50,146 nt of DNA. It comes from Acidobacteriaceae bacterium. Lineage in GTDB: Bacteria; Acidobacteriota; Terriglobia; Terriglobales; Acidobacteriaceae. Below, piece after piece: positions 1 to 50,146 of this stretch (positions within the stretch are counted from its first letter, which is position 1; the number at the start of each line of letters is the position of its first letter). Below the pieces are notes generated by a model. It saw nothing but the letters and a program-made list of their open reading frames with translations. It was not told the origin of the DNA and searched no databases. The translations under genes and the position numbers were made by a program. The stretch covers positions 101,022 to 151,167 of the forward strand of contig PLHQ01000101.1 in NCBI GenBank assembly GCA_003138975.1, given 5' to 3'.

Positions 1-84
1 GCTCGACCCCACATCTCGATTCCGGAGCCAACAACAACCTTCACTGTCCTCACCCCCTCCCCTCCGGTTTTTGATCCGAAGGGA

Positions 85-330
85 TTTTGGGTGGCGCAGC
101 GCTTTCAGCGCTGCGATTGAAAGGTTGTTTTGCTTCGTATCAGGGTACGGCTTCAGCCGTACCGCAAGGAGTACGAAAAAGCTTGGGCTTTAGCCCCTTG
201 AGATCGGATGCCAAAAGCGCCACCGAAACAGGCGGCTCCGATGACGCCGGCGCAACCGTGGAAGAGCGGCGCTTTAGCGCCGCGTCAGAAGCAAGAATGA
301 TCCCGGGCTTTAGCCCCTGAGGCAGTTAGC
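85..330. repeat. cluster of short palindromic repeats
   Basis: No gene is supported in the first 460 bases. This stretch holds four or five different short perfect or near-perfect palindromes in a row: GCAGCGCTTTCAGCGCTGC (about 97-115), GGTACGGCTTCAGCCGTACC (about 143-162), GGGCTTTAGCCC (about 184-195), GCGGCGCTTTAGCGCCGC (267-284) and a second GGGCTTTAGCCC (about 305-316). All share a CTTYAG centre. The first unit recurs at 19141-19174 and the fourth at 7418 and 23097, so these are dispersed genomic repeats of REP type. Between 330 and 460 nothing is recognised; in particular no cobalamin riboswitch box is visible before the B12-dependent enzyme that follows. Confidence 0.75.
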
Positions 331-475
331 CCCCGCAAGGGCACAAGCTCTTTAACAACACACGCTTCACCCCGAACAAATTTCCCGTTTGGGCACGGTC
401 CGATTCCCCCATCCACCCCCATGGAAGCCGAATCGGGCCAAGATCGATAGAATCTAATTATTAATGGAGAAAGCA

Positions 476-3400
476 ATGCCCGAGGTTAAAACTACCACCG
501 TTGATTCCCCTGCGGCCGCTCCCGCAACCCCTGTTACCGCCAACAAGAAGGTCACCCCTGGCCTATCCTTCCGTCGCTTCTTCACCAAGCCCGGAGTGTC
601 CCCCTACGACGAACTCGAATGGGATCTCCGCCTTGCTCAGATCACTGACGCACAAGGCAACGTGATCTTCGAGCAGAAGGACGTCGAAGTTCCCAAAGAT
701 TGGTCCATGACCGCGACCAACATCGTCGCCTCGAAATATCTGCACGGCAAAGTCGGCACGCCCGAGCGCGAGACCGGAGTCCGCCAGCTCGTCACTCGTG
801 TTGCCGAAACCATCCGCAACTGGGGACTGGCCCAAGGCTACTTTAAAACTCTCGAAGACGGCGCAACCTTCCACGATGAGCTCGTCCACATCCTCGTTCG
901 CCAGTACGCCGCTTTCAATTCGCCCGTCTGGTTCAACGTCGGCTGCGACCGCATCGAGCCCAATTCCGACGCGCGCAACTGGCACTGGAATCGCAAGACT
1001 CAGCAGGTTGAGTTCGGCGTCACCGGCTACAGCAGTCCCCAATGCTCCGCCTGCTTCATCAACTCGGTAAAGGATTCGCTCGACTCCATCCTCACTCTCG
1101 CAAAGACTGAAGGCATGCTGTTCAAGTGGGGCAGCGGCACCGGAACCAATCTCTCTCCGCTGCGTTCGTCTACCGAAGGTCTCAGCGGTGGAGGCACCGC
1201 CAGCGGCCCGCTCAGCTTCATGAAAGGTTTCGACGCCTTCGCCGGCGTCATCAAGTCCGGAGGCAAAACTCGCCGCGCCGCCAAGATGGTCATCCTCAAC
1301 GTCGACCACCCCGACATCGTCGAGTTCATCGAATGCAAACAGAAAGAGGAAGCCAAGGCTCACGCGCTGGTCGCCATGGGATACGACGGCTCTCATCCCG
1401 ATTCCGACGCCTACTCCTCCATCTTTTTCCAGAACGCGAACAACTCCGTCCGCGTCACCGATGACTTCATGTACGCCGTAATCCGCGACACCGATTTCTC
1501 CACCAAGAAGGTGCAGGACGGCAGCGTCATGACAACCTACAAAGCTAAATATCTTCTCCAGAAAATTTCCGAAGCCACCTGGCACTGCGGCGATCCCGGC
1601 ATGCAATACGACACCACCGTCAACCGCTGGCATACATCGAAGAACACTGCCCGCATCAACGCCAGCAATCCTTGCAGCGAATACATGTTCCTCGACGACT
1701 CCGCCTGCAACCTGGCCAGCCTGAACTTGCTGAAGTTCGCGCCCAACGGCACTTTCGATGTCGAAGCCTATCGCCACGCCGTCGACGTCCTCATCACCGC
1801 GCAAGAAATTCTGGTCGACAACGCCGGCTATCCGACGGAAATGATCATGCGCAACTCGCATGACTACCGCCCGCTCGGCTTAGGCTACGCAAATCTTGGC
1901 GCGCTATTAATGGCCGCGGGCCTGCCCTACGACTCCGACGCCGGCCGCGACTACGCCGCCTGCGTCACCGCCATCATGTGCGGCGAAGCCTATCTGCAAT
2001 CTTCCAGGATCGCAGAACTCTGCCAGCCGTTAACGCCCGCCACCGAACCCACAAAAAAGAATCTCGCCGAAACCAATCTCGGCAGCGCCTCCATGCCCGG
2101 CGGAGCCTGCCCCGGCTGGTACATCAACCGCGAACCATTCCTCGACGTAATCCGCATGCACCGCGCGTCCGTCAACAACATAAGCAAAGCGAACGTCCCC
2201 ACTCCACTCTACGAATCCAGCAAACAGTGCTGGGACGAAGCCCTTGCCCACGGAGAAAAACACGGCTACCGAAATTCGCAAGTGACAGTCCTCGCGCCAA
2301 CCGGAACCATCGGCTTCATGATGGACTGCGACACAACTGGTGTGGAACCTGATCTCGCACTCGTGAAGTACAAGAAACTCGTGGGTGGGGGGATGATTAA
2401 GATCGTCAATCAGACGGTGCCGACGGCGTTGTTCAAGCTGGGTTACGACCACGATCAGGCGAATGCGATTGTCAGTTACATCGATGCGACCGGAACCATC
2501 GAGGGCGCGCCGCACATCAAGGACGATCATCTCGCCGTCTTCGATTGTTCGTTCAAGCCGGCCAAGGGGACGCGGTCGATTGCTTACATGGGGCATCTGC
2601 GGATGATGGCGGCGGCGCAGCCGTTCATCTCCGGAGCGATATCGAAGACCGTCAATCTTCCTGAGAACGCATCGGTCGAAGACATCATGGAAGCGTATCT
2701 GCAGGCGTGGAAGCTAGGACTGAAGGCGGTCGCGGTGTATCGCGACGGCTGCAAGAAGTCGCAGCCACTTTCCGCGGCGGGGACGAAGACTGCAAACTCC
2801 AGCAAGGACGACGCGCGGGTAGCGGCGGCCGCGGCGCACGAGGAAGAAGATAACCCCAACGGGCCTCCGCGCGCCGTGCGGCACAAGCTGCTTGAGGAGC
2901 GCATGTCCGTAACCCACAAATTCAAGGTGGGTGACCACGAGGGCTATCTTACCGTCGGGCTTTATCCGAGCGGTGAACCCGGCGAAATCTTCATCACGAT
3001 GGCCAAAGAAGGTTCGACGGTGAGTGGCCTGATGGATAGCTTTTCGTGTGCCGTCTCGATCGCTCTGCAACACGGCGTGCCGCTTAAGCTGTTGTGCGAA
3101 AAGTTCGCGCACACGCGCTTTGAGCCCAGCGGCTGGACGGGAAATGACGATATCGGGTATGCCAAGTCGATCATGGACTACATCTTCCGCTGGCTGCAGT
3201 TGCGTTTCCTGACTGGGCAGCAGCAGATGCTGTTTGATAACCTGCGGCCAAAGTCTTGGTCTGCGCCGGGCGTATATGATCCGAGTAAAGGGCCGGTACC
3301 CGGAGGGGGCAGCTCGATGGATATTGAGCAGCAGATACCTCCTGGGCACGGCAGAATCCACGCCGCCGACGCGCTGGCCGGCATCATTGACCTGGGCGAC

Positions 3401-3493
3401 GCTCCCAGTTGCAGCTTCTGCGGCAGCATCATGACCCGCAACGGCAGTTGCTACCGCTGCGGAAGTTGCGGGAGCACGAGCGGGTGCTCGTAA
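476..3493 (+). CDS. nrdJ: vitamin B12-dependent (class II) ribonucleotide reductase NrdJ
   Basis: Reduces ribonucleotides to deoxyribonucleotides in the cytoplasm using adenosylcobalamin as radical generator, so it needs no oxygen. About 1005 residues, the usual size of the long NrdJ form. Seen: SPQCSACFIN near residue 190, NPCSEY followed by CNLASLN near 400-415, APTGTIGFMMDCDTTG near 605, and a C-terminal Cys-rich tail with CSFCG, CYRCG and CGS pairs, expected to relay electrons or bind zinc. An in-frame ATG lies at 464, but its own bases form the GGAG Shine-Dalgarno placed 6 nt before the ATG at 476, so 476 is preferred. Codon choice changes inside the gene: C-ending codons (GCC, ATC, CTC) dominate before about 2370 and GCG/CGG/CTG after it. 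Confidence 0.96.
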   Translation: MPEVKTTTVDSPAAAPATPVTANKKVTPGLSFRRFFTKPGVSPYDELEWDLRLAQITDAQGNVIFEQKDVEVPKDWSMTATNIVASKYLHGKVGTPERETGVRQLVTRVAETIRNWGLAQGYFKTLEDGATFHDELVHILVRQYAAFNSPVWFNVGCDRIEPNSDARNWHWNRKTQQVEFGVTGYSSPQCSACFINSVKDSLDSILTLAKTEGMLFKWGSGTGTNLSPLRSSTEGLSGGGTASGPLSFMKGFDAFAGVIKSGGKTRRAAKMVILNVDHPDIVEFIECKQKEEAKAHALVAMGYDGSHPDSDAYSSIFFQNANNSVRVTDDFMYAVIRDTDFSTKKVQDGSVMTTYKAKYLLQKISEATWHCGDPGMQYDTTVNRWHTSKNTARINASNPCSEYMFLDDSACNLASLNLLKFAPNGTFDVEAYRHAVDVLITAQEILVDNAGYPTEMIMRNSHDYRPLGLGYANLGALLMAAGLPYDSDAGRDYAACVTAIMCGEAYLQSSRIAELCQPLTPATEPTKKNLAETNLGSASMPGGACPGWYINREPFLDVIRMHRASVNNISKANVPTPLYESSKQCWDEALAHGEKHGYRNSQVTVLAPTGTIGFMMDCDTTGVEPDLALVKYKKLVGGGMIKIVNQTVPTALFKLGYDHDQANAIVSYIDATGTIEGAPHIKDDHLAVFDCSFKPAKGTRSIAYMGHLRMMAAAQPFISGAISKTVNLPENASVEDIMEAYLQAWKLGLKAVAVYRDGCKKSQPLSAAGTKTANSSKDDARVAAAAAHEEEDNPNGPPRAVRHKLLEERMSVTHKFKVGDHEGYLTVGLYPSGEPGEIFITMAKEGSTVSGLMDSFSCAVSIALQHGVPLKLLCEKFAHTRFEPSGWTGNDDIGYAKSIMDYIFRWLQLRFLTGQQQMLFDNLRPKSWSAPGVYDPSKGPVPGGGSSMDIEQQIPPGHGRIHAADALAGIIDLGDAPSCSFCGSIMTRNGSCYRCGSCGSTSGCS

Positions 3494-3515
3494 GATTTAA
3501 CCGCAAGCTCGAAAC

Positions 3516-4423
3516 ATGGAAGCGATAGAGAATCCTAAGATCCGCGGCGCCGGCAGCTTTTCGTCGACTGGGTATAGGTTTTATCCGAGTTTTTCCGAGC
3601 GCTTTGCCCGGTCTGCTCTATCCTCCGCCGGGCTCCGCGAAGGCGAGTGGGTGCTGGACCCTTGGAACGGTGGCGGTACAACAACGTCGACAGCCGCCTC
3701 TATGGGTCTGAGTGTCTGCGGCTACGATCTCAATCCTGGAATGATGGTCGTGGCTAAGGCACGGTGTCTCGACCCCGCTGAATACACTAGCCTGAATGCC
3801 GAGCGAATTCTCAAGGTCGCGTCGTCGGAACGAGTTCAGTCGACTTCGTTCTAGCCTCGCCGCCTTATTGCACCAGAATTGACTATGCAATGGCGACATC
3901 TGCCGAGTTGTCGCTTCTCGGCTTCGGCTCTAATTCAGGCTTCAAAGAGTTGCGGCGTGGGCTGATCGGGAGCGTGACGGTTCCGAAGGCGGCTCCAGCT
4001 ATTTCAGCGACTTGGGGGCAGACTTGCCTAGGCTTTCTCGGGGCTCTGCACCAGCACAGCTCAAAAGCATCCGCCACCTACTACTACAAGAATCACCTAC
4101 AGTAGTTCCAATCACTATCGGCATCGGTCAGCGAGATAGGTAGAGTGCTGCGTCCGCGGGGCATGTGTGTTCTCGTGGTGCAAGACTCATATTACAAGGA
4201 CTTGCACAATAACTTGCCGGTCATTCTCACTGAGATGGGCGCCGCAAGTGAACTGGAACTTGAGCAAAGGAATGACTTTCCGCTCTCCCGGACGATGGCG
4301 GGGATCAATCCTAGTGCGAGGGACTATCGTGCGTCCTTCAATGCAACTGAGAGCGTCCTGACTTTCAGGAGATCGGATTCCTCAGGCGCACAGCAGGTCG
4401 ATTACATTTCCGATGCCGTCTAG
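3516..4423 (+). pseudogene. decayed DNA methyltransferase (N4/N6 type)
   Basis: Three reading-frame segments join into one protein. Segment 1 (3516-3854) carries DPWNGGGTT, a form of the methyltransferase SAM-binding motif DPFxGxGTT. Segment 2 is a different frame, readable from about 3836 to a TAG at 4103, and begins SVDFVLASPPYCTRIDYA, with the catalytic SPPY motif IV. Segment 3 (4106-4423) continues in the same frame as segment 2 with SEIGRVLRPRGMCVLVVQDS, a typical C-terminal strand of this fold. The gene therefore has one frameshift near 3840 and one in-frame TAG at 4103-4105, and perhaps a deletion between motifs I and IV, which lie only about 70 residues apart. No Shine-Dalgarno is visible. 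It probably modified DNA bases once; as read it is dead unless these are assembly errors. Confidence 0.8.
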
Positions 4424-4462
4424 CCAGTCTGTCGCGATATTCTGTGGTCTCTTCGGAAGCGA

Positions 4463-4972
4463 ATGGAGAATCGGAAGAGAATGGGTGGGCGGATCAAGGG
4501 GTGCAAGGAGCGTGGAGAGTGGGCGGAGATGTACTTCATGATGCTGGCGCTGGAGCATGGGTTGAAGGTGTCGAAGCCGTATGGGGAGTCGGGGAGGTAT
4601 GACGCGGGAGTGGAGGGACGGGGGAGGGTCCAGCGGGGTGCAGGTGAAGTCGACGATTTACAAGCGGCGGGGGGATGGGTACAGCTTGAATGTGATGGGG
4701 CCGAAGCGGAAAACGTATGTTCCGGGGACGGTGGATTTTTTTGCGGTGCTGCTGATTCCGATTGATGACTGGTACATCATTCCGTTCGAAGTGATGGGAG
4801 GAAGAATTTGAGTCTGCACTTTACGCCGAAGAGCAAGCGGCAGAAGCATGGGAAATATCAGGAGGCGTGGGAGTTGTTGCGGGGTCCGGTGGAGATTCAG
4901 GCTGGTTGGGAGAAGGGATCGGGAGCTGTGGCGGCGGAGGCGGAAGCAGGTTCCTCGCTGCGCTCGGAATGA
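4463..4972 (+). pseudogene. decayed PD-(D/E)XK nuclease-like gene
   Basis: Reads MENRKRMGGRIKGCKERGEW then AEMYFMMLALEHGLKVSKPY in one frame from 4463. It switches near 4635 to a frame giving VQVKSTIYKRRGDGYSLNVM and DDWYIIPFEVMGG, and near 4805 to a third giving NLSLHFTPKSKRQKHGKYQE. Removing one G from a GGGG run near 4637 and adding one base near 4806 restores a single ~165-residue protein. The RYD...QVKS pattern fits the PD-(D/E)XK fold of group I intron-associated endonuclease-like proteins, a family recalled from standalone bacterial genes. The last codons run into a dispersed repeat (CTCGCTGCGCTCGGAATGAC). It follows the decayed methyltransferase by 40 bp in the same direction. Confidence 0.7.
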
Positions 4973-5017
4973 CAACATCTCTGGGACGGGCGCGCCGCCC
5001 GTCCTGCAGCCGATATC

Positions 5018-5449
5018 CTACCGAGCTAGCGGCAGGTTGGTGCTCCAGCTATCGGCGACGATGAGCCACGCACCGAGCCGGCGCCAGGCTCTGACGTACT
5101 TGCCACGGTCAGCCTGGATGGTGCCATCGGGCTGGCGAATGGCGACGTTGTAGCGACCGATCTCCACGGCCATGTCGGCGGAGAATTCGACGCGAATGGT
5201 TTCGAGACGAAGGTCCTGATATCCGGCGTCGCCGAGCTGGCGGAGGAGACGCTCGACGGCCTTGGGGCCGTAGGCGAGGTCGTAGTGAGGAGCCATGAGG
5301 GCGCCGTCGGGTGCGAAAAGAGCGGCGCCCTGATCATAGTTGCCGGTGTTGAAAGCGGTGACGAAGTCTTGGGCGAGATTGCGAATCAGGGACTGCACAT
5401 CCATGGGCGAATGTGAGTCCGCCAAGGAATTGGAATACGAGCGATACAT
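5018..5449 (-). CDS. SnoaL/DUF4440-like (NTF2 fold) protein
   Basis: 143 residues of the NTF2-like fold, recognised from the opening helix with FVTAFNTGNYDQGAALFAPD, then GPKAVERLLRQL, and closing strands GRYNVAIRQPDG and RGKYVRAWRRLGAWLIVADS. Such proteins form small alpha/beta cone dimers and serve as enzymes or ligand binders; the substrate cannot be told. The start is supported by a strong AGGAGG 6 nt before the ATG at 5449. It has no signal peptide and stands alone, with its 3' end facing the decayed nuclease gene. Confidence 0.8.
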   Translation of the reverse strand: MYRSYSNSLADSHSPMDVQSLIRNLAQDFVTAFNTGNYDQGAALFAPDGALMAPHYDLAYGPKAVERLLRQLGDAGYQDLRLETIRVEFSADMAVEIGRYNVAIRQPDGTIQADRGKYVRAWRRLGAWLIVADSWSTNLPLAR

Positions 5450-5714
5450 CTACTACCTCCTGGGGGAAGGCAAAGAGCGGGTCTGCGGTCAGGGTGGACG
5501 GCGCTCTTCAGTGCTAGAGCATTCTAGCGCAAGAAACTGTGGAAAGCGCAAAATTTTGCGGCGCAAAGTTTGTGGGACTGAGGTGATGGAGGATAGTCTT
5601 CCGAGCGCAAATTTCTCCTGCGCAAAAGGGTTAGTTCTTTGGCACGAGGAGCACACCGAGAAGGAAGATGAATTTCCACTTGTGCGCGGGTGCGGCAGGA
5701 GATATGTTGCGCGG

Positions 5715-5900
5715 ATGAGCGGGAGCGAGCCAGAACGGATTGTGGGAAATCAAGCCGGCGAGAAGCAGGTGGAAGTGGAACGGTGTGTGGGGTATCCGGA
5801 GCAGTTTTGTCCGAACTGTTCGGAGAAATTGAAGGAGAGCCGGTGCAAGTTGAGCTGTCCGGTGTGCGGATTTTATTTGAGTTGCTCGGATTTTTATTGA
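5715..5900 (+). CDS. small zinc-ribbon protein
   Basis: A 61-residue reading with C-terminal half YPEQFCPNCSEKLKESRCKL followed by SCPVCGFYLSCSDFY. CPNC and CPVC form a classic two-knuckle zinc ribbon, and the ending GFYLSCSDFY resembles small zinc-ribbon proteins I recall from Acidobacteria. Function unknown. The frame is open further upstream to 5340, but that part lies antisense to the SnoaL-like gene and does not look like protein, so the start is placed at the ATG at 5715; ATG 5586 is an alternative. No good Shine-Dalgarno decides it (GGAG lies about 14 nt upstream). The Cys-rich end is more certain than the N-terminus. Confidence 0.55.
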   Translation: MSGSEPERIVGNQAGEKQVEVERCVGYPEQFCPNCSEKLKESRCKLSCPVCGFYLSCSDFY

Positions 5901-6012
5901 GACTGCATCGTTCTAGTTGCATCGCGAGGGTGTTGCACCTGACAGGCTGAGCGATCTCCGTCTACAATAATGAAGAAGGATTTAATTTTCTATTCATGAT
6001 GAGGAGATGGCG

Positions 6013-6435
6013 ATGGAACGCAAAGCTAGCGCAGTGTGGAAGGGCGGGCTGAAAGACGGGAAGGGAACGATTTCGACTCCGGGCGGAGTGCTGAAGGATA
6101 CGCAATATTCGTTTACGTCGCGGTTTGAGAATGGGCCGGGGACGAATCCGGAGGAGTTGATTGCGGCGGCGCACGCGGCGTGCTTTTCGATGGCGCTGTC
6201 GGCGCAGTTGGGCGGAGCGAATCTGAAGCCGGAGAGCATCAGCACGAATGTGACGCTGACCATGGAGAAACAGGAATCCGGATGGGCGATTACATCGAGC
6301 CATATCGATGTAGTTGGCAAGGTTCCGGGTGCGGATGCGGCGACGTTTCAAAAGTATGCGGAAGCGGCGGAGAAGGGCTGTCCAGTATCGAAGGTGCTGA
6401 ATGCGAAGATTTCGATGACCGCGAAACTGGGGTAG
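6013..6435 (+). CDS. OsmC/Ohr family peroxiredoxin
   Basis: 140-residue OsmC-family protein; members reduce organic hydroperoxides with a pair of cysteines in the cytoplasm. Seen: N-terminal WKGGLKDGKGTISTPGGVL, then PEELIAAAHAACFSMALSAQ with the peroxidatic Cys, and EKGCPVSKVLNA with the resolving Cys. These are the two conserved positions of the osmotically inducible OsmC branch. An ATG at 6007 touches the GAGGAG Shine-Dalgarno (6001-6006), whereas ATG 6013 is 6 nt behind it, so 6013 is chosen. Monocistronic; a dispersed repeat and then the tRNA promoter follow. Confidence 0.93.
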   Translation: MERKASAVWKGGLKDGKGTISTPGGVLKDTQYSFTSRFENGPGTNPEELIAAAHAACFSMALSAQLGGANLKPESISTNVTLTMEKQESGWAITSSHIDVVGKVPGADAATFQKYAEAAEKGCPVSKVLNAKISMTAKLG

Positions 6436-6445
6436 GGCGCCCAGA

Positions 6446-6482
6446 TCCCTCGCTGCGCGAAGAACGCTTGCTCGGGATGACA
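6446..6482 (+). repeat. short dispersed repeat (CTCGGGATGACA family)
   Basis: Starts CCCTCGCTGCGCGAAG and ends GCTCGGGATGACA, a variant of the repeats at 12724, 13984 and 17461. It follows OsmC directly; the tRNA promoter starts 15 bp later. Confidence 0.6.
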
Positions 6483-6496
6483 CTGCGGCGGTTGGT

Positions 6497-6524
6497 TTGA
6501 CAGGGTGTGACATGCCTGTAAAAT
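6497..6524 (+). promoter_or_regulatory. sigma70-type promoter of tRNA-Leu
   Basis: TTGACA at 6497-6502 and TAAAAT at 6519-6524 with a 16-bp spacer, a near-consensus housekeeping promoter. Transcription would start near 6531, about 55 nt before the tRNA. Confidence 0.75.
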
Positions 6525-6547
6525 AGAAGTGTTAGTCTTCCTGACTC

Positions 6548-6565
6548 GGCGGCCTTGCGGCCGCC
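6548..6565 (+). other. hairpin in the tRNA leader
   Basis: Perfect 7-bp stem GGCGGCC / GGCCGCC around the loop TTGC, between the promoter and tRNA-Leu. It could be a processing signal of the precursor or one more dispersed palindrome. There is no T-run, so it is not a terminator. Confidence 0.5.
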
Positions 6566-6586
6566 GCTGCATTGCAATTCAAGATT

Positions 6587-6673
6587 GCCATCGTGGCGGA
6601 ATTGGCAGACGCGCATGGTTCAGGTCCATGTACCGGCAACGGTGTGGGGGTTCGAGTCCCTTCGATGGCACCA
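6587..6673 (+). tRNA. tRNA-Leu (anticodon CAG)
   Basis: 87 nt with encoded CCA. Acceptor stem GCCATCG (6587-6593) pairs with CGATGGC (6663-6669), followed by ACCA. Anticodon stem-loop ATGG-TTCAGGT-CCAT puts CAG at 6621-6623, reading CUG codons. The extra arm is long as in class II tRNAs, and GGTTCGAGTCC forms the T loop. Good promoter 63 bp upstream. Confidence 0.96.
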
Positions 6674-6749
6674 AAGAAGAAATAGCGTTTGGTAGGCTAC
6701 GGTTTCCCTCGTTGGGCTCGGGATTTCGGCGCGCGGCTCAGACGACGCG

Positions 6750-7022
6750 CAAGCGGCGGCGGGGCAGGGCAGTGCTGCCGCCGCCGAGTTCCAGAAGATT
6801 CTCGAACACAGCGGCATGGTGTGGAATTGCTGGACGGGGGCGTTGGCACATCTGGGAGTGCGCGTGCGAATGCCCTTGCAGTCGAGAACTTCACAAGGAG
6901 CCGATGCCGACGCTGCCCGCGTCCGGGCGCTCGCCGCCTACAAAAATTTCCTCACACTCTGGAAAGACGCCGACCCCGACATCCCCATCCTGAAGCAAGC
7001 CAAAGCGGAGTACGCGAAGCGC
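6750..7022 (+). pseudogene. relic of the C-terminal TPR part of a Ser/Thr kinase-like protein
   Basis: The frame through ATG 6816 reads AAAAEFQKILEHSGMVWNCW, TGALAHLG, then AAYKNFLTLWKDADPDIPIL and KQAKAEYAK. This is the standard closing TPR segment of large Acidobacteria serine/threonine kinase/TPR regulators (family recalled, not searched). No kinase domain or start is present, and near 6860-6890 the sense text moves to the next frame (ARANAL) and back, so at least two indels exist. The fragment begins shortly behind the CCA end of tRNA-Leu and fades after YAK into repeat-like DNA. Best read as a dead fragment. Confidence 0.65.
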
Positions 7023-7133
7023 GTGCTGAGCAGCACGTTGTCCAGGAGGGTTGAAGTCCCTCTGGCGCTCAAATGAGGGGCGCCATATCCAAAAGCGGGG
7101 GTAATTCCTCGCTGGCCGAAGAAGGCAGAAGGT

Positions 7134-7370
7134 ATGCAGATGTCTAAACGGGCACGAAAGCGAAAGCTGGATACAGCCAAGACGGAGCTAGAGCCACTGC
7201 TGGCAGTACTTCGGAGGGCAGGGTATCCACCGTGAGGGGAATCCGAAGGGCATGAGGAGAAGTACCGGGCCGTAATCGATGGGGAAACCCAAGATGAACC
7301 GGTCGGCCAAAGGTGGGGCAAGGTCGAGTCTGAGCTTCGACGACGGAGGCGGGCTGAAAGCCTGTGTTAA
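7134..7370 (+). pseudogene. possible small broken gene with one in-frame TGA
   Basis: From ATG 7134 the frame reads MQMSKRARKRKLDTAKTELE and PLLAVLRRAGYPP, then TGA at 7233. It continues in the same frame with HEEKYRAVIDGETQDEPVGQ and RWGKVESELRRRRR to TAA at 7368. Both halves look like charged helical protein, so this may be a ~78-residue gene with a nonsense mutation, but I do not recognise it. The rest of 7023-7486 holds no other convincing gene: an open frame on the minus strand (7321-6938) is probably repeat sequence. Confidence 0.3.
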
Positions 7371-7417
7371 CTGTAGGACGCTTTACGCGGCCCATTCGAC
7401 CTCGCTCAGGGCAGGCT

Positions 7418-7440
7418 GCTGAAGCGCCGCTCTTCCACGT
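7418..7440. repeat. dispersed palindromic repeat unit
   Basis: GCTGAAGCGCCGCTCTTCCACG also occurs at 23099-23120, and its reverse complement with a longer palindrome at 257-286. It lies about 50 bp before the deacetylase start. Confidence 0.6.
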
Positions 7441-7486
7441 TACTGCACGTAGGTTGCGCGCCCGCCGGGTGAAGTAAACTCTTGGC

Positions 7487-8410
7487 ATGAAAAATCAGAA
7501 TCTGGTTTGCTCGATCGGCGTGCTGTTCGTCTTTTTTCTTGGGCTCGCGGAGATTTGCGCTGCGCAGAAGCTTGCGATTACTTTTGACGATTTGCCGCTG
7601 AATGGATTGCTGCCGCCAGGGGTGACGCGGGCGGAGACTACGAAGCATGTTTTGGAGATCCTGAAGAAACGGCACGTGCCTCCGGTGTATGGATTCATCA
7701 ATGCGAAAAAGCTGGAGGCGAATGCAGATGGCGCCGAAGCGCTGAAGCTGTGGGCGGCGGCGGAGCCGGTGGGAAATCATACTTATTCGCACATGGATCT
7801 GGAGCAGAACACGGCTGAGGCATTCGAGCGGGAGATTGAGGAGAATGAGCCGGTGCTGGAGTTGCTAAAAGAAGAAGCGAATGACTGGCACTGGTTTCGC
7901 TATCCGTATCTGCATGAGGGCGACACGGTGGAGAAGCGGCGCGCGGTGCGAGCCTTTTTAAAGGCGCATGGGTACAGGATTGCGCAGGTGACGCTGGATT
8001 GGGAGGACTACTTGTGGAACACGGCGTATGCGCGGTGCGTGGCGAAGAACGATGCGAAGTCGATGGAGTGGTTGAGGTCGAGTTATTTGAGTACGGCGTC
8101 GGAATTTCTCGATTTGGGGCGGGAGCAGGCGAAGTTGGTTTACGGGCGGGAGATCAGCTACGTGCTGTTGATGCACCTGGGGGCGTACAGCAGCACGATT
8201 CTGCCGGATGCGCTGGAGCTGTTGAAGAAAAAAGGATTCAAGCTGGTGACGCTGGAAGAGGCGCAGAGCGATGCGGCGTATGAGAGCGATCCGGATGTTG
8301 GGTTGCATGACGCGGGCACGCTGCTGGACCAGATGATGCAGGTGAAAGGGATCAAGGATCCGGAGCACGCGGAGAAGCCTTACAAGGAGATCGAGAGCGT
8401 TTGCCAGTAG
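7487..8410 (+). CDS. secreted polysaccharide deacetylase family protein
   Basis: 307 residues. An N-terminal signal peptide (hydrophobic stretch GVLFVFFLGLAEICAAQ, cut after about residue 26) is followed directly by the NodB-type motif 1 LAITFDDLP with the catalytic and metal-binding Asp pair. GNHTYSHMDL (about residues 96-105) gives the H-x3-H metal site, and RYPYLHEGD is motif 3. Members remove N- or O-acetyl groups from chitin, peptidoglycan or xylan outside the cytoplasm; the exact substrate is not visible. The C-terminal ~90 residues extend past the minimal domain. No near-consensus Shine-Dalgarno (CTCTTGGC precedes the ATG). Confidence 0.9.
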   Translation: MKNQNLVCSIGVLFVFFLGLAEICAAQKLAITFDDLPLNGLLPPGVTRAETTKHVLEILKKRHVPPVYGFINAKKLEANADGAEALKLWAAAEPVGNHTYSHMDLEQNTAEAFEREIEENEPVLELLKEEANDWHWFRYPYLHEGDTVEKRRAVRAFLKAHGYRIAQVTLDWEDYLWNTAYARCVAKNDAKSMEWLRSSYLSTASEFLDLGREQAKLVYGREISYVLLMHLGAYSSTILPDALELLKKKGFKLVTLEEAQSDAAYESDPDVGLHDAGTLLDQMMQVKGIKDPEHAEKPYKEIESVCQ

Positions 8411-8705
8411 GATGGTGGGCGGGAAATCTGAGTGCGACTCTTTGGGCAGCTGAGATCCGGTCGAAAAAATGGGAGAGTCTTCGGACTTATTGTCTTTCTT
8501 GGGCAAAGCCATTAGGATGTCGTGATTCTTTTGGGGAGGATCCAGAATTGCTGCGACACGCAGCGCAGCAGCGACGCTGGATTCAGGCAGCCGAATTGAA
8601 ATTGAAGTCTGCCGCTTCCAATGGCGGTTAGAGCGGGTGCAGGCCATCACTAATGGTCTGGATCAGCTTACTCAGATTCGCAGAGGTAAAGTCCTAGGAG
8701 GAACA

Positions 8706-10913
8706 ATGTACCAGGAGAAGACAGCGTTGTACCCCTCAGCCCACTTCGACCGAATGAGGACGATGGGGCTGAGCCTTGTTGTACTGACCCTAACCCTATG
8801 CGCGGTTCGGCCGGCCAATGCGGCTCTCGGACGGTTTGTTGCACACAACACACCCAGCTACGTGGCGACGGCGAAGAACCTAGGGACGGAAGATCCGTCG
8901 AAGACAATTGAGGTGAGCATCTGGCTGAACCCGCATAACCGTGGGGAGATGGATGCGCTGGCGAGGGATTTGTATGATCGCACCTCGCCCAACTACCGTC
9001 ACTGGCTGACCCGGGCACAAATTGCGGCGCGGTTTGCGCCGACGGCGGAAGAGGCAAAAACGGTGCAGGAATTTTTTGAATCGCACAACCTGAAAGTGGT
9101 GAAGGTGGGTGGCGACAATTTCTTTGTAAGGGCGCGAGGTACGGTGGGGGACGTGGAGAAGGCGTTCCAGGTACAACTCAACAATTACCAGGTGCGGGAT
9201 AAGGTCATCCGTGCCAACGCGAGCGATCCTTACGTAGAAGGAGCTGCGGGTCCGCTGGTGAAGTCGGTTTCGGGACTGGACACGGGGACTTATGAGCATC
9301 CGCTGATGGCCCGACCGACGAATTTTGGGAAGAGCGGGTCGGCTGGCGTGAAGCCAGCATTGGCGCCGCCTTCGAGTTTCTTTACTCCGGACTGCTTCGA
9401 CGGAGTAGTGACGGATGTATTCTCTAGCGACAACGACGGTTCGTTACCCATCGGGACCTACAAGGGGAATCACTTAAATCTGCAGAGCCTGACCAGCGCG
9501 GGTTGCGCTTATACGCCAGGGCCGATCCAGACTGCCTATAATCTGACGGGACTGTACGCTGAAGGATTCCAAGGGCAGGGACAGACCATTGTGATTCTCG
9601 ACTGGTGCGGGTCGCCGACCATTCAGAATGACGCGAATGCGTTCTCGGCGATGTTTGGATTGCCGCTGCTGAGTTCGTCGAACTTCAACATCATCTACAC
9701 CCCGACGCCGAGCCTGTGCGAGGCTCCCGATTCGGTGGAAATCAACATCGATGTCGAGTGGTCGCATGCCGTTGCTCCCATGGCGAACATCGACCTGGTA
9801 GTTCCGCCCTCGGCGAGCTTCCAGGATGTGAACGAGGCCGAGTACTTCGCGGTGAACTATGGGCTGGGCAACTCAGTTTCGGGCAGCTATGGTTCACCAG
9901 AATCCGAAACCCCAGCTTCGGAACTGGCGAACGAAAACCTGATTTCCGAAGTTGCGGCAATCTCGGGAATCTCCACCAACTTCTCTTCGGCAGACGACGG
10001 CGACTTTACGGTTTACGGAATTCCGGCCACTGTAAGTGCTCCGGCTGATTCGCCGTGGGCGACCGCGGTGGGTGGAGTAAGCCTGGCGTTGAAGGCGGAC
10101 AACTCAATTGCGTGGCAGGCGGGGTGGGGGAACAACGAAGTTCTGCTGACCGATGAGGGGTTTATTCCCGATCCGCCGGAGGACTTCGGGTTCTATGCTG
10201 GATCGGGCGGAGGCCAGAGCAATTGCGCCTTCCAAGAGTTCGTGGGTACTCCCCCAAACACCACCGAGGTCTGCCTGGGCGGGTTCCCCAAGCCTGCCTT
10301 CCAGAAGAGTCTGCCGGGGAAGTATCGGCAACTTCCCGATATTTCGTGGCTGGCGGACCCGTTCACGGGAGTGGCGATTCTAATCAGCGTTCCGGGGCAG
10401 CTTCCGGAACAGGTTTGGCAGGTGTGGGGCGGGACGAGCGTGGCTTGCCCGATGTTCTCCGCACTGTGGGCGATTGCCAATCAGGAAGCGGGAGTGCCTC
10501 TTGGCCAAGCCGCACAGTACTTGTATTCGTTGCCGCCGGGAGCGATCACCGATGTCGTTCCGGTTGGCTCAAAAACCAACGTGACTGCCTCGATTCGAGA
10601 GTCTACAGTGACCAATAACTATACCGCGAGTGAGGTGTTGGGCGCGGGCGGGTTCCCGCCCGGGACGTCGGCGGCGCCCGCAAAGTTTGTCAGCGCGATA
10701 TGGGACTATCCCTATTTAGATTACACAGAGTTGGTAATCTCATTCGGGACAGACTGCTCAGCGCTGCCCAGCACTGATTTCGACGGATCGCCCTGCAACA
10801 CTTCGTCTGCGCTGCACACGAAAGTGGGCTGGGATAACGTAACCGGGATGGGAACGCCGAACGGGAAAGCGTTCGCGGATGCCTTCAACCCCACAGTAGC
10901 TGCAGTGAAGTAA
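8706..10913 (+). CDS. secreted S53 family serine-carboxyl peptidase (pro-kumamolisin type)
   Basis: 735 residues. The start ATG 8706 has AGGAGG 4 nt upstream; a second ATG at 8754 begins the hydrophobic signal (LSLVVLTLTLCAVRPANA). The N-terminal ~190 residues form the activation prodomain (NPHNRGEMDALARDLYD and SPNYRHWLTRAQIAARFAPT are typical). The catalytic domain shows VEINIDVEWSHAVAP near 345 with Glu and Asp four apart, as in sedolisins. SGSYGSPE follows near 400, and GGTSVACPMFSAL near 576 carries the nucleophilic Ser. Such enzymes are acid-active extracellular endopeptidases. A strong terminator follows, so it is probably transcribed alone. Confidence 0.93.
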   Translation: MYQEKTALYPSAHFDRMRTMGLSLVVLTLTLCAVRPANAALGRFVAHNTPSYVATAKNLGTEDPSKTIEVSIWLNPHNRGEMDALARDLYDRTSPNYRHWLTRAQIAARFAPTAEEAKTVQEFFESHNLKVVKVGGDNFFVRARGTVGDVEKAFQVQLNNYQVRDKVIRANASDPYVEGAAGPLVKSVSGLDTGTYEHPLMARPTNFGKSGSAGVKPALAPPSSFFTPDCFDGVVTDVFSSDNDGSLPIGTYKGNHLNLQSLTSAGCAYTPGPIQTAYNLTGLYAEGFQGQGQTIVILDWCGSPTIQNDANAFSAMFGLPLLSSSNFNIIYTPTPSLCEAPDSVEINIDVEWSHAVAPMANIDLVVPPSASFQDVNEAEYFAVNYGLGNSVSGSYGSPESETPASELANENLISEVAAISGISTNFSSADDGDFTVYGIPATVSAPADSPWATAVGGVSLALKADNSIAWQAGWGNNEVLLTDEGFIPDPPEDFGFYAGSGGGQSNCAFQEFVGTPPNTTEVCLGGFPKPAFQKSLPGKYRQLPDISWLADPFTGVAILISVPGQLPEQVWQVWGGTSVACPMFSALWAIANQEAGVPLGQAAQYLYSLPPGAITDVVPVGSKTNVTASIRESTVTNNYTASEVLGAGGFPPGTSAAPAKFVSAIWDYPYLDYTELVISFGTDCSALPSTDFDGSPCNTSSALHTKVGWDNVTGMGTPNGKAFADAFNPTVAAVK

Positions 10914-10936
10914 AAGCTGGAGCGGCTTAAGCCTTG

Positions 10937-10976
10937 GCCTCCGCCGCCCGCAAGGGTGGCGGAGGCTTTGTTTTTT
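10937..10976 (+). terminator. rho-independent terminator
   Basis: Perfect 9-bp stem GCCTCCGCC / GGCGGAGGC (10937-10945 with 10958-10966) followed by TTTGTTTTTT. It ends the S53 peptidase transcript and isolates the trp cluster. Confidence 0.9.
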
Positions 10977-11020
10977 AGCGTGTTTTGGGGCGGGTGACCA
11001 GGGTTGGAGCGTCAGTCTTC

Positions 11021-11026
11021 TATAAT
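11021..11026 (+). promoter_or_regulatory. probable -10 box of the trpC promoter
   Basis: Perfect TATAAT 13 nt before the trpC ATG, implying a very short leader of about 6-8 nt. A matching -35 is weak (TTGGAG is too close, TGACCA is 20 bp away). Distance leaves no room for a trp leader peptide or attenuator. Confidence 0.4.
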
Positions 11027-11039
11027 TGCAGGACCCTGT

Positions 11040-11858
11040 ATGGATGCATTTCTCGATCAGATAGTGGCGAAGACGCGGCGGAAAGTGATTGAGGCAAAAG
11101 ATGGATCCGATCTGCGAGAGTTGGAGCGGCGGGCGGAACAGCATGTGCCGCGCGGGTTTCGGCGGGTGCTGGAGGAAACGAGCAGAGCTGGCGTGGCGGT
11201 GATTGCGGAGTTGAAGAAAAAGTCCCCGTCGAAGGGATTGATTCGGGCGGAGTTTTACGTGGAAAAGCTGGCGAAGGAATTGGAGGCGGCGGGAGCGGCG
11301 GCGCTCTCGGTGCTGACGGACGAAGAGTTCTTTCAAGGGTCGCTGGAGAATTTGCGGTTGGCCTCTGCGGCGGTGAAGATTCCGTGTCTGCGCAAGGATT
11401 TTATCGTGGATGAGTTTCAATTGTTAGAAGCGCGGGCGAATTCGGCGGATGCGGTGTTGCTGATTGTGGCGGCTTTATCGCAGGAGGAGTTAACCAGGCT
11501 GGCGTTGGGTGCTCGCTCGCATGGGTTGGATGTGTTGTGTGAAGTGCATGATGAGGAAGAGTTGCAGCGGGCTTTGGATGCGAAATGCGACTTGATTGGC
11601 GTGAACACGCGCGATCTGCGAACGTTCAAGGTGGATGTGGAAACGGCGTTCGGGCTGGCGGAGCGGCTTCCGGAGAATGTGGTGCGAGTCGCGGAGAGCG
11701 GAATTCGCTCGGGAGAGGATATTGCGCGGCTGCGGGCGGCGGGGTATCAGGCGTTTTTGATTGGAGAGTCGTTGATGCGGGCGGATTCCCCTGGAGAAGC
11801 TTTGCGGGAGCTGATGCGAGTGCCGAGTAGCGAGTACCGAGTACCGAGCGGACGGTAG
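11040..11858 (+). CDS. trpC: indole-3-glycerol phosphate synthase TrpC
   Basis: Closes CdRP to indole-3-glycerol phosphate, the fourth step of tryptophan synthesis. 272 residues, a TIM barrel with its signature pieces in order: AVIAELKKKSPSKG (about 52-65), FQGSLENL, CLRKDFIVDEFQ, LIGVNTRDLRTF and VAESGIRSGEDI (about 217-228). The start at 11040 (MDAFLDQIVAKTRRKV) fits the family; an upstream frame from 11004 would lie across the -10 box. The last ~12 residues (PSSEYRVPSGR) are encoded by a GAGTACCGAGTACCGAG repeat and look like read-through into intergenic DNA. First gene of the trp cluster. Confidence 0.95.
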   Translation: MDAFLDQIVAKTRRKVIEAKDGSDLRELERRAEQHVPRGFRRVLEETSRAGVAVIAELKKKSPSKGLIRAEFYVEKLAKELEAAGAAALSVLTDEEFFQGSLENLRLASAAVKIPCLRKDFIVDEFQLLEARANSADAVLLIVAALSQEELTRLALGARSHGLDVLCEVHDEEELQRALDAKCDLIGVNTRDLRTFKVDVETAFGLAERLPENVVRVAESGIRSGEDIARLRAAGYQAFLIGESLMRADSPGEALRELMRVPSSEYRVPSGR

Positions 11859-11929
11859 GAAATCCCCACGTCTCGCAAAGGAAGCTACACATTGGGCACC
11901 CGGCACCCGGCGGCCTGTGCTGAGTTGTA

Positions 11930-11991
11930 GGGATCCTTCGACTGCGGTTGTGCTTCGCGTTCGCGAAGCGCAACCTTCGCTCAGGATGACA
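11930..11991 (+). repeat. hairpin repeat, family A, copy 1
   Basis: About 62 bp starting GGGATCCTTCGACTGCGG and ending CTTCGCTCAGGATGACAG, identical to the copy at 14930-14991 as far as read. Its middle, TTGTGCTTCGCG/CGCGAAGCGCAA, forms a ~12-bp hairpin. The 3' end lies 13 nt before the trpF start. Confidence 0.9.
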
Positions 11992-12004
11992 GTTTAGGAA
12001 TCTG

Positions 12005-12679
12005 ATGACTTGGGTGAAGATTTGTGGAATGACGAGTTTGGAGGATGCACTGACCGCGGTTGAGGCCGGGGCGGATGCGGTGGGGTTTGTGTTTTATGAG
12101 AAGAGTCCGAGGAACATTACGGTTGAGGCGGCGCGGGAGATTGTGGAGAAGCTGCCGGAGAGGGTGGAGAAGATCGGAGTGTTTGTGGGTCAATCTGCGG
12201 AGCAGGTGAGCAGTATTTCGGAGCGAGCCGAGTTGAGCGCGGTGCAGGTGTATCCCAGCTCTGGGGACGGGCCGGGGTCGTTGACTGATTTCGTCCAGAA
12301 CGTTCAGTGCCGGATGTTTGTGGCAATGCCAGGTCAACGAGTCACGTCTGAGGAGAGTTTTGGATTCTTCTTTTCGGAGGAGTTTCTGAGGCGCACCAGC
12401 GCCGTTTTCCTCGATTCAGGAAACTCACAGCATCCAGGCGGAACGGGAACTGCGTTCGACTGGGACAACGCGGCACAGCCAGTGAGCGCAATGAGCAGGA
12501 CCATCCCGGTTGTCATTGCGGGTGGGCTAACACCGCAGAATGTCGGTGCGGCGATTAGGACTCTCAAGCCTTGGGGAGTGGATGTGGCTTCGGGAGTGGA
12601 GACTAGGCCGGGGAAGAAGGATCCGGAGAAAATGCGGGCGTTTGTGAAGGCGGTGCGGGCGGCGGAGAGGAGTGCGTGA
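12005..12679 (+). CDS. trpF: phosphoribosylanthranilate isomerase TrpF
   Basis: Amadori isomerase converting PRA to CdRP, the third tryptophan step. 224 residues. N-terminus [20 protein letters not shown] and [15 protein letters not shown] give the catalytic Cys and substrate site; [17 protein letters not shown] and [20 protein letters not shown] close the phosphate-binding end of the barrel. The middle (about 105-155) is longer than usual, with [19 protein letters not shown]. Preceded by family-A repeat copy 1; the stop overlaps the GTG start of trpB, implying coupled translation. Confidence 0.95.
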
Positions 12680-13959
12680 GCGTGGTAACGGCGAAGGTTC
12701 TATCTCAGGCAAGGAAAAGCAGGTCCCTCGACTCCGCATCACCTTTGCTCCGCAAAGGTGATGCTGCGCTCGGGATGACAGGCAAGGAGCCGGGGCGGTT
12801 TGGGGTTTACGGCGGGCGGTATGTGCCGGAGACTTTGATGGCGGCCCTGGAGGAGTTGGAGCGGGAGTATGAGAAGGCGAAGCGCGATCCGAAGTTTCAG
12901 CGGCGTCTGGAGGAGTTGCTGCGGACATATGCGGGGCGTCCTACGGCATTGACGTTTGCCCGGCGGCTTACCGAGAAGCTGGGCGGGGCGAAGATTTATT
13001 TGAAGCGTGAAGATTTGCTGCACACCGGAGCGCACAAGATCAATAACTGTTTGGGGCAGGCGCTCCTGGTGGAGCGCATGGGCAAGCGGCGGGTGATCGC
13101 GGAGACCGGCGCGGGGCAGCACGGGGTGGCTACGGCTACGGTTTGCGCGCTGCTGGGGTTTGAGTGCGTGGTGTACATGGGGACCGAAGACATGCGGCGG
13201 CAGGAGTTGAATGTGTTTCGCATGCGCTTGCTGGGAGCGGAGGTGCGAGGGGTGGAATCGGGATCGCGGACGTTGAAGGACGCGATCAACGAGGCGATGC
13301 GCGATTGGGTGACGAATGTGCGGACTACGCATTATTTGTTGGGGAGCGTGCTGGGGGCGCATCCGTATCCGACGATGGTGAGGGATTTTCATCGCGTGAT
13401 CGGGCGGGAGGCGCGGGCGCAGATTTTGAAGGCCGAGGGCAAACTACCGGCGGCGGTGATTGCGTGCGTGGGTGGGGGATCGAATGCGATCGGAATTTTC
13501 TATGAGTTTATAAAGGACAAGAAGGTTCGCTTGATTGGAGTGGAGGCGGGCGGTCGCGGCGAAGCGCTGGGCGAACATGCGGCGCGGTTTAGGGGAGGGT
13601 CTCCGGGAGTCTTGCAGGGAACCTATTCTTACGTGCTACAGGATTCGGCGGGACAGATTGCGAACACGCATTCGGTTTCGGCGGGGCTGGATTATCCCTC
13701 GATTGGGCCGGAGCATGCGGCGTTGAAAGATGCCGGCCGGGCAGAGTATGTTCCGGCGTCGGATGCAGAGGCGCTGGAGGCGACGACTTTGCTGGCGCGG
13801 ACGGAGGGAATTATTCCGGCTCTGGAATCGGCGCATGCCGTTGCGGAAGTGGTGAAGCGCGCACCCAAGATGAAGAAGTCGGATGTGGTGATCGTGAATG
13901 TTTCAGGGCGCGGGGATAAGGATATTGGGATTATGCGGGAGAATTTGAAGTTGGATTGA
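12676..13959 (+). CDS. trpB: tryptophan synthase beta chain TrpB
   Basis: Joins indole and serine to tryptophan with PLP; partner of TrpA. 427 residues from GTG 12676. Seen: [25 protein letters not shown] with the PLP Lys (residue 121), [12 protein letters not shown], the phosphate loop [11 protein letters not shown] near 264 and the C-terminal [12 protein letters not shown]. The usual N-terminus starts near residue 34 (ATG 12775). Residues 1-33 are encoded by a dispersed repeat (12724-12781) and match no TrpB region I know. GTG 12676 has a strong GGAGAGGAG just upstream and overlaps the trpF stop, so the repeat may really be translated. ATG 12775, inside the repeat end CGGGATGACAGG, is the alternative but has no ribosome site. 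Confidence 0.94.
12724..12783 (+). repeat. dispersed repeat inside the trpB 5' region
   Basis: Starts TCCCTCGACTCCGC, has an internal palindrome CATCACCTTTGC/GCAAAGGTGATG and ends GCGCTCGGGATGACAGG. Related to the 17461-17513 copy. It is in frame with trpB. Confidence 0.75.
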
Positions 13960-13983
13960 GTGATTGAATTGGAGGAGACAGCA

Positions 13984-14010
13984 GATTCCTCGCTCCGCTC
14001 GGAATGACAA
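13984..14010 (+). repeat. short dispersed repeat
   Basis: ATTCCTCGCTCCGCTCGGAATGAC, in the trpB-trpA gap; near-identical to the piece at 4950-4974. CGAGCGGAG/CTCCGCTCG symmetry gives a small hairpin. Confidence 0.6.
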
Positions 14011-14070
14011 ATTGTTTGGGAGTGAGTCGCTGAAATGCCTGGCGTGGTCGCGGGCAGTGAGGGCGTGAAA

Positions 14071-14132
14071 GGGATTCTTCGACTGTGGTTGCGCTTCGCA
14101 TTCGCGAATCGCAACCTTCGCTCAGAATGACA
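14071..14132 (+). repeat. hairpin repeat, family A, copy 2
   Basis: Diverged copy starting GGGATTCTTCGACTGTGG and ending CTTCGCTCAGAATGACA. Hairpin arms GGTTGCGCTTCGC and GCGAATCGCAACC are kept. It ends 2 nt before the trpA ATG, so it must lie in the ribosome-binding region of the mRNA. Confidence 0.88.
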
Positions 14133-14134
14133 AA

Positions 14135-14893
14135 ATGCCTTTGACCTTTTACAAGAAGCCTGGGTTGGTGGTGTATGTGACGTGCGGCGATCCGGATCTC
14201 GTCACTACGCGGGCGGTGGTGCTGGCTGCCATTGAGGCAGGGGCGGACGTGATTGAATTGGGCGTGCCTTTCAGCGATCCGGTGGCGGATGGTCCGGTGA
14301 TCCAGCGGGCGAGCGAGCGGGCGCTGAAGCACGGGACTTGCCTGGCGCAGGTGTTAATGCTGGCGGCGGATGTGCGGCAACATGCGCAATCCACGGGACT
14401 CGTGGTGTTTTCTTATTTGAATCCGATATTGCGGATGGGGATGGAGAAGTTCTGCATGGTAGCGCGGCATGCGGGAGTGGACGGGGTGCTGGTAACGGAT
14501 CTGCCGGTGGAAGAGGCAGGTGAATATTTGCGGGCGATGAAGGCGTATGATCTGGCACCGGTATTTCTGGCGGCGCCGACGAGTCCGGATGAGCGGTTGA
14601 AGCGCATTGCGGAGGTATCGCGAGGATTTGTGTATGCGGTATCGCGGACAGGAGTGACGGGCGTGCGGCAGCGGTTGGCGGACGATGCGCAGAAACTGGT
14701 ACGACGGTTGCGGCGCGTGACCAAGTTGCCGGTTGCCGTTGGGTTTGGGATTTCGAATGCGGAGCAGTTTGCCGAAGTTGGTAAGTTTGCGGACGCGGTG
14801 GTGGTGGGCAGCGCGATTGTGGAGAGGATTGAGCGGAATCGGGGAAGGGAAGCGGAGGCTGTGGGAGAATTTGTGAGGAAGTTGGTCGGCTAG
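14135..14893 (+). CDS. trpA: tryptophan synthase alpha chain TrpA
   Basis: Splits indole-3-glycerol phosphate to indole, channelled to TrpB. 252 residues. Signature ADVIELGVPFSDPVADGPVI (about 37-56) carries the catalytic Glu; the second acid lies in VDGVLVTDLPVEEAGEY. YAVSRTGVTG and VAVGFGISNAEQF form the phosphate site. The N-terminus (PLTFYKKPGLVVYVTCGDPD) is short but complete. The only purine-rich stretch before the ATG is CAGAATGACA of the abutting repeat, so ribosome binding may depend on the repeat. Separated from trpB by about 175 bp of repeats. Confidence 0.95.
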   Translation: MPLTFYKKPGLVVYVTCGDPDLVTTRAVVLAAIEAGADVIELGVPFSDPVADGPVIQRASERALKHGTCLAQVLMLAADVRQHAQSTGLVVFSYLNPILRMGMEKFCMVARHAGVDGVLVTDLPVEEAGEYLRAMKAYDLAPVFLAAPTSPDERLKRIAEVSRGFVYAVSRTGVTGVRQRLADDAQKLVRRLRRVTKLPVAVGFGISNAEQFAEVGKFADAVVVGSAIVERIERNRGREAEAVGEFVRKLVG

Positions 14894-14929
14894 GGAGGAC
14901 TTCGAAATCCGCCCAGCATATACGGGGTA

Positions 14930-14991
14930 GGGATCCTTCGACTGCGGTTGTGCTTCGCGTTCGCGAAGCGCAACCTTCGCTCAGGATGACA
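14930..14991 (+). repeat. hairpin repeat, family A, copy 3
   Basis: Same sequence as copy 1 over at least 62 bp (GGGATCCTTCGACTGCGG to GCTCAGGATGACAG), exactly 3000 bp further on. It ends 18 nt before the chorismate mutase start. Confidence 0.9.
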
Positions 14992-15009
14992 GGTCGGAAA
15001 AAGAACGTC

Positions 15010-15330
15010 ATGGACATTGCGGATTGGCGTAAGAAAATTGATGAGCTTGATCGGCGGCTGGTGGAGTTGCTGAGCGAGCGGGCGCGTGCGGCGGTGGAGA
15101 TTGGGCGGCTGAAGCGGGACACGAATTTGCCGATTTATGAGCCGGAGCGGGAGCGGATTGTGTTTGAGAATGTTCAGGAGATGAATCGAGGTCCGCTGCC
15201 AGGGCGGGATCTGGTCAGGATTTTTGAGCGGATCATGGATGTGATGCGGAATATTCAGAAGGCAGAGATTGTGACGAAGGTGGATATAGCGAAGAGCGAG
15301 ACCGAGTTGGATTCGGAAGTAAATGATTGA
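15010..15330 (+). CDS. chorismate mutase (AroQ class)
   Basis: Rearranges chorismate to prephenate, the branch to Phe and Tyr. 106 residues, all-helical AroQ type: IADWRKKIDELDRRLVELLS, then RARAAVEIGRLKRDTNLPIY with the usual Arg, Lys and Asp contacts, EPERERIVFENVQ and FERIMDVMRNIQK. The ATG at 15010 matches family starts; a longer frame from 14950 would be repeat-derived. 24 bp ahead of DAHP synthase, so the two probably form a pair in which the mutase may also act as regulator, as in known AroQ-DAHPS fusions (inference). Confidence 0.93.
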   Translation: MDIADWRKKIDELDRRLVELLSERARAAVEIGRLKRDTNLPIYEPERERIVFENVQEMNRGPLPGRDLVRIFERIMDVMRNIQKAEIVTKVDIAKSETELDSEVND

Positions 15331-15354
15331 GTGGGCGGTATCGGTGATTTTCCT

Positions 15355-16374
15355 ATGATTGTGGCGATGCAGGATGTGGCGGATGAGGGGCAGATTCAGC
15401 AGGTGATTGAGCACCTGGTGAAGCTGGGGTTTGAGGTGCACCGGTCGACGGGAGCACGGCAAACCGTGCTGGGCGCGGTGGGAGCGGGGATTGAGTTTGA
15501 TATTCGCAACCTGGAATTGTTGCCGGGAGTGCAGGAGGTCCATCGCATCAGTTCGCCGTACAAGCTGGCGGGGAAGAGTTTTCGTCCCGAGGGGACGGTG
15601 GTGAAGCTGGCGAATGGAATTGGGATTGGCGGAAATGAAGTGGTGGTGATGGCGGGGCCGTGCTCGGTGGAATCGCGGGAACAACTCTTTGCGACGGCGG
15701 AAGCGGTGTCGAAGGCAGGGGCGCGCGTGCTGCGGGGTGGAGCGTTCAAGCCTCGGAGCTCTCCCTATTCTTTTCAGGGGCATGGTGAAGATGCGTTGAA
15801 GCTGCTGCGCGAAGCAGGCGAGAAATTTAGGTTGCTGGTGATCAGCGAGGTGATGGAGATTGCGCAGATCCCGATGATGCTGCCGTATGTGGACATCTTG
15901 CAGGTGGGAGCGCGCAACATGCAAAACTTCAATCTGCTGCGCGAGCTGGGAAAGGTGCGGAAGCCGGTGCTACTGAAGCGCGGGATTGCAGCGACCATCG
16001 AGGAACTGCTGCTCTCGGCCGAGTACATTATGGCGGGCGGGAACTATGATGTGATTTTGTGCGAGCGCGGCATTCGGACGTTTGAGACCTACACGCGGAA
16101 CACGATGGATATATCGGCGATTCCGATTATCCACAAACTGTCGCATCTTCCGATGACGGCCGATCCGTCGCATGGAACGGGACGGCGCGACAAGGTGGCG
16201 CCAATGGCGCGGGCGTCAGTGGCGGCGGGAGCGGATGCGTTGCTGATTGAAGTGCATTGCGATCCGAATAAGGCATGGTCGGACGGGGCGCAATCGCTGT
16301 TTCCAGAACAGTTCGCGAAGTTGATGGACGAGTTGCGGATGATTGCGCCGGCGGTGGGGAGGAAGATTGCTTAA
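15355..16374 (+). CDS. aroF: 3-deoxy-7-phosphoheptulonate (DAHP) synthase, type I-beta
   Basis: First step of the shikimate pathway: PEP plus erythrose 4-phosphate to DAHP. 339 residues. The N-terminal ferredoxin-like regulatory domain ([20 protein letters not shown], about 1-70) is followed by the barrel with [40 protein letters not shown] and the metal/phosphate motif [14 protein letters not shown]. The ATG at 15355 fits the domain start; a GTG at 15331 directly behind the mutase stop would add eight residues. The N-terminal domain is the usual site of feedback control by Phe/Tyr or by chorismate-pathway ligands. Confidence 0.95.
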
Positions 16375-16380
16375 CCCCTT

Positions 16381-16525
16381 TTCACCACAGAGGCACAGAG
16401 ACACAGAGAAAAGTAGCTGCGAAAGCTGGACCTGACTTCACTCTTTCTTATTCCTATATCCCAGGCGAGGTTGAACATCCTAAGACTTTGTTTTGTTCTC
16501 TGTAGCTCTGTGACTCTGTGGTGAG
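16381..16525. repeat. 30-bp inverted repeats around an 85-bp core
   Basis: Left arm TTCACCACAGAGGCACAGAG + ACACAGAGAA (16381-16410); right arm TTCTCTGTAGCTCTGTGACT + CTGTGGTGA (16496-16524), the reverse complement with about three mismatches. The right arm ends 9 bp before tyrA and contains its likely ribosome site (GGTGAG). The core between them shows no gene. CACAGAG-rich inverted repeats of this sort recur in many genomes as miniature intergenic elements. Confidence 0.8.
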
Positions 16526-16533
16526 ATTTTCAT

Positions 16534-17400
16534 ATGCCGATTCGGCAAATCACGATTGTTGGGACGGGGCTGATCGGCGGGTCGTTTGCGCTGGCGCTGC
16601 GGAAGCGGCGGTTTGCGGGGCGCATTGTAGGGTGCGACCGGCAATCGGCACTGAAGCGGGCGAAGATGTGCGGGGTGGTTGACAACGGATTCTGCGAGCC
16701 GGCGGACGCGGTCCGCGGCAGTCAGCTGGTGGTGCTGGCGACGCCCGTTCTCGCCATAGTGGACTTGATCGGGCGGTTGGGTCCGGCGCTCCCCGCGACT
16801 ACGTTGCTGACAGACGTGGGAAGTACGAAGGCGGCGGTAGCGAAGCAGGCGCTGAATGTGTTTGGGAAAAATGCGCGGCATCGATTTCTGGCTGGGCATC
16901 CGATGGCGGGGAAGGAGCACAGTGGCGTGGATTACGCGGACGCCGACTTGTTCCAGAATGCGGTGTGGTTCTTGACGCCGCTGCCAGGACAGACCTTGCA
17001 TGAAGGATTATTCGCGGAATTTGTGGGGTGGATTGATCAGATTGGAGCGCGGGTTGCGATGTTGCCGCCGGAGGATCACGACCGGCTATGTGCGTGGATC
17101 AGCCACCTGCCACAGATGATCTCGACAGCGTTGGCGGCGGCGCTGGTGGAGGAGTTTGGAGAAGAGGCGCCGTTGCTTCCGGCCGGTGGGCGCGCCCTGC
17201 GGGAGATGACGCGGATTTCGGCGAGCCCGTATTCGATGTGGCGAGATATTGCGATCAGTAACAGAAAGAATATTGGAGATGCGCTGTTGAAGGTGGAGCA
17301 GCGGCTGGGGCATATTCGCGAAAATCTGGCGACGCGGCAGTTGGCGGAGGAATTTGAGTTGGCGCATGGGCTGAAGAAGAGTCCGGGGAAGAAAGAGTGA
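16534..17400 (+). CDS. tyrA: prephenate dehydrogenase TyrA
   Basis: Oxidative decarboxylation of prephenate (or arogenate) towards tyrosine. 288 residues: Rossmann domain with ITIVGTGLIGGSFALAL (6-22), LTDVGSTKAAVA (about 91-102), then GHPMAGKEHSGVDYADADLF with the conserved His and Ser, and the helical dimer domain with AWISHLPQMIS and SPYSMWRDIAISN. There is no fused mutase or ACT domain; the free chorismate mutase upstream supplies prephenate. Confidence 0.95.
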   Translation: MPIRQITIVGTGLIGGSFALALRKRRFAGRIVGCDRQSALKRAKMCGVVDNGFCEPADAVRGSQLVVLATPVLAIVDLIGRLGPALPATTLLTDVGSTKAAVAKQALNVFGKNARHRFLAGHPMAGKEHSGVDYADADLFQNAVWFLTPLPGQTLHEGLFAEFVGWIDQIGARVAMLPPEDHDRLCAWISHLPQMISTALAAALVEEFGEEAPLLPAGGRALREMTRISASPYSMWRDIAISNRKNIGDALLKVEQRLGHIRENLATRQLAEEFELAHGLKKSPGKKE

Positions 17401-17460
17401 CTTACCTGACGAATCCGAGCGGTGGCGGAGACGCTCAGCCAGCGGTGGCGTCTGTTGCAT

Positions 17461-17513
17461 GGGTCCCCTTCGACTTCGCTCAGGCCAGGCTTTCGCTGCG
17501 CTCGGGATGACAG
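17461..17513 (+). repeat. dispersed repeat (CTCGGGATGACA family)
   Basis: CCCCTTCGACTTCGCTCAGG joined to CTTTCGCTGCGCTCGGGATGACAGG, between tyrA and scoA. It looks like two short repeat halves joined and lacks the long hairpin of family A. Confidence 0.65.
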
Positions 17514-17573
17514 GGCTTACGCGTGCAATGCTGCTGTGTATCCGCGGCGGATTTCGTTTAGAATTCTTGCGCT

Positions 17574-18272
17574 ATGAACAAGGTTGTGGCTAGTGCGGAT
17601 GAGGCGATTTGCGATGTGGACGACGGCGCCGTCATCATGATTGGCGGGTTTGGACTGTGCGGGATTCCGGAGAATCTGATTCGCGCGCTGGTGCGGAAGG
17701 GGTCGAAGAATCTGACGACCATCAGTAATAACGTTGGGGTAGACGGGTTGGGGAACGGGCTGCTGCTGGCGGCGGGACAGATTGTGCATCACATTGGGAC
17801 GTACGTCGGCGAGAACAAGCTGCTGGAAGAGATGGTGCTGACGGGGAAGATTCATCTTGATCTGGTGCCGCAGGGGACGTTTTCCGAAAGGATCCGGGCG
17901 GGGGGCGCGGGGATTCCGGCGTTTTTCACGCCGACCGGCGTGGGCACGATTGTTGCGGAAGGAAAAGAGACGCGCGAGTTCGATGGGCGGACTTACGTGA
18001 TGGAACATGGGTTGAAAGCAGATTTCGCGTTTGTGAAGGCGTGGAAAGGCGACCGGGTGGGGAATTTGGTGTACCGGAAGACGGCGCGGAATTTTAATCC
18101 CATGATGGCGACAGCTGCGAAGGTGACGATTGCGGAGGTTGAACAGTTGGTGGACGTGGGAGAACTGGACGGGGATTCGATTCATACGCCTTCGATCTAC
18201 GTGAAACGGATTTTCCAAGGGGAACTGTACGAGAAGCGCATTGAGAGACGGACGGTGAGGAAAGCGATCTAG
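17574..18272 (+). CDS. scoA: 3-oxoacid CoA-transferase subunit A
   Basis: Alpha subunit of succinyl-CoA:3-oxoacid CoA-transferase, which activates acetoacetate with CoA from succinyl-CoA. 232 residues with MIGGFGLCGIPENLIRALV near 22-40, ISNNVGVDGLG, RIRAGGAGIPAFFTPTGVGT (about 108-127) and ADFAFVKAWKGDRVGNLVYR. No Shine-Dalgarno is visible; TAGAAT lies 13 nt before the ATG, so the mRNA may be almost leaderless. The B subunit follows after a 133-bp gap holding a family-A repeat. Confidence 0.95.
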   Translation: MNKVVASADEAICDVDDGAVIMIGGFGLCGIPENLIRALVRKGSKNLTTISNNVGVDGLGNGLLLAAGQIVHHIGTYVGENKLLEEMVLTGKIHLDLVPQGTFSERIRAGGAGIPAFFTPTGVGTIVAEGKETREFDGRTYVMEHGLKADFAFVKAWKGDRVGNLVYRKTARNFNPMMATAAKVTIAEVEQLVDVGELDGDSIHTPSIYVKRIFQGELYEKRIERRTVRKAI

Positions 18273-18331
18273 TCGCGAGTACCGGGTACCGAGAGAACAC
18301 CTTGATGAGCCCTGGTTAGATCGCGGCGAAA

Positions 18332-18392
18332 GGGATCCTTCGACTGCGGCTGTGCTTCGCTTCGCGAACCGCAACCTGCTCTCAGGATGACA
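18332..18392 (+). repeat. hairpin repeat, family A, copy 4
   Basis: GGGATCCTTCGACTGCGG ... CTGCTCTCAGGATGACA, with a slightly shortened hairpin (TGCTTCGCTTCGCGAACCGCA). It ends 13 nt before the scoB ATG. Confidence 0.85.
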
Positions 18393-18405
18393 ACTAGAGA
18401 GATTT

Positions 18406-19080
18406 ATGAACAAAGTCGGTAAAGATGTGGAGAAGCGCGAGCGGATTGTGAATCGGATTGCGCGCGAGTTGCGGGATGGGTTTTATGTGAACCTGGGGAT
18501 CGGGATGCCTACGCTGATTGCGAATCATGTTCCGCCGGGGATTGAAGTGGTTTTGCAGTCGGAGAATGGGATGCTGGGGATTGGGCCGTATCCGGTGGAG
18601 GGTCAGGAAGACGCCGACCTGATCAACGCGGGCAAGGAGACGGTGAGCGAGATGGCGGGGACCTCATATTTTTCGAGCGCCGATTCGTTTGCCATGATCC
18701 GTGGCGGGCACATTGATTTGAGCGTGCTGGGGGCGATGGAAGTGGATGAGACGGGGAGCCTGGCGAATTGGATGATCCCGGGAAAAATGGTGAAGGGGAT
18801 GGGCGGGGCGATGGACCTGGTGGCCGGGGCGCGGCGCGTGGTGGTGGCGATGGAGCATACGACGCGGGACGGTACGCCGAAGATTTTGAAGAAGTGCACG
18901 CTGCCGCTGACTGGCGTGAGAGTGGTCGATACGATTGTGACGGAGATGGCGTACATCCGAGTGAGAGAGTGGGGGATGGTGCTGGAGGAAGTGGCTCCCG
19001 GATTGACGGTGGAGGATGTGCAGCGTGCGACCGACGCCAGGCTGATGGTGAGTGAGGAGTTGAAGGTGATGGAGAGCTAG
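18406..19080 (+). CDS. scoB: 3-oxoacid CoA-transferase subunit B
   Basis: Beta subunit carrying the catalytic Glu in [14 protein letters not shown] (near residue 50). 224 residues, with [53 protein letters not shown] and the C-terminal [16 protein letters not shown], all family hallmarks. GAGAG 5 nt before the ATG can serve as ribosome site. Works as a complex with ScoA. The link to the aromatic genes upstream may be only positional, or may reflect acetoacetate from tyrosine breakdown (inference). Confidence 0.95.
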
Positions 19081-19140
19081 TAGGGGCTCTGCCAGGCGAA
19101 CCTCAGGGGCTAAAAGTCCATTCAATCTAGTGGCACTCTA

Positions 19141-19174
19141 TCGCAGCGCTGGAAGCGCTGCGCCACCCAAAATC
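19141..19174. repeat. dispersed palindrome (copy of the 85-115 unit)
   Basis: TCGCAGCGCTGGAAGCGCTG followed by CGCCACCCAAAATC is the reverse complement of the unit at 83-116, differing by one base in the loop. It sits between the convergent scoB and small membrane protein genes and may act as a terminator-like hairpin. Confidence 0.75.
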
Positions 19175-19191
19175 TAAAGCTCCGCCGCTGC

Positions 19192-19392
19192 CTAGATGCG
19201 GAAGGGCGCTGCTAGCAAGCGGAACGGCAGGGTGATGGCGATGTAGATAATCTCCAGCACTCCGTGGGCCGCGACTCCGAGGATGCGGAACGGCAATAGC
19301 AATAGCCAGATGAATGGGTAGGCGACCAGCGCCAGCAGGGCCAGGGGCCAGCAGACCACGAAGAGGATGCACCACAGGAGGAAAGTGAACAT
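19192..19392 (-). CDS. small two-helix membrane protein
   Basis: 66 residues, almost all hydrophobic: FTFLLWCILFVVCWPLALLA then LVAYPFIWLLLLPFRI, and a second stretch GVLEIIYIAITLPFRLLAAP. Two transmembrane segments in the inner membrane; function unknown. An ATG at 19419 is possible, but AAGGAGG lies 8 nt before the ATG at 19392, so that start is used. Confidence 0.7.
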   Translation of the reverse strand: MFTFLLWCILFVVCWPLALLALVAYPFIWLLLLPFRILGVAAHGVLEIIYIAITLPFRLLAAPFRI

Positions 19393-19478
19393 GATGAGAC
19401 CTCCTTCTTTTCTTTCCATTTAATTGTACGGCGGCAGCGGGAAGAAAGTTCCCGGTGCGAGCGACTCATTCGCCCCGC

Positions 19479-20816
19479 TTATTCGTACCGCAAGGCCTCC
19501 GCGGGGAGAGTTCTGCCGGCGGACCATGACGGATAGAGCGTAGCAATGAAGGAAACTCCGACAGCTACGAGCGCTACCAGTAAGCCATCCATGGGACGCG
19601 GGGCGAACGGGACGTAGTCGATGGAGTAGACCTCGGGTGAGAGTGAAATGATGTGGTAGTGGCCTCCGGCGTAGGAGATGGCATAGCCGAGCAGGAGGCC
19701 GATCGCCGTGCCAATCACCCCTATCAGAACACCCTGCGCGATGAAGATGTTTCGCACTTGCGATTTGCGTGTGCCCATCGACATCAATACGGCGATATCC
19801 TTGGTTTTTTCCATGACCATCATAATCAGGGAGATCAGGATGTTCAGAGCGGCGACGAAGACGATCAGGCCGATGGTGATGAAAGTGACCAGGCGCTCAA
19901 GGCGCAGGGCGTGAAACAGAGCTTTGTTCTGCTCCATCCAGTTGGTGGTCATGAAACCTTTGCCAGCCGCGTCTTCGAGTTCGCGCGAAAAGGTGTCGGC
20001 TTTGTAGATGTCGTCGATTTTGAACTCGATAACGGAGATGAGATCGCCAAGACCGAACAGGCGTTGAGCATCGGAGAGCCGCGTGAAGGCCCAGGAAGAA
20101 TCGTAATCGTAGAAGCCGGAGTTGAAGATTCCCACCACGCGAAAGCGGCTGTATTTCGGGACCATGCCGAAGGGGGTGAGTTCGCCTTGCGGGCTGGTGA
20201 CGAGGACGACGGAACCGACCGTGGCGCCCAGATTGTCGGCCATGTCTTTGCCGAGAATGATTGGGGGCATGGCGGCGACGCGGGCGTGGACGCCAGCCAA
20301 GGCGTCAGGAGAATCTTCTGTGGTCGCTGACGCTTCTGGGACGGCCGAGGCGGCCGTCCCCACATGATTTTCATCTGGGGCGGATGGGGTTTTTTCGAGG
20401 GCGTCCGCTGAACCCTCTTTTATTGTATTGAGCAGATCACCGATCTTGCGCTCATCCGCCGGAATCATGCCCTTGAGGACGGCGCCGCGGGCACGAGGTC
20501 CGCGAGAGATGAGGACTTGCTCAAAAATTGCGGGTGCGGCACCGACCACATGCGGCTGTTTGGAAAGGCGTTCGAGCAGCGGAGGCCAATCTTTGATTCC
20601 GTCGTCGGCCACGCGCAGCAGGCTGATGTGCGAGGTGGATCCGATGAGGCGCTCCTGCAAATCCTGGCGAAAACCGTTGTTGATGGCGAGGGCGACGATA
20701 AGCGAGGCGACGCCCGCGGCTACTCCGACAATGGAGATACCGGTAATGATGCCGATGAAGGCTTGGCGTCTTTTCGCACGCAAGTATCGTGACGCGACAA
20801 ATAGTTCGAACCTCAT
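19479..20816 (-). CDS. LolC/LolE-type ABC transporter permease
   Basis: Inner-membrane subunit of a lipoprotein-releasing (Lol) or MacB-like transporter. 445 residues: N-terminal helix (FIGIITGISIVGVAAGVASL, about 20-50), a large periplasmic core (about 50-310), then FtsX-like helices LVTFITIGLIVFVAALNILI, IAQGVLIGVIGTAIGLLLGY and LLVALVAVGVSFIATLYPSW. The cytoplasmic coupling loop KDIAVLMSMGTRKSQVRNIF contacts the ATPase. Residues about 130-180 form an Ala/Pro/Glu-rich insert (HVGTAASAVPEASATTED) encoded partly by a GGGACGGCCGAGGCGGCCGTCCC palindrome, so a repeat has become coding. A LolD-like ATPase lies 6.8 kb away at 27617. Whether it is LolC or LolE cannot be told. Confidence 0.9.
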   Translation of the reverse strand: MRFELFVASRYLRAKRRQAFIGIITGISIVGVAAGVASLIVALAINNGFRQDLQERLIGSTSHISLLRVADDGIKDWPPLLERLSKQPHVVGAAPAIFEQVLISRGPRARGAVLKGMIPADERKIGDLLNTIKEGSADALEKTPSAPDENHVGTAASAVPEASATTEDSPDALAGVHARVAAMPPIILGKDMADNLGATVGSVVLVTSPQGELTPFGMVPKYSRFRVVGIFNSGFYDYDSSWAFTRLSDAQRLFGLGDLISVIEFKIDDIYKADTFSRELEDAAGKGFMTTNWMEQNKALFHALRLERLVTFITIGLIVFVAALNILISLIMMVMEKTKDIAVLMSMGTRKSQVRNIFIAQGVLIGVIGTAIGLLLGYAISYAGGHYHIISLSPEVYSIDYVPFAPRPMDGLLVALVAVGVSFIATLYPSWSAGRTLPAEALRYE

Positions 20817-20923
20817 CTGCGAGTCCCTCGCGTTGCTCGGGATTTCGGCTGCGGGCTAGCGCCCGCAAAGCGCCTCAACTTGGCGCGCAGGTAGCGTGTC
20901 GCGATAAAGAGTTCGAAAGGCAT
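20817..20923 (-). pseudogene. duplicated 5' end of a LolC/E gene plus repeat
   Basis: An ATG at 20923 reads MPFELFIATRYLRAKLRRFA, clearly parallel to the real gene's start MRFELFVASRYLRAKRRQAF. The next bases read repeat-like SPQPKSRATRGTRR and stop (TGA) right at the real start. The repeat (CTCGGGATTTCGGC) also appears at 6718-6731. Best explained as the stump of a paralogous or older 5' end cut by a repeat. Confidence 0.6.
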
Positions 20924-21081
20924 GGAGCTTTCGGCCGTCAGCTCTCATCTTCAGCCAAGTCGGATTATAACCAGCGTCTCTTCACTGTGTCCGGATTCAG
21001 GCAAAATAAAGAGCTTCAACGCGGAGGGCGCTGAGGACGGACGCGGAGAACGCAGAGTTGAGGCCGCTTCGGTTGATCTGC

Positions 21082-21663
21082 TCACAGCATTATTCTTGGC
21101 AGAACCGCGGGCACGGTTGAGCGATACAGACGATAGTCTTCGCCGAAGCGGGTCTCCAGTTCTTTATCCTCCATCTTGATCATTACTGCGCCGGTCACGA
21201 GCGCGAATGCCGTCAGCATCCAGCAGACTGCCAGTCCGGTGCCTACACTCCATGCCAGCATCTCGCAGAGATGGCCTAGATAAACGGGATGGCGTACGCG
21301 GGCGCGAATGCCTGTCGTCACCAGGCGCTGCTGGTTGCGTCCGCCTAGGACCTCAGGCAGTCCGCCCAGCGCGGCAAGGGTGAACTGGTGGTGAGAGAGT
21401 TTGTAGAGCAGCAAGCCGGCGCAGAACAGTGCGGCTGCGGGAAACCAGGTTAGATTATTTCTGTAGAGCAGAAACCCGCGCCACGGGATTGTTACTACTG
21501 TCACGGCTACCCACATTGCCATCCAGACGGGCAGGAGTATTTTGTACGGCGATCTCCGGCGCGAGCGCCAATATTCTGCACGCGGGTGAATCAGCAGCCA
21601 GAAGGCGGGGATCGTAGAGTAAACGACGCAGGCGATCCAGCCGACGGTTCGCAACATTTGCAT
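21082..21663 (-). CDS. isoprenylcysteine carboxyl methyltransferase-like membrane protein
   Basis: 193 residues with about five hydrophobic segments. The C-terminal half has the ICMT/PEMT-type SAM site: GIRARVRHPVYLGHLCEMLA, then MEDKELETRFGEDYRLYRST and VPAVLPR. Bacterial members methylate small membrane or phenolic substrates; the substrate is unknown. Divergent from the MFS gene, with a 70-bp shared upstream region. The 20930-21081 stretch downstream holds ACGCGGAG-type repeats and no gene. Confidence 0.82.
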   Translation of the reverse strand: MQMLRTVGWIACVVYSTIPAFWLLIHPRAEYWRSRRRSPYKILLPVWMAMWVAVTVVTIPWRGFLLYRNNLTWFPAAALFCAGLLLYKLSHHQFTLAALGGLPEVLGGRNQQRLVTTGIRARVRHPVYLGHLCEMLAWSVGTGLAVCWMLTAFALVTGAVMIKMEDKELETRFGEDYRLYRSTVPAVLPRIML

Positions 21664-21733
21664 CAGTAGATTTTATCTGCTCAGTTGCGCTGCTCATGCA
21701 AGTGGGCTGTTTCTATGGCAAATTAGAAGATCA

Positions 21734-23020
21734 ATGTCCGCCCCCGCCGACTCCAGAGCTGGACGCATAGCGTTTACGCATCCGGACTTTGTGCTGTTCC
21801 AGATAGCGCGTTTTCTGATCGTGGCCGCGGTCGAGATGCAGGCGGTCGCCGTGGGATGGCAGGTCTATGACATCACCAAGCGCGCTCTTGACCTGGGGTT
21901 AGTGGGATTGGCGCAATTCTTGCCGGGCATCCTGCTGTTTCTGGTTTCCGGCCATACATCGGACCGATTCGACCGGCGCAAAGTGCTGGGCGCCTGCTAT
22001 GCGGGCTTCGCGTTATGTTCTGGCCTTTTGCTGGTACTGGCGGAGCGGGGCACGCATGCGGTGCGTCCCATTTATGTGGTGCTGATTTTGCTGGGCGTGG
22101 TGCGCTCGTTTAACGGGACCGCCAGCCGCTCGATTTTGCCGCAACTGGTTCCGGAAGAACACTTCCCCAATGCCGTGGCATGGAACGCAACCACGTTTCA
22201 GGCGGCTACGATTCTGGGGCCATCCCTTGGTGGGATTCTATACGCGGCTTTTCACGGTCCATCGGCGGTTTACGCGGCCGCCATGTTGACCGCCCTAGGT
22301 GCGCTGGTTTCCACGTTCCGCATCAAGGCGCGGCAGCAAGCGCGGCGGCGCGAGCCGATGACGGTGAAGACAGTCTTCGCAGGATTGCACTTTATCTGGC
22401 GTGAGAAGTTGATTCTGGGGGCAATCTCTTTGGACTTGTTCGCGGTGTTGCTCGGCGGAGCGGTGGCACTGCTTCCAGTTTACGCGCGCGACATTCTTCA
22501 CACCGGACCGTGGGGACTGGGTTTGTTGCGGACCGCTCCTGGAGTGGGGGCCGCGGTGATGGCCGTGGCATTGGCTCATCGACCGCTGCGCGGGCGCGCC
22601 GGGCCGACACTGCTGTGGTCGGTGGCGGGGTTCGGTGTGCTCACGATTCTGTTTGGGGTATCGCATAGCATTGTGCTGTCGCTGGTCTCACTGGTCCTTC
22701 TTGGGGCGTCAGACATGATCAGCGTGATCATCCGCGCGACGCTGGTGCAGCTGCGAACGCCCGATGAAATGCGCGGGCGAGTGATGGCAGTGGACATGGT
22801 TTTTATCGGGACATCGAATGAACTCGGGCAGTTCGAATCTGGACTGACGGCGCAATGGTTTGGCACGGTTCCGGCAGTGGTGCTGGGAGGCGTGGGAACG
22901 CTGGTGGTGATTGCGCTCTGGGCGTGGATGTTTCCGGATTTGCGGCGTACGGGCGCACTCAGCGCGATAAACACTGAGGTCGAAGAGGAAGCTTCGGAGG
23001 CAGCGGAAGAAATGCATTAG
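21734..23020 (+). CDS. MFS exporter (EntS/MFS_3-like)
   Basis: 428 residues with about 12 transmembrane segments. The A-loop motif SGHTSDRFDRRKVLGACYAG (about 76-95), the long conserved stretch RSFNGTASRSILPQLVPEEH FPNAVAWNA and GPSLGGILYAAFHG are typical of the MFS group that includes enterobactin exporter EntS. Substrate unknown. The last ~20 residues are acidic (EVEEEASEAAEEMH) and cytoplasmic. Weak ribosome site AGAAGA. Confidence 0.88.
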   Translation: MSAPADSRAGRIAFTHPDFVLFQIARFLIVAAVEMQAVAVGWQVYDITKRALDLGLVGLAQFLPGILLFLVSGHTSDRFDRRKVLGACYAGFALCSGLLLVLAERGTHAVRPIYVVLILLGVVRSFNGTASRSILPQLVPEEHFPNAVAWNATTFQAATILGPSLGGILYAAFHGPSAVYAAAMLTALGALVSTFRIKARQQARRREPMTVKTVFAGLHFIWREKLILGAISLDLFAVLLGGAVALLPVYARDILHTGPWGLGLLRTAPGVGAAVMAVALAHRPLRGRAGPTLLWSVAGFGVLTILFGVSHSIVLSLVSLVLLGASDMISVIIRATLVQLRTPDEMRGRVMAVDMVFIGTSNELGQFESGLTAQWFGTVPAVVLGGVGTLVVIALWAWMFPDLRRTGALSAINTEVEEEASEAAEEMH

Positions 23021-23039
23021 CAGGCTGCAGGAAAGCGCT

Positions 23040-23165
23040 CGCCGCAAGATACGACCACCGGGGCTAAAGCCCGCGCTGATTGTGGGCGCTTTACGCGACG
23101 CTGAAGCGCCGCTCTTCCACGGTACGGTGCGTATCTCCGGGACCGCACGCATCCCCGGGGCTGCA
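23040..23165. repeat. composite of dispersed palindromes
   Basis: GGGGCTAAAGCCC, GGGCGCTTTACGC, GACGCTGAAGCGCCGCTCTTCCAC (the unit shared with 257-286 and 7418-7440) and a GGTACGGTGC/GCACGC stretch, packed between the convergent MFS and propeller genes. They may fold as a bidirectional terminator. Confidence 0.65.
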
Positions 23166-23186
23166 CGCAACTCGAGTTCGGAAAAA

Positions 23187-25505
23187 CTACTTCTGCGGTA
23201 TCAGGGTCTTGGCTGCCCCCATATTGTCGTAGCGGTCGTAAACGCGTACGACCACCACATGCTCTGAAGAAGATCCATCTTCTTTCGCCGCTTCGGAAGT
23301 GGCTTTGAAATCGTAATTCTCGGTCTTTGCGTCGGAGAGTTGGCCAACCGGCTCGACATACTTCCAATCGCCCGCGTCGACCGAATATTCGGCGCGTTTG
23401 AGGGGAGAAAAACCATCCACTGCGCGGAACGTAACGTGAACCCCGTCGCCCTCGAGAGTGGCGGCCAGATTTTCGATTCGCGGAGGGGTTGTGTCGACCT
23501 CGAAGCGGCGGCTCTCTTTCGACGCCGTCAAGGCTTCGCCCGGCGAGTGGGAGGTCGCGTCGGAGGCGACCACCTTCACGGTGTAGCCGCCGTCGGGTAG
23601 CAGGCTGGCGTCGAAGGAATACGCTTTGTCAGTAATGTCATCTTTGAGAAGGAGCCAACGTGTCTGGCCATCGCCGCGGTAGTAGATGGAGTAAATAAGT
23701 TGGTCGTCGTTCTCGTCGTGCGCACTCCATTTCACACCGATGGAATCGCGATCATGCGAACTGGGCGGCGGAGCTTCGAAATGTGTTCCTGAAGATAGAC
23801 TCGACGAATCCGATCCCAGGCCGATGCCCGTGGTTTTGGGCTGAGGTTGATACTTTACGGCGACCTGCACGGTGACATCATCGATCTCCGGAGCGACGTT
23901 CTTGGGCAAGTAATTCAAGGCGACGCTGTCAACGTTTGGAGCTGTGTTTCCCGCGTGCAGCACGGCCTTCCACTGGGCGTAACGAGCTGCGGGAATTCCG
24001 GTCTCGTCGTTTTTGCCGAGGTCGATTTTCTTCCACGGGCTCCAGTTGCGGTCGGGATTATCTACGTTGCCACTGCGGGCGTAGAGATCCACATTGCCAA
24101 TGCCGCGGAATTCGACGCGTCCCCAGCGCGAGAAAATCTTGGCGTCGAAGACATCGCTCTCGTAGGTGCCCTCGGCCTCAGGCCCGGGACCGAGCACAAA
24201 GAGCTTTCCCAGATTACTGGTGGCAGCGTATACACCACCGCCGGGCGCTTTGGCGAAGGCGGTCACTTGCGAAGCCGCCGCTTTCAGCAGATCCGAAAAA
24301 TCATCCAGGCCGGTGATAGCAAAAATGTGGCCGCGATTTCCCGTGCCAGCCAGCAGGCGTCCCTGCGAATCAAAGGCGAGGGCGTAGACGATATCCTCGT
24401 GGGATGTCCACAGCCTGGTGGGAGAACCGTCGGGGGCTATGCGATAAATATCAGAACCGCCGCTGGCCCCGCCGCCAGGAAATGGGAACAACCCTGCTAT
24501 GGCAGGGCCGGTGGGCGCGGTAGAGATCGTCATACCGGGAACCTGTGGTGCGGCGCTTCCCGGCGGGACGCCGGACCCCATCGTCAAAAGAGCCGCGGCT
24601 AACCCCGATGAACTCGACCCGCTCCCGCTCTTTTTCTCGCCGACGGCTGCCGCATAGATGTTTCCTGCGCGATCGAGCGCCAGCGCTGTAATTTCTTTCT
24701 TGGGCGCGCTGTAGAGCACGAAACCGTCGCCCGCGGGAGAAATGCGGTAGATGAGTCCGCTGCCGTCGGAGCCGGCGATCAGGTTTTGCCGCGCATCGAA
24801 AGCCAGGACGCGAATGTGGGTTTCATCGCTCTTGAAGAATACAGAGTGCTCGCCTTTCGGCGTGACCCGGAAAATTTCCCCATGGTCGCCAGTGGCCACG
24901 TACAAGTTGCCAGACTTATCCAAAGCGAGATCCCAGATATATTTCGTGGCCGGCTCGAAATAGACGGACGAACTCCAGGAGGGATCGGCGGCGGGTTTCG
25001 CGGCGTCTTTGTCGGGAGCCGCTCCCGAAGAGAAATCAGCTTTTGCCGGCTGAGCTTTGGTGCTTGGATTGTGCTCGATTTTGTATACCTTGCCATCGGG
25101 AGCGGTGGCGGCATAGATCGCGCCTGCGGCGCCAATCTGCAGGGCTTGTACCTGGAGTTCCTTGGGCTCGAAAATAATGGTTCCTTTACCATCCGGCGTG
25201 ATGCGGTACACGCGAGCAGGCGCGCCTGCCGCTACATATACATTTCCCGCGTCGTCGGCCGCGATTGCCCAAATGTAGGTTGAAGGGGTGGCATACAGGC
25301 TCGTGAACGTGGGAGCCAGCTCCAGGCCGCCCGCGCTACGAATCGCCGCGCCGATGGCTGTACCTTTGACGAGTTCGTCAAATCTGGACTGCTCCCAGGT
25401 ACGCGTGCCTTCGGCAAACGCCGTCGAGACAAGAACGGAACCACTCAAGTCTGCAAGAAAGAAAACAGCAATAAACAAGAAGAAAAACTTTCGCGCACTC
25501 TGCAA
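23187..25505 (-). CDS. secreted beta-propeller (NHL/SMP-30-like repeat) protein
   Basis: 772 residues. Signal peptide FFFLFIAVFFLADLSGSVLV then AFAEG (about 1-33). The first ~440 residues repeat a blade pattern such as IWAIAADDAGNVYVAAG, RVYRITPDGKGTIIFEP, DLALDKSGNLYVATGDHGEI and ALAFDSQGRLLAGTGNRGHI, as in NHL or two-component-sensor-type propellers. A region near 460-560 (WSPWKKIDLGKNDETGIPAA) and Ig/FnIII-like C-terminal strands (ESRRFEVDTTPPRIENLAAT) follow. Periplasmic or exported; probably a binding or scaffold protein. No enzyme motif is seen. Confidence 0.8.
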   Translation of the reverse strand: MQSARKFFFLFIAVFFLADLSGSVLVSTAFAEGTRTWEQSRFDELVKGTAIGAAIRSAGGLELAPTFTSLYATPSTYIWAIAADDAGNVYVAAGAPARVYRITPDGKGTIIFEPKELQVQALQIGAAGAIYAATAPDGKVYKIEHNPSTKAQPAKADFSSGAAPDKDAAKPAADPSWSSSVYFEPATKYIWDLALDKSGNLYVATGDHGEIFRVTPKGEHSVFFKSDETHIRVLAFDARQNLIAGSDGSGLIYRISPAGDGFVLYSAPKKEITALALDRAGNIYAAAVGEKKSGSGSSSSGLAAALLTMGSGVPPGSAAPQVPGMTISTAPTGPAIAGLFPFPGGGASGGSDIYRIAPDGSPTRLWTSHEDIVYALAFDSQGRLLAGTGNRGHIFAITGLDDFSDLLKAAASQVTAFAKAPGGGVYAATSNLGKLFVLGPGPEAEGTYESDVFDAKIFSRWGRVEFRGIGNVDLYARSGNVDNPDRNWSPWKKIDLGKNDETGIPAARYAQWKAVLHAGNTAPNVDSVALNYLPKNVAPEIDDVTVQVAVKYQPQPKTTGIGLGSDSSSLSSGTHFEAPPPSSHDRDSIGVKWSAHDENDDQLIYSIYYRGDGQTRWLLLKDDITDKAYSFDASLLPDGGYTVKVVASDATSHSPGEALTASKESRRFEVDTTPPRIENLAATLEGDGVHVTFRAVDGFSPLKRAEYSVDAGDWKYVEPVGQLSDAKTENYDFKATSEAAKEDGSSSEHVVVVRVYDRYDNMGAAKTLIPQK

Positions 25506-25631
25506 TTTTCATACCTCTGGGCATCGTTGTGGGGAACTTTAAGGTTAACATGCCGGCGAGATCGGAAGCTGCCCGCCCCGACCAGGTGTGAGGCTCACAG
25601 AGCCTGATTTCCCGTGGTATCGTTAAATCTG

Positions 25632-26300
25632 ATGAACGCTCCGCGCCAGGAATTGCTCCAGTTGCTCGCCTACAAGTCTTTTCGCCTGGGCGAGTTCAAA
25701 TTGTCTTCCGGCGGGACCAGCGACTACTACATCGATTGCAGGACCACAACTCTTGATGCCAAGGGCGCGCGACTGACGGGCCAGGTTTTTTTCGACGAAA
25801 TCCGGCAGCATGGTTGGAAGCCGCAGGCCATCGGCGGCCTGACGATGGGAGCTGATCCCATCGTGGTGGCGGTGTCTGTGGTGAGCGGGGAACTGCAAGG
25901 TTTTCTGGTGCGTAAGGTGGAGAAGCAGCACGGGACGGGCCAGCGCATTGAAGGCTTTCGCGAGAAGGCCGCGCGGGTGGTGATCGTCGACGACGTTTGC
26001 ACTACCGGCGCTTCCACGGTGCAGGCGATCGAGACGGCGCGCGAATTTGGATTTACCGTGGTTGGAGTGATGTGTCTGGTGGAGCGTGAAGAAGCTAAGG
26101 GAAGGCCGAGTGTAGAGAAGGCCGCGGCTCCAGCGCCGTTCGTGTCGATTTTTACCGCGAGCGATGTGCGCGCGGAACACATTCTGCAAACGGACGATAC
26201 CAAGCCCGTAATCTTCGCCGTCTCGGCGGTCTGTGAAGTCTGCGGACGGCCGGCGGTGACGAACAACCCGCGGAACCTTTGCGACGCGCACAAAAATTGA
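25632..26300 (+). CDS. pyrE: orotate phosphoribosyltransferase PyrE
   Basis: Makes OMP from orotate and PRPP in UMP synthesis. 222 residues. FKLSSGGTSDYYIDCRTTTL (about 22-41), GGLTMGADPIVVAVS and the PRPP loop RVVIVDDVCTTGASTVQAIE (about 115-134) are diagnostic. The C-terminus carries an unusual extension with CEVCGRPAVTNNPRNLCDAH, a C-x2-C...C-x2-H pattern that could bind zinc. The ATG at 25632 is used; a GTG at 25614 would add six residues. 22 bp ahead of mtnA, same operon. Confidence 0.93.
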   Translation: MNAPRQELLQLLAYKSFRLGEFKLSSGGTSDYYIDCRTTTLDAKGARLTGQVFFDEIRQHGWKPQAIGGLTMGADPIVVAVSVVSGELQGFLVRKVEKQHGTGQRIEGFREKAARVVIVDDVCTTGASTVQAIETAREFGFTVVGVMCLVEREEAKGRPSVEKAAAPAPFVSIFTASDVRAEHILQTDDTKPVIFAVSAVCEVCGRPAVTNNPRNLCDAHKN

Positions 26301-26322
26301 TCCATTTTTTGATTATTAATTC

Positions 26323-27378
<1,056 letters not shown>

Positions 27379-27434
27379 CTCGAGGAAGGACTTCGGCAGC
27401 ATTTTCGGCATACAGGGGCGTGACGCCCGTCACA

Positions 27435-27454
27435 TCAAGGCGGCTAAGCCTTGA
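27435..27454. repeat. palindrome after mtnA
   Basis: TCAAGGC-GGCTAA-GCCTTGA, a perfect 7-bp stem, preceded by a smaller one (GGGCG-TGA-CGCCC at 27417-27429). The next TTTT lies about 10 nt away, so it is at best a weak terminator; it resembles the dispersed palindromes elsewhere. Confidence 0.45.
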
Positions 27455-27616
27455 GTACAGTTTTCGGTAGATAGTCCTCGGGAACCGAGAGGTTGGCAAC
27501 CCGCTAGCATCTAAATATCCTTATGGTTCGAATGTGCCATGTGGAGCGGGGAGCCTGGTGTGAGAAGATGGCCCATTCTACTGTTCCTGCCGCAGGTCGA
27601 CGAAGGGTGGGACAGG

Positions 27617-28363
27617 ATGGACCCAAGCGGGGGCCGAGTGCATCTAACGAGACAAGTAGCGGAGGAAGAACCGCTGCTTCGGGTTTGCGGATTGAAGAAG
27701 GTTTTCCGGTCCGGCGAATCGGACTTGGTGCTCTTTGAGAATTTGTCGTTTGAGGTGAAGCGAGGCGAGATGCTCGCGATTGTGGGCGAGTCGGGAGCCG
27801 GGAAGAGTACCTTGTTGCACATCCTCAGCGCTCTTGATCATGCTTCCGCGGGTGACGTATACTGCGCGCAATTGAAGCTGAATGCGTTGTCAGCAGACGA
27901 ATCGGCGGAGTTTCGCAATCGCCAGGTAGGCTTTGTCTGGCAATCTCATTATCTGCTGCCGGAATTCACGGCGGCGGAAAACGTGGCCATGCCTCTGCTG
28001 GTGGGCGGTCGTAGCTGGGCAGAGGCAGCGCCGGAAGCTTCACGCTGGCTGCGTGAGGTCGGGTTACAGCAACGCGGGCATCACCGTGCGGGAGAGCTTT
28101 CGGGCGGGGAGCAACAGCGGGTAGCTCTGGCGCGGGCGCTCATTGCCGGTCCGAGGTTGTTGCTGGCGGATGAGCCAACCGGGGACCTTGACGGACAGAC
28201 GGCGGAAGCGGTTTTCAAATTGATTGCGCGATTACATCGCGAGCACCAACTCACCTCCCTCATTGCAACACACAGCTTTTCGTTCGCACGACGCTGTCAC
28301 CGGGTGTTACGGCTGAAGCAGGGGCGCGTCGAGGAAATCAGGCCGGAGTCGCTGCCCGTTTAG
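27617..28363 (+). CDS. LolD-like ABC transporter ATP-binding protein
   Basis: 248-residue ATPase for a Lol/MacB-type transporter. Walker A GESGAGKST, Q-loop region VGFVWQSHYLLPEFTAAENV (closely LolD-like), signature LSGGEQQRVALARAL, Walker B LLLADEPTGDLD and the switch His in IATHSFSF are all present. Start uncertain: ATG 27617 (MDPSGGRV) gives a normal size, while the frame is open to 27539. Its permease partner is probably the LolC/E gene at 19479-20816, on the other strand, so the usual permease-ATPase operon is split here (inference). Confidence 0.9.
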   Translation: MDPSGGRVHLTRQVAEEEPLLRVCGLKKVFRSGESDLVLFENLSFEVKRGEMLAIVGESGAGKSTLLHILSALDHASAGDVYCAQLKLNALSADESAEFRNRQVGFVWQSHYLLPEFTAAENVAMPLLVGGRSWAEAAPEASRWLREVGLQQRGHHRAGELSGGEQQRVALARALIAGPRLLLADEPTGDLDGQTAEAVFKLIARLHREHQLTSLIATHSFSFARRCHRVLRLKQGRVEEIRPESLPV

Positions 28364-28455
28364 TGGTGAGAACGAGCGAGTGAAAGATTAGTAAGACAAA
28401 GTGCAAGAAATTGGACTGGCTGGAAGGCGTAAGGGAGATTTCAAAAGGTTCCTTC

Positions 28456-28483
28456 GGTAACATTATGGTAACGTTTCGGTAAT
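28456..28483 (+). promoter_or_regulatory. three 11-bp-phased GGTAAC/T boxes before clpC
   Basis: GGTAAC at 28456-28461, GGTAAC at 28467-28472 and GGTAAT at 28478-28483, each exactly 11 bp from the next, hence on one face of the helix. The last abuts the predicted -35. The layout is that of tandem direct repeats bound by OmpR/PhoB-type response regulators, which also use ~11-bp spacing; the regulator is unknown. Confidence 0.55.
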
Positions 28484-28512
28484 TGGGTTGGATGGCTGTT
28501 TAATTGCATAAT
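28484..28512 (+). promoter_or_regulatory. predicted clpC promoter
   Basis: TTGGGT (28484-28489), 17-bp spacer, CATAAT (28507-28512). This predicts an mRNA start near 28519 and a leader of about 108 nt before the clpC ATG. Confidence 0.45.
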
Positions 28513-28626
28513 GAGCTAGTGATGCGGATCAGGACGCAAGACATGAACGACATCGGGCCAGGGTTTAGGTAGGTCGAGCGGGAGGTCGTGCCTTCTCGAT
28601 CAGAGGGGTTCGGGGGGAAGGGCATT

Positions 28627-31074
28627 ATGTTTGAACGTTATACGGAGAAAGCCAGGCGCGTGATCTTCTTCGCGCGCTACGAAGCAAGCCAGTTCGGGTC
28701 TCCTTATATAGAGACCGAGCACCTGCTGCTGGGGCTCCTGCGCGAAGATAAAGCCCTGACTAATCGATTCCTGCGCTCGCACGCCTCGGTTGAGTCTATC
28801 CGCAAGCAGATTGAGGGTCACACCACGATTCGGGAAAAGGTCTCGACGTCGGTGGACCTGCCTTTGAGCAACGAGTGCAAGCGCGTGCTGGCCTATGCCG
28901 CGGAAGAAGCGGAACGGCTGTCTCACAGGCACATCGGAACCGAACATCTTCTATTGGGATTGCTGCGGGAAGAGAAGTGCTTTGCCGCTGAGATTCTGCA
29001 CGAGCGCGGGCTACGGCTATCGACCATCCGTGAGGAATTGGCGCGTACCAGCCAGGAAAAAGCGCAGCCGCAACGGCAGCGGGAATCTTCGCTACTGAGT
29101 GAGTTTTCGCGCGATTTGACCCAGGCGGCTATGGACAGCCAGCTTGATCCGCTGGTGGGCCGCGATGGAGAGTTGGAGCGCGTGGTCCAGATTCTGTGCC
29201 GGCGTACCAAGAACAATCCAGTGCTGATTGGCGAGCCGGGCGTGGGCAAGACGGCTATCGTCGAAGGACTGGCGCAGCGGATTGCCGATGGAGAAGTTCC
29301 GTCATTTCTGGCGGATAAGCGAATTCTGGCGCTTGATCTTTCCTTGATTGTTGCCGGAACAAAATATCGAGGACAGTTCGAAGAGCGCCTGAAGACCATC
29401 ATGAAAGAATTGATGGAGTCGCAGAACTCCATCATCTTTATTGACGAGCTGCATACTCTGGTAGGCGCGGGATCCGCGGAAGGATCGCTCGATGCGGCGA
29501 ACATTCTGAAGCCGGCATTGTCGCGCGGCGAGATTCAGTGCATCGGCGCAACTACTCCGGGCGAATACCGCAAGTCCATCGAGAAGGACCGGTCGCTGGA
29601 GCGGCGTTTCCAGGCGGTGAAGGTTCCTCCGCCGAATGAGGCGGATGCGGTGAAGGTGCTGTTTGGCATCAAGGACCGGTATGAGAAGTTCCACGCCGTC
29701 ACCTATACCGACGACGCCATCAACTTCGCCGTGTCGCACTCGAACCGTTACATTCCGGATCGGTTCCTGCCGGACAAGGCCATCGACTTGGTAGATGAAG
29801 CTGGTGCGCGGGTGAAGCTGCGTCAGACCTCGCAGCCCGAGGAGATCACCGAGGTCCAGAAGCGGATCAAGTTCATCGTGCACCGCATGGAGAACGCGAT
29901 CGCGAACCATGAGTTCGAGAAGGCCCGTTTCTACTCGGACGAAGAACGCAAGGAGCGCGAGAATCTGCGCGCGCTGCGCGAGAAATATCATTTGGATGAG
30001 TCTTCAACGGGGGTTGTGGGCCGCGAGGACATCGAAGATGTGGTTTCGCGCTGGACAGGCGTTCCCATCACTTCGATCAAAGAAGAAGAGACGCAGAAGC
30101 TGCTGCGCATCGAAGAAGAGCTGCACAAGCGGATCATTTCTCAGGATAAGTCGATCAGCGCGCTGGCCCGGGCGATCCGGCGTTCGCGCGCAGGGTTGAA
30201 GAGTCCAAACCGTCCGATTGGCTCGTTCTTATTCCTCGGCCCGACGGGCGTGGGCAAAACGGAAGTCGCACGCACGCTGGCCCAATTCATGTTCGGCACG
30301 GAAAAAGCTTTGGTTCGCTTCGACATGTCGGAGTTCATGGAGAAGCATTCGGTGTCGAAGCTGATCGGCTCGCCTCCGGGATACGTTGGCTACGAAGAGG
30401 GCGGCCAGCTTACCGAGCGCGTGAAACGGGCACCGTATTCAGTGGTGCTGCTGGATGAAATCGAGAAGGCGCATCCGGATGTGTTCAACATCCTGTTGCA
30501 GGTTTTTGAAGATGGCCAGCTTACCGATGGTTTGGGCAATACGGTCGACTTCAAGAACACGATCCTCATCATGACCTCGAACATCGGGGCGCGGCACCTG
30601 CAGAAGCGCGAGGGGTTTGGCTTCCAGTCGACTGCGGAAGATCAGGTTTCGGGCAAGGTTGAAGAGTTGGTGAAGGGTGAAGTTAAACGCACCTTCAATC
30701 CAGAATTCCTGAACCGGCTGGATGAGATTATTCTGTTCCTGGCTCTGAGCGAAGCCGACCTGATCCAGATTCTGGAACTTATGGTTACGCAACTCAACCA
30801 GAACCTGGCGCAGAAGGCGATCACGGTCACGGTGGCCGATGAAGCCAAGAAGTGGATCCTCAACCAAACCCTGACGGACCGCTCCTATGGAGCACGACCG
30901 CTGCGCAGAGCGTTGCAGAAGTACATTGAAGACCCGCTGTCGGAAGCGCTGATTCAGGGAACGATTACCACGCGTCCGGCATTTATCGAGGTCTTCCTGG
31001 AAGATAACAAGCTGTTCTACCGTCCGGTGGATGCGGAAAAGACCGAGGGTGTGCTGCTGTACGAGAATAGCTAA
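28627..31074 (+). CDS. clpC: ATP-dependent Clp protease ATPase subunit ClpC
   Basis: Hexameric AAA+ unfoldase that feeds proteins to ClpP. 815 residues: double Clp N-domain (about 1-145, with twin [11 protein letters not shown] repeats), AAA1 with GEPGVGKT at 202-209, a middle domain near 418-455 ([20 protein letters not shown], the UVR-like helix pair of ClpC), AAA2 with GPTGVGKT near 538 and the C-terminal D2-small domain ([20 protein letters not shown]). The start ATG 28627 ([20 protein letters not shown]) has GGGGGAAGGG just upstream; an upstream in-frame GTG at 28588 is less likely. Followed by a terminator. Confidence 0.96.
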
Positions 31075-31093
31075 AGGTTACTTATCAGCCTCA

Positions 31094-31126
31094 AGCCGTC
31101 AGCGCCAGCTGGCGGCTTTTGCTTTG
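31094..31126 (+). terminator. rho-independent terminator after clpC
   Basis: AGCCGTCAGC / GCTGGCGGCT (31094-31103 with 31108-31117, one G-T pair), loop GCCA, then TTTTGCTTT. Confidence 0.8.
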
Positions 31127-31261
31127 CCGGGATGGATGAGTACAAACCTAATCGCAGAGGACGCGGAGAGAATCCACGGCGGCGGCGGAAAACTTCTTTT
31201 TGCGACCACTTCGGCTCCGAACGAATCTGGATATGCGATGCACGTCAATCGGGGGCACACC

Positions 31262-31621
31262 ATGGATAAGGTTAATCTTGCTGAGAAGTTTGCGAAGATT
31301 CCGGAATACTACAAGCCTCACATTGCCGGCGAGCTTAACGGGCAGCAAGTGAAGCTGGTGAAGACTAAGGGCGAGTTCGTGTTTCATCATCACGACAATG
31401 AAGATGAGATGTTCCTGGTGGTGAAGGGCCGCTTCCGCATGGAATTTATTGACCGGCAGGAGTGGATCGAGGAAGGTGAGTTTATTGTCGTACCGCGCGG
31501 AGTAGAGCACCGTCCGGTCGCGGAAGAAGAATGTTGGATTCTGCTGTTTGAACCAGCTTCGACGCTGAACACAGGAAATATCGTCAACGAGCGCACGGTA
31601 ACACATCTGGAACACGTGTAG
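31262..31621 (+). CDS. cupin-domain protein
   Basis: 119-residue single cupin barrel. Motif 1 FHHHDNEDEMFLVVKGRFRM (two His, Glu, metal site) and motif 2 IVVPRGVEHRPVAEEECWIL (His) suggest a metal-binding small-molecule enzyme or sensor; substrate unknown. ATG 31262 has GGGGG 8 nt upstream; ATG 31238 in the same frame is possible. The 31127-31237 stretch contains a CGCAGAGGACGCGGAGAG repeat and no gene. Confidence 0.85.
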   Translation: MDKVNLAEKFAKIPEYYKPHIAGELNGQQVKLVKTKGEFVFHHHDNEDEMFLVVKGRFRMEFIDRQEWIEEGEFIVVPRGVEHRPVAEEECWILLFEPASTLNTGNIVNERTVTHLEHV

Positions 31622-31678
31622 CATACACATCAAGCACACGTAGCAATATACGTATCTACCAAGATTCAACTGAGGTCT

Positions 31679-31936
31679 ATGGAACTTATCCTTTACTCTT
31701 CAGCCTGGTGTCCTGATTGCCGCGAGGCCAAACGCTTTCTGGCCAAACACAATATCCCCTATAAAGAGGTTGACATCGAGACCACGCCGGGGGCTGTGGA
31801 TGAAATCGTCAAGCACACCGGCAAGCGCGCCGTCCCTCAATTCGTGATCGACGGCGAGTGGGTGCAGCCGTATGTTCCGGGAGAAGGTTTTCTCTACGAC
31901 AAAATGGCGAAGCGGCTGGGCGTCGGGAAGCCTTAG
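31679..31936 (+). CDS. glutaredoxin family protein
   Basis: 85 residues, thioredoxin fold of Grx size. Redox motif SAWCPDCREAKRFL (CPDC at about 11-14), cis-Pro region GKRAVPQFVIDGEW and a C-terminal helix. Reduces disulfides with glutathione or a related thiol in the cytoplasm. GAGG lies 5 nt before the ATG. It lies 58 bp behind the cupin gene, same strand, perhaps one transcript. Confidence 0.9.
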   Translation: MELILYSSAWCPDCREAKRFLAKHNIPYKEVDIETTPGAVDEIVKHTGKRAVPQFVIDGEWVQPYVPGEGFLYDKMAKRLGVGKP

Positions 31937-32122
31937 CCTGCTTCTGTTAGCTGGCCGCGCCGAGCTGCCATTCTCACTACACTTTCGATATCCCCTGTAC
32001 ATCATCTTCCGTACCGTGGAAAAGCCCTGCCGGACAAGGCAATATGACCACTCCCCGGCTTTCAGCACGGGTGCGCCTTCCCCTGGCGCCAGGGCTGGAG
32101 AAACGGGCGGTGTTCCAAAGTC

Positions 32123-33085
32123 ATGTCCGAACCGGAACTTCCACAGGGATCAAACGAAGTTACTGAGAGCTGGCAGCAGACGGTGCAGGCCGTGCTGGGC
32201 CTTGTGCTGTTGATCGGCGCGGTGGCCATGTTCCATTACTACGCTCCCGCCACGGCGCAGGGTCCGCAGCCGGACGATCTGCAGAAGCAGGTGCATGCGC
32301 TGACCCAACAGGTGGCGGAACTCGAGAAAGAGCAGGCGATGCCGGCGTTAGTACTCAACCGGTACCGGAATTCCATCGGCTACATTTACGGCGTATATCA
32401 GGTTGGATTCGCGAACCAGCCGGCCGCGATTCGGGCGCGTGTGTCTGGCACTGGATTTCTGGTGGGTGACGGACTGCTCGCCACCAACCGGCACGTGGCT
32501 GAACCATGGTTTGGCGATAGCGAGGCGGAAGGACTGATGCATCGTGGTGCAACGGCCATGCTGGAAAGTCTGGTCGTGTTCTTTCCAGGTTCGGCGACGC
32601 CTGTCAGCTTAATCCCGGGAGCAGTTTCTCCCGTAGGCGATCTGGCCGTGCTAAAGATCGAAGATAAAAATGCGATTCGCGGACTTGCGGTGCTGCCGCT
32701 GGCAAAAGGCAACGCTTTGCCAGGCGAACTCGTGACGGTGATCGGCTATCCGATGGGGATTGCGGGAATGGTGGCCAAGTCGCCGAGCGGAATTTATCAG
32801 CGGCTGGCGTACCGGCATAACGACATCACGGCTGCGAGTGAGCTGGCGGCGCTGTCGCTGATTCGTCCTTCGACTACATGCGGGCATCTGGGCGACGTGG
32901 TGGGCGACAAGCTGATCTACGATGCTCCGACGGCGCATGGAGGCAGCGGGGGTCCGGTATTCAACTCCAACGCGGAAGTGATTGGAGTGAATTCAGCTTA
33001 TATTGATGGATTTTCCGGTGGCACGCTGGGATTTTCCGTGGACGCCTTGCGGCCGCTGATCGCGGAAGTGGAGAAGCGACCGTAG
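32123..33085 (+). CDS. membrane-anchored trypsin-like serine protease (HtrA-like, no PDZ)
   Basis: 320 residues. One N-terminal transmembrane helix (VQAVLGLVLLIGAVAMFHYY, about 21-40), a coiled-coil stretch (DDLQKQVHALTQQVAELEKE), then a chymotrypsin fold with the triad: His in LLATNRHVAEPW, Asp in SPVGDLAVLKIE, Ser in HGGSGGPVFNSNAEVIGVNS. No PDZ domain follows, unlike DegP/DegS. Expected to act on the periplasmic face of the inner membrane; target unknown. Ends at a strong terminator. Confidence 0.88.
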   Translation: MSEPELPQGSNEVTESWQQTVQAVLGLVLLIGAVAMFHYYAPATAQGPQPDDLQKQVHALTQQVAELEKEQAMPALVLNRYRNSIGYIYGVYQVGFANQPAAIRARVSGTGFLVGDGLLATNRHVAEPWFGDSEAEGLMHRGATAMLESLVVFFPGSATPVSLIPGAVSPVGDLAVLKIEDKNAIRGLAVLPLAKGNALPGELVTVIGYPMGIAGMVAKSPSGIYQRLAYRHNDITAASELAALSLIRPSTTCGHLGDVVGDKLIYDAPTAHGGSGGPVFNSNAEVIGVNSAYIDGFSGGTLGFSVDALRPLIAEVEKRP

Positions 33086-33118
33086 ATTTGGCGTAGAGAT
33101 TTAACAATCTGATTGAGA

Positions 33119-33151
33119 AAAGCCGGGAAGCTTAGCTTCCCGGCTTTCGTA
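33119..33151. terminator. bidirectional terminator
   Basis: Perfect 13-bp stem AAAGCCGGGAAGC / GCTTCCCGGCTTT (33119-33131 with 33135-33147), loop TTA. The T and A ends flanking the stem let it serve both the protease (+) and the TonB receptor (-). Confidence 0.9.
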
Positions 33152-33164
33152 TTTTAGCCGCGGA

Positions 33165-36100
33165 TCAGAACGTCCAACGCAGAGAGAACTGGATCAGGCG
33201 CGGAGTGCCCGTGGTGCTCACAATCTCGCCGAATGGGTCTGGGCTAGTCCGGCTGCCGGATGCCCAGGCCAGGTACTGCTCGTAGTCCGTCACGAGCGGA
33301 GTGCCGAAATTTGGGTGATTCCACAGGTTGAAGAAATCGGCGGCGAAGCGGAGATCTTGCCGCTCTGTAAGCTTGATGTGCTTGATGAGGGAGAAATCCC
33401 AGTTCTGCTGGAATGGGCCACGATAGATATTGCGGCCGAGATCGCCGAATCCAGTAGTGCAGTAATTGGAATCCGTCTGGCATTGCGTTGGATAAAGCTG
33501 CGGCGCGGTGGTGAAGGCAGCCGGATTCAGATATCCGCTCAAACGCTGCGAGATGCTGCCGGAAGTCATGCCGCTGCCGATGGTGGCGCCGGAAGCCAGA
33601 CTAGCGCTCACAGGCGACGTGCCGGCTCCCAGGAAAGCGTTGCCGCCGTTGGAATCCAAAACTGAAAACGGCAGCGACGATTGCAGGCTGGTGACGCCGC
33701 TCACGGCCCACTCCCCGAGTGCTGCGTGCTTAAACCCGGTGGTGTGAGCGAAGAATGGGAGGTCGTAAACGTAGCTGACTTTTAACACCTGCGGACGGTT
33801 GAAATCAGAGATTCCGCGCGAGGCGTTGATCGTACTTTCATCGTTGAAGGCGGTGTTGTTGGCCGTGTTTCCGGTCGAGGTCGCGTCAATGTTCTTGGAG
33901 AATGTGTAGGCAGCCTGAATGTAACCCCGCTCCCAGCGCCGCGAGACTGTGGCCTGGAAAGAGTGGTAAATGGAATAGGCGTCATTGGCGAAGATTTGAT
34001 AACCCGAATAGCCGTTCAGGCCGGGCGTGGGCGTACGCGCAATGGCGTTTGAAAAAGTATTGTCGGTGATTTGATAAGTGTTGCCGCTGGTGTCCGTGAC
34101 CGTGAATGGATTAGCCGGCGTGGCGTTTACCGACTGGATGGCGTCCCGTGTTTCGCGGAGGTGCGTGCCCTTGGTGCCGACATAGCCAACCTCCAGCACC
34201 CACTTGCGGCCCAGATCACGCTGCAGGGTGAGATTCCATTGCTGCGTGTTGGGGACTACGAAATGCCGAGGGACTTCCAGCACAAACAAGTTTTGCGTGG
34301 AGTTCACACCCGGTCCGCCGGTGCAGGCATAGTTGCCGTCCGGTATGTTCGGGTTGTTGCTGGGGGCGAAGCTGATGAGACGGGCCAGGCATGGCAGCCA
34401 GGCGCCTGACAACTGCCCGGCGGCAGGCACTGCGTTGGAATTGGTGGCTGGGGTTCCGGTGAAGAAATCAGACATGGTGAACCCGGGCGTCGTCCCGAAA
34501 AACACAATGGGAATAAACGGCGACTGGAAGCTAAGTTGGTCGACCGCTCCTACGTCTTCTCGAACGTAGAAGATACCGTAGCCGCCGCGGAGGGTCGTGT
34601 TGTGATGGCCGAGAACGTCCCACGCGAAGCCAACGCGCGGGCCGATGCCGGTGGAGACGCTGTTGTTGAAGGTTGATCCAGCAGCGTTTCCGGTGAGGCC
34701 GGGAACGCCCAGCTTGTTGACGCAGCTCGGATAGATGAACGGATACTGGCCTGACTTGGTGAGGTCCGATTCCATGTTGCCGATGTGGCAGGCATTGTCG
34801 CTCCAGGCGCCAAAGAACTCAGTGCGCAGGCCGAGATTCAAAGTCAGGTTCTGAGTGGCTTTCCAGTCGTCCTGCGCGAACACGGCGGAATTTTTCTGGC
34901 GATAGTTATGGTTATAGACGCCGCCGCCGCCAAAGCTGAATTCTGGAGTGCCTTGCAGGAAATTCGCAAAATCCGTGACCGTGGAGTCGCCAAAGTAAAG
35001 CTGGCCATTGAAGACCTGCGGGAATTGTTTATTGAGGCTGACCGGCGTGAATTCGCCCCCAAATCGCCAATTGTGTTTGCCCCTGACCCACCCCAGCGTC
35101 TCTATGAAATTAAAGTTGTTCTGTGCCTGATACTGGTTGGCTTGCGGCGTAGGACCAAACTGAAACCCTGAACTGACGAAGGTAAATTTGTAAATGTTGT
35201 CCGTGAGATTGTTGGTGGGGCGGGTGATACCAGCCTGGCTCGCGGTGACGGGCGGAACGTTAATGTCGCTGTTATTGATGCGAATAAAGCCAAGGCGGAA
35301 GTCATTCACCAGCGTGGGGGAGAAAATGTGAGTCTCGGTAAGGGAGAAGACCCGATCTTTTACCGGAAGTTGGTAAGGGAAGTTGAGATCTCCGCTGCTG
35401 ATGCTACCGCCCAGAGAGGCTTGCAGGCCGCCCGCGCCAAAGGGCACGTCCGATTGAAAATTTTGAAAGAAGAATTGGGCGGAGAGCTTGTCCTTGGAGT
35501 TGCGGAACTCGCGATCCCATGTCGCGGTGAATTGGTTGTCGGTGTAGCTGCCGGGCTCGCTGACTGTAAACGGGACGACGGTGCCGGCAGCGGTTCCACT
35601 GGGGACGTTGGGCAGGGGGTAAAGATAGCCGTTGCCAGCCGCACCAAACTGGTTGCTTTGAAACGCGATCAGCGATGCCGCGACCGGATCAAAGCTGGAG
35701 ATGCCAAAAGCAGACGCCAGAGCGGCCTGACCGGAGGGTCCACGATCCGCCGCGGGAATATACGGGATGAGCGTGCTGATGATCGTTCCCGGGGAATCGC
35801 CGCTGCGCTGGCGTGTTCCCGAATAGTTGACGAAGAAGAAACCGAGCTTGCCGCCGGTGCCGATCGGGCCGCCCACATCCCCACCGAAAATGTTTTGCTG
35901 GACCACGGGCCTTGGCTCGCCCGCTCCATTGAGAAAGTAGTCGTTAGCGTCCAGTACGGTGTTGCGGAAGAATTCGTACGCCTCGCCGTGGAACGCGTTG
36001 GTGCCTGTCTTCAGAATGGCGTTGATGTTGCCGCCTCCATTGCGGCCCTGGGTGGCGTCGTAAAGCGAGGTTTGCACCTTGAATTCCTGAATCACCGCAG

Positions 36101-36752
36101 GATTAGGCAGCGGGGTCGTAGTCAGCTCGGCGACGTTGTAGTCCGTCGCGCTGATGCCTTCAATCTGATAGTTATTGTTGTCTTCGCGCTGGCCGTTCAC
36201 TTCAATCCGCACATTGCCGCGTCCCAACTGCGAGGCGGCATTCAACTCGCCTTGCGCGCCGCTCGATAGCGTGAGCAACTGCTGAAAGTTTTGCGTGGCG
36301 AGCGGCAGGTTCTTGATGGTTCCCGATTCAATGGCCTGCCCCGTCGTGGCATCGGTAGTGTCTACCTCCTGCACTTCGGCTTGCACTTCCACCTGCTGTT
36401 GCACGGCCTGGGTCTTGAGCTTGGCGATCAGGCGCGTGGTCTCGGTCACGCGCACGACGATGTCGCGGAATGTGGATTCGGCGAACCCGGCTCCATGGAC
36501 GCTTACCGTATACTCGCCCGCCGGCAGCAACGGAGCGGTGAAAGAACCGTCGGGGCCTGAAGTGACGCTGCGTTCCAGCACACCGGTTTCCTGGTTCGTG
36601 ATGCGCACTTCGGCGTTGGCCACGACCGCGCCGCTAGGATCCTGAATCGTGCCTGTGATCGCGCCCGTCGCGCCGCCTTGAGCGAAGGCTTGGGCAACAA
36701 ATGCAGTTGCGAGAAAACTAATCCAGATGAACCTACCTTGTAGCTTCGGCAT
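33165..36752 (-). CDS. Oar-like TonB-dependent receptor with carboxypeptidase-regulatory domain
   Basis: 1195-residue outer-membrane protein. Signal peptide (ISFLATAFVAQAFAQG, cut near 25), a CarboxypepD_reg-like Ig domain at about 27-110 (GAITGTIQDPSGAVVANAEV; DGSFTAPLLPAGEYTVSVHG), a plug domain near 130-250 (QNFQQLLTLSSGAQ; VNGQREDNNNYQIEGISATD) and a long barrel ending RLIQFSLRWTF, with a terminal aromatic as required for BAM insertion. Large families of these occur in Acidobacteria and take up oligosaccharides or peptides; the ligand is unknown. GGGAGAGG is its ribosome site. Confidence 0.93.
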   Translation of the reverse strand: MPKLQGRFIWISFLATAFVAQAFAQGGATGAITGTIQDPSGAVVANAEVRITNQETGVLERSVTSGPDGSFTAPLLPAGEYTVSVHGAGFAESTFRDIVVRVTETTRLIAKLKTQAVQQQVEVQAEVQEVDTTDATTGQAIESGTIKNLPLATQNFQQLLTLSSGAQGELNAASQLGRGNVRIEVNGQREDNNNYQIEGISATDYNVAELTTTPLPNPAVIQEFKVQTSLYDATQGRNGGGNINAILKTGTNAFHGEAYEFFRNTVLDANDYFLNGAGEPRPVVQQNIFGGDVGGPIGTGGKLGFFFVNYSGTRQRSGDSPGTIISTLIPYIPAADRGPSGQAALASAFGISSFDPVAASLIAFQSNQFGAAGNGYLYPLPNVPSGTAAGTVVPFTVSEPGSYTDNQFTATWDREFRNSKDKLSAQFFFQNFQSDVPFGAGGLQASLGGSISSGDLNFPYQLPVKDRVFSLTETHIFSPTLVNDFRLGFIRINNSDINVPPVTASQAGITRPTNNLTDNIYKFTFVSSGFQFGPTPQANQYQAQNNFNFIETLGWVRGKHNWRFGGEFTPVSLNKQFPQVFNGQLYFGDSTVTDFANFLQGTPEFSFGGGGVYNHNYRQKNSAVFAQDDWKATQNLTLNLGLRTEFFGAWSDNACHIGNMESDLTKSGQYPFIYPSCVNKLGVPGLTGNAAGSTFNNSVSTGIGPRVGFAWDVLGHHNTTLRGGYGIFYVREDVGAVDQLSFQSPFIPIVFFGTTPGFTMSDFFTGTPATNSNAVPAAGQLSGAWLPCLARLISFAPSNNPNIPDGNYACTGGPGVNSTQNLFVLEVPRHFVVPNTQQWNLTLQRDLGRKWVLEVGYVGTKGTHLRETRDAIQSVNATPANPFTVTDTSGNTYQITDNTFSNAIARTPTPGLNGYSGYQIFANDAYSIYHSFQATVSRRWERGYIQAAYTFSKNIDATSTGNTANNTAFNDESTINASRGISDFNRPQVLKVSYVYDLPFFAHTTGFKHAALGEWAVSGVTSLQSSLPFSVLDSNGGNAFLGAGTSPVSASLASGATIGSGMTSGSISQRLSGYLNPAAFTTAPQLYPTQCQTDSNYCTTGFGDLGRNIYRGPFQQNWDFSLIKHIKLTERQDLRFAADFFNLWNHPNFGTPLVTDYEQYLAWASGSRTSPDPFGEIVSTTGTPRLIQFSLRWTF

Positions 36753-37090
36753 CGCCTCTCCCTAAGTTCGGAATGGAATTTTGTTTATTGCTGGAACGGG
36801 GGTTTGACGAGTGAACAAGCGGATCGACAACAGAAGAATGCGTGCAGCCAGTCTTGTGTGCTCACACGCAGGAGTGGGCTGCGGAGGTACAAAGGTGATC
36901 GCTTGAGTTCAGCTATCGCCATTGGATACACGTTTCCCCGCAGAGTGCCTGGACTCTGGGGATTGCGGAAGCATACTCAAAGTGGCGGGCCGTTGGCAAT
37001 ACAAATCCTGCTGCCAGAACTTTTCGGTTAGAGAATGCAGTGACCAGTCCACGTTCAGTCCAGTTCTGGGATCCGGCGCTGGAAGAGGGT
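36753..37090. other. intergenic region without a recognised gene
   Basis: 338 bp between the TonB receptor and clcA, both on the minus strand. It should carry the receptor's promoter; on the minus strand TTGCCA, 18 bp, TATGCT near 36975-37004 is a weak candidate. No repeat, RNA or credible ORF is seen. Confidence 0.5.
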
Positions 37091-38971
37091 TCAATTCTCA
37101 GAATTGGGCTGACGGGTCCTGGGAAACCATCCTGGTTCGCGCAAGTTTTCATCGTGGAAGCCGCGGAGTCGGGCGGCCATCACTCCGCTTCGGCTGAGAT
37201 ATCCGATGGTTTTGCGATGGTCGGCGCGATCGACCACGGGCAGGCGTCCGATGTCATACCGCAGCATCTTCGAAGCGGCTTCGGAGACAAGTTCGTCGGG
37301 ATAGGTAACGATCAGGTGGCTGCTGCCAACTTCCAGAACGCTCATCTCTCCTGAGGGGTCTTGGGCGAGGGCGCGAAGCAAGTCGCCCCGCGTGATGATG
37401 CCGGAAAGCTTTCCGGTTTCATCGAGGATCAGAAGAGCCTCGTGCCGAGCGACAACCGGGTCGTGTCGCGCAATGCGCTCCGCTAACGTGCCAACCTTTG
37501 TGTCAGCCGGTATGGCGGGTAAATCCCGATCCATGGTTTCTTCAACCTTGGTCTGAGCGAGAACGTCGGCTTCGTAATCCTGATGAACGTGTAACCCCCG
37601 GCGCGCCAGTTTTTCCGTCATGATCGAACTGTTAGGCATAAAGAGCATGGCGATGCCGTCGGCGATGACGCTGACCAACATGAGCGGCAAGACTGAGTTG
37701 TAGTCGCGGGTGATCTCAAAAGCAAAGATAATGAACGTAAACGTGGCACGCGAGGCCGCGCCGAAAACCGCGCCCATGGCTACCAGCGCGAAAGCGCCGG
37801 GAGTAAGGTGCGCGCCGGGAAGGAAGTGATTCGCGATCATGGCGAAGAGGCCGCCCATGGCCGCGCTCCACATGAAGCAGGGCGCCAGCAGCCCACCCGA
37901 GGTGCCGGAGCCGAGCGAGACAGCCAGGGCAACGGCCTTGGCCAGCATGACGATCAGCAGAAGTTTCCAGGCGAGCGCGGCATTGAGAATGTCGCCGATG
38001 GTATCGTAGCCGACGCCGAGCACGCGGGGCACGAAGAACCCGATGATGCCTAGTCCGAGAGCGCCCACCGCCGGCCACCACATTTCGTCGAACGGGAGTC
38101 TGTCGAATTGATCTTCTACCCAGTACAGCAGCTTGCTGAAGCCCACGGCGGCCAGGCCGCAGATCAGGCCTAACACAAGATACAACGGCAGAGCCCGGGG
38201 GATGGCGAAGTCCATCGGGTTGACCTGAAACATCGGCCCCAAACCCAGAAGCTGCATGTGGACTGCGGTCGCCAGTGTGCTCGCGATCACAAGCGGGATG
38301 AACGAGCGCGACTTGAACTCGAAGAGCAACAACTCGATGGCAAGAATTACGCCGGCGATGGGAGTGTTGAAGGTGGCAGACATGCCGGCGGCCGCACCGC
38401 AGGCGAGCAGTACCTTGCGCTCGACCGCAGTCGTATGAAAGGTCTGACCGACGAGCGACCCGATCGCTCCGCCGGTTTGAATGATTGGGCCTTCCGCACC
38501 GAACGGACCGCCCGTACCGATCGCGATTGCCGCCGAGATGGGCTTCAGGATGGCCACACGCGGGGCGATACGGCTGCGGTTGAACAAGACCGCTTCCATG
38601 GCTTCTGGAATGCCGTGGCCCTTAATTTTCGATGTTCCGTACTTGGCCATAACACCCACGATGAGTCCGCCAATGACCGGGGTCACGATTACCATCCAGC
38701 CGAGATGGTTGTGTTGCGCGCTCGTGAAGGCGCTGGACCAGCGATGGTAGAAGAAGAGATTGGTGAACAGGCCGATTAACTTGTAGAGAGCGAAGGCGAC
38801 TATGCCTGCCACAACACCGATCGCGGCGGAAAGAAGTGAGATCAGCAGCATGCGGAACGGCGCGGGCGGAGGTGCGTCCGCTATCGTGCTCTCTAAGTTT
38901 GGGGTGGGGGCGGGCACGGAGCCGGCTGGAACGGATGTTTTCTTGGCAGTTCGTTTGCCGGTGGTACTCAT
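37091..38971 (-). CDS. ClC-type chloride channel/antiporter with two CBS domains
   Basis: 626 residues. The ClC core (about 40-450) shows the anion-site motifs KGHGIPEAM (118-125), GTGGPFGAEGPIIQTGGAIG with the gating Glu160, and GGLLAPCFMWSAAMG; the external gating Glu suggests H+/Cl- exchange rather than a pure channel. Two CBS domains (about 485-600; DRDLPAIPADTKVGTLAERI and ELVSEAASKMLRYDIGRLPV) sense nucleotides. Its ATG overlaps the marR stop (ATGA), so both are translated together. Confidence 0.94.
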   Translation of the reverse strand: MSTTGKRTAKKTSVPAGSVPAPTPNLESTIADAPPPAPFRMLLISLLSAAIGVVAGIVAFALYKLIGLFTNLFFYHRWSSAFTSAQHNHLGWMVIVTPVIGGLIVGVMAKYGTSKIKGHGIPEAMEAVLFNRSRIAPRVAILKPISAAIAIGTGGPFGAEGPIIQTGGAIGSLVGQTFHTTAVERKVLLACGAAAGMSATFNTPIAGVILAIELLLFEFKSRSFIPLVIASTLATAVHMQLLGLGPMFQVNPMDFAIPRALPLYLVLGLICGLAAVGFSKLLYWVEDQFDRLPFDEMWWPAVGALGLGIIGFFVPRVLGVGYDTIGDILNAALAWKLLLIVMLAKAVALAVSLGSGTSGGLLAPCFMWSAAMGGLFAMIANHFLPGAHLTPGAFALVAMGAVFGAASRATFTFIIFAFEITRDYNSVLPLMLVSVIADGIAMLFMPNSSIMTEKLARRGLHVHQDYEADVLAQTKVEETMDRDLPAIPADTKVGTLAERIARHDPVVARHEALLILDETGKLSGIITRGDLLRALAQDPSGEMSVLEVGSSHLIVTYPDELVSEAASKMLRYDIGRLPVVDRADHRKTIGYLSRSGVMAARLRGFHDENLREPGWFPRTRQPNSEN

Positions 38972-39444
38972 GGATGCTTGGTTGTCTTTCCTTTTTCATG
39001 AGGGACGGCAGAATGCTGGGGAGGCGCATCGTTGCCCTCCCGCATAATGCGCCGAAGAGCGGCTACCAGTTCGGGTCCGGCACTGCGAAGTTCCTCATGA
39101 TGATGAAGCGCAAGCTCGGCGAGCACCTTCTCTCCTTTGGGAGTAAGCATGAGGAGCACTTCGCGGCGGTCGTCGTGCGCCCGCGTGCGGTGCACAAATC
39201 CTCCCGCTTCCAGGCGGTTCACCAGCTCTACGGCGCTGTGGTGGCGGATCTCCATGCGATTGGCCAACTCGCGGATTCGCGGACGCACGCTGGCGGGCAT
39301 GCCCTTAATCGCCAGCATCAGTTGGTACTGGCCCCGCTCCAATCCTGCCTGCTTTACCGCTTGTTCGCTGAAGTGGAGAAACCGGCGGATCTGGTACCGG
39401 AACTCTGCCAGCGCCTGGTAATCCGACAAGGTGAGCCTTTTCAT
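38968..39444 (-). CDS. MarR-family transcriptional regulator
   Basis: 158 residues: dimer helix LAEFRYQIRRFLHFSEQAVK, wHTH core RIRELANRMEIRHHSAVELV and NRLEAGGFVHRTRAHDDRRE with the wing Asp-Arg pair, then LLMLTPKGEKVLAELALHHH. The open frame runs to 39531, but that part crosses the promoter and operator, so ATG 39444 is preferred. First gene of the marR-clcA operon; probably autorepressed through the palindrome at 39487-39503. Confidence 0.9.
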   Translation of the reverse strand: MKRLTLSDYQALAEFRYQIRRFLHFSEQAVKQAGLERGQYQLMLAIKGMPASVRPRIRELANRMEIRHHSAVELVNRLEAGGFVHRTRAHDDRREVLLMLTPKGEKVLAELALHHHEELRSAGPELVAALRRIMREGNDAPPQHSAVPHEKGKTTKHP

Positions 39445-39483
39445 GCCGCTGATTGTATCGTGCCGCGATCCACTTCCTTTAAT

Positions 39484-39512
39484 AGAATATCGTAAGGCGA
39501 TATAATACTCAA
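39484..39512 (-). promoter_or_regulatory. marR-clcA promoter with operator palindrome in the spacer
   Basis: On the minus strand: -35 TTGAGT (39512-39507), 17-bp spacer, -10 TATTCT (39489-39484). The palindrome ATATCG-CCTTA-CGATAT (39503-39487) fills the spacer and touches the -10, the classic site for a MarR dimer that blocks its own promoter. mRNA start near 39477, 33 nt before the ATG. Confidence 0.65.
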
Positions 39513-39616
39513 AAGGCAAAACTTCGACCATTCCTGCGCACGCTGGCCTCTTTTTCGTACTCCAGTTAGAATCCTCTGTCCCACTTGCATCAGCATCGAC
39601 AGGAGGCGAATTCGCC

Positions 39617-40975
39617 TTGATCCCGCGCTACACCCGCCCAGAAATGGGTCGAATCTGGAGTGATGAGAATCGCTTCCGCACCTGGCTGGCTGTGGAAGTC
39701 GCTGCCACCGAGACTCTGGCCGAGGCAGGCATGGTTCCCAAGCCGGCGGCCAAGTCCATTCGCGAACGTGCCGATTTCAGTGTGGAACGCATTCACGAGA
39801 TCGAAGCCGAAGTGCGCCATGACGTGATTGCCTTCACTACCGCCGTGGCCGAGATCGTCGGCCCCGATGCACGATGGTTTCATTATGGCCTCACTTCCAA
39901 TGACGTGGTCGATACCGCGCAGGCTTTGCTGATCAAGCAGGCCTCGTCGCTCATCGCACAGGATCTTGCACGCCTGGCCGAAGTGCTCGAACGCCGCGCC
40001 TGGGAATTCAAAGACACGCCGATGGTGGGGCGCACGCACGGCATTCACGCTGAGCCGATCACTTTCGGGTTCAAACTGGCAAACTGGTATTCGGAAACAC
40101 AACGAAACATTGCCCGGTTCAAGGCGGCAGCCGAGGATCTGCGAGTCGGAAAGTTTTCAGGAGCGGTCGGGATCTTCGCTCATCTCACGCCAGAAATCGA
40201 AGAGCAGATTTGCGCGCGCCTGGGTCTTAAGGCGGCGGCTGTGTCCTCGCAGGTGATCCAGCGCGACCGTCACGCACATTATCTTTCGACGCTAGCCGTG
40301 ATCGCGTCCACGTTGGACAAGATTGCCACCGAGATCAGGCACCTGCAGCGCACGGAGGTTCGTGAGGCTGAGGAATTTTTCACCGAAAAGCAAAAAGGAT
40401 CTTCCGCAATGCCACACAAGCGAAATCCCGTGACCAGTGAGCAGATCAGCGGTCTGGCGCGAGTGGTGCGCGGCAATGCGCAGGCCGGGTTTGAAAATGT
40501 TGCTTTATGGCACGAGCGCGACATCTCGCACTCTTCAACCGAGCGCGTCATTCTGCCCGATTCCACCACGTTAGTCGATTATTTGTTGAGCAAGACAGCC
40601 AATCTAATCGAAACCATGTTTGTGTATCCCAAACGGATGATGGCAAACCTGGAGAGCACACACGGGCTGATCTTCAGCGGTCAGCTCCTGCTCGATCTGG
40701 TGGAGCATGGAGTTTCCCGCGAGGACGCCTACCGCCTGGTGCAAGCGCACGCGATGCGCGCGTGGAAAGAAGGTCTGGACTTCCACCAATTGGTCCTTGC
40801 CGATAAGGAAATCACGGAAAAAGTTCCACGGAAACAAATCGAGTACGCGTTCGATTTGCCGCGTCAGTTGAAGAGTGTGGATAAGATCTTCGCGCGCGTC
40901 TTTCCGAACCCGGCTGCGAGCCGCACGAAATCTACTAGTCATCCGCGGTCCACGCGCACGCGGAACCGTCGCTAA
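39617..40975 (+). CDS. purB: adenylosuccinate lyase PurB
   Basis: Splits adenylosuccinate and SAICAR in purine synthesis. 452 residues. The TTG start at 39617 (IPRYTRPEMGRIWSDENRFR) fits the family; AGGAGG lies 10 nt upstream. HYGLTSNDVVDTAQ, VGRTHGIHAEPITFG (catalytic His) and the signature GSSAMPHKRNPV (mobile Ser loop, about 259-270) are present. The last ~20 residues are basic (RTKSTSHPRSTRTRNRR) and beyond the usual end. Confidence 0.95.
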   Translation: MIPRYTRPEMGRIWSDENRFRTWLAVEVAATETLAEAGMVPKPAAKSIRERADFSVERIHEIEAEVRHDVIAFTTAVAEIVGPDARWFHYGLTSNDVVDTAQALLIKQASSLIAQDLARLAEVLERRAWEFKDTPMVGRTHGIHAEPITFGFKLANWYSETQRNIARFKAAAEDLRVGKFSGAVGIFAHLTPEIEEQICARLGLKAAAVSSQVIQRDRHAHYLSTLAVIASTLDKIATEIRHLQRTEVREAEEFFTEKQKGSSAMPHKRNPVTSEQISGLARVVRGNAQAGFENVALWHERDISHSSTERVILPDSTTLVDYLLSKTANLIETMFVYPKRMMANLESTHGLIFSGQLLLDLVEHGVSREDAYRLVQAHAMRAWKEGLDFHQLVLADKEITEKVPRKQIEYAFDLPRQLKSVDKIFARVFPNPAASRTKSTSHPRSTRTRNRR

Positions 40976-41090
40976 CCGCGGTTCACACTTTATTAAACCC
41001 GGCTGACCTGACAAAGTTGCGGTCGTCCTTCCCTCGCTGTGCCGTTTCCCGCCCATGCATCTTCTCCCTACATCCGGGCATCGAAGGAAT

Positions 41091-41104
41091 TAACCAATTG
41101 GTTA
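41091..41104. promoter_or_regulatory. perfect 14-bp palindrome before the BON gene
   Basis: TAACCAATTGGTTA, fully symmetric, 39 bp before the BON-protein start. Its form suits a TetR- or MarR-type dimer. No regulator gene is next to it, so the binding protein would act in trans. Confidence 0.5.
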
Positions 41105-41143
41105 GTTCGTAAAGTTTCGTCAAAACTGGGTCGGAGGTGACCT

Positions 41144-41938
41144 ATGACAATGGTTACAACGAAGAAGGCAGGCTTGCTGAACATTGTGGGTGCGTTGCTG
41201 GCAGTGGGATTATGGAGTGCGACGCTGGTCGCTCAGACTGCAGATGCAACCCGCTACGACAATCAGATTCAAACCGCACTAACGATGAAGCTGGGCAAGA
41301 AAGATCAGTTCCGCGACGTTCGATCTAGCGTGCAAGACCGCATCGTAACCCTGACGGGTACGGTCGATCTCTACCAGCGCAAACTGGACGCGGCCAAGCT
41401 GGCTCGAAAAACTGCGAGTGTGCAGGCCGTGCATAACTTGATCACTGTGGCCGGGCCAAATGTGCCCGATGCCCAACTGGAGCAGAAGCTGGCCAAGAAG
41501 TTGCGTTACGTGCGTTCTGGTTACGACATCACGTTTGACTACTTCGCGCTCAACGTGAAGGACGGGGTCGTCATGGTCGAGGGGCAGGATCGAACTGGAG
41601 TCGGCCGCGATGAAGCTCTTGCCGATATTTCGAATATGCCTGGAGTGAAAGACGTAATCGCGAATATCTCATTGGAACCGGTTTCGCCGATGGACGATGG
41701 TCTGCGATTGCGTGCGGCGCGCGTCATCTACCTCGATTCCGTGCTGAGCAAGTACGCCATGGACCCGGCACGGCCGATTCGGATCATCGTGGACAACGGC
41801 CACGTTACGCTTTACGGCTCCGTGGATAGCACCATGGATAAAACCGTAGCCGGAATTCGAGCCAACCAGCTCTTCGGCGCCTTCAGCGTGGTGAACAAAC
41901 TGGTCATAGAAAAGGATTCGGGCCAGTCTGGACTTTGA
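41144..41938 (+). CDS. secreted BON-domain protein
   Basis: 264 residues. Signal peptide (LLNIVGALLAVGLWSATLVA, cut near 31). Three BON-like alpha/beta domains: about 38-105 (RSSVQDRIVTLTGTVDLYQR), 110-185 (LNVKDGVVMVEGQDRTG) and 190-260 (PIRIIVDNGHVTLYGSVDST). BON domains bind phospholipid or peptidoglycan; OsmY is the known periplasmic stress example. Strong ribosome site GGAGGTGA. Ends at a terminator. Confidence 0.9.
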   Translation: MTMVTTKKAGLLNIVGALLAVGLWSATLVAQTADATRYDNQIQTALTMKLGKKDQFRDVRSSVQDRIVTLTGTVDLYQRKLDAAKLARKTASVQAVHNLITVAGPNVPDAQLEQKLAKKLRYVRSGYDITFDYFALNVKDGVVMVEGQDRTGVGRDEALADISNMPGVKDVIANISLEPVSPMDDGLRLRAARVIYLDSVLSKYAMDPARPIRIIVDNGHVTLYGSVDSTMDKTVAGIRANQLFGAFSVVNKLVIEKDSGQSGL

Positions 41939-41954
41939 TTCTGAGAAGGAGAGG

Positions 41955-41987
41955 AGGCGCGGTGCAATCCGCGGCCTTTTTTTATTT
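41955..41987 (+). terminator. rho-independent terminator after the BON gene
   Basis: AGGCGCGG / CCGCG(G)CCT with one bulged base, loop TGCAAT, then TTTTTTTATTT. It overlaps the stop end of larB on the other strand. Confidence 0.65.
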
Positions 41988-42732
41988 ACAATCGATTGAT
42001 CAACGACGCCACGTATCCCGCGCCGAATCCATTATCGATATTCACCACGCTCACATTTGAGGCGCAGGAATTCAGCATGCCGAGCAGCGCGGTCAGTCCT
42101 TTGAACGATGAGCCATATCCCACGCTGGTGGGCACCGCGATTACAGGAACGCCAACAAGTCCTCCGACCACGCTGGGCAGTGCGCCTTCCATGCCGGCGC
42201 AGACAATCACGACGCGAGCCTTCGTGAGCGCTTCCCGATTGGCTAGGAGACGATGAATCCCCGCGACGCCCACGTCATAGAAATGCTCCACAGTATTGCC
42301 CATGAGTTCGGCAGTCACGACAGCCTCTTCGGCCACAGGGATGTCGCTGGTTCCCGCCGATACTACAGCGATCGTCCCCTTACCGTAGGTGTGCGGATCA
42401 CGTTGCAGCACAATCGCACGCGCGAGTTCGCGATATTCTGCCGCGCGGACTTTTTTCTTCACTGCAGCAAACTGTTTCTTATCGGCGCGCGTCGCGAGGA
42501 TGTTGCCACCGTGCTTGGCCAATCGCGCAAAAATCTGCGCCGTATGCGACGGAGTCTTCCCCTCCCCAAGAATCACTTCGGGCATGCCTGCGCGCAGACT
42601 GCGATGATGGTCCACCTTGGCAAAACCAAGATCTTCAAAGGGCAAATGGCGCAGGCGCTCCACGGCACCGTCAGGCGAGATTTTGCCTTGGCGCACTTGC
42701 TCGAACAATTTGCGGATGGACTCGGCGTTCAC
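41986..42732 (-). CDS. larB: nickel-pincer cofactor synthesis protein LarB
   Basis: Carboxylates and hydrolyses nicotinic acid adenine dinucleotide, the first step to the nickel-pincer nucleotide of lactate racemase. 248 residues: N-terminal helical part with [28 protein letters not shown], then an AIR-carboxylase (PurE-like) domain with [55 protein letters not shown] and the final [11 protein letters not shown]. larC, larE and larA are not in the window. 19 bp behind the ChaN-like gene, same strand. Confidence 0.92.
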
Positions 42733-42751
42733 GGTAGCACTGAGCAGTTGG

Positions 42752-44404
42752 TCACGCGAGGTCTAGCTTAGCATCTGAGGACGGCCCTGAGTTCGAGGCG
42801 TGCGCGTCGCGGGAGGCGGAACGAACTCTTGCGATCACAGCGGTGTAGATTTTGCGGGCGACACCGGGTTCGTTAAGATGGGCTAGAAACAAACGGCGCA
42901 ATCCGCCAGGCGTCACTCGTCCCGCCAGATAGGCAGCGTAGAGCATACTTCCTAGGCGGTATCCCCAATCTTTCGCGATCGCTTCCAACTTCTCGTTATC
43001 GGCGCGGATGGCGGCCAAGGCGGCCTTTTCGCACGCAGCACGCGACAACGTGAAGGAGTTGTCCGTCTCGGGCGCCGGCCTTGCGGGATAAAGCACTCGC
43101 GAACCGAAGTAAGCCACGGCGTTTTCAATCACACGCGTATAAAACGCATCCATCGCCGCGGCCGCGTTAGTAGTTCCAAGTAAACCGTTACCGTCCGCGC
43201 CATTTACGTCAAGGCCGTGTCCATTAAGGTGCTGAGGCAAACCGCGGCAGGCGTGATGCAGAAAACGAGCGGCATCCTCGGCCGCGTGCATCAGCTGAAA
43301 TTCGCGGACGTAGAACGCATTCACCTCGGGGAAATAAGCACTGCCGCGTTCTTCCACACTGGCGAGCATGCTTGCCATTTGCTGATCCGGGATGGCTTTG
43401 CGCGAGATCAGACGGCGCAGCGCCGCATCCGAAGCGTTACCGTGAACCTCAGGCAGCATGTCGACCAGAAACTTCGGTTGCGTGCCATTGTGCGGCGAAT
43501 AGCGGTTGATCTCAAGAAAGCTGGCCAGGCTGTCAATCAAGTTGTAGATGGTAGGCGCGAAGTCAGGGCCGGTATCGCAGCGGCTCCACTGGTCAAGAAA
43601 CAGGCGGTAGCTTTCATACTTCTCCAGAGGCGTGGCGTTGAAGACGCAGAGGACGTCGTTGTTGACGCGCACTGCCTCGACCTTGTCGACGGGTTCGCCC
43701 GCCGCCCGCCAATATAACGCATCCACGTTTTGCAGGACGGTAAGAATTTTGGCCTCGGGAAGTTCCTTGTGCAGCACGCGAGGCAGATGTCCCGGAGCCA
43801 GGTGCGACTCGCCGAACAGCACAAAGATGACCGCATCGGGATGTCGCTGGCGAATCTCGGAAATCTTGGCCGCGGCATGACGATCGCGGGCGCCGATTTT
43901 CCGCAAATTTTCGCGGGGCATGCAATCCAGACCGTAGATGGCCTCGCCATGGTCACGCGCGGCAACCAGCAATTCGTGAAACGGAGGCCAATCGTATCCC
44001 CAGTCAAGATCGAAGCGGATGCGCTGCCGTAATTCGTTCTCATCAATTTCACGGCGCCACCATTCTTCGAGAATGTGCTGGTCGCGGGCAAAAATGGTTT
44101 CGACACCAAGCACCAAGCGACGGTCTCCAGCCAGGGCGCGCTGCTCGATCAGTGATGCGGCGTAGCGCTGCGCGGCGGGCAGAGCATGGTAGTCGCCGAT
44201 CAAGACGACGTCGGCTGCCTGCAGAGCATTCTGAATCTGTTGACGATCAAGAAGAGAATCGTAGTTGCCGAAGGCTTGCGAAAACTCGCGAAGATATTTG
44301 CGGCGGCCATGCGAATCCTGCGCGCGAATTTCACGCTCCACTCCCTCCAGCGCATGCAGTTCTGCCGCGCTGCGGCGAGATCGTAAATTGGCCGTAGATG
44401 CCAT
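42752..44404 (-). CDS. ChaN-like (Tiki/EreA superfamily) protein
   Basis: About 550 residues. The first ~300 hold a ChaN-type domain: [20 protein letters not shown] (His, like the GExH motif), [26 protein letters not shown] and [20 protein letters not shown] (GExH), the paired Glu/His signatures of haem- or metal-binding ChaN and of the Tiki/EreA fold. The C-terminal ~250 residues are helical with no known motif and make it about twice normal ChaN length. No signal peptide or lipobox is seen, unlike ChaN. Start uncertain: ATG 44485 would leave 20 bp to the divergent ubiX, and its extra 27 residues look like repeat, so 44404 is used. Confidence 0.75.
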
Positions 44405-44505
44405 AAAGTCAGCTTCTAGCTCCCAGCTCTTGCCTTGACTCCGGTTCGGCGACTCCCTATGCTGCAAAGTCGGGGCTGTGCTCATTTCGCCTCGCGGGAG
44501 AATCC

Positions 44506-45189
44506 TTGCCGAATCACCCTCCGCAGAATCTGACCATTGCGACCACTGGCGCCAGTGGCTCTGTGTTTCTTCGGCAATTGCTGATCGCCGTCGAGCGCGA
44601 TGCGCGCGTTCAGACCGTGAACTTCATCGCATCGGACTCCGCTCTGCGCGTCCTGGCCGAAGAACTCGGCATTCAAGGCCGGGCGAATCTTCTCCGCCAA
44701 ATCCTTTCCAACCAAAACAGCTCGCCGAAGAACTCGACGAAAACTTCAGCCGGCCGTGCGCACATCGCGTCCAAAATCAAAGAACACAAAATCGAAGAAC
44801 CGAAAATCAAAGAACAAACGAACGCTGATATCGGAGCCAACGTGGCTAGCGGTTCCTATCCCGCCGACGCCATGGTCGTCCTCCCCTGCAGCATGGGCAC
44901 TTTGGCCTGCATCGCTAACGGCGTTGCGTCGCATCTGATCGAGCGCGCGGCTGACGTCTGCCTGAAAGAGAAGCGTCCGTTAGTACTCTGCGTGCGCGAA
45001 ACGCCTCTCAACAAAATCCACATCCGCAACATGTACCGGGCCGCCGATGCCGGGGCGACCATCTTTCCACTCATTCCAGCGTTCTATTACCGGCCCACGA
45101 GCTTAGAGGACATGGCTCGCGAGTTCGCTTATCGCGTCCTCGGCCATCTGGGCCTTCCTCAGCGCGATGCCTTCCGCTGGAAAGGCTGA
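44506..45189 (+). CDS. ubiX: UbiX-like flavin prenyltransferase with a repeat insert
   Basis: Prenylates FMN to prFMN for UbiD-type decarboxylases. 227 residues from a TTG start. LTIATTGASGSVFLRQLLIA (9-28) binds FMN; VVLPCSMGTLACIANGVASH, LVLCVRETPLNKIHIRNMYR and the end ATIFPLIPAFYYRP are family hallmarks. Residues about 90-104 are KIKEH-KIEEP-KIKEQ, from three 15-bp tandem units (44773, 44788, 44803) in a ~40-residue loop absent from typical ~190-residue UbiX. No ubiD is nearby. Confidence 0.92.
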   Translation: MPNHPPQNLTIATTGASGSVFLRQLLIAVERDARVQTVNFIASDSALRVLAEELGIQGRANLLRQILSNQNSSPKNSTKTSAGRAHIASKIKEHKIEEPKIKEQTNADIGANVASGSYPADAMVVLPCSMGTLACIANGVASHLIERAADVCLKEKRPLVLCVRETPLNKIHIRNMYRAADAGATIFPLIPAFYYRPTSLEDMAREFAYRVLGHLGLPQRDAFRWKG

Positions 45190-45425
45190 TTTATCAGCGG
45201 CTTACCGGCCTAGAGATAGAAACTCCTCCTCCTAGGGGAAGATCGGCTTAGGGGTCGGAGATCTTAAGTGTAGAGAGACTTAGGTTCAGGTCCCAGATGC
45301 CTGGCGGTCATGTACGAAGGGGGGACCTTTGCCGAAATCGTCGTCACCTAAACATCCCGGATTTCCAGAGCGACGATCTCGATTCCGTAGCGTAGAATTC
45401 GTCAAATTCCCTCACAGGTTGACTC

Positions 45426-46325
45426 ATGCCTTTGACCATTGAACCAGGTGATCAAATCACAACCAGATTCTCAGCGCGGTCTCTTCAGCAGCGACGACTT
45501 TTCCTGTTATCGGCCTGTGGAGTATTCCTGCTCATGGCCGCGACTGCGACTTGTGCGGCGGATGATCACAATCCTTATGCTGCCGATCCCAAAGCGGGGA
45601 AGGCGGGCGAGTATGAATTCCGAATCAACTGCGCGCTCTGCCATGGGCTCGGCGCGCACGGTGGCGGGCGCGGTCCCGACTTGACACAAGCTCAGAAAAA
45701 GCACGCGCACTCGGATGCGGAGTTGTTTCAGGTGATCAGCAACGGCATTCCGGGCACCGTCATGCCCGCGAACGGCACCAACGGCCAGGGCGTTGGCATG
45801 ACCGACGAAGAGATCTGGCAGATCATCACTTATATCCGCAGCGTCGAGGTGAAGGCCCCTGCCAAGCCCGCCGGTAGTGCAGCGCATGGCAAGGAGCTTT
45901 TCTATGGCGACGCGAACTGCTCGCTCTGCCACATGGTCGAGGGCCGGGGTGGGCGCCTGGGACCGGAACTCACCGGCGTGGGAGGATCGCGGACCCGAGA
46001 AGCCATCATCGATTCGGTGCGCAATCCCAGCCGGCGGCTGGCCTGGGGATTGACCGAGGCGACGAAAGAGTTTCCCCAGGAATACGAGACAGTTGCCGTG
46101 GTGACCGCCGACGGAAAGGAAATTAAGGGCGTGGCTCTGAACGAAGACAACTTCAGCGTGCAGATGATGGACGCGAGCGAACAGATTTTTCTGCTGGAAA
46201 AAGATGAGTTACGGTCGTTTAAGAAAACCCGGGAGTCGATGATGCCGACGTACAATGCAGACCTTTTGAGCGACAAAGATCTTGAAGACGTCGTGGCCTA
46301 CCTAGTCAGCGTGGCGGCGAAATGA
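45426..46325 (+). CDS. diheme c-type cytochrome
   Basis: 299 residues, exported (hydrophobic FLLSACGVFLLMAATATCA, cut near 45). Two haem c sites: CALCHGLGAHGGGRGPDLT (about 70) with distal Met in GTVMPANG, and CSLCHMVEGRGGRLGPELTG (about 161). The C-terminal strands (VVTADGKEIKGVALNEDNFS) resemble the haem-binding domain attached to Acidobacteria and Planctomycetes dehydrogenases. Its stop overlaps the next ATG by 4 bp, so it is the likely electron acceptor of the PQQ enzyme. Confidence 0.93.
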   Translation: MPLTIEPGDQITTRFSARSLQQRRLFLLSACGVFLLMAATATCAADDHNPYAADPKAGKAGEYEFRINCALCHGLGAHGGGRGPDLTQAQKKHAHSDAELFQVISNGIPGTVMPANGTNGQGVGMTDEEIWQIITYIRSVEVKAPAKPAGSAAHGKELFYGDANCSLCHMVEGRGGRLGPELTGVGGSRTREAIIDSVRNPSRRLAWGLTEATKEFPQEYETVAVVTADGKEIKGVALNEDNFSVQMMDASEQIFLLEKDELRSFKKTRESMMPTYNADLLSDKDLEDVVAYLVSVAAK

Positions 46326-47920
46326 GGGCTCGGAGAAGCTTCGCCGCTTTGTTCTCATTTTTGTTTGCTTGCAGCCTCTTGACCTCGCCGGTTCGTGCCC
46401 AGGTCACTTTCGAACGGCTGCTGAATTCGACGAAGGAGCCGCAAAACTGGCTGACATATTCCGGCGACTATTCTGGCCGGCGTTTCAGCCCCTTGGAGCA
46501 GATCAACACCACGAACGCGCGAAGCCTGGTGGCGAAGTGGGTGTATCAAACGGGAGCCACGGGCAAGCTCGAGACAACGCCGCTGGTGGTCGACGGCATC
46601 CTTTACGCCACGGCGCAGGATGACCGCGCGTTTGCTCTGGATGCGCGCACCGGGCGGCCCATCTGGCTGTACCAGCATCAACTGCCTGGCGATATCCGTC
46701 CGTGCTGCGGCCGGGTGAACCGCGGCCTCGCCATTCTGGGCGACAAAGCTTTCCTGGGGACACTCGACTCGCATGTGATTGCACTGGACACCAAAACCGG
46801 CAACGTGATCTGGGATGTTGTGGCCGCGGACTATCAGAAGGGATACAGCTTCACCGTCGCGCCGCTGGCCGTGAAGAACCTTGTTGTGATTGGGGTTTCC
46901 GGCGGCGAGTATGGCGTGCGAGGGTTCATCGATGCTTACGATGCCGCGACGGGCGCACGCAAGTGGCGCTTTTACACCGTGCCGGGGCCAGGCGAGCCCG
47001 GACATGAAACCTGGGAGGGTGATTCCTGGAAGATCGGCGGTGCTCCGGCGTGGAACACGGGAACCTACGACGCAGTGACCAACCAGATTTTCTGGCCCAC
47101 GGGAAATCCTTCGCCCTCGAATCGCGGGGAGGGACGCGCCGGGGACAATCTCTACAGCAATACGCTGCTGGCGCTGAATGCGGACACGGGAAAGATGAAC
47201 TGGTATTTCCAATTCACCAAGCACGACGAGCACGACTGGGATGCGACCCAAGTCCCGGTGATGATCGATTCCGGCGGCAAGCATCTGATTGCGCAGGCCA
47301 ATCGTAACGGATTCTTCTACGTGATCGATCGCGCCAGCGGCAAACTGATTTTGGCGAAGGCCTACGGCAAGACCACGTGGAGCGACAGCAGGGACGCCGA
47401 CGGGCGTCCTGTGGCGAACAAGGAAGCTTCGCCTACGCTCGAGGGGCACACGGTCTGTCCGGGAGCGCTGGGGACGACCAACTTCATGGCACCAGCGTTC
47501 AATCCGCAAAGCGCATTGTTCTACGTGACTGCTCGCGATCAGTGCGATATTTTCAGCACCGCGCCGCAGCCCTATGAAGCCGGTCATGCCTATTATGGCA
47601 GCGCTTATTTTCCGTCGGAAGAAGCGGAGCCGTATCGCGGATTTCTGAAGGCGATCGATCCCGCCACGGGAGAGATCAAATGGAAGTTCGAGCACACTTC
47701 ACCAACATGGTCGGGAGTGCTGTCAACCGCTGGAGGCCTGGTTTTCACAGGTGACGCCGAAGGAAACTTCATCGCTCTCGATGCGGTCACGGGCAAGGCA
47801 CTCTGGCATTTCCAGATGGGCGGCGCAGTCTACGCTGCGCCCATGGCCTTCGCCGTGGACGGGAAACAATACGTCGCGATCGCGGCGGGCAGCGCAGTGT
47901 ATGCGTTCGGGCCGCCATAG
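46322..47920 (+). CDS. PQQ-dependent alcohol dehydrogenase, lanthanide-type
   Basis: 532-residue periplasmic quinoprotein; signal peptide FAALFSFLFACSLLTSPVRA. Eight-bladed propeller with W-motifs such as TGRPIWLYQHQ and TGKALWHFQM. Active-site set by position: vicinal CC at 128-129 (RPCCGRVNRG), Glu196 (GVSGGEYGVRG), Asn262 (WPTGNPSPSN), catalytic Asp305 and a second Asp at 307 (HDEHDWDATQ). The Asp-x-Asp pair is the published mark of lanthanide-binding XoxF/PedH enzymes; calcium MxaF has Ala there. No haem domain is fused; the overlapping upstream cytochrome takes that role. Substrate unknown. Confidence 0.93.
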   Translation: MRARRSFAALFSFLFACSLLTSPVRAQVTFERLLNSTKEPQNWLTYSGDYSGRRFSPLEQINTTNARSLVAKWVYQTGATGKLETTPLVVDGILYATAQDDRAFALDARTGRPIWLYQHQLPGDIRPCCGRVNRGLAILGDKAFLGTLDSHVIALDTKTGNVIWDVVAADYQKGYSFTVAPLAVKNLVVIGVSGGEYGVRGFIDAYDAATGARKWRFYTVPGPGEPGHETWEGDSWKIGGAPAWNTGTYDAVTNQIFWPTGNPSPSNRGEGRAGDNLYSNTLLALNADTGKMNWYFQFTKHDEHDWDATQVPVMIDSGGKHLIAQANRNGFFYVIDRASGKLILAKAYGKTTWSDSRDADGRPVANKEASPTLEGHTVCPGALGTTNFMAPAFNPQSALFYVTARDQCDIFSTAPQPYEAGHAYYGSAYFPSEEAEPYRGFLKAIDPATGEIKWKFEHTSPTWSGVLSTAGGLVFTGDAEGNFIALDAVTGKALWHFQMGGAVYAAPMAFAVDGKQYVAIAAGSAVYAFGPP

Positions 47921-47924
47921 GGCG

Positions 47925-48617
47925 TCAGAACCGTAGAGCGACTCCGGCGGAGAATCGCAGGTTTCTTTCGTGAGTCGCGAGGCCATAGAACAGCCCGGTA
48001 CCAAAGGCGCTTCCATAGAACTTATTCAGATTGTGAGTGGTCTCGAGGTCGTCCAACTGTGCCAGCCGAAGAGCAAAATGCCGGGATACTCTGTAGTCGA
48101 GGCCGCCTCCCAGCGCCACTGCAAAATCGGTGTAATTTGTGGCGGAGGAGGACACCGGCGACGTCCCGCCGGAGATTGTGCTCGCACTCAGGCTGGCTCG
48201 ATCCAAACCGAACAGAGCGTGTACGAAGAGCGTCATTCTTGATTTGGTCCTGTACGAAAGCACTGGTCCAACCAGGAATGAATACCCGGTGCCATTGGGG
48301 AGTCCGGAGAGTTTGACACCACTCGATGCTGTGATGGGCGTGCCGTAGCGGCCGCCAAAGTCGGCGACGATTCCTACCCAACGATTGGCATTGTACTGTG
48401 CCTCGGCATTCCAACCATTGAAGGTGGATGCTGTGGAGAACGGGCCGTTACGCTGGCGCAGATTCACGTCCATGATCGTGCCCGTCAGTCCGCCATTATC
48501 CACATTCACCAAGGAATATCCCCCAAATACCTGCACCTTGGGCGTGGAGTCTTGAGCAAAGGCAAACGAACCAATCAGTGTGGTCAGAGCAATCGTTGCG
48601 ACAGCCAAGCGAATCAT
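47925..48617 (-). CDS. outer-membrane beta-barrel protein (OmpA-like barrel)
   Basis: 230 residues. Signal peptide VATIALTTLIGSFAFAQ, then alternating strands: KVQVFGGYSLVNVDNGG, GWNAEAQYNANRWVGIVADF, YSFLVGPVLSYRTKSRMTLF, FAVALGGGLDYRVSRHFALR and the final NLRFSAGVALRF with C-terminal Phe for BAM. An 8-stranded OMP_b-brl barrel; function unknown. Convergent with the PQQ gene, 4 bp between the stops. Confidence 0.88.
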   Translation of the reverse strand: MIRLAVATIALTTLIGSFAFAQDSTPKVQVFGGYSLVNVDNGGLTGTIMDVNLRQRNGPFSTASTFNGWNAEAQYNANRWVGIVADFGGRYGTPITASSGVKLSGLPNGTGYSFLVGPVLSYRTKSRMTLFVHALFGLDRASLSASTISGGTSPVSSSATNYTDFAVALGGGLDYRVSRHFALRLAQLDDLETTHNLNKFYGSAFGTGLFYGLATHERNLRFSAGVALRF

Positions 48618-49118
48618 TTCGTTGTTTCATCCTTTCAACAACTGCGCACTTGGGAGGTTCACATCCCAAGAGTTGGAGTAGAGTCCTGCGGATGGCTTCA
48701 CACCGTGTCGTTGCCGAAACCAAATAAGAACGCGGACGCACGCGAGCGGGTTGCAAGTGGACACGTAAATGTAGGTAAAGGCTTGTAAGTTCTTAATTAT
48801 AACGTGGGAGCAGCTGCTGGATGGTCGTTCAGGGTCGACGGTCTGGTCGAGATTGATCCAGAGCTGCGGACAAGGAGTTTGACTGTGAGTGCGAGCCGCA
48901 GCAACAGCCGACCACGTTGCAATATTCCGGCCCTGCGGAACAAATCCCGCCTAACAAACCTACGGTAATCGGATTCCGCGAGATTCCGAAGAGACAACTA
49001 CACCAAAAAGATACAAAGCTTTGACTGCCCTGTGACAAGGGCTCAACTGGCTGCGCGCTACTCTCCGTTTACACCGTGACCGGATGCAAGCAGTGGATGC
49101 GGTGAAAAGAGAGGAACT
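48618..49118. other. divergent intergenic region
   Basis: 501 bp between the barrel gene (-) and the ferritin-like gene (+). It should hold both promoters. An AT-rich patch TTCTTAATTATAAC near 48790-48803 stands out but has no matching -35. No repeat, RNA or credible ORF is recognised. Confidence 0.5.
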
Positions 49119-50146
49119 ATGAAGCAACTCACGGAAGTTCTGGAACGCGCCGCGAACCGGCGCTCATTCCTCAAGAACAGCATGGTCGCGGGAGCTGTGG
49201 CGACCGTAGGAGCTGGCATCCTGGGCAGCGGGCTACCCGCGTTCGCCGGCGAAACCAGCAATTCAAGCATTACCAAAGGAGATATTGCGATCCTTCGATT
49301 CCTCGCGGCAGCCGAACTCATTGAGGCCGATCTCTGGCAGCAATACGCTGAGCTGGGTGGTCTCACCCCTGGCCAACTCCCCGTGGAGACGGCCCCGTTC
49401 ACGCCGATGAACAGTTACCAGGCTGCTTTCATGAACCTCGATTCCGATGGTCCGCAATACATCTCCAGCAACACCCTTGATGAGCAGAGTCACGCCGAGT
49501 TTCTGAATGCTTATCTGATCTCGATAGGCGCCGAGCCCGTGGATCTGGATGCCTTCCGGACTTTGCCAAGCAGCCAGGCGACCGGAGCTCAGCAAATCGG
49601 ACGGCTTACCAACCTTACGCAGCTCAGTGTGGATACCAGCTGGTATGTTCGGTATCGCAGCAGCACCAACCCTGATTTTGGCGCCAGTTTCGCGCAAGCG
49701 CTGCCCGCGCTGTCGGCGGGGCAGCTCACGGCAATCCCCAGAACCGATGACGATTTCGGCCCTGCAAACCACGTCCAGGCAATCGCTAACACTGCGGCAT
49801 TCCACTTTGGTTTTATCGAGCAAGGCGGTTCGAGCTTGTACGCTGCGCTCAGTCAAAAGGTATCGAACTCGGAAGTCTTGAAGATCACGCTCAGCATTGG
49901 GGGCGACGAGATTGCTCACTTCCTGGAGTGGGTGGATTTTTCAGGGAATAGCGTGCAGCCGCCGATTGCTCCCTTGACAGATCCGACCAATGGGTTGACC
50001 TTCCCTAATTTTGATGTCACGATAAACCCTCTGCTTCAGACCAACCTGATCTTCCCGGTGCCGTGCGAGTTTATCAGTCCAAAATTGCCCCACTGTGCTG
50101 TGATTCGCCCTACTGCTACGGCGGGGATTGCTGCGGGAGCGGTCAA
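49119..50146 (+). CDS. Tat-exported ferritin-like domain protein (3' end cut by window)
   Basis: Open from ATG 49119 to the window edge, at least 342 residues. GAGAGGA lies 3-9 nt before the ATG. The N-terminus is a Tat signal: NRRSFLKNS then VAGAVATVGAGILGSGLPAF with an A-F-A cut near 46. A ferritin-like four-helix region follows (ILRFLAAAELIEADLWQQYA; TLDEQSHAEFLNAYLISIGA; AFHFGFIEQGGSSLYAAL; GGDEIAHFLEWVDFS) with Glu and His spaced as in the Ferritin_2 family. Export by Tat suggests it folds, perhaps with metal, before crossing. The C-terminus is missing. Confidence 0.85.
   Translation, partial: MKQLTEVLERAANRRSFLKNSMVAGAVATVGAGILGSGLPAFAGETSNSSITKGDIAILRFLAAAELIEADLWQQYAELGGLTPGQLPVETAPFTPMNSYQAAFMNLDSDGPQYISSNTLDEQSHAEFLNAYLISIGAEPVDLDAFRTLPSSQATGAQQIGRLTNLTQLSVDTSWYVRYRSSTNPDFGASFAQALPALSAGQLTAIPRTDDDFGPANHVQAIANTAAFHFGFIEQGGSSLYAALSQKVSNSEVLKITLSIGGDEIAHFLEWVDFSGNSVQPPIAPLTDPTNGLTFPNFDVTINPLLQTNLIFPVPCEFISPKLPHCAVIRPTATAGIAAGAV

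Follow-up and report, generated by a model that had tools for sequence, protein, structure and literature searches.

A gene pair for a predicted lanthanide-type PQQ dehydrogenase and an adjacent diheme cytochrome c in an Acidobacteriaceae genome

The analysed stretch of Acidobacteriaceae DNA (hereafter the window; 50,146 nucleotides, its 3' edge being the contig end) carries two overlapping genes on the forward strand. The first-pass annotation had described an overlap of 4 bp between them and had named Glu196, Asn262, Asp305, Asp307 and a vicinal cysteine pair in the dehydrogenase; the two reading frames (45426-46325 and 46322-47920), their overlap at ATGA and each of these residues could be confirmed. 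The features are given below, with dehydrogenase residues in precursor numbering and the evidence in brackets.

45426..46325, + strand: exported diheme cytochrome c, 299 aa, CxxCH at 69 and 165 (ORF, family models, motifs; export is predicted)
46322..47920, + strand: one-domain PQQ dehydrogenase, 532 aa, with a predicted rare-earth-type metal site (ORF, family models, AlphaFold2/Foldseek)
46322..46325, + strand: ATGA, 4-bp stop/start overlap of the cytochrome and dehydrogenase genes (sequence)
46703..46708, + strand: codons of the vicinal cysteines C128-C129 (residue check)
46907..46909, + strand: E196 codon, PedH Glu199 (PedH alignment, conservation in relatives, available part of PMC11845868)
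47105..47107, + strand: N262 codon, PedH Asn281 (PedH alignment, conservation in relatives, available part of PMC11845868)
47231..47242, + strand: H304-D305-W306-D307 codons, comprising the His-for-Trp exchange, the catalytic Asp and the extra Asp of predicted rare-earth sites (alignment, conservation, available part of PMC11845868)

The dehydrogenase scored 569.3 bits against TIGR03075 (PQQ-dependent dehydrogenase, methanol/ethanol family; cut-off 480.05) and 270 bits against the Pfam PQQ model (cut-off 26.7), and a signal sequence was judged by eye to be present at its N-terminus. Only the PQQ domain was recognised by the family models, in agreement with the earlier description of a single-domain enzyme. 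The cytochrome passed TIGR02603 (103.8 bits; cut-off 68.15) as well as two Pfam cytochrome c families, and its two CxxCH motifs bore out the call of a two-haem protein. The second half corresponds to the 'putative heme-binding domain' of TIGR02603, with similarity to the diheme protein 7zs0. Pairwise comparison with four orthologues (L047, L049, L050, L051), with dS near saturation, gave dN 0.08-0.15 and dS 1.1-1.9 for the enzyme, and dN 0.14-0.22 and dS 1.2-2.7 for the cytochrome. Both genes are under purifying selection, and the pair is more than a chance arrangement since dN lay far below dS for both genes in all four orthologue pairs.

The metal site was mapped by phmmer alignment to PedH and a hand count along the PedH chain. 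E196, N262, D305 and D307 fell on PedH E199, N281, D323 and D325, with a gapless alignment block around D305/D307; in the available part of PMC11845868, these same four residues are the PedH ligands in the structure with Pr3+ (6ZCW). Conservation was assessed by aligning two sets of relatives (80 and 29 sequences) together with nine reference chains. The two sets overlap slightly, L061 and L019 being identical in the first tree described below, and L068 and L022, of equal length and with the same match place, point to further overlap. The patterns that recruited the larger set did not include DxD, and one of them included the Glu. D305, D307, N262 and W231 were invariant (80/80 and 29/29 relatives), and E196 was kept in 78/80 and 29/29, with Asp instead in L101 and L104. 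The position of the second Asp was occupied by Asp in PedH and three XoxF references, Ala in two MxaF, Ser in ExaA and Thr in two type II alcohol dehydrogenase (ADH) references. By alignment to PedH and by conservation, the enzyme thus has the Glu/Asn/Asp set followed by a second Asp two residues on that is expected of the lanthanide type. The prediction of a lanthanide-type enzyme holds at the sequence level, with the PedH ligands, the invariant DxD and a PedH-like predicted fold; DxD itself is a predictor of rare-earth use only.

Further differences from the reference chains could be seen around this site. The residue before the catalytic Asp is His304 in the window enzyme and His in 60/80 and 25/29 relatives, as against Trp in 9/9 reference chains; this His-for-Trp exchange is a clade mark absent from the first-pass annotation. 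The vicinal cysteines, present at that place in all nine reference chains, were not aligned in 20/80 relatives (one, L056, being frame-broken) and 2/29, and DxD is kept without them in these 22 relatives (e.g. L089, L090, L095, L112, L120, L030 and L046). Relative to PedH, the alignment shows the loop before W231 shortened by about 16 residues.

The genome has one other quinoprotein over the PF13360 cut-off, a 728-aa type II quinohaemoprotein ADH on contig C139 (L015:6901-9087). It bears DFD, with Asp two residues after the catalytic Asp, where Thr is found in 1kv9, 1kb0, 1yiq and 8gy2. Judged by their residues, both PQQ dehydrogenases found in the genome carry the rare-earth mark. These observations bear on the possibility that the same enzyme and partner use Ca2+ in vivo or accept either metal, in which case the second Asp would allow a lanthanide without demanding one. 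The available text of PMC11996626 treats the motif as a sign of at least facultative lanthanide use, and a motif-bearing membrane glucose dehydrogenase of the E. coli type is predicted there to be metal-promiscuous. Against this, the second Asp does not vary in either set of relatives, and its presence in the other quinoprotein of the genome fits a standing rare-earth requirement; use of Ca2+ or of either metal is therefore considered unlikely.

The AlphaFold2 model of the dehydrogenase, built with 43 aligned sequences, had a mean pLDDT of 91.2 and a pTM of 0.90. The Foldseek search with this model placed PedH first, with 38% identity and a TM score of 0.92 on the query length, followed by type II ADH, XoxF, ExaA and MxaF, and PedH was also the best PDB match by sequence. 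A first tree of 46 rows was constructed from 27/80 and 8/29 relatives, the nine references, the window enzyme and the second quinoprotein of the genome; its XoxF/MxaF references were three XoxF and two MxaF, 3/5 of them partial (about 340-350 aa), and one PedH and one ExaA reference made up the ExaA/PedH side. The window enzyme and 35 relatives formed one clade (support 100/99), separate from a clade of XoxF and MxaF (100/100) and from the type II ADH (100/100). On the modest support of 87/70, the window clade is probably sister to ExaA/PedH.

This tree excluded the identity of the window enzyme as XoxF. Membership in PedH/ExaF (PQQ-ADH type 2b) was also rejected, as the enzyme stood outside the ExaA/PedH clade, and type II quinohaemoprotein ADH was dismissed because the 532-aa, PQQ-only protein has no C-terminal haem domain. 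The earlier assignment to a XoxF/PedH type stood for PedH with respect to the ligands and the nearest fold and fell for XoxF; the phylogeny with XoxF, PedH, ExaA and MxaF that had been proposed as its check gave a clade of its own, with PedH/ExaA only as the probable sister.

Comparison with known systems revealed a mixture of shared and distinct traits. The window enzyme resembles PedH/ExaF in its one domain and its four aligned metal ligands, PedH being the nearest solved structure, and differs in the identity of about 38%, the separate clade, His304 for Trp and the shorter loop. The partner of PedH is a PedF-type c550, unlike the diheme cytochrome of the window. With XoxF it shares the DxD site, the vicinal cysteines and the single domain, but XoxF sits in a clade with MxaF, and the window cytochrome is not of the XoxG type, which has a single haem. 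The type II quinohaemoprotein ADH (1kv9, 1kb0, 1yiq, 8gy2) likewise join a PQQ domain to a cytochrome c as electron outlet, and the fused relatives described below are similar to them in principle; they differ by a single, C-terminal haem domain and by Thr for the second Asp, whereas the cytochrome of the window clade is diheme and either separate or N-terminal, the reverse fusion order.

A homologue of the cytochrome was encoded as a separate upstream gene in 63/80 relatives, 51/80 with a possible 4-bp overlap; among the others of this set, 6 were fused, 1 had it downstream, 8 lacked an adjacent homologue and 2 had too little upstream sequence. In the set of 29, it was upstream in 25/29 (17/29 with a possible overlap), missing in 3/29 and cut in 1/29. 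In the fused relatives (L080, L109, L110, L115, L116 and L103), the diheme cytochrome lies in frame at the N-terminus of the dehydrogenase; both haem motifs were found in four and one in L115, while L103 is truncated where its contig stops. On a second, quick tree of 82 rows, from which the frame-broken L056 was left out, the fusion label required two changes, one for a five-member group (support 91) and one for L116 beside the split L081 (98). The N-terminal fusion thus probably arose twice, judging from this tree; two origins are likely rather than proven, because the well-supported branches alone force only one change. The vicinal cysteines were missing in 5/6 fused rows, an association that may serve as a lead only, since those five rows form one group.

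The genes around the pair were much less stable. Among the ten closest loci of the larger set, 8/10 do not keep the neighbours; L047 and L048 are the two that retain the genes resembling ChaN and UbiX. The flanking genes being unconserved, the cytochrome and the dehydrogenase form a conserved unit. These results also bear on whether operon history alone has put the cytochrome beside the enzyme, with another cytochrome c as the true acceptor. The relatives without an adjacent homologue (8/80 and 3/29) are compatible with that explanation, but the prevailing adjacency, the six fusions with two changes on the tree and the lack of conservation of other neighbours make it very unlikely. The view that the dehydrogenase has its own cytochrome was strengthened by the conserved adjacency and the gene fusions. 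In the literature searched, mostly titles and abstracts with few subscription papers, nothing was found on the pairing or fusion of this clade with a diheme cytochrome.

Other features of the region were recorded. The window encodes LarB, a nickel pincer cofactor biosynthesis protein (41986-42732, - strand; 303 bits, cut-off 175), a 577-aa protein with a ChaN-type haem-binding uptake domain (42752-44485, - strand) and a ferritin-like protein (49119-50144, + strand) that weakly matches a TAT signal and runs off the contig end. No sigma-70-like promoter was found near the pair and no Rfam RNA between 40000 and 50146; terminator-like sites numbered seven against 3.2 expected. Carriage on a plasmid was rejected, as all 590 matching plasmid records were below 60% identity.

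An alcohol or aldehyde is the most likely substrate, but none of the neighbouring genes hints at one: ten neighbour proteins in seven orthologue or relative loci gave no common theme, and a wider operon as a pointer to the substrate was discarded, its genes being neither kept nor thematically related. Polyols, sugars or other larger substrates, in place of simple alcohols and aldehydes, are a somewhat improbable choice for the PQQ/lanthanide dehydrogenase. The shorter loop before W231 could open the substrate funnel, and many acidobacterial lanthanide-type sequences are placed with sorbose dehydrogenases by tree position in the available part of PMC11996626. On the other side, the window enzyme is nearer in sequence and fold to PedH and the alcohol dehydrogenases than to the sorbose dehydrogenase 4mh1 or to 4cvb, and the neighbours in the seven loci share no common pathway.

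The reading preferred here, held at a probability of about 0.7 and based on sequence comparison, is that the two genes encode a periplasmic PQQ/lanthanide dehydrogenase and its dedicated diheme electron acceptor; the partner is read as dedicated because the cytochrome travels with the enzyme and is fused to it in some relatives. Both proteins would be exported, and the apoenzyme would bind PQQ and a light lanthanide through E196, N262, D305 and D307. The metal would polarise the PQQ carbonyl, D305 would accept the proton of the alcohol or aldehyde, and the hydride would pass to PQQ. The reduced PQQ may then deliver its two electrons singly to the diheme cytochrome and onward to the respiratory chain.

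The window genome is 98.58% complete with 3.08% contamination, and its contig C5 encodes PqqC (328 bits) and PqqE (525 bits), both over the cut-off, as well as PqqD (50.8 bits; Pfam cut-off 23.4). A PqqB match on the same contig scored 236.7 bits, under the cut-off of 245; its frame runs into masked or unknown bases (L014, about 9500-9560), which may explain the slight shortfall. Of the pqqABCDE set proposed for a genome search at first pass, C and E were sought across the whole genome; together with PqqD and the PqqB homologue they make up the PQQ genes recorded here, and no PqqA was identified. The accompanying remark that the window has no PQQ synthesis genes held for PqqC and PqqE, which had no match on its contig C215 in genome-wide searches, but the genome itself does have pqq genes; the family-library scan of window proteins covered those from about 28.5 kb onward. 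Within the genus, an orthologue at 79-90% identity was present in 20/24 other genomes (fragments only in three), and PqqC was over the cut-off in 20/24. Without regard to genome completeness, PqqC was over the cut-off in 6/10 genomes of loci of the larger set at >=74% identity, and in 0/4 genomes of loci at 54-60% identity.

The distribution was different across the phylum. In a sample of 297 genomes, PqqC was over the cut-off in 15 and matched at E <= 0.001 in 29; PqqE at E <= 1e-60 was found in the same 15 genomes, in 14 of them over the cut-off. The enzyme was matched at E <= 1e-60 in 74 genomes and at E <= 1e-150 in 41, the remaining 256 serving as the comparison for the latter. Among these 41 strong-homologue genomes, PqqC was over the cut-off in the window's own only; all 40 others (40/40) were without it, 38 of the 40 being at least 90% complete. 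As 1/41 against 14/256 is no depletion (Fisher p 0.70), carriage of the enzyme does not predict PQQ making; at the looser enzyme threshold of E <= 1e-60, PqqC was found in 8/74 against 7/223 (p 0.015). PqqU-like receptors matching the E. coli protein at E <= 1e-60 were present in 9/41 against 3/256 (p about 1e-6, kinship ignored), and at E <= 1e-40 in 9/41 against 14/256 (p 0.0015, kinship ignored). They are 26-32% identical to E. coli PqqU, apart from one 51% fragment, and their substrate is uncertain. Genomes with such a TonB receptor include G269, G277, G041, G191, G206 and G077, and the window genome had none at E <= 1e-40. Neither PqqC nor a PqqU-like receptor was found in 31/41 strong-homologue genomes. 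The available part of PMC12124388 gives PqqU in 17 Acidobacteria, 0 of them with PQQ synthesis genes, and for the others suggests diffusion or synthesis of their own.

It is not certain that the wider clade uses PQQ, because none of the 40 other strong-homologue genomes of the phylum has PqqC. This absence, with which PqqE agrees, and the 31 genomes lacking both routes would suit an enzyme that works without PQQ, namely an 'acido-empty' quinoprotein holding another cofactor in the same fold; TIGR04528 (acido-empty-quinoprotein group A) was in fact the second-best NCBIfam model of the window enzyme. Its score of 526.1 bits is nevertheless under the cut-off of 650, the PQQ-site residues are kept, and pqq genes occur in the window genome and PqqC in most of the genus, making an enzyme without PQQ highly improbable at this locus. 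The acido-empty label was accordingly rejected on the score and the pqq genes. The name of the model implies a genome without PQQ synthesis, which this genome is not, and the likeness to group A lies also in the kinship of both, within acidobacteria, to PQQ enzymes. In an alignment of 43 members, not one (0/43) matched TIGR04528 at E <= 1e-195, a threshold close to the cut-off in score, and the term 'acido-empty-quinoprotein' was not found in the literature searched.

Lanthanide enzymes in acidobacteria are already widely predicted. In the parts of the sources available, xoxF3 systems are described in acidobacteria of weathered granite (PMC10875860), XoxF in acidobacterial Gp1, Gp5 and Gp6 (PMC6784897), and up to 70 lanthanide-type PQQ dehydrogenases per genome in marine Acidobacteria and Pseudomonadales (PMC11996626); the window enzyme is therefore not a new kind. 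A broader and tentative proposal, which we hold with more doubt than belief, is that a dedicated diheme cytochrome, encoded next to the enzyme or fused to it, is what defines a large lanthanide dehydrogenase clade extending beyond Acidobacteriota. The window enzyme would be among its few PQQ-making members, and most carriers, without a known PQQ pathway, might live on PQQ released by neighbours, through importers still to be recognised in the majority of these carriers, or might fill the site with some other redox cofactor.

The main question raised by the clade is how the non-producers get their cofactor: a PQQ-making genus beside many carriers without PQQ genes asks whether PQQ is a shared soil vitamin or another cofactor takes its place. 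If the reading of a lanthanide dehydrogenase with a dedicated diheme acceptor is true, the enzyme would have a two-haem electron outlet that is directly testable through the natural gene fusions, and rare-earth metals and PQQ would matter to uncultured soil acidobacteria beyond the methanol (XoxF) setting.
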